Made by a program: the position numbers and the translations under genes. From the NCBI RefSeq assembly GCF_000173075.1, contig NZ_ABVL01000001.1, positions 124,001 to 188,000 of the forward strand: a stretch of DNA of 64,000 bases, read 5' to 3'. This document shows, one piece after another, positions 1 through 64,000 of this stretch (within the stretch, counting starts at the first letter, position 1; every line of letters starts with the position of its first letter). Under the pieces are notes generated by a model. The model searched no databases and was not told where the DNA came from. It saw only the letters and a list, made by a program, of their open reading frames with translations. This DNA is from Chthoniobacter flavus Ellin428. Lineage in GTDB: Bacteria; Verrucomicrobiota; Verrucomicrobiia; Chthoniobacterales; Chthoniobacteraceae.

Positions 1-21
1 GCCCACCCCGGCGAAACGGAA

Positions 22-663
22 GTGACCCGCGCCGAACGCGCCGAGGCCGTCTGCCAGATCCTGGCACGTACCTATCCGGATGCGCATTGCGAGTTGGACT
101 ACACCAATCCGCTCGAGCTCCTCATCGCCACGATCCTTTCCGCGCAGTGTACCGACAAGCGCGTGAACATCGTCACCAAGGATCTCTTCCGCACCTGCCA
201 CACCGCCGCGGATTACGTCGCGCTGCCACAGGAGCAGCTCGAGGATTTCATCAAGACCGCAGGCTTCTACCGGTCGAAGGCGAAGAACATCAAGGCGTGC
301 TGTCAGGGGCTGGTCGAGAAGCACGGCGGTGACGTGCCGCGCACCATGGACGACCTCACCGCGCTGGCCGGCGTGGGGCGCAAGACGGCCAACGTCGTCC
401 TCGGCAACGCCTACGACATCAATATCGGTGTCGTGGTGGATACCCACGTGCAGCGACTCAGCGCCCGGCTCGGCCTCACGAAACACGCCGACCCGGTGAA
501 GATCGAGCAGGACCTGATGAAGCTCGTCCCGCAGGACAAGTGGACGCTCTTCAGCCATTGGCTCATCTGGCACGGCCGTCGCCGTTGCTATGCTCGCAAG
601 CCGGATTGCCCGGGGTGTGAATTGAAGGAAATCTGCCCCAGCGCGGGGAAGGTGAAGAAGTAG
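22..663 (+). CDS. nth: Endonuclease III (DNA glycosylase/AP lyase)
   Basis: Base-excision repair enzyme that removes oxidised pyrimidines and cleaves the abasic site. The 213-residue protein has the helix-hairpin-helix LAGVGRKTANVV around residues 115-126 with the catalytic lysine at 121, the catalytic aspartate at 140 in VVVDTHVQR, and the four-cysteine 4Fe-4S loop (C189, C196, C199, C205; spacing C-x6-C-x2-C-x5-C). The GTG start at 22 gives the usual family length (about 211 residues), but the frame is open to the window edge, so an upstream start cannot be excluded. It is followed by an inverted repeat and converges on transaldolase. Confidence 0.95.
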   Translation: MTRAERAEAVCQILARTYPDAHCELDYTNPLELLIATILSAQCTDKRVNIVTKDLFRTCHTAADYVALPQEQLEDFIKTAGFYRSKAKNIKACCQGLVEKHGGDVPRTMDDLTALAGVGRKTANVVLGNAYDINIGVVVDTHVQRLSARLGLTKHADPVKIEQDLMKLVPQDKWTLFSHWLIWHGRRRCYARKPDCPGCELKEICPSAGKVKK

Positions 664-671
664 AGAAGGAA

Positions 672-755
672 AACCGCGAATGGACGCCAATGAACGCGAA
701 TTTCAAAAGCGGGGGCGCCAGTAAGATTCGTGTCTATTGGCGTCCATTCGCGGTT
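672..755. repeat. Intergenic inverted repeat, GCGAAT/GGACGC family
   Basis: The arms at about 672-701 and 726-755 are reverse complements: the outer 20 bases (AACCGCGAATGGACGCCAAT) match perfectly and the next ten match with a few differences. The arm has an internal period of about 10 bases (AATGGACGCC, AATGAACGCG, AAT). Related palindromes lie at 13277-13510 and 22780-22847. It sits between convergent nth and tal and could fold into a long hairpin in either transcript. Confidence 0.8.
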
Positions 756-774
756 AAAAATATCCCCAGCCAAC

Positions 775-806
775 AAAAAGGGCGCTCCCTTGCGGAAGCG
801 CCCTTT
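775..806 (-). terminator. Rho-independent terminator of transaldolase
   Basis: The stem AAAGGGCGCT (777-786) pairs perfectly with AGCGCCCTTT (797-806) around a 10-base loop. On the minus strand it is followed by a T run (775-779 read as T). It lies 26 bases past the tal stop codon. Confidence 0.88.
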
Positions 807-831
807 GTGAATTTAGCGATGTCTCTCTCGC

Positions 832-1824
832 TTACAGCTTGCTCGCGATGAGCTGCTCGAACTTCACGATGTCCGCGGCGAACTTGCGGATGCCTTCCGC
901 CGTCTTTTCCGTGGCCATCGCGTCTTCGTTGAGCTGGAAGCGGAAGGTCTTCTCGTCGAGGTGGACCTGCTTGAGCTGAAGCCCCTGCGCAGCCGCCGCG
1001 TCGAGCTTCTTCGGCAGCTCGTCGGTGCTGGCGGAAAGTTCGCCGAGCAACGAGGGACTGATCGTCAGCAGGTCGCAGCCGGCGAGCTCGGTGATCTCAC
1101 CCTTGTTGCGGAAGCTCGCGCCCATGACCTCGGTCTTGTAGCCGAACTTCTTGTAGTAGTTGTAGATCTCGGTCACCGACTTCACGCCCGGGTCTTCCGT
1201 CGGCGTGTAGTCCTTCTTCGTCGAGGCCTTGAACCAGTCGAGAATGCGGCCGACGAACGGCGAGATGAGCTGCACTTTCGCCTCGGCGCAAGCGATCGCC
1301 TGAGCCATGGAGAAGAGGAGCGTGAGGTTGCAATGGATGCCTTCCTTCTGGAGAGCTTCGGCGGCCTTGATGCCTTCCCACGTGGAAGCGATCTTGATCA
1401 AGACGCGGTCGCGCGAGATGCCGTTCTTTTCGTAGAGGGCGATGAGTTGGTGGGCCTTGTCGATGCTGCCTTGGGTATCGAAAGAAAGGCGCGCATCCGT
1501 CTCGGTCGAAACGCGGCCGGGGACGATCTTGAGGATTTCAAGGCCGAAGCTGACGAGCAGATGATCGGTGATGTCTTCGATCTGCGCATGGCCGGTCAGG
1601 CCGCTGCTCTTGCGGTCGGCGACGACCTTGTCGAGAATGTGTGCGTATTCGGCCTTGCTCGCCGCGGCGAGAATGAGGCTGGGGTTGGTGGTGGCGTCCT
1701 GCGGTTTATAGTCGCGCATGGACTCGAAGTCGCCCGTGTCGGCCACGACTTTGGTCAGCTTTTTCAATGCATCGAGCTGGCTCAATTTCGTTCCGGTGGG
1801 TGCTTCTGCGGTAGCGGTACTCAT
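832..1824 (-). CDS. tal: Transaldolase
   Basis: Transfers dihydroxyacetone between sugar phosphates in the non-oxidative pentose phosphate pathway, in the cytosol. The 330-residue length matches the TalB-type subfamily (about 317). Visible family motifs are DATTNPSL near residue 43, the Schiff-base lysine in [11 protein letters not shown] near residue 143, and a C-terminal phosphate-binding stretch with GASFRN and the LTISPSLL segment. The first 12 residues are a variable extension. It is transcribed alone, with a clear terminator downstream at 775-806. Confidence 0.95.
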
Positions 1825-2034
1825 AATATCGATCTCTTTAGGTAGTGGTTCAGCCTAATATACTAACGGCGGGCTGGTCCCGGGCAAAACGATATTTTTT
1901 CATGCCGAACCCGGCGTTTTGCTCATCGGCCATCGTAAGCCGCTCCTATTTAGCATCTTGCGCAGTAAGCAACGTCTCAGATCGCCTCGTTGCCACCCGA
2001 GATGTTGCCTGGATCAGCGGTTCAGGCGCCCCGA

Positions 2035-3144
2035 TTAAGACGATTTTCTGCACAAATCGGTGACGTGGGTGCGCACCTGGCAACGTGGGTATCGCCGGGT
2101 CGCCTCCTCCAGAAGTAGCCGCGCTTTCTGCAGGCCGCCCATTTTATGGATGGCCAGCGCGATATAGTAAGAGCCGATTGCCAAGTCCTCCTTCTCATCC
2201 GTGCGCGCCATTACCTCCTGCAGCAGTTCCATGCCTTCCTGGCACCTCCCGACCTCCACCAAGAGCGCCCCTTTCGTGCCCTTTAACGTGATCGCCTCGG
2301 GATCCACCCGAATAGCTTCATCGATGTAACCCAGCGCAGGTTCCAGGAAACCCGACAATCCGGTATACAAAGGAATGGAAGCGAGGGCATCCAGACCACG
2401 ACTATACGATAGGCCGAGCGCGCAAGCGTCATCGAGAAAGGCTTTGATCGCGGTATCTGCCTGAGCCTTTTTCCCCGCCGAGAGCAGCCAACAAATCCAC
2501 TGCCGGCGTGGGTCCGATGGCTCGCAGCCTTCCCGCTTACCGGCCTCCTCCAAAAGCTGCAGTGCACGTTCCTCTTCACCGCGGGCAAAGTAGATCCCTG
2601 CGGTATTCCGGAGTTGGCTGATCAGCCGTTGCGCAACTTGGACCCGGGTCATCCGGAGGCACATCCACAACTCCGCGCCATCACTCTGGAAACAAGTCCC
2701 GTACATCCAAACCCGCCGAGGGACGATCGAACCCAGAAATAATGCCGCTTGGGTACCGAGCACAAAAGGCAGGGTATCGCTCGCCCAGGAAGGGAGGGTG
2801 GAAAAAACCTGTGGCTGCTCCACGACCCACCAAAGCATCCAAGCGCTGGCCAAGGACGCAATCGGCCCGGCAATAATAAAAGTGAACACTCTGAGCCGAA
2901 ACCAAGCCGCGGTATTTGTAACCGCGACCACGAACCCACCTACGGGAAAGAGCCGGAGCTGAAAATGCAAATCCCCGCAGCGCAGAAGCGCTGTTTGTTT
3001 TCCACCTCCTAATCGGAACGTCAGCGGTTTCAAGCCGACGAGCACCGCACCGAGCAGATGTCCGCATAGATGAATAAAAAGCCCGAGGTACAGGCCGATC
3101 ACGACCGCCGCAAGGACCAAAAGCAGGCGAACACTGGCATCCAT
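2035..3144 (-). CDS. Membrane protein: degenerate M50-type domain plus TPR repeats
   Basis: 369 residues. The N-terminal 135 residues hold three or four hydrophobic helices with features of site-2 (M50) proteases: a PVGGFV loop and AGPIAS, which resemble the PxGGY and AGPxxN elements. The zinc motif HExxH is present only as H25-L-C-G-H29: the catalytic glutamate is a leucine (codon CTA), so proteolysis is unlikely. The C-terminal half (about 165-360) is a TPR-like helical repeat (NTAGIYFARGEEERALQLL, YYIALAIHKMGGLQKARLLL). A regulatory or scaffold role at the membrane is inference. It is a monocistronic gene between tal and the nucleoside transporter. Confidence 0.7.
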   Translation of the reverse strand: MDASVRLLLVLAAVVIGLYLGLFIHLCGHLLGAVLVGLKPLTFRLGGGKQTALLRCGDLHFQLRLFPVGGFVVAVTNTAAWFRLRVFTFIIAGPIASLASAWMLWWVVEQPQVFSTLPSWASDTLPFVLGTQAALFLGSIVPRRVWMYGTCFQSDGAELWMCLRMTRVQVAQRLISQLRNTAGIYFARGEEERALQLLEEAGKREGCEPSDPRRQWICWLLSAGKKAQADTAIKAFLDDACALGLSYSRGLDALASIPLYTGLSGFLEPALGYIDEAIRVDPEAITLKGTKGALLVEVGRCQEGMELLQEVMARTDEKEDLAIGSYYIALAIHKMGGLQKARLLLEEATRRYPRCQVRTHVTDLCRKSS

Positions 3145-3232
3145 ATTTCAAAAGGATGCTATCTCCCCTTTTGAATTCGATGCCGATCAAAAAAGCTCCC
3201 CACTCGGACCCATTTCTCTACTGTGGGCGGCC

Positions 3233-4492
3233 ATGCTCCGCCTCATTAGCCTGCTCGGGATCGTTGTTTTCCTCGCGCTGGCCTGGCTGCTTTCCAATAA
3301 CCGCCGGCTGTTTCCGTGGCGCACGGTGCTCTGGGGCTTGGGGCTGCAATTTTTCTTCGCGCTTTTCATTCTCAAAACTCCGATCGGTCGAAAGCTTTTC
3401 GATGGCGCGCAAACGGCGATCGGCCAGCTCAATGAAAGCGCCTTTCAAGGAGCGGCGTTGGTGTTCGGTCCATTGGCCCAGGACAAGGCTCTCTCCGCTG
3501 CATTCGGCCCGGAGAACGCGGTGATCCTCGTGATCAAGATCTCCGCGACGATCATTTTCATCTCCTCGCTTTCCTCCCTGCTCTACCACTGGGGCATCCT
3601 GCAGCGCGTGGTGGCGGCGATGGCTTGGGTGATGCAAAAAGCCATGCGGACCAGCGGCAGCGAGAGCCTCGCGGGCGCGAGCAACATCTTCCTCGGCCAG
3701 ACCGAGGCGGCGCTCGTGATCAAGCCGTACCTCGCGAAGATGACGCAGAGCGAAGTAATGGCGCTGATGACCACCGGCATGGCTACCATCGCCTCCGGCG
3801 TGATGGCCGTGTATGCCGGCATGAAGGGCGTCAACGCCGGCCACATCGTCACGGCCTCCGTGCTCGGCGCACCCGCTGGTCTCCTCGTGGCCAAGGTGAT
3901 GTTTCCCGAGACGGAGAAGAGCGAAACCGGCCAACTCCATCATTTCCAAATCGACCGCAAAACCATCAACAGCATCGACGCGCTCTGCCAGGGAGCGAGC
4001 GAAGGGATAATGCTTTCGATCAACGTAATGGGCATGCTCATCGCGTTTGTCGCGATGGTCGCTCTACTGAATATCCTCCTGACGGGATTGCAGTCGGGCT
4101 TGGGCGTCGTCACGCCAGTCACGCTCCAAAAACTCCTTGGATGGGTGAATGCACCTTTTGCCTGGATGATGGGAATGCCGGCGAAGGACTGTGGGGTGAT
4201 CGGCCAAATGCTCGGCGAGCGCATCGTCCTCAATGAATTTGTTGGCTATCTCGATCTGTCGAATTACGTGCAGGCGCATCCAGGAGCTCTGGCCGAGCGC
4301 TCGGTGACGCTCGCCAGCTATGCACTCTGCGGGTTTGCGAATTTCGGGAGCATCGCGATTCAGATCGGTGGTATCGGGGCCTTGGCGCCCAACCGGCGTC
4401 ACGACCTCGCGCGCCTGGGCCCGCGGGCGATGATCGCCGGGCTCATCGCTTGTTATCTTTTCGCGTCGGTCATCGGCGTGCTCATCGACTAA
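3233..4492 (+). CDS. nupC: Concentrative nucleoside transporter (NupC/CNT family)
   Basis: Cation-coupled nucleoside uptake across the inner membrane. The 419 residues have about ten membrane helices and the CNT signatures: GASNIFLGQTEAALVIKPYL (about 142-161) in the substrate and cation site, and CGFANFGSIAIQIGGIGALA near residues 369-388. N- and C-terminal NupC-type domains and a central gate domain are all present and the length is typical. The stop codon overlaps the next start (TAATG), so the downstream DUF218 gene is translationally coupled. Confidence 0.92.
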   Translation: MLRLISLLGIVVFLALAWLLSNNRRLFPWRTVLWGLGLQFFFALFILKTPIGRKLFDGAQTAIGQLNESAFQGAALVFGPLAQDKALSAAFGPENAVILVIKISATIIFISSLSSLLYHWGILQRVVAAMAWVMQKAMRTSGSESLAGASNIFLGQTEAALVIKPYLAKMTQSEVMALMTTGMATIASGVMAVYAGMKGVNAGHIVTASVLGAPAGLLVAKVMFPETEKSETGQLHHFQIDRKTINSIDALCQGASEGIMLSINVMGMLIAFVAMVALLNILLTGLQSGLGVVTPVTLQKLLGWVNAPFAWMMGMPAKDCGVIGQMLGERIVLNEFVGYLDLSNYVQAHPGALAERSVTLASYALCGFANFGSIAIQIGGIGALAPNRRHDLARLGPRAMIAGLIACYLFASVIGVLID

Positions 4493-5289
4493 TGGCAGAC
4501 GGAATATTGCATCAACTGATCTATCTCATGGAGCCGCTCGGCCTGACCTGGCTGTGTCTCCTCGTCCTCACCTTCTGGCTCGCGTTCAAGCGCCAGCGCG
4601 GCCCGGCGATCCTCGCGGCACTCGGCGTGATCCTGGTGACCGCCGTGGGCAGCACCTCGCTGGCCGGGCGCATGCTTGGTTCGCTGGAGCGCCCGTACGC
4701 GGGGGTGAAGATCGACGAATTGCCGAAGGCGGATGCCATCGTCATGCTCGGCGGCGGCTCCGCGCCCTCGCGTTACGAAGCCTTGGGCGTGCATCTCACC
4801 CAGGCGGGCGATCGTCTCGTCATGGCCCACGAAGTCTATCGTCTCGGCAAGGCGCCGGTGCTGCTGCTCGGGGGTAACGTCAACAAGCTCGACGGCGTGC
4901 GGAAATTCGAGAGCGAGATCGTGCGCGACTTGTTCAAGACGTGGGGCATTCCCGAGGACGCGATGATTCCGTTGGGCGAAAATCAGGACACGCACGATGA
5001 AGCGCTCAAGACGGCCGCGCTCGCTAAAGAACACGGCTGGCATCGCGTGTTGCTCGTGACCTCGGCCTCTCACATGCGGCGCGCCTCCGGCGTCCTCCGC
5101 GCACAAGGCCTCGAGGTCATTCCTGTGCCCTGCAATTTCCTCACCACCGTGGCCACCGCACCACCGCCGCCGGGCCTCTCCGTGCCGCGCTATGATGGCT
5201 TCGTCAAGATTGCCATCTGGCTCCACGAAGAGATCGGCTGGTACACGTATCGCCATCGCGGGTGGATTAACGGGGAGAACGCGAAATAA
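4492..5289 (+). CDS. DUF218 (YdcF/ElyC-like) membrane-anchored protein
   Basis: 265 residues with two N-terminal hydrophobic helices and then a DUF218 Rossmann-like domain: DAIVMLGGGSAPSRYEA, APVLLLGGN, an acidic NQDTHDEA segment, and VLLVTSASHMRRA. Characterised relatives (ElyC, SanA, YdcF) act in envelope homeostasis or bind nucleotides; the substrate is not known here. The ATG at 4492 was chosen because it overlaps the transporter stop and begins just before the first helix. The gene is probably co-transcribed with nupC. Confidence 0.82.
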   Translation: MADGILHQLIYLMEPLGLTWLCLLVLTFWLAFKRQRGPAILAALGVILVTAVGSTSLAGRMLGSLERPYAGVKIDELPKADAIVMLGGGSAPSRYEALGVHLTQAGDRLVMAHEVYRLGKAPVLLLGGNVNKLDGVRKFESEIVRDLFKTWGIPEDAMIPLGENQDTHDEALKTAALAKEHGWHRVLLVTSASHMRRASGVLRAQGLEVIPVPCNFLTTVATAPPPPGLSVPRYDGFVKIAIWLHEEIGWYTYRHRGWINGENAK

Positions 5290-5385
5290 TCGCCGGGACG
5301 CGCTCCGATCCCGATTTACGAAACTTTTACACGCCGGAGAAGCAGCGTTGACGCAATGTTTCAACAGCCGAGGCATGCTGCCCCC

Positions 5386-6822
5386 ATGAAGTATCTCCCA
5401 TCCACGCTCCTCATCGGCGCAATGGCTCTCGCCCTGCAAGCCCAGACACCGGCGCCCAAACCGACTGAAACCCCGCAGCCCAAACCCACCGGCGACCCCT
5501 TTGTGAAAGATGCCGCTGGCGGCAACGCCAAGGCGAACGGCCAGAGAGCGGAAAACCCCGAAGTGGTGGTCGTTTTCGACGCCTATTCGCTGAACAGGAA
5601 TGACGCCGCCAGCCTCCTCGCGACGGAAACCGGCAGCGGCGCCCGTTATCGGCGCGTGCTGGAAATGGAAAAAGCGGGCAAGGCGCATCTGCAAATCCTG
5701 ACCGCGCTGGACACCAAATCCGGCCAGCGAGCGCTGACCGAATCCATCGATGAAGTCCGCTATGCCACTGGGTTTAGTTGGGGAAATCCACTGCCAACGC
5801 CGGAACTGTGGGAATCACGCAATGTCGGCGACACTTTCGAGCTCGAGCCGGTTGTGGGGCCCGATAACAGGACCTGTGATCTCAATTTCGTCCCGACCCG
5901 CGTGACCCTCGCGGGATTTCGCGATGAGGCGGGAGCGGCAGGCGATCCGCCGACCTCGCACCCCGTCTTTCACTCTCAAAAAATCACCACCTCGGTGAGC
6001 GCGATCTCGGGCGAACCCTTCTACGTTGGCTCCATGACTCCGCCACCGGTCGTAGCCGCGGCTCAGGGTGCCGACTCCGCCGAAGTGTGGCTGGCTTTTA
6101 TCCATTCCACGGTCAAAAAGTTTCCTCCCATGGTGAGCAATGAGCCGATTCCGGAAGGCCCCCTCATGACGAGCCTGATCTACAGTTGCTATTCTCTCGA
6201 CCGGGAGGCTGCGCGCGACATTCTCATCTCTCCGTCCTCGATCGAGGCGCCGTGGGAAAAAGTGCAGGCGCTGCTCGCGGGAAAAAAAGCCCAACTCGAG
6301 TTCGTTACTTCGGCGAGGACGAAGTCAGGGCAGCGCGAAGTAGTGGAAGAGGTGCAGGAAGTGCGTTACATGGCGGAATACAATCCTCCGAGCCTGACCA
6401 ATAGCTCTGAGACGGGCGTGATCACCGATAACAAAGGCGAAACCAGCAACCTGACGCTTTCGCACACGCCGTCCAACGCGCGGCGCGATCCCGGCTTCGG
6501 CACGAAGTTCGATACTCGCAACGCGGGCATCACCGTCGAGTTCGAGCCGGTGCTTCGCGAGGATGGCAAGCGAATGGACATCAACGAGGTGATCCAGAAC
6601 GTCCATTTTCGCGGGATGCTCAAAGTGCCGGGCATCGGGGCGAATTACCAGCCGCAGCCGCTCTTCCAAACATCGAAAATAATGACTTCGCAGACAGTAA
6701 TCTCTGGAAGAACGGAGTTCGTAAGCACTCTGAATCCGCCCGGCGCCGACGGGGTCAACGATCAGGTGGACACAGGCCGCACGTGGCTGCTGTTCGTCCA
6801 TGCCACCGCCGACCTGCCCTGA
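5386..6822 (+). CDS. Exported two-repeat protein, secretin-like modules
   Basis: 478 residues starting MKYLPSTLL with a clear signal peptide, then a proline-rich linker and two tandem copies (about 50-240 and 250-475) of the same module. Each copy has a VFDAYSLNR / IYSCYSLDR start, a TKSGQR..EVRY middle, FELEPV / VEFEPV with a 'DLN/DINEV' follow-up, and a late S(Q)KI.T.....G strand. This order resembles the secretin-fold fragment in the M56 protein at 40769. No pore-forming C-terminus is present. The function is unknown. It lies 43 bases upstream of a sensor kinase, so it may feed that sensor. The ATG at 5386 is preferred over one at 5356 because it begins the signal peptide. Confidence 0.72.
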   Translation: MKYLPSTLLIGAMALALQAQTPAPKPTETPQPKPTGDPFVKDAAGGNAKANGQRAENPEVVVVFDAYSLNRNDAASLLATETGSGARYRRVLEMEKAGKAHLQILTALDTKSGQRALTESIDEVRYATGFSWGNPLPTPELWESRNVGDTFELEPVVGPDNRTCDLNFVPTRVTLAGFRDEAGAAGDPPTSHPVFHSQKITTSVSAISGEPFYVGSMTPPPVVAAAQGADSAEVWLAFIHSTVKKFPPMVSNEPIPEGPLMTSLIYSCYSLDREAARDILISPSSIEAPWEKVQALLAGKKAQLEFVTSARTKSGQREVVEEVQEVRYMAEYNPPSLTNSSETGVITDNKGETSNLTLSHTPSNARRDPGFGTKFDTRNAGITVEFEPVLREDGKRMDINEVIQNVHFRGMLKVPGIGANYQPQPLFQTSKIMTSQTVISGRTEFVSTLNPPGADGVNDQVDTGRTWLLFVHATADLP

Positions 6823-6865
6823 CGGCGGCTTGTCCCCGCGCCATTTCGCGATCATCATTCGCCCT

Positions 6866-8440
6866 GTGTCCTCCCTTAGTCCGCGCGCCACACTTCTCCT
6901 GCTGCTCGGCCTTGCCGCCGTCATTCTCGCGGGCGGCTTGCGGCTTGCGCGGACGGAGGAAACCATTCGCGTGGATCGCGACCGCGAAGCATTGCGCCGC
7001 CTGGCCGGTGAATTACAGCTCGAGCTCCAGCGGCTTGAGACCCTGTACGAAAGCCACCTCACGCGCCTCGCGCAGATCGTGAAGCCGGCGGACGCTTTCG
7101 AAGTGCGACGCGCCGCCGATCGCATCGTCGGTGTGCGGCAATTCTCGCTGCTGCACCGTGATGCGAAGGACGTGGGTGGCGACGTGCATGTGCTCATCGC
7201 CGCCGCGCCGCGCGAGCACACCCCCGTACCGATGTTTGATGAGTCTTCACGCAATCGCACCCCCGGGACACCGGTATTGGTGTCTCGCGGGACGATTTTT
7301 GGCGAGGACGCCAACTGGAGCGGCTGGATCGAGGAGCCCGGCAAGCCGTTGATGTTCTGGCAACGCGTCGCTTCGAATGAAGTCGTAGTGATTCTGGTCG
7401 ACGAGACCGCCGTTGAGGAAGCGGTGGAGCGTTGGTTGCAAGCGTGGACGGAATCCCGCTTCGCGCCGGTGCGGGTCGGCGGTGGGCCGGACCAGTTTCG
7501 TGCGCGCAATGGCCAGGCCCTGCTCGCGGAAGGCGGTGCGCAAGTGGAGCGGCCTGACTTGCTGCTGCCCCTGCGGAGCCGCTTGGGGACGTGGGACCTG
7601 GCTTCGTGGGATCTGCGCGAGACGCGCGTCCATTATGCGGTTGCGACACTGGCCACGAGCGGCGTGCTGGCGGTGTTTGTCGCTTCGCTGGGCGTTTTGA
7701 TATTTGGACAGCAGCGGCGGGCAGCGGCGCTGGCGGCACAACGGGTATCGTTTGTGAATCGGGTTTCGCACGAGTTGCGCACCCCGCTCACGAACATCCT
7801 GCTCAATCTCGATCTGGCTTCGGAGGCGCTGGACGACACACCGCGGGATGCGGAGCGACGGCTGGGGCTCGTGCAGGAGGAAACGCGGCGGCTCGGGCGA
7901 CTGATCGACAACGTGCTCACCTTCTCGCGTCACGAACAGGGCAAGCTGCGGGCGGAAGCGCACGCTTGCGTGCCGGCGAGTGTGATTGCAACGGTGGTGG
8001 AGCAATTTGCGCCGTCTTTCGCCCGGCGCGCGCTGGAGGTGCGTCGTGCCGGCGATCTCACGGCGCCATGTTTGCTGGATACGGATGCTTTTGCGCAAAT
8101 CCTCGCGAACCTGTTTTCGAACGTGGAGAAGTACGTCTCCGGCGGCCTCGTGGAAATCGGCGGTGCGTGGAAGGATGATGTGCTCACCGTGACCGTCGCG
8201 GATCAAGGTCCGGGAATTCCGTCGGAATCCGCCGAGCGCATTTTCCGTCCTTTCGAACGGCTGGACAGCCGGATCAATGAAGGCGCCAGCGGCACGGGCC
8301 TGGGCCTGGCCATTGCGCGCGATCTGGCGACCGCGATGCACGGCACGTTGCGGCTGTTGCCCTCGACTCGCGGGGCGTGTTTTGAATTGCGCGTCGCCGC
8401 TCCGCGCGCGGAACCCCTGAAATCTATTTCCGTTGCATGA
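6866..8440 (+). CDS. Membrane sensor histidine kinase
   Basis: Two-component sensor: helix at about 7-26, a periplasmic region of about 230 residues of no recognised fold, a second helix at about 257-281, then HisKA with phospho-acceptor H302 in VSHELRTPL and a HATPase_c domain (N box NLFSNVEKY, G1 VADQGPGIP, F box IFRPFERL, G2 GTGLGLAIARDL). The GTG start at 6866 was chosen because it places the first helix close to the N-terminus; an in-frame ATG at 6800 overlaps the preceding gene. The last four bases overlap the response regulator (ATGA), so the two are an operon. Confidence 0.9.
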   Translation: MSSLSPRATLLLLLGLAAVILAGGLRLARTEETIRVDRDREALRRLAGELQLELQRLETLYESHLTRLAQIVKPADAFEVRRAADRIVGVRQFSLLHRDAKDVGGDVHVLIAAAPREHTPVPMFDESSRNRTPGTPVLVSRGTIFGEDANWSGWIEEPGKPLMFWQRVASNEVVVILVDETAVEEAVERWLQAWTESRFAPVRVGGGPDQFRARNGQALLAEGGAQVERPDLLLPLRSRLGTWDLASWDLRETRVHYAVATLATSGVLAVFVASLGVLIFGQQRRAAALAAQRVSFVNRVSHELRTPLTNILLNLDLASEALDDTPRDAERRLGLVQEETRRLGRLIDNVLTFSRHEQGKLRAEAHACVPASVIATVVEQFAPSFARRALEVRRAGDLTAPCLLDTDAFAQILANLFSNVEKYVSGGLVEIGGAWKDDVLTVTVADQGPGIPSESAERIFRPFERLDSRINEGASGTGLGLAIARDLATAMHGTLRLLPSTRGACFELRVAAPRAEPLKSISVA

Positions 8441-9117
8441 CCATCCTCCTCGCTGACGACGATCCCATCACGCTCGACTCGCTGCGCGCGTGCCTCGAGC
8501 CGGAAGGTTTTACCGCGCTCGCCGCACGACACGGCGGCGAGGCGCTCGCGCTGTGGGAAAAGCATCGGCCGGATTTGTTGTGTCTCGATATCATGATGCC
8601 GCAGGTGGATGGCTACGAGGTGTGCCGCCGGGTGCGCGCCGCCGATGCCCAGGTGCCCGTGCTGTTTCTCTCCGCGAAGAGCGAGGAGATCGATGTGGTC
8701 GTGGGCCTGCAACTCGGAGCGGACGATTTCATTCGCAAGCCTTTCGGCAAACATGAACTGCTCGCGCGGATTCGTGCGGCGTTGCGGCGCGTGCACGCCC
8801 GCTCGAATGGCGTGCGGAGTTTTGCCATGCACGATCTCGTCGTCTATCCGCGGGAACTCCGGGCAGAGCGAGCCGGGGCGACGATCGATCTTTCCCCACG
8901 TGAAGCCGGAATTCTCGAGCTGCTGCACGAGAAGACTGGGCAGGTCGTGGATCGCGATACGCTGCTCAATCGCTGCTGGGGGATGGATTATTTCCCCGAG
9001 TCGCGGACGCTCGACCAGCACATCGCCAAGCTGCGCAAACGGATCGAGCCGGACCCTGGGAACCCGACGATCATTGAGACGGTGCGGGGAGTTGGTTATC
9101 GCTATCGAGCGGCGTAG
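8437..9117 (+). CDS. OmpR/PhoB-family response regulator
   Basis: 226 residues: a receiver domain with acidic pocket D7-D9, phospho-acceptor D51 (LCLDIMMP), the switch serine in FLSAKS and K101 in IRKPF, followed by a winged-helix DNA-binding domain (LSPREAGILELL, HIAKLRKRIEPDP, ETVRGVGYRY). It is the cognate partner of the kinase whose stop codon it overlaps by four bases. The target genes are not identifiable; the exported repeat protein upstream is an obvious candidate. Confidence 0.94.
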   Translation: MTILLADDDPITLDSLRACLEPEGFTALAARHGGEALALWEKHRPDLLCLDIMMPQVDGYEVCRRVRAADAQVPVLFLSAKSEEIDVVVGLQLGADDFIRKPFGKHELLARIRAALRRVHARSNGVRSFAMHDLVVYPRELRAERAGATIDLSPREAGILELLHEKTGQVVDRDTLLNRCWGMDYFPESRTLDQHIAKLRKRIEPDPGNPTIIETVRGVGYRYRAA

Positions 9118-9147
9118 CGCCTTGGCGCCAGCGAGCGTTTTTCAGCT

Positions 9148-9292
9148 GTCATCCTGAGCTTGCGAAGGACCTCTGATCTCTCGTGGGCGGAGGCGGTGCG
9201 GAGCTTCGCCAAACACTCGCGTGACCACGCGTCTGCTTTTCCTCCGCCTCCGCCCACGGGAGATCAGAGGTCCTTCGCAAGCTCAGGATGAC
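9148..9292. repeat. Long inverted repeat, TCATCCTGAGC family
   Basis: The arms 9148-9196 and 9244-9292 (49 bases each) are reverse complements with a single mismatch, separated by a 47-base loop. The outer end reads GTCATCCTGAGCTTGCGAAG, which recurs in variant form at 30118, 30349 and 37637. It fills the space between the convergent response regulator and methyltransferase genes and may act as a bidirectional terminator or as a REP-like element. Confidence 0.85.
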
Positions 9293-9318
9293 GATTGGTT
9301 TTTGGACGCTCCGCGCCT

Positions 9319-10098
9319 TCACTCACGCCGCGCGATCAGCGTAAGCCGCGGCCACCACCAAACAATCTTCCCCTCTTCCTCGCCGAGGCGAAACGTTTCG
9401 CGCACTGAAGCCGGTGCATTCGCGATCAAATCCCGTACGGCTTTCCGATTTTCGGGCGAAGTCGCCGCGGTTTCAAAGTACCACTCGAGATCCGGCTGCT
9501 TGAACGTCTTCAACTCCGCGCTCTGCACGCGCAATCCGCTCGCTTCACACAACCGCGTCCACGCCCGCGGCGAGAGCAGCCGATGATGGCTCGGATCGCG
9601 ATGCTTCTCGACTTGATGCAGCCACTCCTCCGCTTCCTCGGCATCATCCGGCACGCTACCATCGATGAGCAAAAACCAGCCGCCCGGCCGCAGCACGCGA
9701 GCGGTCTCGCGAATGAACGATTCCGGTGAACTGAAGTGATGCGGCGCGACACGCGAAGTCACGAGATCGAAGCTGGCCTCGGCGTAGGGAAATTCTTCCG
9801 CCGGATGCTGGCGCGTCTCCACGCTCAGCCCGCGTTCCTGCGCCGCTTCACGCACGCGATCGAGCATCGGCGCGGCGAGATCGGTGCAGGTCACTTGATG
9901 CCCCAGGCTGGCGAGATACAAACCGGTGTGCCCCGCGCCCGTGGCGACATCGAGCACCTGTGCCACCGGCGGCAAATTGATTTTCTCGAGCCCCGCCTGA
10001 ACATCCGAGACATCCGCGAGAATGTGCGAGCGACCGTAGTTGCGGCTTTGCCGGGCGAATTGTTCCTGGGCAGCTTGCTGGACAGCATCGAGTTTCAT
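9319..10098 (-). CDS. SAM-dependent class I methyltransferase
   Basis: 259 residues with a UbiE/Methyltransf_11-type core: motif I VLDVATGAGHTGLYLA (about 48-63), the acidic strand-2 residue in CTDLAAPML, motif II/III FPYAEASFDLVTSR and RETARVLRPGGWFLLIDG. The N-terminal QFARQSRNYGRS segment is typical of YcgJ-like small-molecule methyltransferases. The methyl acceptor is unknown. It is a single gene, with no partner on either side. Confidence 0.85.
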   Translation of the reverse strand: MKLDAVQQAAQEQFARQSRNYGRSHILADVSDVQAGLEKINLPPVAQVLDVATGAGHTGLYLASLGHQVTCTDLAAPMLDRVREAAQERGLSVETRQHPAEEFPYAEASFDLVTSRVAPHHFSSPESFIRETARVLRPGGWFLLIDGSVPDDAEEAEEWLHQVEKHRDPSHHRLLSPRAWTRLCEASGLRVQSAELKTFKQPDLEWYFETAATSPENRKAVRDLIANAPASVRETFRLGEEEGKIVWWWPRLTLIARRE

Positions 10099-10165
10099 GC
10101 GCGTAGAGTCCGCCTCACCAACGCTGCGGGCAAGCGGGGGAATTTCTAAAACTTCCGCCGCCCTT

Positions 10166-10612
10166 TCACTCGCCTGGCTTCGGCACGAAATTTCGAAAGA
10201 AGTTCTTCGTCAGAAAAACATCCCCTGATCGCTCGAACCCAAATTTCTCGTAGAGCGTATGCGCATCGCGCGTGGCGAGGATTTGCCGGACATCCGCAAT
10301 CTCCGGGTGCGTCACCACCGCCTCGACCAAGGCTTTGCCAAGCCCCGTGCCGCGGTGCGCTTCATCGATCACCACGTCGCAGATCCAGGCGATGGTCACC
10401 CCATCGGTCACGATGCGGGCGAAGCCGACCAACGCACCGCGATAATACGCGGCGACGCTGATCGAACGCGCGATGGATTTCTCGATGGCCTCGCGCGGCC
10501 GTTGCGCGGCCCAATACGTGCCGTGCAGCAATCGCTCCACAGCCTCGAGATCGAGGCGCGTGGGATCGTCGGAGATTTCGTACTCGCCGTGAGTGCGCGT
10601 AAAGGCGGACAC
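10166..10612 (-). CDS. GNAT-family N-acetyltransferase
   Basis: 148 residues with the GNAT fold: VGFARIVTDGV, then ICDVVIDEAHRGTGLGKAL, which contains the acetyl-CoA pyrophosphate loop (R/Q-x-x-G-x-G/A type, here RGTGLG), and a C-terminal LYEKFGF motif. The GTG at 10612 was chosen as start because the frame further upstream is only the shadow of the preceding gene. The start lies 14 bases after the stop of the unknown gene at 10627-11286, so the two are probably co-transcribed. The substrate is unknown. Confidence 0.85.
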   Translation of the reverse strand: MSAFTRTHGEYEISDDPTRLDLEAVERLLHGTYWAAQRPREAIEKSIARSISVAAYYRGALVGFARIVTDGVTIAWICDVVIDEAHRGTGLGKALVEAVVTHPEIADVRQILATRDAHTLYEKFGFERSGDVFLTKNFFRNFVPKPGE

Positions 10613-10626
10613 AGTCGCCCGGGAAT

Positions 10627-11286
10627 TTAGACCCGCTCGCGGAGCGGCTCGAACCCGAGATCGAAAATGTTCACCGCATTTTCCATCATCGTCATGATGC
10701 TCATGAGGAAGGTCTCCCAATCCTGCAAATTGGTGAACTGCGTGTCCCACATGACGAAAACGGAATCCGGCACGGCGTTCGACTGCTCGATGAGCACGCG
10801 GATTTCCTTTTCCCAATCGGCGATCTGCACGTAGCCGAGCGTGGCCGGCCGGCCGACGAGCGGGCTGTAAGAAAAATGCCCAAGCCAGCCGTCGCGTTCC
10901 TCGGTGGTCGGGAACTTGGCGTGCACGTGGGTGGAGAGCGCGGTGACCGTGGTCTCCGGGAAATCCATGAGCGCGTAGAAACGCTGCAGGGTCTGCTGGA
11001 TGATCGTCCAATCGCCGGCCGTGCGGGCATTGCGCACACCGACCTTGATGCGATCGGCGGTCCGGCTGAGCGTGCCATTCTCGCCGAAGAACTGGGCGGA
11101 CAGCTCGTAGCCATAGAGTTCGTCCCACTTCTTGAGACGAATTTGATCGGGGCGCAGGCCAATGCCCTTGTTCGGGTCACAAACCTTCGCGCCGAAATCT
11201 TCGAGGTCCGCCTGCTTGAAACCAAGCGGGGCGGCAAAGGGCACGTCCACGTGGACGCCAAAAATATCAATGGGCACTACTTCCAT
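10627..11286 (-). CDS. Hypothetical protein, 219 residues
   Basis: Not recognised. It is a soluble alpha/beta-looking protein without a signal peptide or membrane helix. It has a start on the minus strand at 11286 and codon use like its neighbours. Possible landmarks are ADRIKVGVRNARTAGDW, a THVHAKFPTTEERD segment and an acidic, Met-rich C-terminal helix. It lies directly upstream of the GNAT gene and downstream of a small helical protein on the same strand. Confidence 0.7.
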   Translation of the reverse strand: MEVVPIDIFGVHVDVPFAAPLGFKQADLEDFGAKVCDPNKGIGLRPDQIRLKKWDELYGYELSAQFFGENGTLSRTADRIKVGVRNARTAGDWTIIQQTLQRFYALMDFPETTVTALSTHVHAKFPTTEERDGWLGHFSYSPLVGRPATLGYVQIADWEKEIRVLIEQSNAVPDSVFVMWDTQFTNLQDWETFLMSIMTMMENAVNIFDLGFEPLRERV

Positions 11287-11352
11287 GCGATCGGGAAAAT
11301 AAGCGGAGGCGCGTATTTTGCCACGCTGATTTTCTCAGCGGGCGCAGATACT

Positions 11353-11691
11353 TCAGATCCCCATGTTGGAAAGCGTGACGGCGAGGCGATCGACGATCTG
11401 GACGAGCCGCGGATGCGAGGCCTCGAAGTCGCGGACGGAGGCGGCGAGCCCTTCGACCGCCTGGGCGGCTTGCTCGGGCTGCTCCCCGCGGTGCACGGCC
11501 GCCTGGACGGCCGCATCGGCGCTGCCAGTGATCTGTTGCGCAGACTCGCTATGCGTTTTGACGAGCGGCGCCACTTCGGCCTTCAACCCAGCCAGCAAAT
11601 CGAGCAATTCCTGCCGCGTGCCGTCCGGGATATTGGCGGCGCTGCGCAGAGTCGCTTCGATTTGGGCAATACGTTCGGGGATCATGTCCAT
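11353..11691 (-). CDS. Small helical protein, possibly DUF4404-like
   Basis: 112 residues predicted almost entirely helical, with heptad-like spacing (IAQIEATLRS, LLDLLAGLKAEV, VRDFEASHPRLVQIVDRL). The C-terminal SHPRLVQIVDRLAVTLSNMGI resembles small DUF4404-type proteins, but this match is from memory and weak. It has no signal peptide. It is transcribed toward the hypothetical/GNAT pair, separated from it by 66 bases. Confidence 0.65.
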   Translation of the reverse strand: MDMIPERIAQIEATLRSAANIPDGTRQELLDLLAGLKAEVAPLVKTHSESAQQITGSADAAVQAAVHRGEQPEQAAQAVEGLAASVRDFEASHPRLVQIVDRLAVTLSNMGI

Positions 11692-11751
11692 GCGTAGAAA
11701 CCTATAGCTCCAAGTGAGGCACTCGCCAACTGTCGCGAGCGCGGATGAATC

Positions 11752-13140
11752 TTAAATATGGATCGCGTGGCCCGCGGCGACTTCGACGGCTTCCTTCACG
11801 CCTTCGCTGAGCGTCGGGTGCGCGTGGATCGTTTCTTCGATCTCGTCGATCGTGGCCTCGAGGGTGATGGCCAGGCCAAGCTCAGCGATCATCTCCGTGG
11901 CTTCGGAGCCGATGATGTGCGCGCCGAGGATTTCGCCGTGCGGTTCACCGACGATGAGTTTCACAAAGCCGTCGGGCTCGCCGATGGCGCGGGCCTTGCC
12001 CAGCGCCATGAACGGGAATTTGCCGACTTTGTACTTCAGGCCCTTTTCCTTGGCCGCGCGTTCGGTGAGACCAACGCTCGCGACTTGCGGCTGGCAGTAG
12101 GTGCAACCCGGAAAGGTGGTGACCTTCTTCGGCTGGTGTTTCGGATCGAACATCCCTTCCACCGCCTGCACGGCTTCGTAGCTGGCGACGTGCGCGAGCC
12201 ACGGCGGCCCAATGATGTCGCCCGCGGCGTAAACGCCGGGCACGCTGGTCTGGTAACGGTCGTCCGTCTTGAGATAGCCCTTCACGAGCTCGAACTTGAG
12301 TGAGCCGCCGGGCAGCACCGGCGAAACGCCGATGGCCACGAGCGCGGTCTCGGCCTCGATGACCTTTTCCACGTTCTTCGCGTCGGCGACGGTGATCTTC
12401 ACCCCCGAATCGCTCACCTCGGTCTTGGTCGTCTTGTGATTCGTGAGGACGGTGATGCCCTGTTTGGCGAACGACTTCTCCAGCGCCTGCGACACTTCGG
12501 TGTCTTCGACGGGGAGCAGATTCGGCAGCATCTCGACGACGGTCACTTTCGTGCCGTAGGCATTAAAGAAATAGGCGAACTCCACGCCGATGGCGCCGGC
12601 GCCGATGATGATCATCGATTTCGGCTGGTGGGGCAGCGCGAGCGCTTCCTTCGAGCCGATGACCGTGGTGCCTTTAAAATCGAGGCCCGGCAGCGGACGC
12701 GACACGCAACCCGTGGCGATGAGCACGTTCTTCGCCGTGTGCGTCTCGGTCTTGCCGTCGGCGGATTTCACCTTCACCTCGCCCGCCTTGTCCATCGAGG
12801 CTTCGCCGCGGAGGTTATCGATCTTGTTCTTCTTAAAGAGAAAGTCGACACCCGCGCTGCCCTTTTCGGACACGGTGCGGGAGCGCTTGAAGATGGCGTC
12901 CCAATCGTAGCTCAGGCCCTCGATCTTGAAGCCAAATTCCGCCGCGCGGTGCTTCATGGTGTGAAAGAGCTCGGCGTTCTTGAGGAGCGCCTTGGTGGGA
13001 ATGCAGCCGTAGTTGTTGCAGGTGCCGCCGGTGCGGTCCTTGTCGACACAGGCGACTTTTTTGCCCAGTTGCGCCGCCTTGATGGCAGCGACGTAGCCGG
13101 CCGGACCGGCGCCGATGACGATGAGATCGTAGTTGGCCAT
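11752..13140 (-). CDS. lpdA: Dihydrolipoyl dehydrogenase (E3)
   Basis: Flavoprotein that re-oxidises dihydrolipoamide with NAD+ in 2-oxoacid dehydrogenase complexes. The 462 residues contain the FAD-binding GAGPAG at 10-15, the redox disulfide C41-x4-C46 in GGTCNNYGCIPTK, the NAD-binding GAGAIGVEFAYFF, the second FAD element YAAGDI, and the C-terminal HAHPTLSEG with the active-site His-Glu pair. The ATG at 13140 begins MANYDLIVIG; a longer frame upstream is not needed. It is divergent from pdhA across a 523-base spacer packed with inverted repeats. Confidence 0.95.
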   Translation of the reverse strand: MANYDLIVIGAGPAGYVAAIKAAQLGKKVACVDKDRTGGTCNNYGCIPTKALLKNAELFHTMKHRAAEFGFKIEGLSYDWDAIFKRSRTVSEKGSAGVDFLFKKNKIDNLRGEASMDKAGEVKVKSADGKTETHTAKNVLIATGCVSRPLPGLDFKGTTVIGSKEALALPHQPKSMIIIGAGAIGVEFAYFFNAYGTKVTVVEMLPNLLPVEDTEVSQALEKSFAKQGITVLTNHKTTKTEVSDSGVKITVADAKNVEKVIEAETALVAIGVSPVLPGGSLKFELVKGYLKTDDRYQTSVPGVYAAGDIIGPPWLAHVASYEAVQAVEGMFDPKHQPKKVTTFPGCTYCQPQVASVGLTERAAKEKGLKYKVGKFPFMALGKARAIGEPDGFVKLIVGEPHGEILGAHIIGSEATEMIAELGLAITLEATIDEIEETIHAHPTLSEGVKEAVEVAAGHAIHI

Positions 13141-13276
13141 AAAATCAGGAATGAAAAATCTAGCACAGCAGTCGAGCCACTGCCCGCTGCGAAAGCGTGC
13201 GAACATGCGGGCGCGACGGCAGGGGCGTCAAAAGGAAAAGTTGGGCAAAGATTCCGCCGCGGATCCAAAAACAAGT

Positions 13277-13510
13277 GAAACCACGAATGGACACGAATGA
13301 ACGCGAAGAGAAGATGGCGCGCCCCAGAGAGTGTCCCAAAACTCACCCCGCCAGAAGGGCGACCACGGATTACGCGGATTTCACGGATTCTCCGGCCTGC
13401 CCCAATTCTTAAAAATCCGTGAAATCCGCGTAATCCGTGGTCAAAACTCCCCCACCCGACTTCGGGCACATCCTCTTCCATTCGCGTCTCTTGGCACCCA
13501 TTCGTGGTCA
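13277..13510. repeat. Outer arms of nested inverted repeat
   Basis: The left arm at about 13277-13312 (core CCACGAATGGACACGAATG) and the right arm at about 13474-13510 are imperfect reverse complements. They enclose a second, perfect palindrome at 13361-13442. The arm belongs to the same family as 672-755. The structure fills much of the lpdA-pdhA divergent promoter region. Confidence 0.75.
13361..13442. repeat. Inner perfect 29-bp inverted repeat
   Basis: Bases 13361-13389 and 13414-13442 are perfect reverse complements (core CCACGGATTACGCGGATTTC) with a 24-base loop. The arm has a 9-base period (GGATTACGC, GGATTTCAC, GGATT). It lies inside the outer palindrome, between the divergent lpdA and pdhA genes. 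Confidence 0.88.
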
Positions 13511-13663
13511 AAATGACCGATTCTGGCAAATTGGCGGCACCGATGATCAAAAATTGCGCACTTAAGGCGCATGAACTGTTGATTTTACGGCGCAAAACTA
13601 TTGAGAGTTGCACAATTCACGACACGCGATTACATCAGACAGCCGCTCTTGCAGCCTCCCAAT

Positions 13664-14740
13664 ATGGAAACAGCCGTTAAAGCCAAAGATTACGCCTCCG
13701 CGCCCATCAACTCCAAGCTCTCGAAAGAGCAGAAGTTGGACTTGCTGCGCGGCATGTTGCGCATCCGACGCTTCGAACAGGAGGCGCTGAAGCAATACAA
13801 CAGCGCGAAGATGGGGGGCTTTCTCCATCTTTACATCGGCCAGGAATCGGTCGCGATGGGCGCCTGCTCGCTGATGGGCGACAACGACCACGTCATCACG
13901 GCGTATCGCTGCCACGGCCACGCCCTCGCGGTCGGCATGGCGATGAATGAATGCATGGCCGAGCTCTTCGGCAAGGCCACCGGCTGCTCGAAAGGCAAAG
14001 GCGGCTCGATGCACTTCTTCGCGCCGGACAAGAATTTCTGGGGCGGCCACGGCATCGTCGGCGGCCAGACTCCGCTGGGCCTCGGCCTCGCTTATGGCTT
14101 GAAATACAAGGGCCTCAAAGGCGCGGCGCTCTGCTTCCTCGGCGATGGCGCCGTGAACCAGGGTTGCTTCTACGAGTCGCTGAACATGGCCTCCCTGTTC
14201 GAGCTTCCGGTCGTCTACATCATTGAGAACAACAAATACTCGATGGGAACGAGCCTGGAGCGTTCTTCCGTTGTCAAAGATTGCCTCGCCCAACGCGGCG
14301 AGGCTTTTCTTGTCGATTGGGCGCAGGCGGGCGGCGAAGACATCTACGAGGTCCGCGCCACGGTGCAGACGGCCATTGAACGCGCGCACAACAGCTCCAA
14401 GCCGACCATCCTCGAGCTCGACACCTATCGTTACTACGGCCACTCCGTCGCCGATGCGAACCACAAGGGCGGCTATCGTCCGAACGACGAGATTGAGACT
14501 TACAAGAAGGACCACGACCCCATCCAGCTCTTCAAGCGCCGGCTCATTGGCGAAGGCCTCCTCACCGAGGAAGAATTCGAGAAGTTGAGCGAAGACGCCA
14601 AGACCGAGGCCAAGGCCAGCGTGCAATACGCCGAAGACAGTCCGCTGCCGGAAGACGGCGCCATTTTCGAGGATGTCTATTTCGAGGTCGATCGCCAGAC
14701 CGAAGCGGGCCGCACGGGCAAACACTTTTTCCACGATTGA
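13664..14740 (+). CDS. pdhA: Pyruvate dehydrogenase E1 component, alpha subunit
   Basis: The thiamine-diphosphate-dependent E1 decarboxylates pyruvate and acetylates the lipoyl group of E2. The 358 residues show the TPP/Mg motif GDGAVNQG (160-167) ending in IIENN, the GGHGIVGGQ segment near 127-135 and the YYGHSVAD loop. Length is typical of the heterotetrameric alpha subunit. The ATG at 13664 gives the best start; an earlier in-frame ATG at 13601 lies in the repeat-rich leader. It is the first gene of pdhA-pdhB-pdhC, three bases before pdhB. Confidence 0.95.
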   Translation: METAVKAKDYASAPINSKLSKEQKLDLLRGMLRIRRFEQEALKQYNSAKMGGFLHLYIGQESVAMGACSLMGDNDHVITAYRCHGHALAVGMAMNECMAELFGKATGCSKGKGGSMHFFAPDKNFWGGHGIVGGQTPLGLGLAYGLKYKGLKGAALCFLGDGAVNQGCFYESLNMASLFELPVVYIIENNKYSMGTSLERSSVVKDCLAQRGEAFLVDWAQAGGEDIYEVRATVQTAIERAHNSSKPTILELDTYRYYGHSVADANHKGGYRPNDEIETYKKDHDPIQLFKRRLIGEGLLTEEEFEKLSEDAKTEAKASVQYAEDSPLPEDGAIFEDVYFEVDRQTEAGRTGKHFFHD

Positions 14741-14743
14741 TCC

Positions 14744-15718
14744 ATGGCACTCATTGAATATCGCGACGCACTGAACCAAGCCTTCGCCGAGGAAATCGAG
14801 CGCGACTCGAATGTCGTCCTCATGGGCGAGGAAGTCGCCCAGTACGACGGCGCTTATAAAGTGACCAAGGGGCTGTGGAAGCAGTTTGGCGACAAGCGCG
14901 TGGTCGACACGCCCATTTCCGAAGCCGCCTTCATCGGCATGGGCATCGGCGCCAGCATGCTCGGCCTGCGGCCGGTCATCGAGCTGATGTTCTGGAGCTT
15001 CTGCACCGTGGCTTACGATCAAATCGTGAATAACGCCGCGCAGATTCGCTACATGAGCGGCGGCCTGATCAATTGCCCGATCGTCATTCGCGGCCCAGCG
15101 AACGGCGGCACCAACGTCGGCGCCACGCACTCGCACACCCCGGAAAACTGGCTCGCCAATATCCCCGGCCTCAAGGTCGTGAGCGCCGCAACGCCGTACG
15201 ACGCGAAAGGCCTGATGAAGACGGCCATTCGCGACAACGATCCGGTGATGTTCATGGAGAACACGCTCCTCTACGGCGAGAAGGGCGAAGTGCCGGAGGA
15301 AGAATATCTCATCCCGCTCGGCAAAGCCGACATCAAGAAGGAGGGCAAGGACGTGACGCTCATCGCCCACGGTCGCGCCGCGCTCACCGCGCTGAAGGCC
15401 GCCGAGTTGCTCGCCGCCGAGCACGATATCGATGCCGAAGTCATCGACCTGCGCAGCATTCGTCCGCTCGATGAAGAGACCATCCTGGCCAGCGTCCGCA
15501 AGACGCACCGCGCGGTGCTCGTCGACGAGAACAAGCCGTTCTGTGGCGTCAGCGCCCAGATCGCCGCGATGCTTCAGGAAAAAGTTTTCGACGATCTCGA
15601 CGCGCCCGTGCTGCGCGTCACCTCGCTCGATGCCCCGGCGATCTATTCGCCGAAGGTCGAGCCGAAGCAGCTCCCGCGTCCGCAGGACGTGATCGCAAAG
15701 GTGCTGAGCATCTGCTAA
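14744..15718 (+). CDS. pdhB: Pyruvate dehydrogenase E1 component, beta subunit
   Basis: 324 residues, beta subunit of heterotetrameric E1. It shows the transketolase pyrimidine-domain motifs LMGEEVAQYDGAYKVTKGL and DTPISEAAFIGMGIGASMLG, plus the C-terminal transketolase domain with IDLRSIRPLDEETI and VDENKPFCGVSAQI. It starts three bases after pdhA stops, so the two subunits are made together. Relatives act on pyruvate or acetoin; the adjacent E2 and E3 favour pyruvate. Confidence 0.95.
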   Translation: MALIEYRDALNQAFAEEIERDSNVVLMGEEVAQYDGAYKVTKGLWKQFGDKRVVDTPISEAAFIGMGIGASMLGLRPVIELMFWSFCTVAYDQIVNNAAQIRYMSGGLINCPIVIRGPANGGTNVGATHSHTPENWLANIPGLKVVSAATPYDAKGLMKTAIRDNDPVMFMENTLLYGEKGEVPEEEYLIPLGKADIKKEGKDVTLIAHGRAALTALKAAELLAAEHDIDAEVIDLRSIRPLDEETILASVRKTHRAVLVDENKPFCGVSAQIAAMLQEKVFDDLDAPVLRVTSLDAPAIYSPKVEPKQLPRPQDVIAKVLSIC

Positions 15719-15741
15719 GGGCGCACACTGTCAGGACCAAG

Positions 15742-15765
15742 CCCCTTGGCTTGCCCCCCAAGGGG
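15742..15765. repeat. Small hairpin between pdhB and pdhC
   Basis: CCCCTTGG (15742-15749) pairs with CCAAGGGG (15758-15765) around an 8-base loop. No T run follows, so it looks like an attenuating or processing hairpin within the 174-base pdhB-pdhC spacer rather than a full terminator. Confidence 0.6.
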
Positions 15766-15892
15766 ACTGCAAAGAATTCGCGCGCCCTCTTTAGCAGCCG
15801 AGGGCAATTTAAACGCAGAGAGCGCTGAGTACTTGTCTCCCACCCGGACCGCCGCTTTAGTGCTCGGCTGTAACTTTCCAAATCATCCGAAC

Positions 15893-17164
15893 ATGGCCAT
15901 CTACATCGAAATGCCGAAGCTGAGCGACACCATGACCGAGGGCACGGTCGTGAAGTGGCGTAAGAACGAGGGAGACAAAGTGGAAACCGGCGACGTCATC
16001 GCGGAAATCGAGACCGACAAGGCAACGATGGAAATGGAAGCCTTCGACGACGGCATCCTCCACAAGCACCTCATCGCCGCAGGCGGCAAAGCCCCGGTCG
16101 GCGGCAAGATCGGCTTGCTGCTGCAAAAGGGCGAAAAGCCGCCGGCCGAAGGCGCACCCGTTCCCGAATCTCCCAAACCGAAAGCCGCCAAGGAAGAAAC
16201 CGCCGCGCCGGAGGCCGCCAGCCGGGCGAGCGCGAGCAAAGCGACCTCGGCGCCGGCTCCCACTCCCGCCGCGAAGACCGGTGAACGGGTGAAAGCCTCG
16301 CCGCTGGCCAAGAAGATCGCCAAAGAAAAGGGCGTGGAGCTCTCCGGCCTCGCCGGCACCGGCCCTGGCGGCCGTGTCGTGGCGAAAGACGTGGAAGGTG
16401 CTCCTGCCGGTGGCGCTTCCGCCGGAAAGGCCTCGGCTGCCACCCCCGTCGCCGCGATGCCGGCCGGTGCGGGCGACCAGAAGATCGCGCTCAGCGGCAT
16501 GCGCCGCGTCATTGCCGAACGCTTGCTCACCAGCAAGACGACGATCCCGCATTTCTACCTGAACATCGAAGTCGACGCCGGCCCGCTGATGAAATTCCGC
16601 GCCGAAGCGAACGCCGCCAGCGAGACCGCCGGTGGCCCGAAGTTCACGGTCAACGATTTCGTCCTCAAGGCGGTAATCGCCGCCGCGCAAAAAGTGCCTG
16701 CGGTGAATGCCAGCTTTGCCGGTGACTCCATCATTCAATACGCCAACATCCAGCTCAGCGTGGCCGTCGCCGTCGAGGAAGGCCTCGTCACGCCGGTCAT
16801 CCGCGAAGCGCAGAAGAAATCGCTGCGCGAGATCAGCGAAGCGGTCAAAGACCTCGCCACCCGCGCGCGCTCGAAAAAGCTCAAGCCCGACGAATACGCC
16901 GGCGGCACCATCACCGTCTCGAACCTCGGCAGCTACGGCATTGAAAGTTTCTCCGCGATCATCAACCCACCGCAATCGCTGATCATCAGCGTCGGCGCGA
17001 TCGTCAAGAAACCGGTCGTCAACGCCAAGGACGAGATCGTCGCCGGCCAGCGCATGGCCATCGGCCTGAGCGCCGATCACCGCGTCGTCGACGGCGCTGT
17101 CGGAGCGCAATACCTCGCCGAGCTACGGAAGCTGGTCGAGAGCCCGTATTTGCTGTTGCTGTAG
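15893..17164 (+). CDS. pdhC: Dihydrolipoamide acetyltransferase (E2)
   Basis: Core of the pyruvate dehydrogenase complex, transferring acetyl from lipoamide to CoA. Domain order in 423 residues: one lipoyl domain with the lipoylated lysine K43 in IETDKATMEME; an Ala/Pro-rich linker; a peripheral-subunit-binding domain (KASPLAKKIAKEKGVELSGL); another linker; and the CAT catalytic domain ending in DHRVVDGAVGAQYL with the active-site histidine. The ATG at 15893 starts MAIYIEMPKLSDTM; upstream sequence in frame is non-homologous. The 174-base gap from pdhB contains a hairpin. Confidence 0.95.
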   Translation: MAIYIEMPKLSDTMTEGTVVKWRKNEGDKVETGDVIAEIETDKATMEMEAFDDGILHKHLIAAGGKAPVGGKIGLLLQKGEKPPAEGAPVPESPKPKAAKEETAAPEAASRASASKATSAPAPTPAAKTGERVKASPLAKKIAKEKGVELSGLAGTGPGGRVVAKDVEGAPAGGASAGKASAATPVAAMPAGAGDQKIALSGMRRVIAERLLTSKTTIPHFYLNIEVDAGPLMKFRAEANAASETAGGPKFTVNDFVLKAVIAAAQKVPAVNASFAGDSIIQYANIQLSVAVAVEEGLVTPVIREAQKKSLREISEAVKDLATRARSKKLKPDEYAGGTITVSNLGSYGIESFSAIINPPQSLIISVGAIVKKPVVNAKDEIVAGQRMAIGLSADHRVVDGAVGAQYLAELRKLVESPYLLLL

Positions 17165-17175
17165 GCGATCCGCTC

Positions 17176-17597
17176 TTACTCCGCAAATGGCGCAAACAGC
17201 TCAAGCCGCTCGCCATTTCCGCGCCGATATACGAGGAAATCGCTGTCCAGCGTGAAGATTTTCGCTCCGGGTCTTTCCTCAGCAAACGCAACCAAGCAGG
17301 CATCGGCAAAAGACATGGGAACGTTCGCGTAGCGCTGCATGTAAGCGAGCGCACGTACCCAAAGCGTATTCGGCTCCGCGACAGAGCAAATGATGCCATT
17401 GCCAATCAAATCGTGAAGCCGGGCGACAGCCTCCGGATGTCGCCTCAAAAGAAAACAGGTTTCGCAAAGCACCGCTCCGCATGTCCACATTGGCGGAGCG
17501 ATTTTCTTCACTTGGTCCAAAGCCAGCGATGATGTTCCTCGCGACGATCCAGCAACGCGACGAGTGGACCTGCATCCGCCAGGATCAGGGCTGCCAC
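17176..17597 (-). pseudogene. PIN-domain (VapC-like) toxin, frameshifted
   Basis: Read from a GTG at 17597 the N-terminus is a good PIN start ([20 protein letters not shown], first catalytic aspartate), but the frame hits a stop after about 30 codons. Adding one G near 17523 (CTGGCTTT to CTGGGCTTT) joins it to ALDQVKKIAPPMW...ETCFLLRR...SFADACLVAFAEE...FTLDSDF, which carries the remaining acidic residues of a PIN nuclease. As sequenced the toxin is inactive. It may be a true loss or a one-base error. It overlaps the antitoxin end by 13 bases. Confidence 0.75.
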
Positions 17598-17836
17598 TGA
17601 CCGAACCCTTCCATGTATTTTGGATTGGTGGCCAGGTCGGTGACCCCGCTATCAAAACAGCCAATGGCCCCCATCTCCATCATGGCGTCGTAGAGCGATT
17701 TCCCCTCGGGAAGTGCGGGCAGTGCTTTGGCTAAAGCTTCCTGCACGACCTGCGCGGCCGGCACCTGTTGACGAGCGCTGGCAGCCGCCAACCTAGCGGC
17801 CAGGTCGTCGGTCAACTCGATCGTCAACGTGCTCAT
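17585..17836 (-). CDS. Antitoxin-like protein paired with PIN toxin
   Basis: 83 residues: [19 protein letters not shown] resembles ribbon-helix-helix antitoxins, with a helical [11 protein letters not shown] segment and a C-terminal tail (likely the toxin-binding part). The ATG at 17836 is preferred over an in-frame start 48 bases upstream because it begins the conserved strand. It precedes the PIN gene and overlaps it, the usual antitoxin-first order of type II modules. If the frameshift in the toxin is real, this is an orphan antitoxin. Confidence 0.75.
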
Positions 17837-17887
17837 ACCGGAAGAATGCCATGGCCGTGAAGATGTCGCAAGCCGCACGCGCACACA

Positions 17888-18140
17888 TTAGGCGGCGTCG
17901 AACCCCGGAATACTCGTCGCCTCCGCTGAGCCGAAGGTGCTCGTATCCATGCCGAGGCGGCGGAGCATCTGCACGTAGAGATTGCTGAGTGGCGGCGGGG
18001 CTTTGCGGGTCGAAGGCCAGGTGCTGGCCGTGTTTGAAACCGCCGCCCGCGAGGACAATCGGCATGTTCCGCGCGTCGTGACTGGAGGAGTTGCCGAGGT
18101 CGAACCGTCGAGGACCATGGTGCGCTCGAGCTCCGATTCG
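17888..18140 (-). pseudogene. 3' remnant of a DUF1552 gene
   Basis: About 80 codons of the C-terminus of a DUF1552 protein, a family paired with cytochrome-type DUF1592 proteins in Planctomycetota and Verrucomicrobiota. Pieces in three frames join into one: [10 protein letters not shown], then [30 protein letters not shown], then [20 protein letters not shown] and a normal stop. Two one-base indels (a missing A near 18080, an extra C near 18010) would restore it. Nothing recognisable of the family remains beyond about 18140, so the gene is truncated as well. Confidence 0.7.
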
Positions 18141-18192
18141 ATGCAAATCGCAGTGGATCGACCATACGTAAAGGCGTATAGCCAAGTTATTT

Positions 18193-18287
18193 AAGACGCA
18201 AAGAAAGCGAGGTCAGCAACCGCCCACCACCTCGCTCGCCTGTCTCGTCAGCTTCTCTCTGCGTCTCGGCGCCTCTGCGTTGAAACC
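18193..18287. repeat. Degenerate 'ACGCAGAG' intergenic repeat
   Basis: The spacer before the cyclase has GACGCAAAGAAAGCGAG at its left side and CTCTCTGCGTCTCGGCGCCT with TCTGCGTTGAAA at its right, forming an imperfect inverted pair. A single half (AAACGCAGAGAGCGCTGAG) also occurs near 15812 upstream of pdhC. This looks like a further short dispersed repeat family. Confidence 0.5.
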
Positions 18288-18367
18288 CCCGAGTGGCCAG
18301 GAGCGGCGGTTCTGCTTCGTCATTTTGGCGTCGTCACGCCGCGGCTCTTGGGGCATGGAAGGGTCTC

Positions 18368-20533
18368 GTGAAACCCACTTTCGGACAGGTCTTCGCCTTC
18401 AGCCTCGTGGGTTTGATCGTGATTCTCGCGCTGCTCTTCCAACTCGTGTCGTCGAGCTCGCGGGAGACGATCACGCGCAGCTCCGAACGCATCCGCAACC
18501 AGGTGAGCAGCGTGATCAGCGAGCGCATCACACAATTCCTGAACGAAGCGCCGGCGACGACCTGGCAATTCCAGCGCGAAGTGGAGCAGGGTCTTCTCGA
18601 TCCGCACGATGGACACTCGGTCGAACCCGCGCTGGTCTCCCTGCTGCTCGCGGACAGCGACCTCGGCGAACTGACCTTCACCTATGGCGATGAACAGGGC
18701 TTCGACGCCAATGGCGATGTGAAACTGGCCGCCGAGCCGCGTGGACAATGGAGCGTGATCCGCCTCAGCGAAGATCGCGAGCGCTGCCGGCACGTGTATC
18801 AAGAGCACGGCGCCTTCGTCGCGGACCGGCGCGACCTCGGGGCGAAGACCGCCTTTGCCTCTGTGCCGTGGGTGCGAGAGACGGGTGGCAACCTTCCCGA
18901 TCCCACGACTCACCTGACCTTCACCACCCCGGCGCGCCAGGATTTTCACGGGCGCCCGGTGTGGAGCGATCTGCACTGGTCGCAGCTCGATGCCGATCTC
19001 CCCGAGGCACAGCGCCGCGTGGAGGTGAGCGTGCAGCAGGCGATCACCGATGCCGATTGGCCGCTTTATCGGCGTCCTCCGCGCGGGTTTGCTGGCGCGG
19101 CATCTCGACGAGAAAAATCCCACCCGCCAAACCAGGCGAACGGACAACGCGATCCACACCTCACTTTCATCTGCGATGAAGACGGGCGGCTGATCACCGG
19201 CCTGGCACCGACGGATCACTTGCGGGAAGACGGCGATGATTTGCGCATCGCGCCGGAGGGCCTGTCAGCGGAGATTCGCGCCGCGGTCCACAACGCTATT
19301 TTGAAAGAGGCGGTGGCGAGCGAGACGAGCGTCTCGGGGACATTTCGGGCGAACGGTGAGGAATACATCGCCACGTTCCGCGCATTGCCACGTCCGCAAA
19401 CGCAGGACTGGGTCATCGGCATCGTGGTGCCGCGGGCGTTTTACTTTGGGCAACTCGCGGCAATGCGCGAGCGGCTGCTGGCCGTGCTGCTCGGCGTGAT
19501 GATCCTGCTCGTGATTTGCGGCGGCTTGATTCTGCAAGGTGTGCGGCGCGCGCAGGCGCAAATCACGCACGAGAGCTTGAAAATGAATGCCTTCGACTTC
19601 ACGCCGGCACCGCCGAGCTCTCCCTTCCGCGATGTCATCGATGTGCTGGAGAGCCAGGAGAAGGCGAAGGCGGCAATGCGGGCGATGAGCAAGTATGTGC
19701 CGATCGATCTCGTCCGCCGGCTCTATCGCGAAAAGAGCGAACCGATGCTCGGCGCGGAGCCATTGGAAGTGTCGATCATGTTCACCGACATCAAGGACTT
19801 CACCACGCTATGCGAGCGACTGCAGCCCAACGAGCTGGCGGATGCCCTCGGGCGCTATCTCGAGGTGATGGCGGGGATCATCCAGCGCGAATGCGGCGGG
19901 ACGATCGACAAGTTCATCGGCGACGCCATCATGACTTTTTGGAACGCGCCGGAACCAGTGGTGGATCATGCCCGCATGGCCTGCCGCGCCGCGTTACGTT
20001 GTCGTGAAGCCGGCGCCCGGCTCGCACAATCCGCGGACTGGGGCACGTGGCCGGCCTTCGGCACACGCTTCGGGTTACATTGCGCGCCGGCCCTGATCGG
20101 GCACTTTGGCGCGCGCGACCGCATGAACTATACCGCCATCGGCGACGCCGTGAATCTCGCCTCACGGCTCGAAGGACTGAACAAACAGTACGGCACCAGC
20201 ATCATCGTCAGCGAGACGGTGGTGAACCACTGCGGCGACGATTTTGTCTTTCGCCTGCTGGATCGCGTGGCGGTGAAGGGCAAGAGCGAGGCGATTCGGA
20301 TTTTCGAATTGCTCGGGGTGAAGGGCGAGGCCGGCGAGTTGCGAGAGACTGTGGCGCTCTACGAGAAGGCATTCGCCGCGTATTCCACGCGGGATTTCGC
20401 CGGGGCGATCGAGATCCTGTCGGGACAGCAGAGTGATCCTCCCAGCGCCGCCCTGTTGGGACGGTGCCGTGGGTATCTGGAGGAACCGCCGGCGGAGGGG
20501 TGGGATGGCGTGTATGTATCAAAGACGAAGTAG
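18368..20533 (+). CDS. Membrane-bound class III adenylate/guanylate cyclase
   Basis: Makes cyclic nucleotide in the cytosol in response to a periplasmic signal. The layout is an N-terminal helix (about 9-28), a periplasmic sensor region of dCACHE type (about 30-375), a second helix (about 380-400), then the catalytic domain from about residue 475. Metal aspartates are in FTDIKDFT and GDAIM, and the transition-state residues are in YTAIGDAVNLASRLEG. The GTG at 18368 follows GGAAGGG at good spacing and gives an N-terminus next to the helix. Between about 19063 and 19116 the frame carries an apparent compensating pair of indels: the neighbouring frame there reads FIGVLRAGLLARHLDEK, the expected end of the first CACHE subdomain. 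Confidence 0.88.
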   Translation: MKPTFGQVFAFSLVGLIVILALLFQLVSSSSRETITRSSERIRNQVSSVISERITQFLNEAPATTWQFQREVEQGLLDPHDGHSVEPALVSLLLADSDLGELTFTYGDEQGFDANGDVKLAAEPRGQWSVIRLSEDRERCRHVYQEHGAFVADRRDLGAKTAFASVPWVRETGGNLPDPTTHLTFTTPARQDFHGRPVWSDLHWSQLDADLPEAQRRVEVSVQQAITDADWPLYRRPPRGFAGAASRREKSHPPNQANGQRDPHLTFICDEDGRLITGLAPTDHLREDGDDLRIAPEGLSAEIRAAVHNAILKEAVASETSVSGTFRANGEEYIATFRALPRPQTQDWVIGIVVPRAFYFGQLAAMRERLLAVLLGVMILLVICGGLILQGVRRAQAQITHESLKMNAFDFTPAPPSSPFRDVIDVLESQEKAKAAMRAMSKYVPIDLVRRLYREKSEPMLGAEPLEVSIMFTDIKDFTTLCERLQPNELADALGRYLEVMAGIIQRECGGTIDKFIGDAIMTFWNAPEPVVDHARMACRAALRCREAGARLAQSADWGTWPAFGTRFGLHCAPALIGHFGARDRMNYTAIGDAVNLASRLEGLNKQYGTSIIVSETVVNHCGDDFVFRLLDRVAVKGKSEAIRIFELLGVKGEAGELRETVALYEKAFAAYSTRDFAGAIEILSGQQSDPPSAALLGRCRGYLEEPPAEGWDGVYVSKTK

Positions 20534-20599
20534 CGCGGCATCCTCATCGTATCGGCGTACGCCTTCTAAGAATTCCCCGCAAAACAACTCTCTCCCAGC

Positions 20600-21323
20600 A
20601 TGTCCCGCCGTGTCTTTCTCATTACGCTATTCTTGATTTGTTGCGCCAGCGTGGCCCTGGCCGCCGAACCCGCGTCCAAGGCCGACCACAAGCTCCGGGT
20701 CGTCCTCGTGGGCGATTCCACCGTGGCCGAGAAGAGCGGCTGGGGCACGGCGTTCATCAAGCTGCTCGCGCCGGATGTGGAGTGCATCAATGCAGCGCGC
20801 GGCGGGCAGAGCTCGAAGAGTTTTCTCGATGGCGGCAATTGGAAAAAGGCGCTCGATCTGAAGCCGGATTGGGTGCTCATCCAATTCGGTCACAACGATC
20901 AGCCGGGCAAAGGGCCCAATCGCGAGACTGACCCCGAAACGACTTATCGCGCGAACCTCATCCGCTATGTGGATGAGGCGCGAGCCATCGGAGCGAAACC
21001 GGTGCTCGTGACCTCCCTGGTGCGCCGCACTTTTCAGCCGGACAAACAGCATCTGCGCGTGGACCTCGAGCCTTATGTCGCCGCGATGAAAAAAGTCGCG
21101 GAGGAGAAACACGTGCCGCTGGTCGACCTCCATGCCCGCAGCAAGGAACTCGTGGAAAAGCTGGGTCCCGAGGGCGTGAAGCCGATGGAGCCCGAAGGCA
21201 AGACCCCAGGGTCGCTCGACGGCACGCACCTCAATGAACGCGGCGGCGAAATGATCGCCCCGCTGGTCGCCGATGAAATTGCGCAAGGTCGCACCGGAGC
21301 TCGCCACGCATCTCGCGAAATAA
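20600..21323 (+). CDS. Exported SGNH esterase (rhamnogalacturonan acetylesterase type), 3' frameshift
   Basis: Removes acetyl groups from saccharides, probably in the periplasm or outside. After a signal peptide (cleavage near ALAAEP) it shows the SGNH blocks: GDST with nucleophile S40, ARGGQS, FGHND, and the DGTH block with catalytic Asp and His. Near 21276-21278 the AAA should be AA: removing one A gives DELRKVAPELATHLAK and a stop at 21321-21323. As sequenced the frame instead reads through into the next gene. Only the last 15 or so residues are affected. Confidence 0.85.
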
Positions 21324-21355
21324 CCGGGCACGTTCCTCCAAGTTTCCATCCTGCC

Positions 21356-22722
21356 ATGAAATTGCTCCGCTCCTGTTTCGCCCTCGCGCTGACTCTCGCC
21401 CTTGCCGCCACGACTTCGATGGCCGCACCGATTCCGGCCAAGGACCGGACGGTCATCCTCATCACCATCGACGGCTTCCCCGCCTGGCTCTGGCACGACC
21501 CGGCCCTGCCCGTTCCGACGCTCCGAAAACTCGCCGCCGAAAAGGCGCGGAAGCGCAGAGCATGCAGGTGGTGAATCCGTCGATCACCTGGATCTGCCAC
21601 ACCACGCTCGTCACCGGCGTGGGACCGATCAAGCATGGCGTGCTCTTCAATGGCCTGCTCGTTCGCGAGGGCAACGACCAGCCACCGATCATCGAGCCGT
21701 GGCACGACAAATCCGAACTCGTGCATGTGCCCACGATCTATGATGTCGCTCATCAGGCGGGGCTGAAGACCGGGCAGGTCGATTGGGTGGCCATTCTCAA
21801 TTCCGGCACCATCGACTACGAATTCCTCGAAGTCCCCAAGCCCACGGGTGCGATCCCGCGCGAGCTCGTGGCCAAAGGTGTGCTCACGGAAAACGACCTG
21901 CGCAATTTCATCCACGGCAAGAGCCCCGCGTGGCGCGACATGATGTGGAACCAGGCGGCAATTCACATTCTCACCCAGCATCGGCCGAATTTGATGCTCA
22001 TGCACTATCTCAACACCGACGCGCTCAATCACGCGGATGGACCTGGGAGCATGGCGAGCTATGCCGGTTACGCGCTGGTGGATTATCAAATCCGTGACCT
22101 CCTCGCGGCGATCGATGCCGCGGGGATGAAGGACAAGACGACCGTCATCATCACCACCGATCACGGCTTCAAAAAAGTGAAGACGGGCATCTGGCCGAAT
22201 GTCGCGTTGCGCAAGGCGGGGCTCATCGAAGCGCAGGGCGCGACGGTGAAGAAGTGCGATGCCTATGTGGTTCCCGAAGGCGGGCTCGCTTTCGTCTACG
22301 TGACTGATCCGACGAAACGCGCGGCGTTGCTGCCGAAGCTCAAGGAAATCTGCGCTGGGTTGGAAGGGGTGGACAAGGTCATCGACGGGACGAACGCCCA
22401 TAGCATCGATATCCCCACGCCCGCGGAGAATCAGGGCACCGGCGATCTCATCCTCACCGCGAAGGCCGGCTACGCCTTCCAGGCCAAAGTGGATGGCGAT
22501 GCAGCCAACGGCGATCCGAAGGGCTACTACGGGACTCATGGTTATCTGGCCGGCGATCCGGAGCTCGACGGTGTCTTCATCGCCGCGGGGTATGGCATCA
22601 AGCCGGGAACGAAGCTTGGGCAGATTCACAACCGCGACGTCGCGCCGACGATTGCGGAGCTGTTAGGGTTGTCCCTGCCCAATGTGGAAGGGCACGCGTT
22701 GAAAGAAATCCTCGCGCCCTGA
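21356..22722 (+). CDS. Exported type I phosphodiesterase/nucleotide pyrophosphatase-like enzyme, frameshifted
   Basis: Alkaline phosphatase superfamily. A signal peptide (MKLLRSCFALALTL...) leads to VILITIDGFPAW (metal Asp). The frame then breaks near 21550: one missing G (AAAAGGCGCGG for AAAAGGGCGCGG) joins LRKLAAEK to GAEAQSMQVVNPSITW, which holds the nucleophile region (SITW..HTTLVTG). Downstream motifs are intact: MHYLNTDALNHADGPG with metal Asp and His, TTDHGF, and the late YGTHGY. It converts phosphodiester or phosphate-containing substrates; the actual one is unknown. It lies 32 bases after the esterase on the same strand. Confidence 0.82.
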
Positions 22723-22779
22723 TTGCCCAAAAAGGAAGGCGCTCTCGAAGATAGAATAGAGTGGCAGCGAGATTATTTG

Positions 22780-22855
22780 GCCCGCGAATCACACAGATGA
22801 CGCCAATGAAAAACACTCCATTCGTGTCATTCGCGTGATTCGCGGGCACTTTTTT
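22780..22855. repeat. Inverted repeat with T run after phosphodiesterase gene
   Basis: The left arm from 22780 (GCCCGCGAATCACACAGATG) and the right arm ending at 22847 are imperfect reverse complements; TTTTTT follows at 22850-22855. It belongs to the GCGAAT palindrome family seen at 672 and 13277, and its T run means it could terminate plus-strand transcription before the sulfatase. Confidence 0.75.
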
Positions 22856-22922
22856 CACGGTCTCTAAGCTCGAGTAAACTCCCTCCGCGCAACCACCGGG
22901 AGGAAACGCGGTTTCATGGATC

Positions 22923-24317
22923 ATGAAAGCCGTTCCCCTTCTCGCGCTCTCGTTCTTTGCCTTCATTGTCAGCGGCTCCTTTGCCGCGGACGCTCCGGCA
23001 AAGCCCAACGTCCTCTTCATCGCCGTTGACGATCTGCGCGATTGGGTCGGGTATATCGGCAAATATCCCGCTTCCAAAACACCGAACATCGATCGGCTGG
23101 CCGCGCGCGGGATCGGCTTCATGAAGAGCTATTGCGCCGCTCCGGTCTGCAATCCTTCCCGTGCCGCGCTGATGAGCGGCCTGCGTCCTTTCACGAGCGG
23201 CGTCTACGAAAACAACAACGACTGGCGCACCGTCATTCCCGAAAATCTCACCCTCACCACAGTCTTCCGTCAGGGTGGATATTACGTTTGCGGCGCAGGT
23301 AAGATCTACCATGAGGCCTATCCGCGCCGCAGCGAGTGGGACGATTATCTCGCCAACGAAGGCAAACGCGGCGCCGAAACCGACGCTCAGAATGAAGGCA
23401 CCAGCGGGATTCGGTTCGCACCACTCGACTGCCGCGACGACGAACTCGCTGACTGGAAAATCACGGACTACGCCATCGCCGAGCTCGGCAAGAAGCACGA
23501 CAAACCCTTCTTCCTCGCCTGCGGCCTGCACAAGCCGCACATGCCCTGGAACGTGCCGCGCAAGTATTACGACATGTATCCGCTCAAGGACATCGAGCTG
23601 CCGCCTTATAGCGAGAGCGATCTCGATGATGTGCCGCCAGCCGGCATCAAGATGGCCAAGCCGTGGGGCGATCACGCGGAGATGCTAAAGACCGGCAAAT
23701 GGAAGAACGCCATCCAGGGCTATCTCGCCGCCACCGCCTACACCGACATGAATATCGGCCGGCTCCTCGATGCTTTCGACAAGAGCGCTTACAAGGATAA
23801 CACCATCATCGTGCTCTGGTGCGATCACGGCTGGCACCTCGGCGAGAAGCAGCATTGGCGGAAATTCGCACTCTGGGAAGAAGCGACGCACGCACCGCTG
23901 ATCTGGGTCGCGCCGGGCGTCACGAAGCCGGGTGGCCGCTGCGAACGCACCATCGATTTCATGACGATCTATCCCACGCTCTGCGACCTGTGCGGCCTGC
24001 CGATTCCCTCGCACGTGCAGGGCAAGAGCATCCGGTCCCTGCTCGCAGACCCGAAGTCGGCGTGGGATCAGCCCGCGCTGACCACATATCTTTTCGACAA
24101 CCATACCGTGCGCACGGAGGACTGGCGTTACATCCGCTACGCCAATGGGGACGAGGAGCTATACCACGATTCCGAAGACCCGAACGAATGGACGAACCTC
24201 GCGATGAAACCGGAGTTTGCCGCAGAGAAGGCAGAGCTCGGCAAATACCTCCCGACGGAAAACCATCCCGACATCGGCGGCGACAAGGGCGGCGGAAAGA
24301 AAAAGAAGGCTGAATAA
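22923..24317 (+). CDS. Exported type I sulfatase (iduronate-2-sulfatase-like)
   Basis: Hydrolyses sulfate esters, probably on a polysaccharide. The 464 residues have a signal peptide (cleavage near SFAADAP), metal ligands in AVDDLRD (D36, D37), and the formylglycine signature C76-N-P-S-R80 in the cysteine form, which needs a formylglycine-generating enzyme encoded elsewhere. Further active-site blocks are GKIYH, LHKPHMPW and WCDHGWHLGEK. The tail is Lys/Gly-rich. The overall pattern and the DDLRDWVG opening are those of iduronate-2-sulfatase-like enzymes; the substrate is not proven. Confidence 0.92.
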   Translation: MKAVPLLALSFFAFIVSGSFAADAPAKPNVLFIAVDDLRDWVGYIGKYPASKTPNIDRLAARGIGFMKSYCAAPVCNPSRAALMSGLRPFTSGVYENNNDWRTVIPENLTLTTVFRQGGYYVCGAGKIYHEAYPRRSEWDDYLANEGKRGAETDAQNEGTSGIRFAPLDCRDDELADWKITDYAIAELGKKHDKPFFLACGLHKPHMPWNVPRKYYDMYPLKDIELPPYSESDLDDVPPAGIKMAKPWGDHAEMLKTGKWKNAIQGYLAATAYTDMNIGRLLDAFDKSAYKDNTIIVLWCDHGWHLGEKQHWRKFALWEEATHAPLIWVAPGVTKPGGRCERTIDFMTIYPTLCDLCGLPIPSHVQGKSIRSLLADPKSAWDQPALTTYLFDNHTVRTEDWRYIRYANGDEELYHDSEDPNEWTNLAMKPEFAAEKAELGKYLPTENHPDIGGDKGGGKKKKAE

Positions 24318-24343
24318 TTCCCCGTCTCGTGGGTCACCAGCAT

Positions 24344-25186
24344 ATGAAGTCTCTCCTCACCGCGGCTGCCCTCTTCTTTGCCTGTCTCACCGGCTTCGCC
24401 GCCGAACCGTCTCTCACGCTGGCTCGCGAGGGCAACTTCCTCGTCATCCGCGGCGCGCAGATTCCCGGCGGCGAGATTCGGATCAACTATCTCGAAGCCT
24501 ATTGTCGTGCGGGTTCGACGGATGCGGATTGGGGGAAGCACACGGTCGTCAAGCACACCTCCGAGCTCGTCTCCCTCAGCGACGATGCGCGCGTAATGAA
24601 GCTCCGCGACACGCTGGAAGACGGCGTGACCGTCGACCACACCATCACCGCTGGGCCGGATGAAGTGGACTTCCACCTCGTCGCGCATAATCCCGGCAGC
24701 ACACGGAGCGAAGCGCATTGGGCGCAACCCTGCGTACGGCTCAGCAAGTTTCTCGGCATGGATGAAAAGACGGCCGGCAACGCCGACGACTACCTGCCCA
24801 AATGCTTTCTCTTCATCGACGGCAAACTGACCCACCTGCCCACCCCGCAATGGGCCACGCAAGCGCGTTACGTTCCCGGACAAGTCTGGTGTCCGGCCAA
24901 TGTCCCGCGCACCGACGTCAATCCGCGCCCGCTGAATCCGCTGGTGCCGAGCAATGGCCTCGTCGGCTGCTTCAGCAGCGATGACAAAGTGGTCTACGCC
25001 ACCGCGTGGGAGCCGTATCAGGAGCTCTTCCAGGGCGTCGCCCGTTGTCTACACGCGGATTTCCGTCTCGGCGGGCTGCAACCGGGGGAGACGAAGAATA
25101 TCCGTGGGAAGATCTATCTCGTGCCCAACGATGTAGACGCGCTCCTGGCCCGTTATAAGAAGGATTTCCCGGAACAGGTTCACTAG
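24344..25186 (+). CDS. Exported protein of unknown function
   Basis: 280 residues with a signal peptide (MKSLLTAAALFFACLTGFAA). The rest looks like an all-beta domain with an aromatic-rich central part (YLPKCFLFIDGKLTHLPTP, VWCPANVPRTDVNPRPL) and the C-terminal ADFRLGGLQPGETKNIRGKI typical of exported proteins found in PVC saccharide clusters. It starts 26 bases after the sulfatase, so co-transcription is likely. It may bind or act on a sugar; no catalytic motif is recognised. The ATG at 24344 begins the signal peptide. Confidence 0.75.
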   Translation: MKSLLTAAALFFACLTGFAAEPSLTLAREGNFLVIRGAQIPGGEIRINYLEAYCRAGSTDADWGKHTVVKHTSELVSLSDDARVMKLRDTLEDGVTVDHTITAGPDEVDFHLVAHNPGSTRSEAHWAQPCVRLSKFLGMDEKTAGNADDYLPKCFLFIDGKLTHLPTPQWATQARYVPGQVWCPANVPRTDVNPRPLNPLVPSNGLVGCFSSDDKVVYATAWEPYQELFQGVARCLHADFRLGGLQPGETKNIRGKIYLVPNDVDALLARYKKDFPEQVH

Positions 25187-25279
25187 CAGCGGGGTTACGG
25201 CCATTGCGCCCGCGATCCACCCCGCACCTTCCGGCTTGCGGCAGCGGCGCGCTGTTGCGACAAACACCGTTCCACCTTC

Positions 25280-26362
25280 ATGAATACCATTGGCGTTGCC
25301 ATCATCGGTTGCGGCGGAATTACGCTGCAAAATCATCTCCCCGGCCTCGCGCTCTGCAAGGACACGCGCGTCGTTGCTCTCTGCGACAACAATCCCGCGA
25401 CGTTGGAAAAGGCGAGCCGCGACACGGGCATCAACGTCACGTCGACCAGCTACGAGGAAATCGTCAAGCGCGACGACGTGCAGGCGGTGATCATCGCCAC
25501 GCCGAATATTTCCCACGGCCCCATCGCCCACGCGGCTATCGCCGCCGGCAAGCATGTGCTTTGCGAAAAGCCCATCGCCATGACTTACGCCGAGGCGAAA
25601 GGAATGGCTGACGCCGCGGATGCCGCGGGCGTCCGCCACATGACGGCGTTCACCTATCGCTTCGTCCCGGCGATGCGTTATCTCAGCCACCTCATCAAGC
25701 AGGGCGACCTCGGCCTGCCGTATCACTATCGCTCCTGCCGCCTGCAGGACTGGGGCAAGCGCAACCTCGGCTGGCGCCAGGTGAAGGCCCTGGCCAGCAC
25801 CGGCGAGCTCGGCGACATGCTTTCGCACCGGATCGATTTCGCGCAATTCCTCATCGGCCCGATCCAGCGACTCGTGGCGAATATGCGCATCCTCATCACC
25901 GAGCGCGGCGGACAGCCGAGCGATCTCGACGATTGGGTGGCGATCCTCGCGGAATTCGAAGGCGGCGCCACTGGCGTGCTGGAGAGCTCAAAGCTGGCCA
26001 GTGGCCGCAATGAAAGCTGGCGCAGCCTCGACTGGGTGGAGCTGAACGGCAGCGAAGCCACATTCGAATTTACCACCGGCAAATGGAACGAGTTGCTCCA
26101 CGGCAAGGCCGGGGGCCCCGGCCTCGCGCCGCTCGCCGTGCCTCGCGAATTCTGGGTGTGGCCGGGCAGCCCGCGGGATCCGCAGCAGGGCGATCCGCTC
26201 ATCACTTTCCGCTATGACCAGGCGTTCGAATTCATCGACGCCATTCGTAATCAGCGCCCGTGCGTGCCGAGCTTCCGCGAAGGTATGCAAACCCAGGCGG
26301 TCATCGACGCCGCGGTGCATTCGGCCGAGATCCAGGCGTGGGTCAACCTGCCCAATACCTAA
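25280..26362 (+). CDS. Gfo/Idh/MocA-family oxidoreductase
   Basis: NAD(P)-dependent sugar or cyclitol dehydrogenase, cytosolic. Its 360 residues have the Rossmann start IGVAIIGCGGI, the DNNPATL acidic turn, the family signature CEKPIAMT near residue 95-102, and the C-terminal alpha/beta domain with TGELGDMLSHRIDF containing the catalytic His/Asp-type residues. No Tat signal is seen, unlike many PVC relatives. It probably processes a monosaccharide released by the exported enzymes upstream and is followed by an SDR gene. Confidence 0.9.
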   Translation: MNTIGVAIIGCGGITLQNHLPGLALCKDTRVVALCDNNPATLEKASRDTGINVTSTSYEEIVKRDDVQAVIIATPNISHGPIAHAAIAAGKHVLCEKPIAMTYAEAKGMADAADAAGVRHMTAFTYRFVPAMRYLSHLIKQGDLGLPYHYRSCRLQDWGKRNLGWRQVKALASTGELGDMLSHRIDFAQFLIGPIQRLVANMRILITERGGQPSDLDDWVAILAEFEGGATGVLESSKLASGRNESWRSLDWVELNGSEATFEFTTGKWNELLHGKAGGPGLAPLAVPREFWVWPGSPRDPQQGDPLITFRYDQAFEFIDAIRNQRPCVPSFREGMQTQAVIDAAVHSAEIQAWVNLPNT

Positions 26363-26372
26363 TCGCATCCCT

Positions 26373-27072
26373 ATGGAAAAAACCGCAGTCATCACCGGCG
26401 CCGGCAGTGGCGTGGGCGCCGCCGTCGCCATCGCTCTCGGCAAACAAGGTTGGCGCGTCGCCCTGCTCGGCCGCCGCCGCGAACCTCTCGAATCCGTCGC
26501 CGCGCAAGTTCCCGGCGCGCTGGTCATCCCCTGCGATGTCGGCAAGGCCGAAGACGTAGCCGAGATGGGCAAGCGCGTGCTCGCGGAATTCGGCAGCGTG
26601 GAAGCGCTCGTCAATGCCGCCGGCACGAACGTGCCGAACCGCGCCTTGGAAGTGCTCTCGCTCGGCGATTACCACGAGATGATGAACGCCAATCTCAATG
26701 GCGCTTATTACTGCGTGCAGGCGTTCCTTCCGCAGATGCGCGAACGCGAATCTGGCACGATTGTGAATATTGTCTCCGATGCCGGCAAAGCGGCGTCGCC
26801 CCAAGGCCGGCCCGGGTTATGTCATTTCGAAATTCGGCATGGCCGGCCTGACCTCGGCGATCAACGCCGAGGAACGTGGCCGCGGCGTGCGCGCCTGCGC
26901 GATTTTCCCCGGCGACATCGATACGCCTATCCTCGCCAAGCGCCCGGTCGTCCCCGACGCCACGGCCCGCGCGAAGATGATGCAGCCCGAGGACATCGCC
27001 GAATGCGCTCTGCTGGCCATCAATCTTCCCTCGCGGGTGATCATCGAAGAGATGATCGTGCGGCCTCGCTGA
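26373..27072 (+). CDS. Short-chain dehydrogenase/reductase, frameshifted
   Basis: NAD(P)-dependent SDR. It has the TGAGSGVG cofactor loop near residue 7-14, NAAGTN, and the serine of the catalytic triad in NIVSDAG. A CCCC run at 26799-26802 should be CCC: deleting one C joins GKAASP to KAGPGYVISKFGMAGL, which supplies the catalytic YxxxK (Y-V-I-S-K), and restores a normal end (RVIIEEMIVRPR) at 27072. The ATG at 26373 follows the preceding dehydrogenase by ten bases. It likely partners that enzyme in sugar oxidation or reduction. Confidence 0.85.
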
Positions 27073-27079
27073 GGAGGAG
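27071..27079 (+). promoter_or_regulatory. Strong Shine-Dalgarno site
   Basis: GAGGAGGAG lies directly over and after the SDR stop codon, four bases before the ATG at 27082. It is one of few strong ribosome sites in the window and suggests high-level, coupled translation of the PQQ protein. Confidence 0.7.
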
Positions 27080-27081
27080 TT

Positions 27082-30051
27082 ATGTTCCGCCGCTGTCTCG
27101 CCGTCCTGCTCACGCTCAGCCTGCCCGCCCTGGCGGAGTCCGATCCCGATCTCTTCGCCAAAGATAATCTCATGGCGTGGTGCATCGTGCCTTTCGATGG
27201 CATGAAGCGCGGCCCCGAGGCCCGGGCGGAAATGCTGGAGAAACTCGGCCTCAAGCATTTCGCCTACGACTATCGCGCCGAGCAAATCCCGACTTGGGGC
27301 GATGAACTCGACGCGCTCAAGCGTCACGGCATTTCGCTCGATGCCTGGTGGTTCCCCAACACACTGAACGACGAAGCGAAGAAGGCGCTCGAACTCTTCC
27401 AGCGCCACCATGTGCACCCACAGCTGTGGGTCACCGGCGGCGGCGCGCCGACGAAATCACCCGAGGAGCAAGCGCAACGCGTGGACACGGAGGCGAAGCG
27501 CATCCGACTCATCGCCGAGGCCGCGGCGCAGATCGGCTGCAAGGTCGGGCTCTACAATCATGAGCAATGGTTCGGCGAGCCGGAGAACGAGATCGCGATC
27601 ATCGAGCAGTTGAAAAAGGACGGCGTGAACAACGTCGGCCTCGTTTACAACTTTCATCACGGCCATTCGCAGCTCGATCGCTTCCCGGAGTTGCTCGAAA
27701 AAATGAAGCCGTATCTGCTGGCGATCAACCTCGACGGCATGTTCCGCGACGGCAACAAGATCGGTCGCCAGATCGTCCCGATCGGCCAGGGCGATCTCGA
27801 CCTGCAATTGCTGCGCACCATTCGCGATAGCGGCTGGCAGGGCCCGATCGGCGTTCTCAATCACACCGGCGAAGACGCGGAGGCACGCTTGCAGGACAAT
27901 CTCGATGGTCTCGCCTGGCTGGACGGTCTGCTCCACGGCCAGCGTACGCCGCAGCCCGTGCCGCGTTCGTGGAGAGCGCCCGCCTGGCCGCCCATCGCCG
28001 GCGACAAGAGCGACGGCGACGAGCTCATCATCCCCGCCGCAACTGATGATGAACTCACGCGCGCCAACGGCTGGCCGGCGGACACGGATATGCGGAAATG
28101 GGAGCGCTCGCTCGGCGGCGAAACCTCGAACCGTTTCACCACGCTCAAGCAGATCACCAAGGCGAATGTCGGCAAGCTGGAGATGGCGTGGACCTACCAT
28201 TCCGGCGACGGCACTTCGAATATCCAGTGCAACCCGATCATCGTCGACGGTGTGATGTTCGCCCCCACCGGCGGCTGGAACATCGTCGCGCTCGACGCCA
28301 CAACCGGTCGCGAGCTGTGGCGCTTCACCCCTGAGCACCAGGGCAAGCGACTCGAAGATCAGCCGGCGCGGCGCGGCTTGCTCTATTGGAAAGGCGACGG
28401 CGACAACCGCGCGCGGGTGCTCTTCGGAGCAGGCAACTGGATCTACGCCCTCGATCCGCAGACCGGGAAGGTCATCGATTCCTTCGGCAAGAATGGTCGC
28501 ACTGACATTCCCACGGCCGCGACCGCCGTTGGTGCCATCTATCGCGATGTGCTCGTCGTCGCGGGTTATCTCGGCGACATCTTCGGCTACGACGTGCGCA
28601 CCGGCGAGCCTCTGTGGACCTTTCACACCAAGCCGTTGCCGGGCGAATACGGCCACAACACGTGGAGCCATCTCGAGCAGGGCGCCAATTGCTGGGGCGG
28701 CATGGCGCTCGATGAATCGCGCGGCATTGCCTACATCTCGACCGGTTCGCCGAAGCCGAACTACCTCGGCATGAATCACACGGGCGACAATCTCTTCGGC
28801 GATTGCGTCATCGCAATCGATGCGCTCACCGGCAAGCGTGTCTGGCACTTCCAGGAAATCCGCCACGACGTCTGGGATTGGGACATTCCCGCACCGCCGA
28901 ATCTCGTGACCGTCGAGCGCAACGGCATCAAGGTCGACGCCGTCGCGCAAGTGACCAAGCTCGGCAACACGCTCCTGCTCGATCGCACCAACGGCAAACC
29001 GCTCTTCCCCTATCGTCTCAAGCGGGTGAAGACCGAGCTGCTGCCCGGTGACCAGGCCGCACCGTTCGAGCCGATGCCTGAGCTGCCCGAACCTTTCGCG
29101 CGGCAGGCGTTCACGCCCAACGACATTCCCGCCTCGCCCGATGTCCAGGCGGTGGTCCTGCCCGTGATCCAGCGCGCAAACACCGGCGCGTATCCGTCCA
29201 TTCAGCCGGCGAAACCGACGCTGCTTTTCAACATCCACGGAGGCGCGGAGTGGACCGGCGCGACGGCGAACCCGGGCACCGGCATGCTCTACGTCACGGC
29301 GAATGAGATCCCGTGGTTTGTGACTTCCTTCCGCGATGATGACCCGGAGCCCGCGAAACCGCCGACGGCCGGCGAGCAAGCGTACATGACCATCTGTGTC
29401 GCCTGCCACGGCCCGGATCGCAAGGGCATCGGCCACGCGCCGCCCTTACGCGGCGTGCGGCATCGTCTCAACGAGGAACAGATTCTAGAACAGCTCAAGA
29501 ATGGCCGCGGCTCCATGCCGCCCATGCTGCCCGCACTCAAGCCCGAGCAGGTGAAGCCGCTCATCGATTTCCTGCTCTGCCGCGATCGCCCGATTCCGCC
29601 GCTCGATCCGAAGGCGCCGCCGAAGTGGACCTTCGGCGGCTGGAATCGGTTGCAGGACGCGCAAGGGTATCCGGGCTGCACGCCGCCGTGGGGCACGCTC
29701 ACCTGTGTGAATCTCAACACAGGCAAGATCGCCTGGAAGGTGCCGTTTGGGGAATATCCGGAGCTGGCGGAGAAAGGTGTGCCGAAAACCGGGCAGGAAA
29801 ATTTTGGCGGCGCCATGCTGACTTCGACCGGCGTAATCGTCGCCGGTGGGACGCGGGACAAAAAGGTGCGCGCATTCGATGCCTCCAATGGCGATGAGCT
29901 GTGGAGCTACCAGCTTCCTTTGCATTCCACCGCGCCGCCCGCGAGCTATGAGGCGAATGGGCGACAGTTCATCGTCGTGCCGGTGACTGGCGGCGGGAAG
30001 CTTGGTGGCCCCACCGGGGATGCCTGGATGGCGTTTGCGTTGCCAAAGTAG
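27082..30051 (+). CDS. Exported TIM-barrel / PQQ dehydrogenase / cytochrome c fusion
   Basis: 989 residues with three parts after a signal peptide (ALAESDP). Residues about 20-300 resemble a xylose-isomerase-like TIM barrel (FAYDYRAEQIPTWGDELDAL, GLYNHEQWFGEPE, VGLVYNFHHGHSQLDRFPEL, GVLNHTGED). Residues about 335-740 and 850-985 form a quinoprotein beta-propeller (LDATTGRELWRF, ALDPQTGKVID, HDVWDWDIPAPP, ALTGKRVW). A cytochrome c domain is inserted near 755-835, with the haem site C772-V-A-C775-H776 and probable Met ligand in GRGSMPPM. The likely role is periplasmic oxidation of a sugar or alcohol with electrons passed to the built-in haem. It is the last gene of the 20.6-30 kb cluster. Confidence 0.88.
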   Translation: MFRRCLAVLLTLSLPALAESDPDLFAKDNLMAWCIVPFDGMKRGPEARAEMLEKLGLKHFAYDYRAEQIPTWGDELDALKRHGISLDAWWFPNTLNDEAKKALELFQRHHVHPQLWVTGGGAPTKSPEEQAQRVDTEAKRIRLIAEAAAQIGCKVGLYNHEQWFGEPENEIAIIEQLKKDGVNNVGLVYNFHHGHSQLDRFPELLEKMKPYLLAINLDGMFRDGNKIGRQIVPIGQGDLDLQLLRTIRDSGWQGPIGVLNHTGEDAEARLQDNLDGLAWLDGLLHGQRTPQPVPRSWRAPAWPPIAGDKSDGDELIIPAATDDELTRANGWPADTDMRKWERSLGGETSNRFTTLKQITKANVGKLEMAWTYHSGDGTSNIQCNPIIVDGVMFAPTGGWNIVALDATTGRELWRFTPEHQGKRLEDQPARRGLLYWKGDGDNRARVLFGAGNWIYALDPQTGKVIDSFGKNGRTDIPTAATAVGAIYRDVLVVAGYLGDIFGYDVRTGEPLWTFHTKPLPGEYGHNTWSHLEQGANCWGGMALDESRGIAYISTGSPKPNYLGMNHTGDNLFGDCVIAIDALTGKRVWHFQEIRHDVWDWDIPAPPNLVTVERNGIKVDAVAQVTKLGNTLLLDRTNGKPLFPYRLKRVKTELLPGDQAAPFEPMPELPEPFARQAFTPNDIPASPDVQAVVLPVIQRANTGAYPSIQPAKPTLLFNIHGGAEWTGATANPGTGMLYVTANEIPWFVTSFRDDDPEPAKPPTAGEQAYMTICVACHGPDRKGIGHAPPLRGVRHRLNEEQILEQLKNGRGSMPPMLPALKPEQVKPLIDFLLCRDRPIPPLDPKAPPKWTFGGWNRLQDAQGYPGCTPPWGTLTCVNLNTGKIAWKVPFGEYPELAEKGVPKTGQENFGGAMLTSTGVIVAGGTRDKKVRAFDASNGDELWSYQLPLHSTAPPASYEANGRQFIVVPVTGGGKLGGPTGDAWMAFALPK

Positions 30052-30117
30052 CGGGAAAAAAACTCACCGCGTTCCCATCAGGCGCGGTGAGGGGAAGCGC
30101 GAAGCGCCCCAAAATGC

Positions 30118-30349
30118 TGTCATCCTGAGCGAAGCGGGGAAGCATGGGCGGAGTCGAAAGCCGAGTCTGCGAGACGCCTATGGAACTGTGGGGCAAACCT
30201 CAATCCTCGGTGGGTTTTCGCGCGGAGCTTCCACCTCTTTCGCGTGATCGCGCGCCCATTCTCCCGCCGCCGTCGCCCGTGGATATTGGAGGTCCTTCGA
30301 CTACGTATCCCGCCCCTTTACCGCCGGGACACTTCGCTCAGGATGACAG
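30118..30349. repeat. Inverted repeat, TCATCCTGAGC family
   Basis: CTGTCATCCTGAGCGAAG at 30118 is mirrored by CTTCGCTCAGGATGACAG ending at 30349 (one or two mismatches), and the flanks GCGCGAAGCG also mirror each other. The left inner part (GTCGAAAGCCGAGTCTGCGA onward) is an inverted copy of 37546-37637. A T run follows at 30350-30356. The element occupies most of the 367-base space between the convergent PQQ and SPFH genes; nothing else is visible there. Confidence 0.8.
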
Positions 30350-30418
30350 TTTTTTTGGAACGCTTCGCGCGACTGCTCACAGCGCGTGATATGAAAGCGG
30401 AGCGTTCTCTTCTCACCG

Positions 30419-31336
30419 CTACTTCAACAGCGGCGGAGCCCCGGCGAGCGCCGCTTTCTCCGACACGAGCAATTGCGTTAGCAGCTCGCTCTTCGCCGGG
30501 ACGATACTGATGCGGGCCTGGCCCTCGACGATTTTCTGCATCTCGAGGATCTCGAACATCGCATCGAGGATCTCGCGGTCGGTGGAGATTTTCTGCAGCG
30601 CTTCACCGACGATGCGCGGGCGCATGGCGGCGGCTTTCGCAAACTCGATGGCCGCCTGGCGCTCGGCCGTGCTGGTGATGATGCTCACCTGGTTCGCGCC
30701 GTCCTGCTTGATGGCGCTGGTCACCTGCCGCAACCGATTCACGACCTTTGCTTCAATCTGGCGGATCATGCCAACGTCGCGGAAATGCACTTTGCGAATG
30801 TAGACGCTGCCGAGCTTGTAGCCCCACTCGTTCGATTTCGGCGTCACCTCGGTGCGCACGGTCTGCGACATCGGATGGCGATTCTCCAGCATCTGCGCGA
30901 GGGGCAGATTGCTGAGCGTGCGGACCGTCGCGCTGCTGACGTTCGCGCTGAGTGAGCCGCGCGGGTCGGCGTTCTTGAAGAGATACGAGACTGGATCGCT
31001 GATGAACATTTCGTACCAGACGCCGATGCCCATGGGCGCGCCCTCCTCGCTGTTTACCGGCTGGCTGCGCAGATAGGTCTGGTCGAGGCGCAGATCGAGC
31101 ACGTGACATTTGCCGAGCCAATTCACGATCGGCGCGACCGGGCCGAGCTTGAGCCAGAGGAAGTAGATGCCCGGCTCATCGAGCACCGCGAGGACCTTGC
31201 CGAAGAGCACATAGACGTGGCAGCGGCCTTCCTCGACGATGGTGTAAAAACCAAACGCCCGCAGGATGCCGAAGATGATCGGGACAATGATGAAGAGCCC
31301 GACGAACGTTGATATGACAGCAGCGATGAAGTTCAT
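30419..31336 (-). CDS. SPFH/Band 7 membrane protein (HflC-like)
   Basis: 305 residues with an N-terminal membrane helix (about 4-30) and an SPFH domain (about 35-215: IVEEGRCHVYVLFGKVLAVL, DLRLDQTYLRSQPVNSEEGA, VYIRKVHFRDVGMIRQIEAK). Its C-terminal helical region includes AIKQDGANQVSIITSTAERQ, the coiled part typical of stomatin/prohibitin relatives. Such proteins form ring-shaped membrane scaffolds, often for proteases. It overlaps the preceding SPFH gene by four bases (ATGA); the two probably make a hetero-oligomer. Confidence 0.85.
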   Translation of the reverse strand: MNFIAAVISTFVGLFIIVPIIFGILRAFGFYTIVEEGRCHVYVLFGKVLAVLDEPGIYFLWLKLGPVAPIVNWLGKCHVLDLRLDQTYLRSQPVNSEEGAPMGIGVWYEMFISDPVSYLFKNADPRGSLSANVSSATVRTLSNLPLAQMLENRHPMSQTVRTEVTPKSNEWGYKLGSVYIRKVHFRDVGMIRQIEAKVVNRLRQVTSAIKQDGANQVSIITSTAERQAAIEFAKAAAMRPRIVGEALQKISTDREILDAMFEILEMQKIVEGQARISIVPAKSELLTQLLVSEKAALAGAPPLLK

Positions 31337-32325
31337 TCTTTGTCCTCCATGATGACCTGGCTGGCTTGTTTGAAGAGCTTGAGCCGAACGTTTCTTCGGT
31401 AGGCGGCAAGCGCATCCGCCCCGCTGGCGCGCAGGGCATTGAGCTGATCGGAGAGCGCCCGCAAGGGTTCGACCTCGGCTTGGGCGTTGAGCGTTTCAAT
31501 TTCCACGGCGCGCCTGGATTGCACGATCTTCTGGTCCGCCGAAGCCTGCGCGAGCGAGATGTCCGAGCTCACCTGGTTGTGCGCGGTATTGATCGCGGCC
31601 AGCGCACTTTCGACCTCATTGGGAGGATCGATGCCGGTGATTAGTGAGGCGTCGAAGGTGATGCCGTAGCGCGCCGCCGAGCTCCGGCATTCGTGTTCCA
31701 TGTGTTCGTTCAGCGCGGAGAGATTTTTGCGCAGATCGTTGATGGAAATGCCGGAGACGCCAGCCGAAGCGCTGGTTTCCTCCGGTGCGGTCTCGGTCGG
31801 CGTGGCCGGTGCGGTGAAATTGGCGATGCGCTCGCGCAAGACGCTGATGAAGTAGCCCATCACGTGGACGATCGGACGTTTCACGCCGAAGAGATACGCG
31901 TAGAGATTGCGCTCGGAGACGCGGTAACGAATCTGCCCGGTGAGACCGGTATCGAGCTGGTCCTTGGTCACCGCGCTGATGCGGGTGCCGCCTTCATTGG
32001 CGCTCGGGTCTTCGGGATCGAAGGCCATGTTCAGTGTCTGGGTGGCGACGGTCACTTTGTAGACGCGTTCCCACGGCCATTTGAAATACGGGCCGCCCGC
32101 CGGGATGACGACGACCTGCGGATAGACGTACCGCTCGCGCTCTTCGGGGTTGAGCGATTCGGCGATGGGATCGTTGAGCGTGGTTTGGTCACCGAGACGT
32201 TCTGCGCGGCCGAAGATCGTCTTCACCGCCCGTTCGTTTTGGTCGACCGTGAAAAGGCCCGCGAGGAGATAACGGGTCAGAAACCAGGCGATGAATCCGA
32301 ACACGATTCCGAGGAGAGTACCCAT
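31333..32325 (-). CDS. SPFH/Band 7 membrane protein (HflK-like)
   Basis: 330 residues with an N-terminal helix (about 4-26) followed by VDQNERAVKTIFGRAERLGD, the standard SPFH entry, a domain with KWPWERVYKVTVATQTLNM and SERNLYAYLFG, and a C-terminal helical region (VSSDISLAQASADQKIVQSRR-type coil). A Pro/Thr/Glu-rich insert lies near residue 178-193. It is the first gene of a two-gene operon with the HflC-like partner. No protease or NfeD gene adjoins it. Confidence 0.85.
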   Translation of the reverse strand: MGTLLGIVFGFIAWFLTRYLLAGLFTVDQNERAVKTIFGRAERLGDQTTLNDPIAESLNPEERERYVYPQVVVIPAGGPYFKWPWERVYKVTVATQTLNMAFDPEDPSANEGGTRISAVTKDQLDTGLTGQIRYRVSERNLYAYLFGVKRPIVHVMGYFISVLRERIANFTAPATPTETAPEETSASAGVSGISINDLRKNLSALNEHMEHECRSSAARYGITFDASLITGIDPPNEVESALAAINTAHNQVSSDISLAQASADQKIVQSRRAVEIETLNAQAEVEPLRALSDQLNALRASGADALAAYRRNVRLKLFKQASQVIMEDKE

Positions 32326-32394
32326 AAGAAGAGGTGATTTGCGGGCCTATCCATGAACGGAATGTTCAACGAATGAAAGCAGGAATGGTGATCC

Positions 32395-32440
32395 AAAAAT
32401 AGGGCAGCCGCCGGGCTCCTCGTCCCGGGCGGCTGCCCTT
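32395..32440 (-). terminator. Rho-independent terminator of the exported DUF1579-like gene
   Basis: AGGGCAGCCGCC (32401-32412) pairs with GGCGGCTGCCCT (about 32428-32439), with further G/C pairing inward. Read on the minus strand the stem is followed by ATTTTT. It lies 26 bases past the stop of the 32466-33008 gene. Confidence 0.85.
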
Positions 32441-32465
32441 GGTGTTTCCTTGGGTTGGGTGATGG

Positions 32466-33008
32466 TTACTTCGCGGCGGTGGACACGCGCTTGAAGGTCG
32501 ACTGGTGGTCCTGCGCTTCCTTGCCGTCGATGATCGCTTTGCAGCTCGTCGTGATCGTGTTGGCGTCATCGAAGCGCAGCGTCATGCCGTGCATGTGCGA
32601 TTCCTTCTTCGGATCGATCGAGCAGCACGAATCGAAATCGAGGGTGATCGAATTCGCGTCGGACGTTTTCAGCGCCATCTCGGGGCGGTTGCCGAGGATG
32701 CAGTAATGCGTCGCGGCGAGCTTGCCGGCCTTGTCGTAGAACATCGTCACCATCTCCATGGGCGTGCCGGGAGCGCTGCGCTCCTCGAGGACACTGCCAC
32801 CCGCCACGAGACGGTATTCGACGTTGATGTCAATGGGCCCCTGGCCCATGTCGACTTTACCCGACCAGGTACCGACGAGCGTCTTCAGGCGCTCGAGCTC
32901 CGCCGAGCCGGGTTTAGCCTGGCCGAAGTGATTGGGCTCGCCGGCATGCAGCCAGGCAGTGGCGGCCAGAAGCAGGGTGGCACAGAGGGTAGTGATCTTG
33001 GAGTTCAT
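32466..33008 (-). CDS. Exported DUF1579-like protein
   Basis: 180 residues with a signal peptide (MNSKITTLCATLLLAATAWL, cleavage near LHAGEP). The body starts with LERLKTLVGTWSGKVDMGQG and continues VEYRLVAGGSVLEERSAPG and MVTMFYDKAGKLAATHYCIL, the pattern of DUF1579/lipocalin-like small beta-barrels. Its function is unknown. The ATG at 33008 begins the signal peptide; the frame is open a little further upstream. It ends at a strong terminator and stands alone. Confidence 0.8.
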   Translation of the reverse strand: MNSKITTLCATLLLAATAWLHAGEPNHFGQAKPGSAELERLKTLVGTWSGKVDMGQGPIDINVEYRLVAGGSVLEERSAPGTPMEMVTMFYDKAGKLAATHYCILGNRPEMALKTSDANSITLDFDSCCSIDPKKESHMHGMTLRFDDANTITTSCKAIIDGKEAQDHQSTFKRVSTAAK

Positions 33009-33220
33009 AGGATGTGGTTTTTCGTGTGAGGTGAATGGTTGCACTTACATCCTCATGACGAACGGGCCTGAGCGGTTAGGACAGCGATTTGGAAATATTT
33101 TGCTGAACCGCGAATCAACGCCCAGCCCGGCGGCTGGCCCTGATAGCAGAAACACGGAGGATGGGAGTGACAGGAGTCCTACCACTTTCCTCCCGCCGCC
33201 TCGGAAGAGGCCTCCCTTCG

Positions 33221-34480
33221 TTATCGAGGGTCGGTCACGCGGCCGATGAAGATGCACGCCCCGCTCGGGACGTGCTGGATCATGAAGAGGAATGGATGGT
33301 CGACGCGCACTTCGACCGGCGGCGGTTGCTTGATCATCGCCATGCCGGCGGCTACCACCACGGCCGTAGCCGCGGCGGCTTCGGTGCCATTTTCGTCGAG
33401 TGCGAGATAGGTCTTATGCAGCACCGCGCTGATGTAGAGGTAGTCGTTGGGCCGGCGTGGCGCCATGCGATCGAAATTGGCGCTGCCTTTCGGATCGTCG
33501 AAGGCCGTCTTCATTCCCAGAGCTTTCAAATCCTCGCCCAAGGGAATGGTCGGAGGTTCGAGGCGAAACTTCGGCAAATGCAGGATGACCTTCTGCGAGC
33601 TCAAATGCGCGCAATCCTCGATGAGCTTCGGCGTGAGCTGCTTCTCCATGGCGGCAAGACCGGCCGGGTCATCCGGAAGCAAGATAACGAATTGCAATTC
33701 GCCACCGACATACGGGCGCGTGACGATCTGAAACCCCTCGCGCCTGGCATAGCCGCAGTGGCTTTCCTTTTGCATCATCGGCACCTCCGCGGATTCGCGC
33801 CCATGCACGAGGAACTTCTCCTTGGTGGTCGCCTTGGCGTTGAATTCATCACTCCACGGCGCACGCAGGTAGAGGGCATTCACGAGAGTGAGACGGGCAT
33901 CGTGCTTGATGGCTCCGGCCGGAATGAGATCGCGAATCTTCTCCTTGGTCTGTTTTTCGACCCATTGATTAATCGTCTTCCGCGCGCCCTCTGGGTCCGT
34001 CTTGTAATCCATCTGTTCGAGTTCCGCACCGTAACGTTCCTTGACGAGATCGAGAAAGGACGGACGGAAATCGTAGCCACGTTGCGCGAAAAGCCGATTG
34101 GCGAGATCAAACTCAATCGGGGTGCTCGGGCCGCCGTATTTCTTGGATTCCGCGATTCGATCCACCGTCTTTTTCGCCGTCTGGGCCAGCGCTTGTCCGA
34201 GTACAGAAAAACTCTCGTGCAGGGCGTTGTCATCCGCGGGAAAATGGAGCACGCGCTGCATCTCGGCCTGCGTGTCGCCAGCGGCTCCCGCATAGGTCAT
34301 GGCGAGCGCGCTTTGGATGGAATAGGGCGAGAGCAGCAGGTTGCCGTCGCCGTGGGCTTGCGCGTGATAGAGATCCACGCCGAGCGCGTTCACCGTTCCG
34401 GAGGCGATCTTGGAATCTGCGGCTTGAACGTTCATGAGCAGGGCGGAAATCGACAGGAGAAGCAGAAGAGAAGTCTTCAT
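33221..34480 (-). CDS. Exported serpin (serine protease inhibitor)
   Basis: 419 residues with a signal peptide (MKTSLLLLLSISALLMNVQA) and a full serpin fold: NLLLSPYSIQSALAMTYAGA, NRLFAQ, TLVNALYLRAPW, YVGGELQFVILLPDD, and the C-terminal DHPFLFMIQH. The hinge DENGTEAAAATAVVV is of the inhibitory type (small residues at P12-P9). The likely P1 lies in the AAGMAM segment, suggesting an elastase-like target rather than a trypsin-like one; this is inferred from position. The start at 34480 begins the signal peptide. Confidence 0.93.
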   Translation of the reverse strand: MKTSLLLLLSISALLMNVQAADSKIASGTVNALGVDLYHAQAHGDGNLLLSPYSIQSALAMTYAGAAGDTQAEMQRVLHFPADDNALHESFSVLGQALAQTAKKTVDRIAESKKYGGPSTPIEFDLANRLFAQRGYDFRPSFLDLVKERYGAELEQMDYKTDPEGARKTINQWVEKQTKEKIRDLIPAGAIKHDARLTLVNALYLRAPWSDEFNAKATTKEKFLVHGRESAEVPMMQKESHCGYARREGFQIVTRPYVGGELQFVILLPDDPAGLAAMEKQLTPKLIEDCAHLSSQKVILHLPKFRLEPPTIPLGEDLKALGMKTAFDDPKGSANFDRMAPRRPNDYLYISAVLHKTYLALDENGTEAAAATAVVVAAGMAMIKQPPPVEVRVDHPFLFMIQHVPSGACIFIGRVTDPR

Positions 34481-34591
34481 GGAAACGGTCCGATTCGCCG
34501 CCAAGGTAAGCTCTCCGGCCGCGAGAGGAAAGCGCGGTCTCGACGGCGCTCGGGACTGCTTGCGGGTTTGACTCCGCGCCGCTTTTTCGCG

Positions 34592-35953
34592 ATGCAGCCG
34601 CGCCAAATGCAATCACGGACTTCCCTCCACGCTTTGTTCCTGGTGCCGCTCGCCTTGATACTGGGCATCGCGTGTTCCGCCCACGCTGACGAGACGGCAT
34701 CACAGATGAGCTGGATCGACAACGGCGTCATCCGTCTCGGTGTCGACCTGCAACTTGGCGGCTCCATCACCTGGCTTTCGCGCTCGGGCGATCACCCGAA
34801 TGTCATCAACAGCTTCGACTTGGGGCGGGAAATCCAGATGTCGTACTACGCTGGGCCGGTGCCTTTCATCGTCGGCGAAAAGCGACCGTCGAAATATTGG
34901 GAAGGACTCGGATGGAATCCGATCCAGGCCGGCGATGCATTCCATCATCGCCCGCGCCTGCTCGAGCAGCGCAACGACGGCCACTCGCTCTATGTGAAGT
35001 GCATCCCCATGCAATGGCCGCTCGACGATGTGCCCGGCGAGTGCACGTTCGAAAGCTGGCTCGAACTCGACGGCCCGGTCGTACATGCGCGTTGCCGGTT
35101 GGTGAATGCGCGCAGCGATCACACGCTTTATCCGCCGCGCGGGCAGGAATTGCCCGCGGTCTACACGAATGGCCCGTGGTATCGCATCATCAGCTACACC
35201 GGCGCGAAGCCCTTCACGAATGAGGCGGTGAGCCAGCTCGAAGCCATGCCGCCGCCGCGCTGGAACAAATGGGACGCGACGGAAAACTGGAGCGCGCTGG
35301 TCGATGACTCGGGTCGGGGATTGGGCGTGTGGAATCCGGGATGCGTGCACTTCGTCGGCGGCTTCAATACCAAGCCCGGGGCCGGCGGGCCGAAGGACAA
35401 CCCGTGCGGTTATCTCGCGCCGGGGCGGCTCGAGATGCTCGACCACAACATCACGCACGAATACCGCTACGATCTCGTGCTCGGCACGGTGGAAGAAATC
35501 CGCGCCCACGTTTATCGGCAACCGCGCGCGGAATTTCCCGCGTGGCAATTCGCCGCCGATCGGCAGGGCTGGCATTACGAGCGCGCGCTCGATTCCGGCT
35601 GGCCGATCCACGATGCGCTCGATGTGCAGCTCAATCAGGACGACCCCGCCATCATCAGCCCGCGCTTTGTGGCCAGCGCGGAGAATGCGCCGGTGCTGAT
35701 CATCGAGGCGGCATTTGAGGGCGTGGCCGCACCGCGCGCGCAGATCTTTTGGTCATCGCTCGAGCAACCCGGATTTGTCGAAAAACGCTCGCTGCGCTTC
35801 GAGGGGAAATCCGACGGCGCGTTCCACGAATATCGCGTGCGTCTGGCGGATTCGCCGGAGTATCGCGGCGCGATCACGCAATTGCGTTTCGATCCCGCCG
35901 ATCACGCCGGCGGCGCAGTGCGCATTCGCGCGATCCATTTCGCCGGCGAGTAG
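34592..35953 (+). CDS. Exported protein of unknown function, 453 residues
   Basis: Starts with a signal peptide (ALILGIACSAHADE; a lipoprotein site is possible but the lipobox is weak). The body opens with MSWIDNGVIRLGVDLQLGGS and ITWLSRSGDHPNVINSFDLG, a stretch seen in large exported PVC proteins. It has a long beta-rich middle rich in Trp/Tyr (YYAGPVPFIVGEKRPSKYWEG) and a C-terminal jelly-roll-like domain ending in AGGAVRIRAIHFAGE. It may bind or cleave a glycan; no catalytic residues are identified. It is divergent from the serpin, 111 bases apart. Confidence 0.75.
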   Translation: MQPRQMQSRTSLHALFLVPLALILGIACSAHADETASQMSWIDNGVIRLGVDLQLGGSITWLSRSGDHPNVINSFDLGREIQMSYYAGPVPFIVGEKRPSKYWEGLGWNPIQAGDAFHHRPRLLEQRNDGHSLYVKCIPMQWPLDDVPGECTFESWLELDGPVVHARCRLVNARSDHTLYPPRGQELPAVYTNGPWYRIISYTGAKPFTNEAVSQLEAMPPPRWNKWDATENWSALVDDSGRGLGVWNPGCVHFVGGFNTKPGAGGPKDNPCGYLAPGRLEMLDHNITHEYRYDLVLGTVEEIRAHVYRQPRAEFPAWQFAADRQGWHYERALDSGWPIHDALDVQLNQDDPAIISPRFVASAENAPVLIIEAAFEGVAAPRAQIFWSSLEQPGFVEKRSLRFEGKSDGAFHEYRVRLADSPEYRGAITQLRFDPADHAGGAVRIRAIHFAGE

Positions 35954-35989
35954 GTCGCGCTTGGAGATCCGAAACCGTTGGCCAGGAGG

Positions 35990-36331
35990 GCTGGCGTTTT
36001 TGGAGAGTGCGGCGCTGCTGCCTCAGCATTACCCACATCTTTGCGTGGTGTTTAAACGTCGAAGGGGATGGCGCCACTGGGATCGGCGACTTCCTAGTCG
36101 CTGACCGGAAAACCAATGCGCGCAGCGCCTCTCTTTGAGGGCGTCGCTCCGCGACGCAGGGCGACTAGGAAGTCGCCCCTCCCAGGTGTCCCCTTCGTCG
36201 CGGTCAACCGATTTGTGGGTAATGCTTAGGCCGCGCGCCGTTTTGGAATGTCTGTGGGTAGGGGCCAGCGTACCGCCGCTTTGCCCTCTCCGAAAGCGGC
36301 GCAGCAGCGCCGCATCTCCAAAACGCTGGCG
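35990..36331. repeat. Large nested palindrome
   Basis: At least three concentric inverted pairs occupy the gap between a secreted protein and the EF-hand gene. The outermost is 35990-36020 with 36297-36331 (GGCGTTTTTGGAG / CTCCAAAACGC). The middle is 36022-36043 with 36206-36231 (AGCATTACCCACA / TGTGGGTAATGCT). The inner is about 36061-36101 with 36158-36196 (GGCGACTTCCTAGTCGC / GCGACTAGGAAGTCGCC). The centre has a small hairpin, GCGTCGC-TCC-GCGACGC (36141-36157). No gene is visible from 35954 to 36457. Confidence 0.85.
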
Positions 36332-36457
36332 CGTCACGTCACGCCCGATCTTATTCGTAGCCTGCTTTCCCCATCGCAAACCCATGACGCGCCGGCTGGC
36401 CGCTGTGACAATTGGCACAGCCGACGCGTATGCGGGAAGGTGATTTTTCGTGAGCTG

Positions 36458-37204
36458 CTACTGCGCGCCACCGTCGTTGTTCCCCTGCCCCTGCGGGCTG
36501 CCGCCACGCTTGCCGTTGGGGTCGCCTTGCGGACCCTCACGCTTCGGCGGCTTGGGGCGATATTCATCCGGGGTCAGTTGGCCGTCGCCGTTCTTGTCCA
36601 ACTTGCGGAGCGAAGCGGAGGCGTTGGCAATCTCTTCCGCGGAAATGACGCCGTCACCATCCGTGTCGAGCGCCGCGATGATCGGCGACTGCGGACGCCG
36701 GCGGCCCTCGGGCCCGTCTTGTCCCTGGCCTTGCGGACCACCCGCCTGCTGGTTGCCGGGACCGTCCTGGTTTTGACCCTGACCTTGCCCTTGACCATTG
36801 CCTCCACCGCCGCCCTGGCCGCGACGCGGGCCGCCACTTTTGCCATTGCCGGGGCCTTGGCCGCGAGGCTGCTGTTGGTTGTCGTTCGGCCCTTTTGGAC
36901 CGTCGCCTTCCGGACGCGGCGGACGCAGTTCGTCCATGGTCAATTTGCCGTCGCCGTTTTTATCGAGCTTCTTCAAGGACTCCGGCGCCTTGTCGATTTC
37001 GTCGGCGGAGATGATGCCATCGCCGTTGGTATCGAGGGCGGCAATGATCGGCGGCGGCGGCCGGCGTTCGCGATTGCCCTGCTGGCGGCCTTGCGGACCG
37101 CCCTGGCCCTGCTGATTATTTTGCTGATCGCCCGCGGGCGGCTGGGCGAGAGCAGCGCTGGCTGAAAAGGCGAGCGCGAGGAGGAGGTGTTTGTTTCGGA
37201 TCAT
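36458..37204 (-). CDS. Exported EF-hand protein, Gln/Gly/Pro-rich
   Basis: 248 residues with a signal peptide (cleavage near ALAQPP) and four EF-hand loops in two pairs: [36 protein letters not shown] and [12 protein letters not shown]. Each pair is preceded by PPIIAAL or SPIIAAL, showing that the protein is an internal duplication. The link between pairs and both tails are low-complexity Gly/Gln/Asn/Pro. It probably binds calcium outside the cytoplasm; such proteins are common in PVC bacteria and the role is unknown. Confidence 0.88.
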
Positions 37205-37341
37205 AGGTTTGGTTTCTGGGTTGAGCTACCGCGCAGCGCGCCAGCCACCTGGCAGCGCGATGCTGGAGAAGGGATGGTGGGAACGGCCGAAGTGCTCCCG
37301 CGCGGTGAGAGTTGGCGTGGCGTGAAAATCGCACTCGCCCA

Positions 37342-37360
37342 GGGCGAAATGATTTCGCCC
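37342..37360. repeat. Short perfect hairpin upstream of EF-hand gene
   Basis: GGGCGAAAT-G-ATTTCGCCC is a perfect 9-base inverted repeat with a one-base centre, 138 bases upstream of the EF-hand start. It could be an operator or a structured leader; no partner gene gives a clue. Confidence 0.5.
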
Positions 37361-37545
37361 GTGCAATGTCGCAAAAGCATTCGCCGTGGCGCGACGGCTC
37401 AGAGCGAAGACCGCATTACGATTCCGGGGGTGACGAGGGGCGTGCATTCACAGACGAAACGCCGCCAGTCGCGGCCGCTGTGCCGCGAAATTGTTAAGGA
37501 AGTGTAAATGTCGCCAAACCAGAGACTATCGCTGGTTGTTCCGCC

Positions 37546-37637
37546 GGGTTTGCCCCGCAGTCCCATAGGCGTCTCGCAAGCTCGGCTTTCGACTGCGTTC
37601 CAGTCGTTACACTCCCTCCACTCCGCTCAGAATGACA
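37546..37637. repeat. Inverted copy of the 30.1-kb repeat
   Basis: Read on the minus strand this segment begins GTCATTCTGAGCGGAGTGG and continues with a run close to 30119-30201, including GTCGAAAGCCGAGCTTGCGA and CGCCTATGGGACTGCGGGG. It is the second long copy of that element, in opposite orientation. It lies in the 467-base gene-free space from 37205 to 37671. Confidence 0.8.
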
Positions 37638-37671
37638 CGCGAGGAGGAAGGTTTATTTATTTCACAGTCTC

Positions 37672-39042
37672 TTACGCGAGATCCTGGATCGGTCCGGCGT
37701 TTTGCGTCTTCAATTTCTTGCGCACGTCGCGGCCGTCGATCTTCAGCGGGCTGGTGCGACCCTCGTTGGCCAGCGCGGCGGCGACCGCGGCGGCTTCGCC
37801 GAGGGCCATGGCGGTGACCGTCACGCGCGTGGAACTCTGCGCCAGGCGGGTGGTGGAATGGCAACGGCCGGCGACGATCAAGTTATCGACGTTCTGCGGC
37901 AGCAGCGAGCGATATGGAATGTCGTACGGCGCGGGTTGCTGTTTCGGCACGGCGTTCGCGCCGCCGGTCGTAATCTTGTTGGGATGCATGTCGAGATACC
38001 AGCAACCCGTGGCGATGGCATCGTCGAAGGCGGTCGTAGCCAGGATCTCTTTTTCATCGAGCACATGCTGGCCGACAATGCGCCGCGTCTCGCGCACGCC
38101 GATGAATGGCCCGCTGGTCATGAAATAGGAATCCTCGAAACCGGGCACATCGCGCTTCCAGGCCTCGAACATCGCCCAGGCATCGGAGCGGCCCTGCATC
38201 TCCGCCCGCGTGAGGTCGGCGGGATCGCTGGCATCGCCCGGCACGCGCACGCCGTGCACATAGATTTCATCCGGGGCGAACATGAACATCACGCCTGGGC
38301 CGTAATACATGGGCAACTCGCCGCGCTCATGCGCCTTCTCGAGGGCCACCCGGCAGGCCCTGGACATGTTCGGCGTCTTCTTCACGTTGCCGATCCGGAA
38401 GTGCAGGGTCAGCGGTTGAAGTTCCGCGCCTTTGTCCGTCGGCGCACCCGCCCACGCGGCCACGTCGGCGTCGCCCGTGCAATCGATCACCTGCCTGGCG
38501 CGCACCCGGGTGATGCCCGCTTTGTTTGCCACGAGGACGGCGGCGATGCGCTCTCCATCCATCTCCACGCCGCAGGCCGAGGAGTGATACAATACGCGCA
38601 GCTTGTCCTTTTCCGCAGTGAGCAATTTATCGGCGAGCACCTTGAAGGCCTCGACGTTGTGGATCGTGGGATTGTGCGTCTTGAGGTGGGTGGCGTTCGC
38701 CTCGCACGCGCCGGACTTCGCCAGCAATTCCAGGCCGATGCCACGGACGACGATGCGGCCATCCTTGATATCCGCGATGCCATCGAAGAACGGCAGCCCT
38801 ACTGCGGTGATAATGCCACCGGCAAAACCAGCCCGCTCGATCAGAATCGTCCGCTGCCCATTGCGCGCCGCCGAGAGCGCCGCCCCGAGCCCCGCGCAAC
38901 CGCCACCGCAGACCAGCACGTCGGCTTCGAGCGAAGGCCAGTCCGTGCGCGATTCAGCAGCGCGGGCCGGGCGCGGGATAACGGCGGCGCCGGCAACGAG
39001 ACCGGCAGTTTGCAAAAAGGAGCGGCGAGTGGGAGTGGGCAT
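37672..39042 (-). CDS. Tat-exported FAD-dependent oxidoreductase
   Basis: 456 residues with a twin-arginine signal (TPTRRSFLQTAGLVAGAAVI). The FAD-binding start VLVCGGGCAGLGAALSAARN, the ERAGFAGGIIT segment and a C-terminal NLIVAGRCHSTTRLAQSSTR with AMALGEAAAVAAAL place it in the FAD_oxidored (PF12831) group of secreted flavoproteins. Its substrate is unknown; neighbours give no help. The ATG at 39042 begins the Tat motif. Confidence 0.88.
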   Translation of the reverse strand: MPTPTRRSFLQTAGLVAGAAVIPRPARAAESRTDWPSLEADVLVCGGGCAGLGAALSAARNGQRTILIERAGFAGGIITAVGLPFFDGIADIKDGRIVVRGIGLELLAKSGACEANATHLKTHNPTIHNVEAFKVLADKLLTAEKDKLRVLYHSSACGVEMDGERIAAVLVANKAGITRVRARQVIDCTGDADVAAWAGAPTDKGAELQPLTLHFRIGNVKKTPNMSRACRVALEKAHERGELPMYYGPGVMFMFAPDEIYVHGVRVPGDASDPADLTRAEMQGRSDAWAMFEAWKRDVPGFEDSYFMTSGPFIGVRETRRIVGQHVLDEKEILATTAFDDAIATGCWYLDMHPNKITTGGANAVPKQQPAPYDIPYRSLLPQNVDNLIVAGRCHSTTRLAQSSTRVTVTAMALGEAAAVAAALANEGRTSPLKIDGRDVRKKLKTQNAGPIQDLA

Positions 39043-39110
39043 AGCGCGAAAAGGGGGCGCAGGGACTACCCGCAATGTGCCGGAAAATTGGCCGGAAGAA
39101 AGCGGCGGCG

Positions 39111-39563
39111 CTACTCGCGGTCCTTGGTGTCGAGCAGGAGCGTGACCGGGCCATCATTGACCAGCGCGACCTGCATCATGGCACCGAAGCGACCGGTGGC
39201 GACTGGCCGGCCGAGGGCGGTGGTGAGTCTCGCAATCATCGCCTCGTAGAGCGGGACGGCCACGGGTGGCTTGGCCGCACGATGCCAGCTCGGCTTGGTC
39301 CCTTTCTTCGTGCTGGCGAAAAGGGTGAACTGGCTGATGAGCAGGATGCCGCCGCCTTCGTCGAGCAGGCTGCGATTCATCGCCCCGGTGTCGTCCCGAA
39401 AGACGCGCAGATTCACGATCTTCCCGGCCAGCCATTCGATGTCTTCCGCGGTGTCGGTTTCCTCGATCCCAAGCAGCACCACGAGGCCGCCATCGATCTT
39501 TCCAGTTACTTCATTTTCAATGGTCACGGAGGCGGAACTCACTCTTTGGACGACGGCGCGCAT
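39111..39563 (-). CDS. dtd: D-aminoacyl-tRNA deacylase
   Basis: Hydrolyses D-aminoacyl-tRNA, a translation proofreading enzyme. The 150 residues are the normal size. It starts MRAVVQRVSSASV and has the SQFTLFA motif with the catalytic threonine and the NDGPVTLLLD (GP) motif near the end. The start at 39563 gives the usual N-terminus; the frame further upstream is not conserved. Confidence 0.95.
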   Translation of the reverse strand: MRAVVQRVSSASVTIENEVTGKIDGGLVVLLGIEETDTAEDIEWLAGKIVNLRVFRDDTGAMNRSLLDEGGGILLISQFTLFASTKKGTKPSWHRAAKPPVAVPLYEAMIARLTTALGRPVATGRFGAMMQVALVNDGPVTLLLDTKDRE

Positions 39564-39724
39564 GGGCGCTGAGTTAAGCATCTCCCGCCGCACCGTCACG
39601 CGGGGAATTGCCGCTTGACGTCCCATGGAACTTCTCTTAGCGATGCCTCTGGGAAGCGTGGCTCAATTCGGCTGCGTGGTCCCTCGTAGCTATTACACCT
39701 AACCCAATCCTCCGAGGTAACTAA

Positions 39725-40138
39725 ATGAAAAAACTCCTCAGTATCATTGCTCTCACCGCACTCGTCGCCGGCGTCCCGTCGGTCACGTTGGCTGCGAAGA
39801 AATCCGCGCCTGCCACCGCGCCCGCCGCGGCGACTCCGTCCCCGGCCGCGACTCCGGCGGTCGCCAAGCCGATTCCGATGCACTCGCAGGTCACGACCAT
39901 CGACGTGGCCGGCAAGTCCTTCACCCACAAGAATGCGGACGGCAAGGAAGTGAAGTTTGTCCTCACCGACAAAACCGAGGTGAAGCAGGGCAAGGCCGAC
40001 GCGAAGTTCGATGATATCAAGGTCGGCGATTGGGTGAGCGGCCTGCGCATCAAGAAGAGCGACACCGAGTGGGAAGTGGTGAAGATCACCAAGTTCGGCC
40101 CGCTGGAGAAGAAGGCCGCCAAGACGGAGAAGAAATAA
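39725..40138 (+). CDS. Small exported protein, DUF5666-like
   Basis: 137 residues: a signal peptide (MKKLLSIIALTALVAGVPSV), an Ala/Pro/Thr linker, then one small beta domain (VTTIDVAGKSFTHKNADGKE, FVLTDKTEVKQG, DIKVGDWVSGLRI) of OB-like look and a basic tail. It is similar to DUF5666-type modules. It may be a periplasmic binding protein. A strong terminator follows at 40161. Confidence 0.75.
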   Translation: MKKLLSIIALTALVAGVPSVTLAAKKSAPATAPAAATPSPAATPAVAKPIPMHSQVTTIDVAGKSFTHKNADGKEVKFVLTDKTEVKQGKADAKFDDIKVGDWVSGLRIKKSDTEWEVVKITKFGPLEKKAAKTEKK

Positions 40139-40160
40139 TCCGCTAGTCGCAAAAATCTTT

Positions 40161-40195
40161 CACCGGCACCCGGGAAACTGGGTGCCGGTTTTTTT
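40161..40195 (+). terminator. Rho-independent terminator
   Basis: ACCGGCACCC (40162-40171) pairs with GGGTGCCGGT (40180-40189) around a short loop and is followed by T7 (40189-40195), 23 bases after the small exported protein's stop codon. Confidence 0.92.
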
Positions 40196-40212
40196 GTGCG
40201 CGGAGAGTGTGG

Positions 40213-40262
40213 CCGCGGCATCCTGCCGCCGGCGGGTTGACGATCAGCGGCCGGAGGCCGCT
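40213..40262. repeat. Two adjacent REP-like hairpins
   Basis: GCGGCA-TCC-TGCCGC (40215-40229) and AGCGGCC-GGA-GGCCGCT (about 40246-40262) are GC-rich hairpins with three-base loops, side by side. They lie between the terminator and the blaI operators and look like a REP doublet. Confidence 0.6.
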
Positions 40263-40312
40263 GCCCCTATGCTCCCCTTCTTGGAAGCGTTTCGGGTCTT
40301 CCAAAATGCTTA

Positions 40313-40328
40313 TGCTAAATTTTTAGCA
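40313..40328. promoter_or_regulatory. Probable BlaI operator 1
   Basis: TGCTAAATTTTTAGCA is a near-perfect dyad, 43 bases centre-to-centre from a second copy that overlaps the blaI start codon. Two spaced dyads upstream of a BlaI-family gene fit autoregulation by a repressor dimer. Confidence 0.75.
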
Positions 40329-40355
40329 CATTTTCCTTGGCCGCGCGGAATCGTG

Positions 40356-40371
40356 TGCTAAAAATTTAGCA
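40356..40371. promoter_or_regulatory. Probable BlaI operator 2
   Basis: TGCTAAAAATTTAGCA is the reverse complement of operator 1. Its last base is the A of the blaI ATG, so a bound repressor would also cover the ribosome site. Confidence 0.75.
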
Positions 40372-40760
40372 TGCCTGATCGATCCGCACATTCTCTCTCC
40401 CGGCGGGAACGGCAAATCATGGACATCATCTACGCCCGTGGTGAAGCGGCGGCGGCCGAAGTCCATGAAGCGCTGCCCGATGCCCCCAGCTACTCCGCCG
40501 TCCGCGCGCTCCTGCGCATCCTCGAGGAAAAGGGCCATCTCAAGCACCGCGAGGACGGCGCCCGCTATATCTACCTGCCCACCGAACCGCGCGGCAAAGC
40601 CAGTCGCTCGGCGTTGCAACGGGTGGTGAAAACTTTCTTCGAAGGCTCGCTCTCGAGTGCGGTCGCCGCGCTCGTCGATGCCGAAGGCGGCAAGCTCTCC
40701 GCGGAGGAGCTCGAACGCATCGAGGCCATCATCCGCGCCGTGAAAAACAAGTCCAAATAA
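40371..40760 (+). CDS. blaI: BlaI/MecI-family repressor
   Basis: 129-residue winged-helix repressor: SLSRRERQIMDIIYARGEAA, YSAVRALLRILEEKGHLKH (DNA-recognition region) and YIYLPT wing, then a C-terminal dimer helix with VVKTFFEGSLSSAVAAL, where relatives are cut by their M56 partner. It is followed eight bases later by an M56 gene and preceded by two dyads, so it very probably represses this locus and is inactivated by proteolysis. Confidence 0.93.
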   Translation: MPDRSAHSLSRRERQIMDIIYARGEAAAAEVHEALPDAPSYSAVRALLRILEEKGHLKHREDGARYIYLPTEPRGKASRSALQRVVKTFFEGSLSSAVAALVDAEGGKLSAEELERIEAIIRAVKNKSK

Positions 40761-40768
40761 CCCGCGCC

Positions 40769-43700
40769 ATGAACACCGAATCCGTCCTCCCCATCCTCGG
40801 CGAACTCCTCGCCAAGAGCGCCCTCATCACCCTCGCCGCGGCTCTGCTCGCTCGCGCCTGGCGCGGAACCACCGCCGCCCAGCGACACCTCGTGTGGTTG
40901 GTTGCGCTGGCCACGGTCATGATGCTGCCGTTGACTCGACTGGTCGCACCGTTCTGGCGAATCCCGCTCAACCCGTCGAAACCCGCGCTCATTGTCAAAG
41001 CGAAACCGTCGGTCATTCCGATGGCCCCGGTCGAAATGGCCTCGCCGATGGAACTCCCGATCGCGCCTCCGCCCACGCATGCTCCGCTCGATTGGCGGAA
41101 AATCCTCCTCGGCACCTGGTTGAGCGGCACCACGATTTTGCTCGGCTATCGTTTGTTCGGGAGCTGGCGTCTGCATCGACTGATGCGTCGCAGCACTCCG
41201 CTCGATGATCCGCGCATTCGCCTCCTGCTCAGCCGCGCGCTCAGCGAACTCCAGCTCCGGCGCCGCCCCGAGATTCGCCTCTCCGAGGAATGCCGCGTGC
41301 CCGTCACCTGGGGCAGCCTGCGTCCGGTGATGCTCCTGCCCAGGTCCGCGCTGCAATGGAGCGACACGTGGATCCTCGCCGCGCTTCGTCACGAGGCCGC
41401 GCACATCGCCCGCTACGACTATCTCACGCGCTGGTTTGCCCAGGTGGCCTGCGCGCTCTATTGGCCAAACCCGCTCGTCTGGATGCTCGCCCGTTCCTTG
41501 CGCGTGGCGCAGGAACTCGCTGCGGATGACCTCGTGCTCCGCGCCGGGACACCGGCCGACGAATACGCCTCACAACTGGTCAACGCCGCTCGCGAGATCC
41601 TCACGCACGGTTTCTTCGTCCGCCAGGCGGTGGCCATGGCCTGCCCCTCCACGCTCGAGGATCGCGTTCGTGCCATCGTCGATGGCTATCGCGATCGCCG
41701 CCCGCTCAGCCGTCTCGCGGTCGCCTGCGGCTCATTCGCCATCGCCGGCGTACTCGGTCTCAGCACGGCTGCGCAATTGCGCAGCGACGAGCAAAAGCCG
41801 ACGCCCGAAACCAAAGATACGGAAACCAAATCTCTCCATCCGGCCAGCCCGCAAATCGAGATCGAGGCAAAGTTCGTCGAGATCCACTCGCCTGTGGCGA
41901 AGAGCTCGGACGTGCAAGCCGGAGACGCCGAGGGGCAGGCCGATCGGCCGACGATTTTCACGGACCCGCAGTTTCAATTGATCATCCGCTCGCTGAACCA
42001 AAAGAAGGGAGTGGATATCTTATCCTCTCCGCGGGTGACGACACGCGCGAACCAGCGTGCCGTGGTGGAAGCGGTCCGCGAATTCCGCACCCCAACGGAA
42101 TGGGAATGGCGAAAGGAAAGCGGGACCTGGAAGCCAACGAAATTCGAAACGAAGAATCTCGGCATTTCGCTGGAAGTGGAACCGCGCCTTGGCAGAGACG
42201 GCACGCTCGAAGTGCACGCCATTTCCAGCGTGGTCGAGTTTCTCGGGTTCCTGGATCTGGATACCGGCAAAACGATTCTCGCGTCCAGGACAGCGGCGGA
42301 TGGCAACGTGGAGGTGCCGCCAGTGGTGCCCGGCCATCGATCGAAGGGAATCTACTCGGAGCGCCGGAAAGAAAGCACCGTTAACCTGAAATCCGGCGAG
42401 ACCTTCCAAATCGCGGATCTGCCGGAAACCGCGGATACCAAAGCCCTCGAAAAGCACGCATCGCGAAAACGGATCATGGTTTTCATTTCTCCGCGACTCA
42501 TCGCACCGGCATCGGCGGCTGCCGGAACTGGCTCGGATGCTACGGGGTCGCCGGGGGCGCAGGGGGAATTGGTCCTCCATGGCACGTTGGACCTCAACGG
42601 CCCCAAGCAGATGGTGGCCGTCAGTGGAGCCTTCAAGGTCGTTCCGGAATCGGACGAGGCGTTCCTGCGCCGCATCCATCTCGAGATCACCGACCAGCAG
42701 CCCACACCCGAGGAATTGCGCGCGTTTCAGGATGCTTCGCAGCCCTCTGCTCAAAAGCGTCAGGCAGCGATCGAAAAGCTGACGGCGCGCGACGGGGACG
42801 CTGAGTTCTTACGCCATGTTTATCTCGTCATCATGGGCCGGCAGCCGCTGCCGGAGGAACTGCGCACCTTCCTCGATGATCCCCAGCCTTCTGCCGCCAA
42901 ACGCCAGGCGATGGTCGAAAAGCTGACCGCTGCCAACGCAACGAACGCGGCGCAGAGCGAAACTCACCCGGGCGCATCGACGAATGCCGGCCCCAGCGCC
43001 GGGCCCGCCGGCACGCAGAGTCCCATGCTGGCCAAGGCGACGAAGATCATCATCCCGAAGATCGAATTCCGCGAAGCCACGCTCAACGAGGCGCTCGAAT
43101 TCCTGCGGAAAAAGGCCATGGAATTCGATCCGGACAGACCGGGTGTGAAATCAGCGTCAAACCCCGGCGTCGAGTCGAATGATATGAGGATCACGTTGTC
43201 CCTCTCGAATGTCCCGCTCATTGAGGCCCTGAAGTATGTTACGGACCTCGCCGCAGTGGGACTCACGGTGCTGCCGGATGCGTTGGTGATTCAGCCGACG
43301 AATGGCGACGCCCGGGGGGCCGGCGGGCCTCCGCCACCCATTCCCGGACTCGATGCGGCTCCAACACCACCCGCGGTGTCAGAATCGGCGAAGCCCGAGG
43401 CACTGGCCGAAAGTCCCACGTTGAATAAGGCCACGAAGATCATCCTTCCGGAGATCGAGTTCCGCGATGCCACGCTCCGCGAGGCGGTTGATTTTCTTCG
43501 CATGAAAGCCAGGGAACTCGATCCGGATAAAACCGGCATCAATATCGTGGTGAAGCCCGGCGCAGGGGCCGACGTGCACATCACGCTATCCCTGACGAAT
43601 ATACCGTTGATCGAAGCACTGCATTATGTCGCGGGTTTGGCGGGCCTGCAGATGAAGGCCGAGAAGAATGCGGTGGTTCTCGGGCCGCCGGCCCCTGCGA

Positions 43701-44008
43701 GCGCGGCGATGCCGAAAGTCAAAACGGCCTCCAAAGAGGAAGGGCCGGTGGAAATCGAATCTGACAAAACCCACATGGAAAACGGAGTCGCAATCGCCGA
43801 GGGAAACGCCCGGTTGGCCTTCGGCAAATATCATGTGGCAGCGGATACCATTCTTTACCACCCCGATACGCGCTCGGCGGATTTCATCGGTCATGTCGCG
43901 GTGAAAGACGGAGTCAACCTGGTTCAGGGCGAAGAGATCAACGTCACTTTCGAGACGGGAAGTATCAAGGTCCGGGGTCCCCACCGCACGAACATCCCTT
44001 CGCATTAG
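40769..44008 (+). CDS. BlaR1-like M56 protease fused to secretin-, STN- and OstA-like domains
   Basis: 1079 residues. Residues 1-335 are a BlaR1/MecR1-type M56 membrane protease: four helices, zinc motif H208-E-A-A-H212 and third ligand near E249 (QELAADD). The penicillin-sensing domain of BlaR1 is absent. Instead come a secretin-like domain at about 362-580 (QIEIEAKFVEIHSP, GVDILSSPRVTTRANQRA, ISLEVEPRLGRDGTLEVHA, VNLKSGETFQIADLPE), two DUF1549-like helical repeats (about 628-720), two STN-like modules (about 755-843 and 884-972, each with ATKII.P.IEFR.ATL.EA), and a C-terminal OstA/LptA-like domain (about 993-1070, GVAIAEGNARLAFGKYHVAA). It probably senses an envelope state and cleaves BlaI; this is inference. 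Confidence 0.85.
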   Translation: MNTESVLPILGELLAKSALITLAAALLARAWRGTTAAQRHLVWLVALATVMMLPLTRLVAPFWRIPLNPSKPALIVKAKPSVIPMAPVEMASPMELPIAPPPTHAPLDWRKILLGTWLSGTTILLGYRLFGSWRLHRLMRRSTPLDDPRIRLLLSRALSELQLRRRPEIRLSEECRVPVTWGSLRPVMLLPRSALQWSDTWILAALRHEAAHIARYDYLTRWFAQVACALYWPNPLVWMLARSLRVAQELAADDLVLRAGTPADEYASQLVNAAREILTHGFFVRQAVAMACPSTLEDRVRAIVDGYRDRRPLSRLAVACGSFAIAGVLGLSTAAQLRSDEQKPTPETKDTETKSLHPASPQIEIEAKFVEIHSPVAKSSDVQAGDAEGQADRPTIFTDPQFQLIIRSLNQKKGVDILSSPRVTTRANQRAVVEAVREFRTPTEWEWRKESGTWKPTKFETKNLGISLEVEPRLGRDGTLEVHAISSVVEFLGFLDLDTGKTILASRTAADGNVEVPPVVPGHRSKGIYSERRKESTVNLKSGETFQIADLPETADTKALEKHASRKRIMVFISPRLIAPASAAAGTGSDATGSPGAQGELVLHGTLDLNGPKQMVAVSGAFKVVPESDEAFLRRIHLEITDQQPTPEELRAFQDASQPSAQKRQAAIEKLTARDGDAEFLRHVYLVIMGRQPLPEELRTFLDDPQPSAAKRQAMVEKLTAANATNAAQSETHPGASTNAGPSAGPAGTQSPMLAKATKIIIPKIEFREATLNEALEFLRKKAMEFDPDRPGVKSASNPGVESNDMRITLSLSNVPLIEALKYVTDLAAVGLTVLPDALVIQPTNGDARGAGGPPPPIPGLDAAPTPPAVSESAKPEALAESPTLNKATKIILPEIEFRDATLREAVDFLRMKARELDPDKTGINIVVKPGAGADVHITLSLTNIPLIEALHYVAGLAGLQMKAEKNAVVLGPPAPASAAMPKVKTASKEEGPVEIESDKTHMENGVAIAEGNARLAFGKYHVAADTILYHPDTRSADFIGHVAVKDGVNLVQGEEINVTFETGSIKVRGPHRTNIPSH

Positions 44009-44253
44009 CCTGCCTCGGGGAAGGCCGGAAAAGGCCGCCGGAACGGAAGCTCTCACGAATCCATGGGTGGAATAGCTTTTCTTCGGGTTGGGCTCGGGAA
44101 TGTAACCGTCGCAATGCGCTATTAACCTCAGGTGCCTGCTATGTGTGCGGCGCTCTCGGCTTTGCAAAGCGGGGTGGTAAGCGGTAGACGGAACAGCGGC
44201 ATTTGACGCTTCGCTGTGGACCTCGCAGCGCCTTAATCTAGCCTTCTCCCCAG

Positions 44254-45471
44254 ATGAAAGGTATTTTTCCTTTGTTGCCGGCGATGGCATGGTCCCTCCT
44301 CGTAGCATCGCCCTGTCCCCAAGCGTTGAGTGTCGGTGCTGATAGAATTCCTGCTGCTGCCCGAGCCGTCTCATTTACCGGGCCAACGGCGGACGCGGCG
44401 TCCCGGATCATTATTCCCCGGCTCGACTTCCGGGAGGCGACGCTTGGAGAGGCCCTCGATTTCCTTCGGAAGAAGGCTGAGGAACTCTCTCCCAACAGAA
44501 GTCTCTTCAATTTGGTTCTAAATTTGCCTCCCGATGCCAGACCACCGCGGCTCACTCTGGAATTGAAAGACGTCTCTCTCCTTGACGCAGCGCGATCGAT
44601 TGCCGCTTTGGTGAATCTGGAGCTGACCTTGGAACAAAATGCATTCGTCTTTGGAGTCGCTCCACCCAAGGTCAAAATGGCCAAACCGAGTGCGGCATGG
44701 AAGAAAGCGGAGGCATTGAGCATTCCGCAGTTGGAATTGCGCCAGGCGACTACGTTAGAAGCAGTGGAATTTCTTCAGAAGAAATCCGCTGAACTCGATC
44801 CCGGCAAGAGGGGCGTGAACCTCCTCCTCCAGCCCGGTCCCGAAAACTTTGCCAGGATGTCCATGTCCTTGAGAGGGATCTCGCTGGCCGAGGCGCTGCG
44901 TTATGTGGCCGGGGCGGCAGAGATGGAATTGATGGCTCAGCCGGATAGGATCGTTCTTCAGCCTCGAAAGGAGAGGGCGGTAAAACCGCCGAAGATGGTG
45001 GCAGCTTCGGTTCGCCGGGAAGGGAGCGTCATTCTGGCCGAGGACCACGCGGTATTGAATGGCGAAGGGTTAACCATTGTTGCCGACGAAATCCGCTACG
45101 ACACCGCGACCGCGCGAGCCCAGGCGTCCGGGCATGTCGAAATCTGGCACGGGGCGGAGTTGACGCAGGGCGACGATCTTCAGTTGGGACTGGGGCCTCG
45201 GGGCCAGTTTGTCGTCGAGGGCGCTTTGCGCTCGACCGTGGTGTGGCCCTTTTCAAATTTGGAAGGCGCCTCGGAACCCGAACGGACCGATATCATGACG
45301 ACCTTCTTGCGAGGTCTCACCCTGAGAGGCGAAGGTGATGTCCAAGGTGCGGCGTGGCAATTCGAGCGAGCGCTGGAAAAGCTCGACGGCGTCAAAATGT
45401 CCGACGCCTCTGATCAACGGATTCTCAAAGAGTTTCGCGCGATCATTATGGATAAACAGAAGGGCCTTTGA
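44254..45471 (+). CDS. Exported STN-OstA protein, paralogue of the M56 C-terminus
   Basis: 405 residues with an N-terminal signal-like segment (MKGIFPLLPAMAWSLLVASP). Two STN-like modules follow (about 45-130 and 145-230, IIIPRLDFREATLGEALDFL and LSIPQLELRQATTLEAVEFL) and then an OstA-like beta stretch (AVLNGEGLTIVADEIRYDTA). It matches the order of the last 330 residues of the preceding protein but lacks the protease, so it looks like a free periplasmic version produced by duplication. It starts 245 bases after the M56 gene; I see no terminator between them. Confidence 0.78.
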   Translation: MKGIFPLLPAMAWSLLVASPCPQALSVGADRIPAAARAVSFTGPTADAASRIIIPRLDFREATLGEALDFLRKKAEELSPNRSLFNLVLNLPPDARPPRLTLELKDVSLLDAARSIAALVNLELTLEQNAFVFGVAPPKVKMAKPSAAWKKAEALSIPQLELRQATTLEAVEFLQKKSAELDPGKRGVNLLLQPGPENFARMSMSLRGISLAEALRYVAGAAEMELMAQPDRIVLQPRKERAVKPPKMVAASVRREGSVILAEDHAVLNGEGLTIVADEIRYDTATARAQASGHVEIWHGAELTQGDDLQLGLGPRGQFVVEGALRSTVVWPFSNLEGASEPERTDIMTTFLRGLTLRGEGDVQGAAWQFERALEKLDGVKMSDASDQRILKEFRAIIMDKQKGL

Positions 45472-45568
45472 TCTTTCCGCTAAAGGAACAGTATCTCACT
45501 GCCGCGTTCGTCCCGCTAATAAACTTGCCGGTTGCCGGATTGGCGCGGGTGAAAGATACTCCCGCCCG

Positions 45569-47341
45569 ATGTCGTCCAACGTGCCCGCCGCCCCCCCTGT
45601 TGCCTTTACGCTTCCGCGTCCGGTGCCGCAGCAAAAGATTCGTTCCCCCAAGAAAAACATTCCGCAGACCCCCATCCAGCGGCAGTACATCCTGGAGCAG
45701 GTCCGTGCGTATGTAGCTGAGCAAAAGCCAGTTCCGCCGTTGCCGGCGGATGATATCAAGGTCCATGCGGACAAGCTGGTAGCGCAATTCCAGTGCGACC
45801 CGATTTACCGCGATTACATCGGCGTCCTGCTGAACAACGAGATGTGGCGGGAGCAGCTCGCCGCCGTCCCTTTCGAGCGTCGTCTGCTGCTTTTACCGAA
45901 ATGCCTCCGTGTGGAGGACCGTTGCCCGGCGCCTTTTGATGAATTTGGCCTCCTTTGCAAGCAGTGCGGGCTGTGCACCATTCAGGATTTGCAGTCCGAG
46001 GCCGAGCGGCTCGGCTACGCAGTGCTGGTGGCCGAGGGCAGTGCGATCGTCATGTCGCTCATCCAGACGGGCAAGATTGAGGCCATCGTTGGCGTGAGCT
46101 GCCTCAGCGTGCTGGAGCGCGCGTTTCCTTATATGGAAGCGGCGGCCATCCCTGGCGTCGCTGTCCCGCTGCTGCAGGACGATTGCATCGATACCAATGT
46201 CGACCTTGATTGGGTGTGGGATTACATCCACCTGACCAGCGACGACCAGACGCGCCGTCTCGACCTGAGCCAGCTCCGCGACGACATCGATTTCTGGTTC
46301 ACCCCGCTCAATCTCGACTCCATCATGGGTCCCGCCGAGGGCGAGACGGAGAAGATCTCGCGCCAGTGGCTCGGCCGCGCCGGCAAACGCTGGCGGCCGT
46401 TCCTCACCGTGGCCGCGTATCAGGCGCTGCGGACCACGCCCGGCGCGCCGATTCCCGATGACCTGCGCAAGGTCGCCGTGGCGGTCGAATGCTTCCACAA
46501 GGCCTCGCTCATCCACGATGATATCGAGGACAACGACGCGCAGCGTTACGGCGAGCCGACGCTACATGAGGAACACGGCATCGCCGTGGCGCTCAATGTC
46601 GGCGACCTGCTCATCGGCGAAGGCTACCGCCTGCTCGCAGCGTGCAACGCCAGTCCCGAGCAAAAGGTCGCCATGCTGCGCATCGCCGCCGAGGGTCAGC
46701 GCGAACTCTGCCGCGGCCAGGGCGCCGAACTCGTCTGGGCCCGCCAGCCGCAGCCGCTCACCTCGACCGAGGTACTCGATATTTTCCGCAAAAAGACCGC
46801 GCCCGCCTTCGGCGTGGCGCTGCAGCTCGGTACCGTCTACGCGGGCCAGCTCGAGGAACACGAGGAAGTGCTCCAGGCCTACAGCGAAGCGCTGGGTATC
46901 GCCTATCAGATCCGTGACGACCTCAGCGATCTCGGCGCCAGCGGCGAGACGAACGACATCGCCGGTCTGCGCCCCAGCCTCCTCCTCGCCGTCGCCTTCG
47001 AGCGCGCGAATCTCGAGGCCAGCGGCGCCGACAAATCGCTCGCCGAAAAGCGCGCCGAACAGAAGCTTGCCCTCGAAGCCCACTGGCGCCGCCTTTCCAC
47101 GGCCACCCCGGCGGAAATCGAAGCGCTCTACTTCGAGCTCCGCGCCGACGAGCGCTGCCGTACCCTGCTCGAGAGCTATAAGGAAGAAGCCATCCGCTCC
47201 CTGCGCGACGTCGAGAACGCCAACCTGAAAGGCCTGCTCCGCCGCGTCATTGGCAAGATCTTCAACGACGCGGAAATCAAAGGCTGGTGCAAGGAATTCG
47301 AGCAAAAGAACCTCGGTGGCGTGGCCCTGGCCTCGGCGTAA
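45569..47341 (+). CDS. DUF116-polyprenyl synthase fusion
   Basis: 590 residues. Residues about 90-240 are a DUF116 domain with a cysteine-rich core (C112, C119, C130, C133, C136 in CLRVEDRCPAP and LLCKQCGLC) and GYAVLVAEGSAIV, IEAIVGVSCL; these cysteines could bind a metal or Fe-S cluster. From about 255 on it is a trans-prenyl diphosphate synthase: GKRWRPFL, first Asp-rich motif D317-D-I-E-D, second DDLSD at 450-454. The synthase extends allylic diphosphates with IPP. The ATG at 45569 was chosen as the first that covers the DUF116 part without overlapping the preceding gene. Confidence 0.85.
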   Translation: MSSNVPAAPPVAFTLPRPVPQQKIRSPKKNIPQTPIQRQYILEQVRAYVAEQKPVPPLPADDIKVHADKLVAQFQCDPIYRDYIGVLLNNEMWREQLAAVPFERRLLLLPKCLRVEDRCPAPFDEFGLLCKQCGLCTIQDLQSEAERLGYAVLVAEGSAIVMSLIQTGKIEAIVGVSCLSVLERAFPYMEAAAIPGVAVPLLQDDCIDTNVDLDWVWDYIHLTSDDQTRRLDLSQLRDDIDFWFTPLNLDSIMGPAEGETEKISRQWLGRAGKRWRPFLTVAAYQALRTTPGAPIPDDLRKVAVAVECFHKASLIHDDIEDNDAQRYGEPTLHEEHGIAVALNVGDLLIGEGYRLLAACNASPEQKVAMLRIAAEGQRELCRGQGAELVWARQPQPLTSTEVLDIFRKKTAPAFGVALQLGTVYAGQLEEHEEVLQAYSEALGIAYQIRDDLSDLGASGETNDIAGLRPSLLLAVAFERANLEASGADKSLAEKRAEQKLALEAHWRRLSTATPAEIEALYFELRADERCRTLLESYKEEAIRSLRDVENANLKGLLRRVIGKIFNDAEIKGWCKEFEQKNLGGVALASA

Positions 47342-47395
47342 GCCGGGGCCCACGGAAGCTTGCTGTGAAGCCGCTTCGCGAGTAGTGTCTAGCCA

Positions 47396-47593
47396 ATGTC
47401 CGCCGCCGAAATCATCGAGCAGATCAAGGCCCTGCCGCCGGAAGAGCAGCGCGAAGTGTCCCGCTTTGTGCATACGCACGTAGACGCCCAACCACCGCGC
47501 ACCGCTCAAAGAAACGCTTCCGAACCGATCGAATCGATCGCCTCGCGTATTTTTGATCGTTACGACCCACTCTTTCGGAAACTGGCTGAGTGA
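47396..47593 (+). CDS. Putative antitoxin of the Doc pair
   Basis: 65 residues: an amphipathic N-terminus (MSAAEIIEQIKALPPEEQRE), a linker, and a C-terminal SIASRIFDRYDPLFRKLAE segment expected to contact the toxin. It precedes the Doc-like gene and its stop overlaps that start (GTGA), the usual antitoxin-toxin coupling. Assignment rests on position and size, not on a recognised fold. Confidence 0.65.
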   Translation: MSAAEIIEQIKALPPEEQREVSRFVHTHVDAQPPRTAQRNASEPIESIASRIFDRYDPLFRKLAE

Positions 47594-47991
47594 GCGAGCC
47601 GATTTTTCTTTCGTTTGCGGAAGTGCAAACGTTGCACGTGTTGTCCCTGCAACGGTATGGCGGCCTGCACGGTATTCGCGATCAAGGTGGAGTCGAATCC
47701 GCGGTCGAGCAGCCCAAGAACACATTCTACTACGGTGGCGGCGATCTTTTCGACGTCGCCGCGGCGTACGCATTTCACATTGCCCAAGCGCAGGCCTTTC
47801 TGGATGGAAACAAACGCACCGGCCTGGCTGCGGCCCTTGCTTTCCTCGAGCGCAACAACTTGGTGGCGCTCTACGAGTGGGAGGAGTTGTATCGAGTCAT
47901 GATCGAAATCGCCGAAAGGCGATGTGGCAAGGAAGCGCTGGCCGAAATTTTCCGTGCGGCATTTCCTACCGGGAGCGGCCTTCTGGAATAG
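47590..47991 (+). CDS. Doc-like (Fic-fold) toxin
   Basis: 133 residues of the death-on-curing family, which phosphorylates EF-Tu in phage P1 Doc. It shows YGGLHGIRDQGGVESAV near the start and the Fic core FLDGNKRTGLAAAL. The expected HxFxDxNKR motif reads QAFLDGNKR: the catalytic histidine position holds Gln, with another His eight residues before. It may be inactive, use a different residue, or belong to a variant subfamily. It begins at a GTG overlapping the antitoxin stop by four bases. Confidence 0.85.
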   Translation: MSEPIFLSFAEVQTLHVLSLQRYGGLHGIRDQGGVESAVEQPKNTFYYGGGDLFDVAAAYAFHIAQAQAFLDGNKRTGLAAALAFLERNNLVALYEWEELYRVMIEIAERRCGKEALAEIFRAAFPTGSGLLE

Positions 47992-48018
47992 CTTTCGCAG
48001 CAAGCGACCAATCCGCCC

Positions 48019-48918
48019 GTGAGCCTCCGTCTGCAAATGCTGCAAATCGCGCGCGTCGCGCCGAAGGTGCTCGGAGAATCGGCCGATTTGGTGCGGCCGT
48101 TTCTGGCGAAACAATTTTCACCGGAGGGGGGCGCGATGGATCGCGGGGGAAAGCCCGATCTCTATTACACGATCTTTGCTCTCGCCGGTCTGCAGGCCAT
48201 GCAGGCGGAAGAGCAAATCGACCATCGGCAATCTGCCATCTGCCATTGGCTGCGCAGCTTCGGCGATGGCGCCGATCTCGATTTCGTCCACCTCAGTGCG
48301 CTGGCCCGTTGCTGGGCGGCGATCGGTCTCGACCACGCGCCCCACGGCCTCGCCGATGCCGTGCTCGCCCGCATTGAAAAGCATCGCTCCCGCGATGGTG
48401 GTTACGAAGCGGACATCAGCGCTGAACACGGCAACGCCTACGGCTGTTTCGTCGCCCTTGGCGCGTATCAAGATCTGGGCCGCGAATTGCCCGACCCGTT
48501 GCGCATGGTGCAGTGCCTCAAGTTCCTCGAAACGCCGGACGGCGCCTGGGCCAACGCACGCGGTCTAAAAATCGGCTCCACAAACGCCACCGCCGCCGCG
48601 GTCACGTTGCTCCATCAACTCCGCATCCCGGTAAACCAAAGCGTCGGCGACTGGCTGCTCGCACAACTCCACCCCGAAGGTGGTTTCCTCGCCATGCCGA
48701 ACGCGCCGATGCCCGACCTCCTCTCCACGGCCACCACCCTGCACGCGCTCTCCTGTCTCGAACGCGAAGTGCCACCGGCCGTCCGCGAACGCTGCCTCGA
48801 TTTCATCGACACCCTCTGGGACGCCGAAGGCGGCTTCCACGGCCACTGGGCCGACGACCATCTCGACGCCGAATACACCTTCTACGGCCTGCTGGCGCTC
48901 GGGCATCTCAGCGTCTAA
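48019..48918 (+). CDS. Prenyltransferase/squalene-oxidase repeat protein
   Basis: 299 residues forming an alpha-alpha toroid of the type in prenyltransferase beta subunits and squalene cyclases: repeated segments such as GGKPDLYYTIFALAGLQAM, SRDGGYEADISAEHGNAYGC, ETPDGAWANARGLKIGSTNA and DAEGGFHGHWADDHLDAEYT. It has no obvious metal-binding or DxDD motif, so it may be a partner or a specialised enzyme. It starts at GTG, 27 bases after the toxin gene, in line with the downstream cyclase. Confidence 0.82.
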   Translation: MSLRLQMLQIARVAPKVLGESADLVRPFLAKQFSPEGGAMDRGGKPDLYYTIFALAGLQAMQAEEQIDHRQSAICHWLRSFGDGADLDFVHLSALARCWAAIGLDHAPHGLADAVLARIEKHRSRDGGYEADISAEHGNAYGCFVALGAYQDLGRELPDPLRMVQCLKFLETPDGAWANARGLKIGSTNATAAAVTLLHQLRIPVNQSVGDWLLAQLHPEGGFLAMPNAPMPDLLSTATTLHALSCLEREVPPAVRERCLDFIDTLWDAEGGFHGHWADDHLDAEYTFYGLLALGHLSV

Positions 48919-48927
48919 GCTGTTGGT

Positions 48928-49341
48928 ATGACCCAGCACATCATCCTCTACGACGGCGATTGTCCGATGTGCGTGTTCCAGATGAAGATGCTGAGCTGGC
49001 TGGATTGGTTTGGCGTGCTCGCGCTGGTGCCGCTCAGTGATCCGCGGGCGCAGGAAGTGGCGCCGCAACTCACGCGCGAGGATTTGCTGGAGGCCATTCA
49101 TTGCGTCACCCCGCAGGGCCGTATTTATCGTGGCGCGCGGGCGATTCGTTTTGTCGGCATGCGGTTGCCGTTGCTCGTGCCGGTGGCGCTGTTTCTGTGG
49201 ATTCCCGGGGTGATTCTCATCGCGGAAATCGTCTACCAGTGGGTGAGCCGGAATCGTCTCCTCCTCAGCCGCATCTTTGGCTGCAAGGACGCCTGCGCCA
49301 TTCTGCCGGCAAAGAAACGCGAACAGGACAAGCTGGCTTAG
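48928..49341 (+). CDS. DCC-family (DUF393) thiol-disulfide protein
   Basis: 137 residues with the signature D9-G-D-C12-P-M-C15, the CxxC redox or ligand pair of DUF393, then a helix (about 68-90: RLPLLVPVALFLWIPGVILI) suggesting membrane association. Genes of this family often accompany quinone or terpenoid enzymes. It lies ten bases after the toroid protein and five before the cyclase, so it is part of one operon. Confidence 0.85.
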   Translation: MTQHIILYDGDCPMCVFQMKMLSWLDWFGVLALVPLSDPRAQEVAPQLTREDLLEAIHCVTPQGRIYRGARAIRFVGMRLPLLVPVALFLWIPGVILIAEIVYQWVSRNRLLLSRIFGCKDACAILPAKKREQDKLA

Positions 49342-49345
49342 TCGT

Positions 49346-51157
49346 TTGGAAACACTTTCCCGCTCCCGGCTCGAAGCGGCGCTGGCCAAGGCCACGCAGG
49401 CGCTCCTCACGGAGCTCAATCCCGCCGGTCATTGGAGCGGTGAACTTTCCAGCAGCGCGCTTTCCACGGCGACAGCGATCGTCGCGCTGGGTGCCGTCGA
49501 TCGGGAGCAGCAGCGCGAGTTGATCGCCGGTGGCATGCGCTGGCTGGCGCAGCATCAGAACGCCGACGGAGGCTGGGGCGACACAGTGAAGAGCCGCAGC
49601 AATATTAGCACGACGGCGCTTTGCTGGGCGGCGGTGAGCACTTCGACGGAGCATGCGGAGAGCGCGGCGAAGGCCGAGGCGTGGCTCACGCGAGCGGCGG
49701 GATCGATGGCGCAACTCGTGCCGGCCATCGAGGCTCGCTACGGCAAAGACCGCACGTTCTCCGTGCCGATCCTCATGCATCTGGCGATCTGTGGTCGGGT
49801 GAGTTGGTCACAAATTCCGGCGCTGCCTTTCGAACTGGCGGCGCTGCCGCATCAGCTTTTCGGTGCATTGCAACTGCCGGTGGTGAGCTACGCACTGCCT
49901 GCGCTCATCGCGATCGGACAGGCCATCCATCACCACGCGCCGCCGACGAATCCGCTCTTGAACGGGCTCCGCAAAAGTGCGCGGGCCCGCACGCTGGAGG
50001 TGCTCGAATCGATCCAGCCACAGAACGGCGGTTTCCTCGAAGCGACGCCGCTGACCAGCTTCGTCACCATGGCGCTCGCTTCCGCGGGTGAGGCCCAACA
50101 TCCTGTCGCTCGTCGCGGGGTGAGTTTTCTACAAGCGAGCGTGCAGCGCGATGGCAGTTGGGCGATCGACACGAACCTCGCCACGTGGGTCACGACACTT
50201 TCGATCAAGGCCCTCGCGCATCAGCCGGGCGCGCTCTCGCCGGAACGCGCTTTGACCCTCCGCGAATGGCTCCTCGGCCAGCAGTACGTCGTGGAGCATC
50301 CTTACACCCACGCCGCGCCCGGCGGTTGGGCCTGGACCGATCTTCCTGGCGGCGTGCCCGACGCGGATGACACGCCCGGGGCGCTCCTCGCGCTGTTGCA
50401 TCTCGGCGTCGTCGATGCGCCCACTCGCCAGGCCGGTCAGATAGGCGTGCGCTGGCTGCTCGACCTGCAAAATCGCGACGGCGGCATTCCCACTTTCTGC
50501 CGCGGCTGGGGCGCACTGCCTTTCGATCGCAGTTCACCCGATCTCACCGCGCACACCCTGCGCGCGTGGACAGCGTGGCTGCCACAGCTCGATGAATCGC
50601 TGAAGCGGCGCACCCTTCGAGCCGTCACGAAAGCGATTCATTTCCTCGCCACCCATCAGCGTACCGACGGCTCGTGGCTGCCGCTGTGGTTTGGCAACGA
50701 ACACGCGCCCGATGATGAAAACCCACTCTACGGCACGGCCAAGGTGGTGATCGCGTTGCGCGAATTATTAAACCGCGATTTCACGCTCCCGAATGGCATG
50801 CTCGAGCGTGCGTTGTGCTGGCTCGTGGAACGACAGGACATCTCCGGCGGCTGGAGCGGTGCAAAGAATGGTCCCGTCTCCGTCGAAGAAACGGCGCTCG
50901 CGGTGGAAGCACTCGCCGGCACCGGGCACGTCAGCGCCACCGATCGCGGCGCGGCGTGGTTGACCGAACAAATCGAAGCCGACACGTGGCGCGAACCTGC
51001 GCCGATCGGTTTCTATTTCGCCAAGCTCTGGTACTACGAACGCCTTTATCCACAGATCTGGACCGTCGGCGCATTGGGGCGAGTCGCGGCATTGCGCGTG
51101 GGTGAGTCAGAAAGCGACACGCCGGCTGGACTTCACCGGGCGACCTCCGAGACCTGA
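49346..51157 (+). CDS. Squalene-hopene-type cyclase
   Basis: 603 residues, in the range of squalene-hopene cyclases. The protonating motif D339-A-D-D342 (GGVPDADDTPGALLAL) and several QW repeats (QNADGGWGD, QRDGSWAID, QRTDGSWLPLWFG, QDISGGWSG) are present. The product may be hopene or another triterpene; a squalene synthase gene is not in the window. The start at TTG 49346 is preferred over an upstream ATG at 49277 because it lies five bases after the DCC stop and avoids reading its sequence in another frame. Confidence 0.87.
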   Translation: METLSRSRLEAALAKATQALLTELNPAGHWSGELSSSALSTATAIVALGAVDREQQRELIAGGMRWLAQHQNADGGWGDTVKSRSNISTTALCWAAVSTSTEHAESAAKAEAWLTRAAGSMAQLVPAIEARYGKDRTFSVPILMHLAICGRVSWSQIPALPFELAALPHQLFGALQLPVVSYALPALIAIGQAIHHHAPPTNPLLNGLRKSARARTLEVLESIQPQNGGFLEATPLTSFVTMALASAGEAQHPVARRGVSFLQASVQRDGSWAIDTNLATWVTTLSIKALAHQPGALSPERALTLREWLLGQQYVVEHPYTHAAPGGWAWTDLPGGVPDADDTPGALLALLHLGVVDAPTRQAGQIGVRWLLDLQNRDGGIPTFCRGWGALPFDRSSPDLTAHTLRAWTAWLPQLDESLKRRTLRAVTKAIHFLATHQRTDGSWLPLWFGNEHAPDDENPLYGTAKVVIALRELLNRDFTLPNGMLERALCWLVERQDISGGWSGAKNGPVSVEETALAVEALAGTGHVSATDRGAAWLTEQIEADTWREPAPIGFYFAKLWYYERLYPQIWTVGALGRVAALRVGESESDTPAGLHRATSET

Positions 51158-51260
51158 CCTCGGAGAGAGGCGCGCTGTCGCTTTCATGTCGACGCGTGTT
51201 CCCGACATCGACAGAGCGATAACTTCTAACTCCGATTCGGAAACATCTGCAGAGAACTAC

Positions 51261-51473
51261 TTACGTGAGAGAACTGTCATCGCGCTTTTCCAAGCGCATC
51301 ACCTGCTTTTTCACAACCTCCACATTTTTCGTAAGCTCGAAGAGCGCTTTCACGATCTCCGCTTTCGTCGGTTCATCGGCGAGCGCGGGAAGCAGCGGGT
51401 GAATATTCGTCACGCCGCTGGCGATTTGCAGGCACGCGGCGCGAATTTGGGTGATGGCTTCTGCACGATCCAT
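51261..51473 (-). CDS. Small hypothetical helical protein
   Basis: 70 residues (MDRAEAITQIRAACLQIASG ... EVVKKQVMRLEKRDDSSLT), predicted helical, no signal peptide. It has sensible codon use and is divergent from the CoaB-like gene. Nothing else is seen between 51158 and 51540. It is not recognised. Confidence 0.55.
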   Translation of the reverse strand: MDRAEAITQIRAACLQIASGVTNIHPLLPALADEPTKAEIVKALFELTKNVEVVKKQVMRLEKRDDSSLT

Positions 51474-51540
51474 GAAGAAAAGGTTGCGGTTCCATCCGCG
51501 GAGCGCAAGCCTAGGAGCACGTGAAATCAGTGCGAAGTTT

Positions 51541-52194
51541 ATGCGAGTTGTAGTTACGTGCGGGCCCAGTTACGAGCCAATCGATGAGGTGCGGAGGATC
51601 ACCAATTTTTCCACCGGAGAGCTGGGGACGCTTTTGGCGAATCACCTGGCGAAATCCGGTTGCGAAGTGGTGTGCTATCGCGGTGTCGGCGCCACGACCG
51701 TGGAGCGGGTCACGGGTGCCCGCGTGGTGCCGTTTGGCACCAATCACCATTTGCAATCCGAGCTCGAGGTCTTGCCCGAGCGTGAAACCGTCGGCGCCGT
51801 TTTTCATGCGGCGGCGTTGGTGGATTACCGGGTGAAGAGCGTGCACACCGCCGCTGGCAACGCGGTGGCGGCCTCGAAAATTCCCAGCCGCGCCGGCGAG
51901 CTCACGATCACGCTCGCGCCTTACCTGAAGCTCATTCACAAACTCCGCGAGCTGTTTCCGAAGAGCCGTATCGTCGGCTGGAAATACGAGCTCGTGGGCA
52001 GCCGGGCCGATGTGCTGGCCGCAGCAATTCGCCAGCTGACGGAGAGTCACACCGATGCGTGTGTGATGAATGGCGCGGCGTACGGCGGAGGCTTCGGATT
52101 TCTGGAGCCGCATACGAAGCCGGTGCATTTCGCGGACAAGCCGGCACTCTGCCAGCATCTCTCGAAGTGGCTGAAGACGAAGGAGAAGAAGTAG
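51541..52194 (+). CDS. CoaB-like phosphopantothenoylcysteine synthetase domain
   Basis: 217 residues matching only the C-terminal (CoaB) half of Dfp: VVTCGPSYEPIDEVRRITNF, STGELGTLLANHLAKSGCEV, FHAAALVDYRVKSV, and the later KIPSRAGELTITLAPYLKLI with SRIVGWKYELVG. The usual fused CoaC decarboxylase is missing. It could be the stand-alone synthetase of coenzyme A synthesis or a related enzyme on another substrate. Start ATG at 51541. Confidence 0.82.
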   Translation: MRVVVTCGPSYEPIDEVRRITNFSTGELGTLLANHLAKSGCEVVCYRGVGATTVERVTGARVVPFGTNHHLQSELEVLPERETVGAVFHAAALVDYRVKSVHTAAGNAVAASKIPSRAGELTITLAPYLKLIHKLRELFPKSRIVGWKYELVGSRADVLAAAIRQLTESHTDACVMNGAAYGGGFGFLEPHTKPVHFADKPALCQHLSKWLKTKEKK

Positions 52195-52200
52195 AAGGAG

Positions 52201-53815
52201 CTACGATCGCTCGGCGAGAAATTGCACCACCTGCTCGGCGAGCTTGCGGCCGATACCTTCGGTTTCCGGCGATCTGCTCGGCGGTCGCACGCCGCAAGCG
52301 CGCGACGCTGCCGAACTTTTGCAGCAGCAATTGTTTGCGATGCTGCGAAACTCCGGGGCAATCATCGAGGATGCTCTCGGCAATGCGGCGCTTCATGAGC
52401 ACTGGTGATAGCCATTGGCAAAGCGGTGCGGCTTCATCGCGGATGCGCTGCAGGAGTTGCAGCGCGCCGCTGTCGTGCGGCAGTTGCAAAGGCTGCGGGC
52501 GGCCGGGGCGATAGATCTCCTCGAATTCCTTGGCCAGGCCGATGATCGGCACTTCCTCGAGGCGCAGCCGTTGTAGTTCACGGCAGGCCGCGCTGAGCTG
52601 GCCTTTGCCGCCGTCGACAATGATGAGACTCGGCAGCCGCGGTACCCCGGGCGTCTCCGGCTCATCGCCCACCCGCGCCACGGCGTCGCGCAACTTTTCC
52701 TGCGAAAATTGCGGAGCGTAATCGATGTGCTCTTCGCTCTCCGCTTTCGACGACGGCGCGCGCGAGGCGCCGACCGCGGCCTCGTGCAACACGCGCGTGT
52801 AACGCCGCCGCACCACCTCGCCCATGCTGGCAAAGTCGTCCTGCCCCTCCACCGTCTTGATGCGGAACCGCCGGTAGAGATAGTTCGCCGGCCGGCCATC
52901 GACGAAACACACCATGCTGGCGACGATGTGCGTGGTGCTGATGTTGGAAATATCGAAACACTCCATCCGGCGCGGCGGCCCACCGAGGCCAAGCGCATCG
53001 CCCAGCGCGGCGAGATCGGCCACGGGATCGACGGTGCTGGTCACGCCGAGGCGATGCCGCATGTCCCGCGTGTAGCGGGCCATCGGCTTGGTCGTCTTGC
53101 GCAGGTCATCGAGCATGTTGCGCAGCTCGGCGGCTTTTTCAAAATCCAGCGCCGCGGCCGCTTTCTTCATCTCCTGTTCCAGTGCTTCGAGGAGTTCCTT
53201 CGATTGCCCGGCGAGGAATTCGCAGGCCCGATCCACCCGCTCGCGATACTGCTCCATCGTCGTGTCCGCCAGCTTCATCGGCACCTGATACGTCGATGAC
53301 TTCAACTCACGCTCGCTCGGGTTGCCGCGGCCAAACGTCAGCACGCCGAACTTTTTCCGCATGAACGCCAGCGTCTGCCGCAGCGCCCCGGCATGGGCAA
53401 AGGGGCCGAAGTACTTGGCGCTCTCATCGTTCTTCATCCGGGTGAGCCGGAAGCGCGGCCACTCCTCGCGCATGTCGACCTTCACCAGCAGGAAGCGTTT
53501 GTCGTCGCGGAAGCTGATATTGTAGCGCGGCCGGAATTCCTTGATGAGCCGGCCTTCGAGTAACAGCGCCTCCGGTTCGCTGCCCACGAGGTGCCATTCG
53601 AAATCCCAGATCGCGTCGAGGAGCGCCCGGGTCTTCAGGTCCGCACGCATCGCGCGGCTGGGGGTGAAATACTGGCCGACCCGTTTGCGGAGGTTGCGCG
53701 CCTTGCCCACATAGATCACCCGGTGGAAGCGGTCGCGCATCAGGTAGACCCCCGGTTTGTGGGGCACATCGTGCATTTTGGCCTTAAAATCGGCCTTCGT
53801 GGGTTGAACGGGCAT
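52201..53815 (-). CDS. uvrC: Excinuclease subunit C, frameshifted near 3' end
   Basis: Nucleotide-excision repair endonuclease acting with UvrAB. It shows the GIY-YIG domain (PGVYLMRDRFHRVIYVGKAR), the UvrB-binding UVR motif (AALDFEKAAELRNMLDDL) and the RNase H-like 5' nuclease domain (MECFDISNISTTHIVASMVC, PSLIIVDGGKGQLSAA). The frame breaks at CCGG near 52266: removing one base joins ATAEQIA to ETEGIGRKLAEQVVQFLAER, the C-terminal helix-hairpin-helix, with a stop at 52201. The start ATG at 53815 begins the homologous part. Most likely a sequencing slip in an essential-type repair gene. Confidence 0.92.
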
Positions 53816-53856
53816 CGGCGAACAGTATCTAACGGCAACTCGGCAATATGTCACAC

Positions 53857-53948
53857 GAAGCCCTTTGGCCCGCAAATCCCACCTCCCGTTCGAATAAACA
53901 GTGGTCCCACCGGTATCACTAGGGTGCCGGGCGGGCCAAAAGCCCTTC
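53857..53948. repeat. Inverted repeat in uvrC-exbB spacer
   Basis: GAAGCCCTTTGGCCCGC (53857-53873) and GCGGGCCAAAAGCCCTTC (53931-53948) are reverse complements with a one-base bulge. It lies in the divergent promoter region between uvrC and exbB and could bind a regulator or form a leader hairpin. Confidence 0.65.
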
Positions 53949-54040
53949 GACGTCTGGGCAAAAACACCTAAGAATTTACTCTGGCATTGGGCTGGAGGTT
54001 GCATCCTCCTCCCTACCCGCTAGAATGGCTGACTAATTTC

Positions 54041-54991
54041 ATGAACTTCACCGCACCTTTCCTGGCCCTGATGTTCGGCGCCGCCACCCTGTTCGGCCAG
54101 GAAGCCGTTTCCCCTGCTCCCGTGGAAAACGGCGTCCTTTTGGCGCAAACCTCGCCCGCTGGCAAAGAGAACGCGATCACCTCGATCAACGATCACGGCG
54201 CCCGGGACAAGGCTCCCGCCGCGGCCTCGAATTCCTCGGGTGATTCCTCGTCCGGCTCGGGCGGACGCTCCGGCGGTAACTATCTCGTTCCGCCCACTTC
54301 CGGCGGCTTCAATCCCGTCACCCTGTGGAAGCTCATTGAATCAGGTGGCTGGGTCATGGTGGCCATCGGCTTCCTTTCCGTGGTCACGGTCATGCTCGTT
54401 TTCACCTATCTCTTTACGCTGCGCCGGGGAGCCATCCTCACCCCGCACTATATGAATACGGCGGATGTCCTGCTGAAGAAGCGGGACTACCTCGGCCTGC
54501 TGGCCATCTCGAGCCGCCATGGCGAAGCCGTCGCCCGCGTGGTGCAGCGGACCCTGGATTTTGCCACGAAGAACCCAACGGCTTCTTATGAGGTCGTCCG
54601 CGAAATCGCCGAGACCGAGGCGGCCAGCCAGGCGGCCTCGCTCCAGCACCGCACGGTTTACCTCGCGGATATCGGCATGCTCGCCCCGATGATCGGCCTT
54701 CTCGGCACCGTCATCGGCATCATCAGCTCTTTCGGTGATCTCGCGCACAAGGACGCCAGCCAATCGCGCGACATGCTCCTCGCCGGCGGCGTCTCCCAGG
54801 CACTCGTCGCCACCGCCTCGGGCCTCGTGCTCGGCATCACCGCGATGTTCTTCTACTCGCTCTTCCGCAATCGCGTGCAGAGCCTCATCTCCGATCTCGA
54901 GATCGCCTCCGCCCACATCCTCGGCTTGATCGCGCTGAATTTTAACAAGAAGCGCGAACAGTCCCGCGTCGCCGTCGACGAGGAATTCTAG
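54041..54991 (+). CDS. exbB: ExbB/TolQ-type proton channel protein
   Basis: 316 residues: a signal peptide (MNFTAPFLALMFGAATLFGQ), a Ser/Gly-rich periplasmic stretch to about residue 90, then the MotA/TolQ/ExbB domain with helices near 108-128, 205-225 and 250-270 (LADIGMLAPMIGLLGTVIGI, GVSQALVATASGLVLGITAM). With ExbD it forms the proton-driven motor for envelope transport. It is the first gene of a three-gene operon with exbD and a TPR protein. Confidence 0.92.
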   Translation: MNFTAPFLALMFGAATLFGQEAVSPAPVENGVLLAQTSPAGKENAITSINDHGARDKAPAAASNSSGDSSSGSGGRSGGNYLVPPTSGGFNPVTLWKLIESGGWVMVAIGFLSVVTVMLVFTYLFTLRRGAILTPHYMNTADVLLKKRDYLGLLAISSRHGEAVARVVQRTLDFATKNPTASYEVVREIAETEAASQAASLQHRTVYLADIGMLAPMIGLLGTVIGIISSFGDLAHKDASQSRDMLLAGGVSQALVATASGLVLGITAMFFYSLFRNRVQSLISDLEIASAHILGLIALNFNKKREQSRVAVDEEF

Positions 54992-55003
54992 GCCCCTTTT
55001 CCC

Positions 55004-55420
55004 ATGAAACTCCGCCGACGCGCCGAGCCCAATGTTCTCGGCTTCCAGATCGCACCGATGGTGGACATCCTCCTCGTGCTGCTCTGCTTTTTCATCGTCA
55101 CGTGGAGCTTTGCGCGGAAGGAGAATGAGCTGGATGTGAAGGTGCCCGCGGCGGAACACGCCAAGGAAACCAATCCTGTCCTGAACCAGACGGTCATCAA
55201 TGTGCGGGCGGATGGCGCGGTGGTATGGAACCAGAAAACCGTCCCGCTGCCCGAGCTCACCAAGCGGCTCAAGGAACTGGCGGATATTTATCCGGACTAC
55301 GCGATCATCATTCGCGGCGATGAGCGTGTGCCCTATCGCTTTATCTCGGGCGTGCTCGATACCTGCCGCGCGGCCAATATCTGGAACGTCGCCTTCGCCA
55401 CTTCTTCCAAAGCGGAATGA
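55004..55420 (+). CDS. exbD: ExbD/TolR-type protein
   Basis: 138 residues: one N-terminal membrane helix (FQIAPMVDILLVLLCFFIVT) carrying the essential proton-pathway Asp (MVDILL), then the periplasmic TolR-like domain (VINVRADGAVVWNQKTVPLP, YAIIIRGDERVPYRFISGVL). It starts 12 bases after exbB and overlaps the TPR gene by four bases (ATGA). Confidence 0.93.
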   Translation: MKLRRRAEPNVLGFQIAPMVDILLVLLCFFIVTWSFARKENELDVKVPAAEHAKETNPVLNQTVINVRADGAVVWNQKTVPLPELTKRLKELADIYPDYAIIIRGDERVPYRFISGVLDTCRAANIWNVAFATSSKAE

Positions 55421-57978
55421 AACGTCGCCCTATCGCGGGTTGGATGCTCGTCGCGCTCGGCCTGGCGCAACTTCCCCTCGCTGCCCAACAAGACACGCCA
55501 GACGTGCGCAAGCCTTTCCGGCTGAACGAAGACGACAAGCCGATTCCCCGCGCCATTCCGGTGAAGCCCATTCCGCGGGCCATCCCCGTGCAGAGACCCA
55601 CGGCCACACCGGCGCCGGAGAGCGTGCCGGCGCCCAAGCCGATGGCCGCGCCCGAGCCGGGCGACATCACCATCGCCCCGCAGGCCAAGGGCACGCCCGA
55701 CGCCCTGCAGCTCAGTCTCGCCGACAACTATTACGAGAAGAAGCAGTATGAGATGGCGGCGCCAGAGTACGAAAAGTATCTCGGCCTCTACAAAAACGCT
55801 CCGGATACCGCGACCGCTCTCTTCCGCCTCGGCGAATGCTACCGCCATATCGGCAACGTCAATTCCGCGAAGAACGCCTACGAGACGCTGCTCGCGCAAT
55901 TTGCCAGCGGGGAATTCATCGGCCCGGCGTCCTATCGGCTCGCCGATCTCTATTACGCCGACAAGCAGTATCGCGATGCCCTGACGCTCTACCGCAAGGC
56001 CTCGGTGCGGTTGCGGGAGCCGGCCGTGGCGAACGCGGCGAAATTCTTTACCGGCCGCTGCCTCGAGGCACTCGGGCAGAAGATGGAAGCGCGCGGCACC
56101 TACGAGGACCTCGTTTCCTCGGAGAAAGACAATCCCTTTTACGACGCCAGCCGCCTCTCGCTCGGCCTGTTGCTCAAGGAGAGCGGCCGCAATCCGGAGG
56201 CGATCAAGCAGATGCAGGCGCTCGCCAAGCAGACCACCAACCCGGAGTTGAAACTCCAGGCCACCGTACAATCCGGCCTGTGGTCGCTGGAACTCGAGCC
56301 GCCACAGACCGCGCAAGCCGAGGCGGATTTCAAGGCCGCGCTCGCCCTCCCCGGCAAGAGCTCGTGGAAGGAACTCGCGCAGCTCGGCCAGGTCCGCATT
56401 CTTTCCGACGCCGGCAAAGCCCAGCAGGTGCTCGACGCCTACAACAAGATGGACAAGGACGTCTCGCCCGACGTCAAACCCCAGCTCCTCCTGCTCGCGG
56501 CCAACGCTTCACGGCAGTTGAACAAGATGGCCGAGGCGTTGAATCTCTTCGGCGAAGTTTCCAGGGAATTTCCGGGCAGCGTTTACGACAAGGAAGCCCA
56601 GTACGAACGGCTGCGCACGCTCTACGCGGCCAATGACGCCTCGCTCGTCGGGGAGATCGACAAATATCTGGCGGCCAATCCCGACGCCGACAAGCGCGAC
56701 GAAGCGCTGCTCATGAAAGCGGAGATCCTCTTCAAGAAAGAGGATTGGGAAGGCGCCATGGCCATCTACTCCACGCTCGAGCTCTCGCATCAGCTCACCG
56801 GCAATCGCAAGGCGGAAGCGCTCTTCCGCCTCGGCTGGTGCCAGTTGCAGGCCAAGAACACGGAGGCCGCCATCAAGACCTTCACATCGTTCGCCACCGC
56901 CTACCCGACGCACAAGCTCGTGCCGTATGCGCTGCTCCAGCGCGGTCTCGCCGAGCAGTCGCTGAAAAACCTCACCGGCGCGCTCAAGGATTACGAGCAG
57001 ATCATCAAGAGCTTCCCGAAGGCGCCGCAGCGCGAGCTCGCGCTCCAGCAGAAGGCGCTCATCGAGGGCCAGCAGGGCAACAACTCCGCCATGGCGCTCA
57101 GCTTCAAGCAACTGCTGAAGGAATTCCCCGAGACTGCCGCGCGCGCGCAGGCGAACTATTGGATCGGCTGGGCGGCCTTTGAGGTAAAAAATTACAAGGA
57201 AGCCATCCCCGCGCTGGAAGAGGCGCGCAAGCTCGACAAAGAGCAATGGGGCGAGAAAGCCGGCATCCGCCTCCTGCTCTGCCCGTACTATCTGGAGGAC
57301 CGCGTCGCCACCGCGCGCGAAGTCGATCGCTACGCCAAGGAAGGCAAGACCAAGGTGCCGCCGGAAATCCTCCGCTGGCTGGGCACGAAATTTTACGAGG
57401 CGGGCCACGCCACGCAGGACAACGCGGATCGCCTGCTCGACCTGAAGAACGCGGAGAAGTATTTGCAAATGCTGACCCAGCGCGAAGAGGTCATGCCCGA
57501 CGATTTCCTGCTCCTCGCGCAAGCCGAGTTGGAAATTCCGCAAAACCAGCAGGCCGCGGATTCCCTGCACACTTATCTCAAGTCGACCAAGCTGCCCGTG
57601 CCCCGCTGCAAAGGATTGCTCCTGCTCGCCCAGGCGCAGATGGGTCTCACTGCGCTCGACGAAGCACAGAAGACCGTGGACGAAGCGCTCACGCTGCAAC
57701 CCGAGGGCGAATGGAGCGGCAATGCGCGCATCGTGGCCGGCGACATCCAGATGGCCCGCAAGAATTTCGACGAAGCGGCGAAGGTTTACGAAAGCGTCGC
57801 GGTGATTCTCGACGATCCGGAAATCACCCCGCGCGCCTTGGAAAAGGCCGTGGTCGCCTGGCGCGCCGCCGGCAAACCCGCCGAGGCCGACAAGACGCTG
57901 AACAAGCTCAAGAGCCGCTACCCCGAATACAAAACCGGCCGCTTCCTGCAACAGCAGGATGTCTCGGGGACGAAGTAG
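55417..57978 (+). CDS. Large exported TPR protein of the exbBD operon
   Basis: 853 residues: a signal peptide (WMLVALGLAQLPLAAQQD), a Pro-rich stretch with a duplicated PIPRAIPV, then about 20 tetratricopeptide-like helical pairs (ALFRLGECYRHIGNVNSAKN, YRLADLYYADKQYRDALTLY, ALFRLGWCQLQAKNTEAAIK). It probably acts as a periplasmic scaffold energised or positioned by ExbBD. Neither TonB nor an outer-membrane receptor is nearby. Confidence 0.88.
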   Translation: MKRRPIAGWMLVALGLAQLPLAAQQDTPDVRKPFRLNEDDKPIPRAIPVKPIPRAIPVQRPTATPAPESVPAPKPMAAPEPGDITIAPQAKGTPDALQLSLADNYYEKKQYEMAAPEYEKYLGLYKNAPDTATALFRLGECYRHIGNVNSAKNAYETLLAQFASGEFIGPASYRLADLYYADKQYRDALTLYRKASVRLREPAVANAAKFFTGRCLEALGQKMEARGTYEDLVSSEKDNPFYDASRLSLGLLLKESGRNPEAIKQMQALAKQTTNPELKLQATVQSGLWSLELEPPQTAQAEADFKAALALPGKSSWKELAQLGQVRILSDAGKAQQVLDAYNKMDKDVSPDVKPQLLLLAANASRQLNKMAEALNLFGEVSREFPGSVYDKEAQYERLRTLYAANDASLVGEIDKYLAANPDADKRDEALLMKAEILFKKEDWEGAMAIYSTLELSHQLTGNRKAEALFRLGWCQLQAKNTEAAIKTFTSFATAYPTHKLVPYALLQRGLAEQSLKNLTGALKDYEQIIKSFPKAPQRELALQQKALIEGQQGNNSAMALSFKQLLKEFPETAARAQANYWIGWAAFEVKNYKEAIPALEEARKLDKEQWGEKAGIRLLLCPYYLEDRVATAREVDRYAKEGKTKVPPEILRWLGTKFYEAGHATQDNADRLLDLKNAEKYLQMLTQREEVMPDDFLLLAQAELEIPQNQQAADSLHTYLKSTKLPVPRCKGLLLLAQAQMGLTALDEAQKTVDEALTLQPEGEWSGNARIVAGDIQMARKNFDEAAKVYESVAVILDDPEITPRALEKAVVAWRAAGKPAEADKTLNKLKSRYPEYKTGRFLQQQDVSGTK

Positions 57979-58035
57979 GCGCCGCCCACGCTTGGCGCTT
58001 GGCACTTTCCCCATTCGGCTGGAAGCTCCCGGGGC

Positions 58036-60344
58036 ATGAAGCTCTGGGCACCGCAACCGCGGCTACCATTCCTCGGCCTCGCCGTTGCCGCCATGCTCGG
58101 CACCTTCGCCGCGGATCGTTGCCTGTGGCCGCTGCCGTGGATCTTCGTCATGGCGCCACTCGGCTTGCTCGCCCTCCTGCTGCGCCCCGGTCGCCTCACC
58201 TGCTGGCTGTTTTGCGCGACCGCCTTTTTCGAACTCCACGCCGGCCAGCGCGCGGGCAACGACGCGCGCTGGCTGGCGGAAATTTTCGGACAGGGGCCGC
58301 GCGTGGCCCACGCCACCGCCATCGTCTGGAGCGAACCGGAAAAGCCGGCCGCCTGGTCGGGCAATGTGACCTCGCGCTTCGTCGCCAAGCTCGAATCCCT
58401 CAGCATCGGCGGACAATCGATCCCCACCCATTCGCTCATCAACGTGAGCTGGGTCGGCGTGCAACCGGCCTATGGCGATCGCATCACGCTGGTCGGTAGC
58501 GCGCTCAATCTCCCGCCCAGTCGCAATCCGGGCGAATTCGACTCCACCGCTTACCAACAGCGCCTCGGCATCTACTCGGAAATCCGCACGCGTTTCGCCA
58601 TCGATTGCCAGGTCGAATCGCACGGCCACGGCAATCCAATCCTGGCCTTTGCCCTGCAAGCCCGGCACTGGGTGCAGCAGCGCCTCGAGGTCGATCTGAA
58701 CGATTCTCCGGAGGTCATGCCCGTGATCGATGGCGTCGTCCTCGGCCTGCGCGGCGAAAGCCCGGAGGATCTGAAGACGCTGCTCCAGCGCACCGGCACG
58801 ATTCATCTCTTCGTCGTCAGCGAGGCTGAACATCGCCCATGCTCTCCGGGCTCGTCTTCTACCTCCTCAAGCCATTCGGCCTGCCGCGCGGGTTCAACGT
58901 GGTGACGGTGATCCTCGTCCTCGTAGCTTACACGCTCATTACCGGTCTGCGCACAAGCAGCCTGCGCGCAACGATCATGGCCACGCTGCTGCTCAGCGCC
59001 ACGCTCTTCGATCGCCGCGCACTTTCCGTCAACAGCCTCGCCGCCGCCGCGTTGCTCATCCTCGTCTGCGACACGAATCAACTCTTCGCGCCCGGCTTCC
59101 AGTTTTCGTTCACGCTCGTCTTCATCATCATCGTCCTCGCCGCGCCCCTGCAGCGCTGGTTCGACCAATTCGCCCAGCCCGATCCGTTTCTTCCCCGCCT
59201 GCTCTGGAGCCTGCCGGTGAAATGCCGTGCCTGGTGCTGGCACAAATTCTCCGTCGCGCTCGGGGTCATCCTCGCTTCGTGGATCGGCTCGCTGCTTTTC
59301 GTGGCCGGCTATTTCCATCTCTTTTCGCCGGGATCGATCGTCGCCAATTTCCTCGCCGTGCCCGTCGCCTTCGCCGTGCTGTCCCTCGGCCTTTGCTCGG
59401 TGCTGACCGCGCTCGTCTCGCTGAAGATCACCGCGCTCTTCAACAACGCGAATTGGTTCGTCGCCCAGATGATGCTGTCTGTCCTGCACCACTCCGCGAA
59501 CCTCCCGAACGGCTACATCTACGTCGAGAATCCACACACGCTCCATCCTCCGAAATGCGAGCTGACCATCCTCGACCTCGGCGAAGGCGGCGCCGCACAC
59601 GTGCGCGCGGGGCGGATCGATTGGTTGCTCGATTGCGGTGACGACTCGCACTACAACCACACCGTCCTGCCGTATCTGCGCAGCCGCGGCATCAATTGCC
59701 TGGACGGCCTGCTCTTCACCCACGGCAGCGCGCGGCACATCGGCGCGGCCGTCACCACCATCGGCGATTTTCACCCCGCGCTCCTCGCCGAATCGACGCT
59801 CAGCGACCGCTCTTCCACGCGGCGCAAGCTGCATCAATGGCTCGTGCAACAACGCCGCGGCAAAGGGCTCTACCTGCGCGGCGATATCATCCGTCTCGGC
59901 GACGACGTCCGGATGCGCGTCCTCTATCCGCCCGCCGGACTCAAGCGCACCGCCGCGGGGGACATGGCCCTCGTCCTGCAACTCGAGACCGGTCACACCC
60001 GCGCCTTGCTCATGTCCGCCTCCGGTTTTTCCACCGAGCAGTGGTTGCTCGAAAACGAACCCGACCTGCGCAGCGACATCCTCATCAAAGGCCAGCATTC
60101 CAAAGATCTCTCCGGCACGCCCAACTTCCTCGCGCGCGTGGCGCCGAAGATGATTGTCTGCGGCGCCCTCGGCTACGGGCAACCGGTCTCCACACTCGAC
60201 GCTTGGGAAGCAGACGCCACAGCGCAAGGCATCACCGTTTTCCGGCAGGACAAAGCAGGCGCGGTGCACATCGACATCCGCGAGGAGGGCTACGAAGCCC
60301 GGGCGTTTCTCGGCGGTCAGACCTTCCGCAGCCGCGCCCGATAA
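58036..60344 (+). CDS. comEC: ComEC/Rec2 DNA-uptake channel, frameshifted
   Basis: Membrane channel for single-stranded DNA in natural transformation. The N-terminal OB/DUF4131-like part (about 100-190) is followed by the competence domain: LFVVSGLNIAMLSGLVFYLL after correction. Two extra bases, an A at 58823 and a C in CCC 58836-58838, break the frame here; the downstream frame opens at 58839. Further helices and a C-terminal beta-lactamase-like domain (ILDLGEGGAAHVRAGRIDWL, FTHGSARHIGA) follow. The last has THGSARH in place of the metal motif HxHxDH, so it may not bind metal. It converges on trmB, overlapping it by 28 bases. Confidence 0.9.
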
Positions 60345-60946
60345 ATCGGCAATCCCTGGGCGACAAAGCGCCGCTCGAAATTCGTCTGCGGATATTCCGG
60401 ATCCTCCGGCCAGTCGAGCCGCTCGTAGCCCTTGGCCCGCGCGAGCACTTTCTCCATCCACATGAAATAGGGCTCGTCGTCGGTCTTGATTCGCAGTTCG
60501 CCCCCCGGCACGAGGATCCCGTGGAGCGCTTCCATGAAGCCGTCCTGGATCAGGCGGTGCCGCTGGTGATGTCGCTTCGGCCACGGATCGGGAAACAGCA
60601 CGTGCGCCACACTCACGCTTTCCTTCGGCAACACGTAGCGCAGAGTGTGGGCGGTCTCGAGGCGCAGGAGGCGGGCGTTCTCGAGTTGGTGATGCACGAC
60701 CATGCGGCACACTTTGCGCACCCGCCCGAGCAGCCGCTCGACGCCGAGGAAATTGTGATCGGGATGTTTCGCCGCCATGGCGACGAGGAAGCCGCCTTCG
60801 CCGCAGCCGAGATCAAGCTCCAGCGGGGCGGGACGCGGAAACAGGTCACTCATCTCCGCCCGGGCGAAATAATCTTGCGGGACAAACTCGATCAGCTCCG
60901 CCGGGTCAGGGGCGTTTTCACTATGCGCACGAAATGCGGCTCTCAT
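60317..60946 (-). CDS. trmB: tRNA (guanine-N7-)-methyltransferase
   Basis: Methylates G46 of tRNAs. The 209 residues show the SAM motif LELDLGCGEGGFLVAMA, NFLGVERLLGRV, the family signature DPWPKRHHQRHRL, and a C-terminal KTDDEPYFMWM. The start at 60946 (MRAAFRAHSEN) was chosen over an upstream in-frame ATG because it agrees with usual lengths. It lies 73 bases after hrpA on the same strand. Confidence 0.94.
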   Translation of the reverse strand: MRAAFRAHSENAPDPAELIEFVPQDYFARAEMSDLFPRPAPLELDLGCGEGGFLVAMAAKHPDHNFLGVERLLGRVRKVCRMVVHHQLENARLLRLETAHTLRYVLPKESVSVAHVLFPDPWPKRHHQRHRLIQDGFMEALHGILVPGGELRIKTDDEPYFMWMEKVLARAKGYERLDWPEDPEYPQTNFERRFVAQGLPIYRARLRKV

Positions 60947-61019
60947 TGGGACGCTGCCGATACGCGCAGTAGGCCCGGATCGCAAGTAATTTTGACCACA
61001 AGCGATCGCCGCACGATAC

Positions 61020-64000
61020 CTAGAAATCCCCCAACGCCTTCAACCGTTGGGCGGAGGCCGGTTGCGCGGTGCCGAGCTCCTGCGCAAAAAGCGAGACGCG
61101 GAATTCCTCGAGCATCCAGCGAAAAGTCTCCTGCTGGGCTTCGGGGACACGACTTTCCCACCTGGCAAAAGGCTCCAGCTGCTTCGCCTTCTCGGCGTCC
61201 TTCGCGGGATTCAACACCGCGCGTTCCGCACGGACTTGCATCGCCCGCAAGTAGCGATGGAGATGCGGCAATTGCGCATGCGGCGTGCGGGCGAGGAAAT
61301 CGCCGGGGACCAATCGCTGGAGGTCCTGATCGAAACCGGGATAGCGCTTCGGCGAAGCGAGGAGCTTTTCCCGCAGATCGAAAAGCTGCCGGACGCGATC
61401 GCCGATTTGATACGTGAGCCCAGGCAATTCGCGGCGCGCAGTTTCCGCCATGGCGAGGAAGCGCGCCTCGGTCAGCGGGAAGACCGGCGTGAGTTGCAAC
61501 ACATGATCGAGCAGGTGCTGATAAGCGGATTTCTGCAGCGCCTCCGGTGTGACAAACGGCGCGGCGGGTTGCAGCTTGGCGCTCATCTGCTGAAGCGCGG
61601 AATGGAAATTGGCCGCCTGCCTGGGCGCATGCGTCGGCAGATGCTTCGCGAGGCCGGCGAGCTCTTTCCACACACGGGTGAGATCCCGCGCGAGGATGAG
61701 CTCGGCCAGCCGCCGCACGCCTTGTCGCGAAGCCTTCTCCGCTTCCTCACGTTGCCGGAAAAGACGCACATCGACCTCCCCTTCCCTCAATGCCAGGCCC
61801 GGATACGCGAGCAACGGCGCCCCGCCCACTTCCTCAACGACGACCGACTCCGGCAGATCGCCGATCGACCAGGTCGTCAGTCCACGCCGTTCCCATTTCC
61901 GCACCGCCTTGTCCCAAGCATCGGTCCGCACGTCGTGTTTCTGGACCTGCGCCTGGATGGCTTCGAGATCGCGACCCGCAGCCACGGTTTTGTTACCGCG
62001 ATCGATGACCTCCACGCGCGGCTGCAAATGGGTCGGCAGGCTCTGCGGCGGCCAATCTTCGGCCCGCACCATGACGCGATATTTGCGGGAAAGAAAGTCC
62101 GCCAGCGCAGTGAGAAAGTCGCCCCGGCCCGGCTGAAACTCCGCCACGATTTCGCGGACTTTCGGCTCCAAGGGCATGAGCGTCTTGCGTACGGTCTTCG
62201 GAAGCGCCCGGAGCAGCACGCCAATTTGTTCCTCCCGCAGGCCGGGGACCATCCATTGGATTTGTCCGGTGGTCAGCTGGCTGGCGACGGGCAACGGCAC
62301 ACGCACAGTCACGCCATCGGCATCCTGGCCGGGCGTGTAGGCGTAGGTCACGGGCAACGCGGTGTTCCCGAGCGAGACCTGATCGGGGAAAAGCTGGCGG
62401 TCGTAGGTGGTGTCGTCCTCCCCGACGAGATCAGTCTCGGTGGCGCAGAGGAAATCGGGCTCACGCGCAATACGGTCGCGCACGAAGCGATTGAGATCGT
62501 GCACCGAAGACACATTGGTGATGCGCTCGGCGTAAAACTGATACATCGCCTCATCGAGATCGTGCGCCCGCCGGCTGCGCACCCGGGTGAGCGCGGTCTC
62601 GATCTTTTCGCGTACCTGGTGATTCTCGCTGAAGAACCGGTGCGGTAGTTTCGCCTCCTCGGCGACGAGCGCGCCGCGGATGAAAAGCTCCGTCGCCTTT
62701 TCCGGTTCGATGCGTCCGAAATCGACGTGCCGCCGCGTGATCTCCAGCCCGCTGATCAACACGCGCTCGAGCACGAGCACGCGCCCGGCTTTCGCGCTCC
62801 AGTACGGCTCGGTATAGCGGAAAGTGCAAAGGTGCCCGCCGAGATCGATGATCCACTCGGGATTGATCCCCGCAACCATGCGCGCAAAAAGCAGCGATGT
62901 CTCCACGATCTCGCCGGCCACGATCCACTGCGGCTGGCGGCTCTTGTCCGCGGGTTTCGCCGGAGCGGCGTTCTTCTTCGGCTTGTCGCGCCGCTCGTAG
63001 AGATTCGAACCCGGGAAGAGCGTGACCAGGCGCTCGCCGGAGGCCTTGTAGACATTGCGCTCCTGGCGAAAAGCGATGTGGCCGAGCAGACCCGCGAGGA
63101 TCGCACGATGAATGGGCGGATAGGCATTTTCCTCGGGCTGCCGATTTCCACCGCGCGCGGGCGCGTCTTCATCCATCGCATCCGCGAGCTGGCGATGGAT
63201 GTCACGCCATTCGCGCATGCGACTCAGCGAGAGAAAACTCGCTTTGCAGAAACGGCGCAACGCATTGCCACTGCCGCGCCCCTCGGCATCCGGCGCCGCG
63301 CGCCAGATATTGAGCAGCGAAAGGAAATCGGAATCGGGATCGGCGAACGCTTTGTGCGCCGTGGCGGCCGCTTCCTTCGCCTCCTCCGGGCGCTCGCGCG
63401 GATCGGGCACGCTGAGCCCAGCGGCGATGATGAGCATTTCCGGCAGCACCTTTTCCTCGCGGGCCTGAAGGAGCATGCGGCCGAGCGTGGGATCGATCGG
63501 CAGCCGGGCAAGCTCGCGGCCGAGCGACGTGAGTTCGTTCGAGTCGTTGAGCGCGCCGAGTTCGTGCAGTAATTGATACCCCGCGCGGATGGCCGCGCTG
63601 ACCGGCGGGTTGATGAACGGGAACGTCTCGATGTCGCCGAGGCGAAAGGCCTTCATCCGCAGGATGACTTCGGCCAGATTCGCTCGCTGGATTTCCGGCT
63701 GGGTGAAACGCGGACGCGCAGAGAAATCGTCCTCGGCATAGAGCCGGATACAGGTGCCATCCTGCACACGGCCCGCGCGGCCGGCGCGCTGGTTGGCGCT
63801 GCTTTGCGAGACGTCTTCCACCGGCAGGCGCTTGGTGCGCGTGCGCGGATTGTAGCGACTCATGCGCGAGAGACCGGCGTCGACGACGTAGCGAATGCGC
63901 GGCAACGTGAGTGAAGTCTCGGCGATATTCGTGGCCACGATCACCCGCCGGCGCGGACTCGGGGCGAAGATCCGCTGCTGTTCCGCCGCGGGCATGCGTC
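61020..64000 (-). CDS. hrpA: ATP-dependent RNA helicase HrpA (DEAH box), 5' part off window
   Basis: At least 990 residues of the C-terminal part; the protein continues beyond the window edge, so helicase motifs I to III are not visible. Present are motif V (VIVATNIAETSLTLPRIRYV) and VI (SANQRAGRAGRVQDG), the HA2/ratchet domain (LGRELARLPIDPTLGRMLLQ), the OB-fold, and the long DUF3418-type C-terminus typical of HrpA (LDEAMYQFYAERITNVSSVH). It probably remodels structured RNA or ribosomes. Confidence 0.93.
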   Translation of the reverse strand, partial: RMPAAEQQRIFAPSPRRRVIVATNIAETSLTLPRIRYVVDAGLSRMSRYNPRTRTKRLPVEDVSQSSANQRAGRAGRVQDGTCIRLYAEDDFSARPRFTQPEIQRANLAEVILRMKAFRLGDIETFPFINPPVSAAIRAGYQLLHELGALNDSNELTSLGRELARLPIDPTLGRMLLQAREEKVLPEMLIIAAGLSVPDPRERPEEAKEAAATAHKAFADPDSDFLSLLNIWRAAPDAEGRGSGNALRRFCKASFLSLSRMREWRDIHRQLADAMDEDAPARGGNRQPEENAYPPIHRAILAGLLGHIAFRQERNVYKASGERLVTLFPGSNLYERRDKPKKNAAPAKPADKSRQPQWIVAGEIVETSLLFARMVAGINPEWIIDLGGHLCTFRYTEPYWSAKAGRVLVLERVLISGLEITRRHVDFGRIEPEKATELFIRGALVAEEAKLPHRFFSENHQVREKIETALTRVRSRRAHDLDEAMYQFYAERITNVSSVHDLNRFVRDRIAREPDFLCATETDLVGEDDTTYDRQLFPDQVSLGNTALPVTYAYTPGQDADGVTVRVPLPVASQLTTGQIQWMVPGLREEQIGVLLRALPKTVRKTLMPLEPKVREIVAEFQPGRGDFLTALADFLSRKYRVMVRAEDWPPQSLPTHLQPRVEVIDRGNKTVAAGRDLEAIQAQVQKHDVRTDAWDKAVRKWERRGLTTWSIGDLPESVVVEEVGGAPLLAYPGLALREGEVDVRLFRQREEAEKASRQGVRRLAELILARDLTRVWKELAGLAKHLPTHAPRQAANFHSALQQMSAKLQPAAPFVTPEALQKSAYQHLLDHVLQLTPVFPLTEARFLAMAETARRELPGLTYQIGDRVRQLFDLREKLLASPKRYPGFDQDLQRLVPGDFLARTPHAQLPHLHRYLRAMQVRAERAVLNPAKDAEKAKQLEPFARWESRVPEAQQETFRWMLEEFRVSLFAQELGTAQPASAQRLKALGDF

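Follow-up and report, generated by a model that had tools for sequence, protein, structure and literature searches.

The window, a stretch of 64,000 nucleotides from the Chthoniobacter flavus Ellin428 genome (7,848,700 bases in 62 contigs), carries on its minus strand a gene at positions 2035-3144 that starts with ATG and runs for 369 codons without an internal stop. Its flanking genes were read by eye as a transaldolase-like gene and a NupC-like gene. The features of the locus, all on the minus strand, are listed below with their evidence in brackets.

2035..3144, minus strand: M50-TPR gene with a degenerate HExxH motif, 369 amino acids (open reading frame, translation, Pfam)
2650..3144, minus strand: M50 (site-2 protease) domain, residues 1-165 (PF02163, AlphaFold2 models, VIA-align)
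3058..3072, minus strand: HLCGH replacing HExxH, residues 25-29, both His retained (translation, alignment)
3067..3069, minus strand: Leu26 codon CTA at the catalytic-Glu position (codon reading, A2 alignment)
2932..2946, minus strand: PVGGF, residues 67-71, closing the M50 beta region (translation, alignment)
2857..2871, minus strand: AGPIA, residues 92-96, with the conserved GP in the second core helix (translation, alignment)
2680..2682, minus strand: Asp155 (in SDGAEL), the third M50 metal-ligand position, retained (invariant in 13 of 13 A2 rows)
2041..2646, minus strand: TPR-like domain, residues 167-368, predicted cytosolic (AlphaFold2, VIA-align, loop charges)

A scan of positions 1780-3300 returned no sigma-70-like promoter site (0.8 expected) and three terminator-like sites (1.7 expected). 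Ahead of the start codon, in 3145-3200, a GGGGAG stretch was located 18 bases from the ATG and an in-frame stop one codon from it, and with this spacing and the adjoining stop the initiation of translation looks weak on a sequence reading. The GC3 of the gene was 0.65 compared with 0.78-0.86 in four neighbouring genes, a low value that was nevertheless inside the range of the open reading frames of the window, six of the 39 lowest-GC2 frames of a crude set having a lower one; it would fit either relaxed selection or a foreign origin. On the same contig (C62) just before the window is a 1,076-residue open frame rich in TPR-like repeats (L089:3-2738, plus strand, 912 residues of it within L089), which ends about 2.3 kb past the 3' end of the gene and outside the window.

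The M50 domain was recognised by profile and by fold. The Pfam family PF02163 (Peptidase_M50) matched residues 14-143 with an E value of 1e-9 and a score of 38.5 bits, above its cut-off of 27.2. A full-length AlphaFold2 model from the window protein and three relatives (pLDDT 72.7, pTM 0.45) gave TPR and other helical-repeat proteins as the structure matches listed, with a best Z of 12.1, and since the TPR half dominated these matches the M50 half (residues 1-175) was modelled separately (pLDDT 70.0, pTM 0.67). Helices were predicted at residues 3-35, 80-108 and 119-140 and a beta region at 39-75. Foldseek matched this model to RseP (7w6x, E 6.9e-4), and a VIA-align 2 comparison in which 217 chains were aligned placed first the RseP of K. 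koreensis (7w6y, Z 14.4, rmsd 3.5, 155 aligned) and that of E. coli (7w6x, Z 13.6, rmsd 3.4, 155 aligned), followed by SpoIVFB with pro-sigmaK (8vjl, Z 10.4, rmsd 3.9, 128 aligned), SpoIVFB E44Q (8vjm, Z 9.0, rmsd 3.9, 132 aligned) and mjS2P (3b4r, Z 8.2, rmsd 3.9, 133 aligned). Nine M50 rows covered the range of Z 8.2-14.4 while the first unrelated protein was found at Z 5.6 (rmsd 4.3, 101 aligned). The profile of the 13-member A2 family alignment also matched E. coli RseP by sequence (E 6.8e-11). An earlier note, made from the DNA letters, had proposed an M50-like fold with its catalytic Glu replaced and had made this depend on structural similarity to M50 proteins; the profile score, the PVGGF and AGPIA elements and the match to RseP bear it out. 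HLCGH as a chance motif was ruled out by the profile match together with the fold match.

In the alignment H25, H29 and D155 of the window protein coincided with the M50 metal-ligand positions. The motif is encoded by CAT CTA TGC GGA CAT. It lacks the catalytic Glu of HExxH that an active M50 protease has, and residues 20-40 include neither Asp nor Glu. The window protein is an M50 homologue that has lost a catalytic residue in a fold that is otherwise intact by alignment and model, which is one mark of a pseudoprotease. A sequencing error behind Leu26 was considered and is unlikely, as the frame is intact and CTA is two substitutions from both GAA and GAG, so that a single miscalled base could not account for the Leu.

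The earlier note had also described a fused TPR part. The model and the family profile agreed with it, in that model residues 175-369 matched TPR proteins in VIA-align with Z up to 12.1, a range where helical repeats match loosely, and the 13-member A2 profile matched TPR structures by sequence with E values down to 4.7e-20. The best Pfam match, to TPR_12, reached 22.9 bits and was under the 30.1 cut-off, and for this reason the domain is called TPR-like here. The loop at residues 36-81 holds five Lys or Arg and the loop at 109-118 holds none. Positively charged loops face the cytosol under the positive-inside rule, so the motif side and the TPR-like domain are probably cytosolic.

Relatives were sought in sets of increasing breadth. 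With the window protein as query, five of 147 related genomes besides its own gave a match at E <= 0.001, and no close orthologue was found in four genus mates at the same threshold. By profile, 213 genomes of the order, 384 of the class and 387 of the phylum were searched, as were 68 genomes of the G341 family, 386 of the G341 order and 293 of the G377 order, with overlap among the sets. The larger searches scored the best few candidates per genome, for example the best nine of 79 in the own genome in the search of the order and the best four in that of the phylum, so that the family may have further members. A scan of a wider collection of genome contigs with the single protein gave no relatives, and one with the A1 profile gave three loci that corresponded to G009, G035 and G082 and nothing new. 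Among the best candidates per genome, the closest full-length relatives were 22-26% identical and came from these three genomes, with intact HELGH, HEFGH and HEIGH motifs respectively. PF02163 overlooks part of the M50-TPR family, as two of the 13 A2 rows had no match at E <= 0.01 and a PF02163 scan of eight relatives lacked the HExxR genes and the intact L155 of G577.

The own genome encodes a distant M50-TPR paralogue on contig C60 (L010:1279-2646, minus strand) with an intact HEFSH. Directly upstream of it a zinc-ribbon-like CxxC...CxxC was seen in a different frame, which suggests a frameshift or sequence slip between the ribbon and the M50 part. Intact M50-TPR proteins at L084:2818-4644 and L166:1352-2722, both on the plus strand, carry an N-terminal CxxC...CxxC segment of this kind while the window protein does not, and in L084 an additional hydrophobic stretch separates the M50 and TPR parts. 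In L152 and L158 the HExxH was intact and the M50 and TPR halves were in different frames, as in a broken gene or a sequence slip. In G051 a TPR half (L164) and an M50 half with HELGH (L165) each lie at a contig end and look like one gene split by the assembly. By eye, aconitase was read beside L018 and a methyltransferase beside L017, and no conserved neighbour hinting at a client was noticed around the window gene and its relatives.

At least 33 distinct M50-TPR proteins were readable in one frame, including 24 with HExxH and nine without. The nine degenerate motifs, from six genomes, were HLCGH in the window protein, HELAR in three proteins, HEVVR in two, and HELVR (G583), HALMR and HATVE in one each; eight of the nine proteins came from a single genome family (f35). 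In the 13 A2 rows H25 and D155 were invariant, Glu26 was present in 12 with the window protein as the exception, and H29 was present in ten and replaced by Arg in three G341 paralogues. Among the M50-TPR proteins compared, the window protein was the only one to lack the Glu and keep both His, while the HALMR and HATVE proteins lacked both the Glu and the second His (HATVE the ligand Asp as well) and the HExxR proteins lacked the second His only. The GP or GG elements were also lost in HALMR, HATVE and most HExxR proteins and kept in the window protein.

Other M50 readings had HExxH in 116 of 116 cases, a control biased towards intact motifs because it was by the HExxH segment that many of its members had been detected, whereas the A2 profile holds degenerate rows. 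It includes the frame-broken L152 and L158 and some sequences that end at contig ends, and 86 of its 116 matches stop short of the Asp position. For an earlier set, with 9 of 23 against 0 of 81, Fisher's test gave p 3e-7, a value that treats related copies as independent; the trees give three changes rather than nine. A regular-expression reading of 30 loci from the PF02163 scan, excluded from the counts, gave a clear M50 HExxH in 21; for the other nine the script picked an incorrect frame or no frame.

Two trees were used to follow the motif. In one of 23 rows, built without the motif columns and leaving out L152 and L158 (frame-broken), L088 (motif masked) and L164 (no M50 half), the motif state changed three times by parsimony, as forced by starred branches. 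The 33-row tree also gave three changes (3-3 over bootstraps), two of them forced by starred branches, and grouped the eight other degenerate rows with three intact ones in an 11-row clade with a support of 94/97 that was not starred. The window row was outside the clade of the other eight degenerate rows in both trees, although it was itself poorly placed, with an end branch of 1.6 and in no starred set. By parsimony, the active-site motif would therefore have changed three times in the M50-TPR family of the Verrucomicrobiota, as far as sequences indicate.

Because no close orthologue of the window gene was found, selection was measurable on the HExxR relatives and not on this copy. Nei-Gojobori dN/dS values were calculated for HExxR genes of one genus, three in one orthologous set and two in another, giving four pairs of which the first three share genes. 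The M50 halves had values of 0.102, 0.046, 0.071 and 0.138 and the TPR halves 0.217, 0.090, 0.082 and 0.139. The low values in the M50 halves indicate that an M50 half without HExxH is conserved as protein there, and show that such a domain can be selectively maintained in the M50-TPR architecture. The earlier note had taken relatives with an intact HExxH as the sign of an isolated error. The nearest relatives are indeed intact, but with two other lineages that lost the motif in different ways, and purifying selection on the HExxR genes, an isolated error fits poorly.

In G578 an intact copy (HELAH) and a degenerate one (HALMR), 39% identical, form a direct tandem (L151:1972-4380, minus strand) that adjoins a recR-like gene. 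The degenerate copy of G578 shares 48% identity with its counterpart in G577, which also has a neighbouring gene read as recR. In the corresponding 3.5 kb of G577 (L150) the degenerate copy was seen and no intact one.

The likeliest identity of the window protein is that of a bacterial S2P pseudoprotease that carries a TPR-like domain. The reading as a pseudoprotease was that of the earlier note; the missing catalytic Glu in an M50-like fold joined to a TPR-like domain supports it, with the Glu-only loss particular to this protein. The note's analogy with rhomboid pseudoproteases that regulate trafficking is a tentative one. We consider it probable, and well short of certain, that the protein is a catalytically dead S2P homologue which probably still binds metal and serves in the membrane as a scaffold or substrate trap. 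Since the Glu position is changed as in SpoIVFB E44Q and E44C and the ligand positions are kept, the simplest account is a protein that binds without cutting. We infer a functional copy that is inactive and binds metal and a client. Leu in place of the general-base Glu should abolish peptide-bond hydrolysis. As the helix core, the beta region and the three ligand positions (His-His-Asp) are retained, a metal would probably still be bound and a membrane segment accepted. The TPR-like domain, probably in the cytosol, would dock a client or partner, and the protein could then act without cutting by holding a membrane client, masking it or handing it to another protease. RseP(E23Q) and SpoIVFB(E44Q), two laboratory mutants, offer a parallel in that they bind substrate and fail to cleave it.

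The strongest alternative, which we regard as unlikely but worth weighing, is that the gene is a decaying former protease whose Glu was lost under relaxed selection while its reading frame is still unbroken. It is a lone copy with no close orthologue among the genomes searched, and the low GC3, the GGGGAG stretch 18 bases from the start codon and the out-of-frame halves of L152 and L158 in the same family would agree with decay. Against it, all 369 codons are intact and both His, the Asp, PVGGF and AGP are kept, unlike in the HALMR, HATVE and most HExxR proteins, although this contrast is not clean as the intact L155 of G577 and the L152 fragment also lack the Pro of the GP element. An improbable second alternative is a non-proteolytic metal protein that uses His-His-Asp for metal sensing or delivery and the TPR-like part for signalling. 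The three retained ligands would suit it, and MamO is described in the available text of PMC4794232 as a bacterial serine protease repurposed to bind metal, but the other eight degenerate proteins are without the second His, so that this metal site is not common to the inactive members. Least probable by a small measure, and very doubtful, is a protease still active through another residue or a metal-bound water, for which the three ligand positions speak and against which stand the loss of cleavage in RseP E23Q, SpoIVFB E44Q and SpoIVFB E44C and the lack of an acidic residue close to the motif.

The preferred reading, a dead S2P homologue that binds without cutting, has counterparts among known systems. 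SpoIVFB E44Q and E44C are catalytically inactive and E44Q was used for studying the complex with Pro-sigmaK, according to the part of PMC9042235 available. RseP and SpoIVFB share with the window protein the M50 core fold, the His-His-Asp ligand positions and the beta region, and SpoIVFB also a soluble C-terminal domain (CBS there, TPR-like here); the window protein differs in the Leu for catalytic Glu and in its minimal three-helix core. The intact M50-TPR proteins of Verrucomicrobiota (those of G009, G035 and G082 and the C60 paralogue) have the same two-part architecture and differ in their complete motifs. In plant chloroplasts EGY3 is an S2P homologue without the protease motif that does not cleave (available text of PMC10978774). 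Compared by such descriptions, it resembles the window protein in lacking a complete protease motif, but EGY3 is without the HExxH zinc-binding motif whereas the window protein keeps both His. Among rhomboids, the bacterial intramembrane protease YqgP can serve as a non-cutting adaptor of FtsH, and iRhom, Derlin and YqgP all exemplify an intramembrane protease fold that binds or presents clients without cutting them, in the available part of PMC7231995; theirs is a rhomboid serine protease fold and not M50. No bacterial S2P pseudoprotease was named in the titles or abstract openings listed from openly licensed literature, in which no paper was found either on a site-2 protease or peptidase M50 with TPR under the term Verrucomicrobi.

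A broader and more tentative proposal, which we hold to be possible rather than likely, is that S2P pseudoproteases arose on three occasions within a single M50-TPR family of Verrucomicrobiota. The tandem of a dead and an intact copy in G578 suggests that active and inactive paralogues may act as a pair. The dead one would perhaps use its TPR-like and M50 parts to bind the membrane clients of the active one, and would shield or present these; the window protein would then be a natural counterpart of the laboratory Glu-mutant substrate traps. Pseudoproteases are well known among rhomboids, while for S2P the plant-specific EGY3 was named as the only pseudoenzyme in the available text of a 2022 paper (PMC9355673). 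With a bacterial family in which the motif was lost several times separately, one could test the role of an S2P fold that has stopped cutting, and whether active and inactive copies control one another.

Follow-up and report, generated by a model that had tools for sequence, protein, structure and literature searches.

A blaI–M56 protease locus of Chthoniobacter flavus with secretin-, STN- and OstA-like modules where BlaR1 carries its beta-lactam sensor

The blaI–M56 locus and its operators

The window, a 64,000-nucleotide stretch of the Chthoniobacter flavus Ellin428 genome, contains a locus in which blaI is followed by a gene for an M56 metalloprotease, a free STN-STN-OstA gene and then a polyprenyl synthetase fusion. 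Its features are as follows.

40162..40189, + strand: terminator-like stem-loop with T run, a consensus match only, between the locus and the upstream gene
40313..40328, unstranded: operator dyad 1, TGCTAAATTTTTAGCA, exact; also in L045/L201 and relatives
40356..40371, unstranded: operator dyad 2, TGCTAAAAATTTAGCA, exact; its last base is the A of the blaI start codon
40371..40760, + strand: blaI, winged-helix repressor of 129 aa; the single PF03965 match found in the genome
40769..44008, + strand: M56 metalloprotease-receptor of 1079 aa; the single PF05569 match found in the genome
40814..41677, + strand: M56 domain, residues 16-303; H208-E-A-A-H212, E249, D253 and R299 intact
41705..41773, + strand: last transmembrane segment, residues 313-335; all beyond it predicted extracytoplasmic by analogy with BlaR1
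41837..42523, + strand: secretin domain, about residues 357-585; shortened, without the PxxGDIPxxGxLF pore signature
42650..42935, + strand: two DUF1549/PSCyt2-like helical repeats, about residues 628-722; the second placed by eye from the sequence
43025..43303, + strand: STN module 1 of the M56 protein, about residues 753-845; profiles, model and fold match
43409..43696, + strand: STN module 2 of the M56 protein, about residues 881-976; profiles, model and fold match
43706..43975, + strand: OstA/LptA-like module of the M56 protein, about residues 980-1069; profiles, model and fold match
44254..45471, + strand: free STN-STN-OstA gene, 405 aa; N-terminal hydrophobic segment and helical C-terminal tail
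44359..44673, + strand: STN module 1 of the free protein, from profiles built on the neighbouring M56 protein
44689..44988, + strand: STN module 2 of the free protein, from the same profiles
44983..45243, + strand: OstA module of the free protein, from the same profiles

BlaI matches PF03965 with an E-value of 1e-27, and its gene lies under two dyads, as the first-pass annotation had read from the letters. Both dyads are absent from the rest of the 7.85 Mb genome, even when one mismatch is allowed, and the genome holds one BlaI, one M56 and one operator pair. In the window alone, two matches with three mismatches appeared in 13 of 100 shuffles and are not rare, so the argument for the dyads rests on the genome-wide count together with conservation in relatives. 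There the identical pair precedes blaI with its 43-base spacing kept, and almost every M56-secretin/STN locus checked has paired operators before blaI.

A wider regulon was considered and set aside, as the 14-base operator core with one mismatch has two extra genomic sites, far below the 60 of a backward control pattern, and gives no evidence of other targets. The operator search of the genome found no target gene outside the operon. The third gene is presumably cotranscribed with blaI and the M56 gene; no terminator was found in the 245-base gap between the M56 gene and the free gene.

The M56 protein matches PF05569 (E 1.8e-31). Its HEAAH motif, earlier described as intact, is part of a complete gluzincin set (H208/E209/H212, E249, D253 and R299) that is invariant or nearly so in relatives, and H208/H212/E249/D253/R299 correspond to H201/H205/E242/D246/R294 of Staphylococcus aureus BlaR1. 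The M56 protein presumably cleaves BlaI. The residues corresponding to the MecI cleavage site N101-F102 are A-L in this BlaI, and a VAMA loop occupies the position of the Ser-Phe self-cleavage of BlaR1/MecR1. The type of the M56 loop and that of the BlaI site are concordant in 160 of 185 loci, an agreement that is not significant when kinship is counted (two to three informative independent pairs), and coevolution of loop and site was not retained as an explanation. By analogy with BlaR1, the half behind the last helix would be extracytoplasmic. In the sequence only about 20 residues separate TM4 from the secretin domain, which therefore cannot reach the outer membrane.

Architecture of the receptor half

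Behind the last helix, the M56 protein matches the secretin family PF00263 (E 3.2e-10) and, in two stretches, DUF1549/PSCyt2 (E 2.4e-11). Matches to STN (E 0.01) and to LptD_N/OstA (E 0.0076) fall under the Pfam cut-off, while the LptA model TIGR03002 matches the OstA region with an E-value of 0.0013. The structure of this half was predicted by AlphaFold2 on a 24-row alignment, with a pLDDT of about 90-96 across most of the secretin domain and both STN modules, about 78-87 for the OstA module, and low confidence for the DUF1549/PSCyt2-like repeats. Compared with the PDB, the secretin domain resembles secretins (Z 12.8), STN1 the FecR-type anti-sigma factor 4m0n (Z 9.9, rmsd 1.7-1.8 over 74 residues) and STN2 the N0 domain of EscC (Z 9.5). 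The OstA module resembles LptA and LptH (Z 7.9 and 7.6, within a range of 7.2-7.9); a Z under 8 may by itself reflect a common arrangement, and here it accords with the sequence profiles. Because the predicted folds match, the sub-cut-off profile matches to STN and OstA are supported. Profiles, predicted structure and PDB matches agree with the locus anatomy first proposed, in which the secretin domain is followed by a pair of DUF1549-like repeats, a pair of STN modules and the OstA module, and a penicillin-binding domain is missing.

The BlaI–M56 arrangement and the dyads are like those of an ordinary beta-lactam or MecR1 system, whose sensor might simply have been missed. This is extremely improbable, as no transpeptidase was found in the M56 protein by profile (no PF00905) or among the fold matches listed, and no unassigned stretch would fit a sensor of roughly 250 residues with confident structure. 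Moreover, a true BlaR1 is readily recognised by PF00905 at locus L066 (E 5e-57).

The suggestion that STN would be new as a sensor does not hold. STN is an established signalling module, serving as the signalling domain of FecA/FoxA/PupB and as the C-terminal STN of FecR/PupR/FoxR (PMC7186176, PMC11637429), and STN1 itself finds its best fold match in a FecR-type anti-sigma factor. OstA in a receptor remains unusual.

The pore signature is missing from all 29 M56-linked secretin domains; of 46 other ORFs with a secretin, 29 have it, and many of those without it are fragments. A domain that has lost it could bind without inserting, and Verrucomicrobial pilus secretins come nearest to the secretin and STN parts, their Amuc_1098 model matching the M56 protein at E 1.5e-68. 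Both points would suit a role in secretin quality control: secretin subunits that are not assembled or end up in the wrong place would assemble with the receptor half close to the inner membrane and be signalled by it in a Psp-like manner, mislocalised secretin being a known inner-membrane stress (PMC5596341). However, M56 proteins commonly have STN and no secretin domain, or have other domains, and no psp-like output gene lies under the operators, which makes this role unlikely.

Recurrence in Verrucomicrobiota and the free STN-STN-OstA gene

M56-secretin, M56-STN and M56-secretin-OstA-STN proteins recur in Verrucomicrobiota, where they account for 53 of the 196 M56 proteins compared. They occur in many genera, and virtually every one follows a blaI gene that has paired operators; the expectation that the locus would recur in related genomes is borne out to this extent. 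blaI adjoins the M56 gene in every locus of the phylum sample and in 41 of 46 family and order loci, the others being contig ends or broken genes. In an even sample of the phylum, a transpeptidase sensor was found in 6 of the 71 M56 proteins scanned and a secretin or STN in about 20, outnumbering the penicillin-sensing BlaR1, so that a ‘BlaR1/BlaI’ annotation in Verrucomicrobiota would rarely signify beta-lactam resistance. No paper joining M56 to a secretin was found in the literature searched, an absence that is not proof. Downstream content differs by locus, with an SGNH-type hydrolase at L045, a MoxR cluster at L051 and, in Prosthecobacter-like loci, an RNase-III-like gene of 117 aa that is part of general synteny; no conserved downstream target gene emerged across the loci compared.

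The M56 tree requires at least 18 changes, i.e. repeated gains or losses of the secretin, STN and OstA modules. The M56 protein of the window falls inside a 13-row clade (support 100), 12 members of which have a secretin, STN or both.

What follows the M56 domain differs extremely from protein to protein: HEAT, ankyrin, carboxypeptidase-regulatory, DUF1349, toroid, secretin or STN parts, or no C-terminal part at all. Sister-genus M56 proteins of 330-400 aa that sit with blaI have no receptor half at all, so signalling without one exists. This variability, and the several M56 proteins of 330-360 aa that end without a C-terminal half, would be compatible with a changeable scaffold or dimerisation aid, the protease itself reading membrane state via its own loops. 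Such a role seems quite unlikely, since the C-terminal part is the sensor in BlaR1 and the STN/secretin class clusters on the M56 tree more than in shuffles. In addition, the receptor half, with a dN/dS of 0.19-0.33 in seven Prosthecobacter-like loci, is by this measure under purifying selection in that clade.

The resemblance of the OstA fold to LptA/LptH could instead point to a lipid, with OstA binding an LPS-like lipid and triggering the protease, and with the free protein as carrier of the lipid or as a competitor for it. PF03968 is above cut-off behind M56 in L045/L201 and L202, and single OstA half-repeats occur also in L205/L058, L227 and L262. Nevertheless, a lipid trigger is improbable: behind M56, OstA mostly occurs as a single half-repeat, whose 40-50 residues are short for a lipid groove; most M56-secretin/STN proteins have no OstA, and the free gene is not conserved.

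The free protein has no match in Pfam; the Amuc_1098 model matches it with an E-value of 1.2e-22, and profiles from the M56 neighbour confirm that it repeats the STN-STN-OstA order, as the first-pass annotation had it. A single-sequence AlphaFold2 model reached a pLDDT of 38 and was set aside. The gene may be a recent local duplication from the neighbouring M56 gene, whose OstA is the only clear relative of its own among the sequences compared (28-31%). OstA alone ties the pair, however, the STN modules being as close to the M56 proteins of L206 and L262 as to the neighbour. The free protein had also been proposed as a general partner that would co-occur with blaI at M56 loci. blaI does recur there, whereas no free STN-OstA gene does: beside other M56 genes there is no free paralogue apart from two STN genes that lack OstA and immediately precede blaI in Prosthecobacter-like loci. 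As no full-length relative was found in 147 genomes of the order, the idea of a decoy is weak.

A possible signalling route and its known relatives

Many related bacteria show this exchange of the sensor, so what the receptors monitor is probably the cell envelope and not penicillin. We give roughly even chances, taken as a whole, to a self-regulated BlaR1-type operon in which an envelope-protein-docking receptor controls BlaI proteolysis. Bound as dimers to both dyads, which overlie the start of blaI, BlaI would keep the operon off. The M56 protein would be an inner-membrane zinc protease, its extracytoplasmic half serving to dock proteins through a secretin domain stripped of its pore signature, the STN modules and the OstA fold. 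Gain (or loss) of a bound envelope protein with like domains would alter the receptor dimer and free the protease to cut BlaI. Such a partner might be a secretin of the pilus type, an outer-membrane protein with an STN domain or the exported free protein, and docking would be analogous to the way in which the STN domain of a TonB-dependent transducer governs FecR/PupR/FoxR. The ligand is presumably a protein; judged by the predicted folds, protein partners are better supported than a lipid. Of the interpretation first offered, a BlaR1-like repressor-cleaving receptor with envelope modules for a beta-lactam sensor is retained, and the novelty of STN and the general free partner are given up.

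More speculatively, Verrucomicrobiota might possess a non-antibiotic class of BlaR1-type receptors, commoner than their namesake, that keep watch on machines of the outer membrane (pilus secretins, receptors with STN, LPS-transport-like parts) via copied secretin, STN and OstA modules and direct repressor proteolysis. Some would export a copy of the receptor half as a diffusible partner. BlaR1 is the staphylococcal antibiotic sensor, and to our knowledge BlaR1/MecR1 is known almost only in beta-lactam sensing. In the loci described here, the protease and its repressor come with de-pored secretin, STN and OstA modules, a combination that recurs, for the most part in a single phylum. If the system works as proposed, direct repressor proteolysis would be a general receptor chassis, with parts of envelope machines recruited as its sensors.

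With BlaR1/BlaI and MecR1/MecI the locus has in common the blaI–M56 pair, paired operators over the blaI start, the gluzincin HEXXH/ExxxD/Arg set and a membrane helix followed by an extracytoplasmic C-terminal half. It differs in operator sequence and in its receptor half, which is secretin-(DUF1549)-STN-STN-OstA instead of a penicillin-binding (transpeptidase, SXXK) sensor. While BlaR1/MecR1 control a beta-lactamase or PBP2a gene, genome-wide the operators here lie at their own operon only, with no such gene under them.

FecR/PupR/FoxR are likewise inner-membrane signalling proteins with a beta-rich membrane-near subdomain and then a C-terminal STN. Their cytoplasmic part is an anti-sigma domain, in contrast to the M56 protease with BlaI, and they have neither the secretin nor the OstA modules added here. 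No ECF sigma factor or TonB-dependent transducer was recognised by eye among neighbouring ORFs, of which five proteins were profile-scanned.

The Psp response to mislocalised secretins is a possible analogy in the thing sensed, but its PspF/PspA/PspBC parts were not seen at the locus. LptA/LptH share the OstA fold, present here as one short module at the receptor C-terminus, and no lpt genes were noticed among the neighbours. Judged by sequence, Verrucomicrobial PilQ-type secretins (the Amuc_1098 family) appear to be the source of the secretin domain and STN modules. Compared with them, the M56 protein has another module order, has lost the pore signature and is anchored close to the inner membrane.

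The locus and its predicted receptor

The locus comprises three genes:
40371-40760: blaI, encoding a 129-aa repressor
40769-44008: gene for a 1079-aa M56 protease, 8 bases behind blaI
44254-45471: free STN-STN-OstA gene (405 aa), beginning 245 bases behind the M56 gene

Pfam recognizes Penicillinase_R in the blaI product and, in the M56 protein, Peptidase_M56, Secretin and DUF1549/PSCyt2 above the cut-off, with STN and LptD_N below it. The NCBIfam profile of the Verrucomicrobial pilus secretin Amuc_1098 matches the M56 protein (E 1.5e-68) and the free protein (1.2e-22), and that of LptA matches the M56 protein (E 0.0013). H208-EAA-H212, E249, D253 and R299 of the M56 protein, (near-)invariant among relatives, are the counterparts of H201/H205/E242/D246/R294 in S. 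aureus BlaR1 (PMC9834060). Hydropathy places membrane segments at residues 5-31, 40-63 and 313-335, with a less hydrophobic third helix read by eye at ~106-128; by analogy to BlaR1, the part beyond the last segment (the receptor half) would therefore be extracytoplasmic. BlaI aligns over its full length with MecI, whose cut site, N101-F102, is A-L here.

An AlphaFold2 model of residues 346-1079, based on an alignment of 24 homologous rows, has good confidence for the secretin domain and both STN modules, fair for OstA and poor for the DUF1549-like part. In the PDB, the secretin domain matches secretins (Foldseek E 1.5e-6, VIA Z 12.8), STN1 a FecR-type anti-sigma factor (Z 9.9), STN2 the N0 domain of EscC (Z 9.5) and the OstA part LptA/LptH (Z 7.2-7.9). 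Neither Pfam profiles nor the listed fold matches revealed a transpeptidase in the M56 protein. ORFs, Pfam and NCBIfam profiles, model and fold matches thus bear out the first-pass annotation's description of the locus.

Judged by sequence, M56-linked secretin domains are not pores, yet in one clade the receptor half is constrained. The PxxGDIPxxGxLF signature, present in nearly all long pilus-type secretins of the same data, occurs in 0 of 29 M56-linked domains, and the spacer between the last membrane helix and the secretin domain, at ~20 residues, is too short to cross the periplasm. Across seven Prosthecobacter-like loci the receptor half is under purifying selection (dN/dS 0.19-0.33, versus 0.15-0.23 for the protease).

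Recurrence in Verrucomicrobiota

M56 genes were drawn from the family and order, an even phylum sample and named genomes. In the collected loci blaI adjoins the M56 gene essentially always, and what follows M56 at the C-terminus differs greatly between proteins (true transpeptidase, carboxypeptidase-regulatory, HEAT, ankyrin, toroid, ExbD, TonB_C, FecR_C, DUF1349). Secretin and/or STN modules are very frequent there, found in 53 of 196 distinct proteins of a set enriched for relatives of the window, and at ~20 of 87 loci of the even sample; of 71 M56 proteins scanned from that sample, 6 have a transpeptidase. A single OstA half-repeat is located between such modules or behind them at L045/L201 and L202 (both above the Pfam cut-off), and also at L058/L205, L227 and L262; L227 and L262 belong to the Verrucomicrobiaceae/Prosthecobacter group. 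On an M56 tree (FastTree, many long branches) the secretin/STN label changes at least 18 times, an approximate number; the window protein falls inside a 13-row clade (support 100), 12 of whose rows carry secretin and/or STN. A BlaR1-kind system of this type is real and recurrent.

Relatives with such M56 proteins (others exist besides)
L201: Chthoniobacteraceae
L203, L205: Chthoniobacter flavus MAGs
L210, L227, L228, L234: Prosthecobacter and Verrucomicrobium
L209: Opitutae

Further M56 loci were observed among relatives:
L059:4055-4753, L058:2700-4229: apparently the two parts of a single M56-secretin-OstA-STN gene, split over contig ends C11/C252 of genome G022
L047:4275-6947 (-), L050:559-2910 (+): squalene-hopene-cyclase-like alpha/alpha toroid behind the protease, in L047 before two STN modules
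L042:3930-9173 (+), L043:2603-8374 (-): M56 proteins measuring 1748-1924 aa from stop to stop, including DUF1549/PSCyt2 segments and lengthy C-terminal parts that lack domain assignment
L084:1726-5180 (+), L128:1753-5696 (+): tandem M56-STN or M56-secretin genes behind a single blaI
L048, L054, L056, L057, L060, L061, L062 (sister genus g6): blaI-M56 pairs, dyads before blaI
L066:2394-4883 (-): a genuine BlaR1 whose sensor is a transpeptidase (PF00905, E 5e-57); same order, related family

The sister-genus proteins (~330-400 aa) lack a receptor half, so the protease-repressor core can exist alone; L066 shows that transpeptidase and secretin/STN kinds coexist in one order.

Operators, transcript and the free gene

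Two dyads of the form TGCTAAANNTTTAGCA are spaced 43 bases apart, the second abutting the blaI start codon. Genome-wide, no further dyad of this type was found at ≤1 mismatch, a shorter operator core gave 2 extra one-mismatch sites versus 60 for the control, and PF03965 and PF05569 were matched once each. As far as found, repressor, protease and operator pair are therefore each single in this genome, leaving the operon itself as the sole visible output. No + strand terminator was found in 44009-45900, so transcription of blaI-M56 may run on into the free gene and even into the DUF116-polyprenyl synthetase gene that follows. What looks like an isoprenoid gene group lies just downstream:
45570-47341 (+): fusion of DUF116 (PF01976) and polyprenyl synthetase (PF00348)
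47590-47991: Doc/Fic-like ORF (read by eye)
48019-48918, 49277-51157: two prenyltransferase/squalene-hopene-cyclase-like ORFs (read by eye)

The proposal that the free paralogue presents or competes for the receptor's ligand, as a decoy, gains no support from conservation, as 147 genomes of the order yielded no full-length relative. Among the sequences compared, the OstA of the free protein clearly resembles only the one in the neighbouring M56 protein (28-31%), and its STN modules are equally similar to several M56 proteins. At L257:2602-4209 (+) and L262:2769-4274 (+), a free exported STN protein without OstA is encoded directly upstream of blaI-M56-STN; in these two, out of seven Prosthecobacter-like loci that share synteny, its gene is an insertion separating GAPDH from blaI. 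Together with the window's own free gene, they indicate that a free STN protein next to an M56-STN receptor arose more than once.

Candidate signals and known systems

STN domains bind one another and periplasmic portions of inner-membrane proteins; in FecR/PupR/FoxR-type regulators, docking of the regulator's STN to that of a TonB-dependent transducer governs proteolysis of the regulator (PMC7186176, PMC11637429). The first-pass interpretation holds in outline, a BlaR1-type system with envelope modules, but not in the novelty it gave to STN sensing, nor for the unconserved free paralogue. PupR has a membrane-near beta-rich subdomain followed by a C-terminal STN, a plan that the M56 receptor shares, its secretin domain serving as the beta-rich part. 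Given this plan and STN docking, we favour by analogy a protein partner with secretin/STN-type domains over a lipid; such a partner would dock on the receptor half. The main rival is that mislocalised secretins are sensed, as in the Psp-like response (PMC5596341). No characterisation of such M56-secretin/STN receptors was found in the literature searched, and the locus represents a new variation on the BlaR1 theme.
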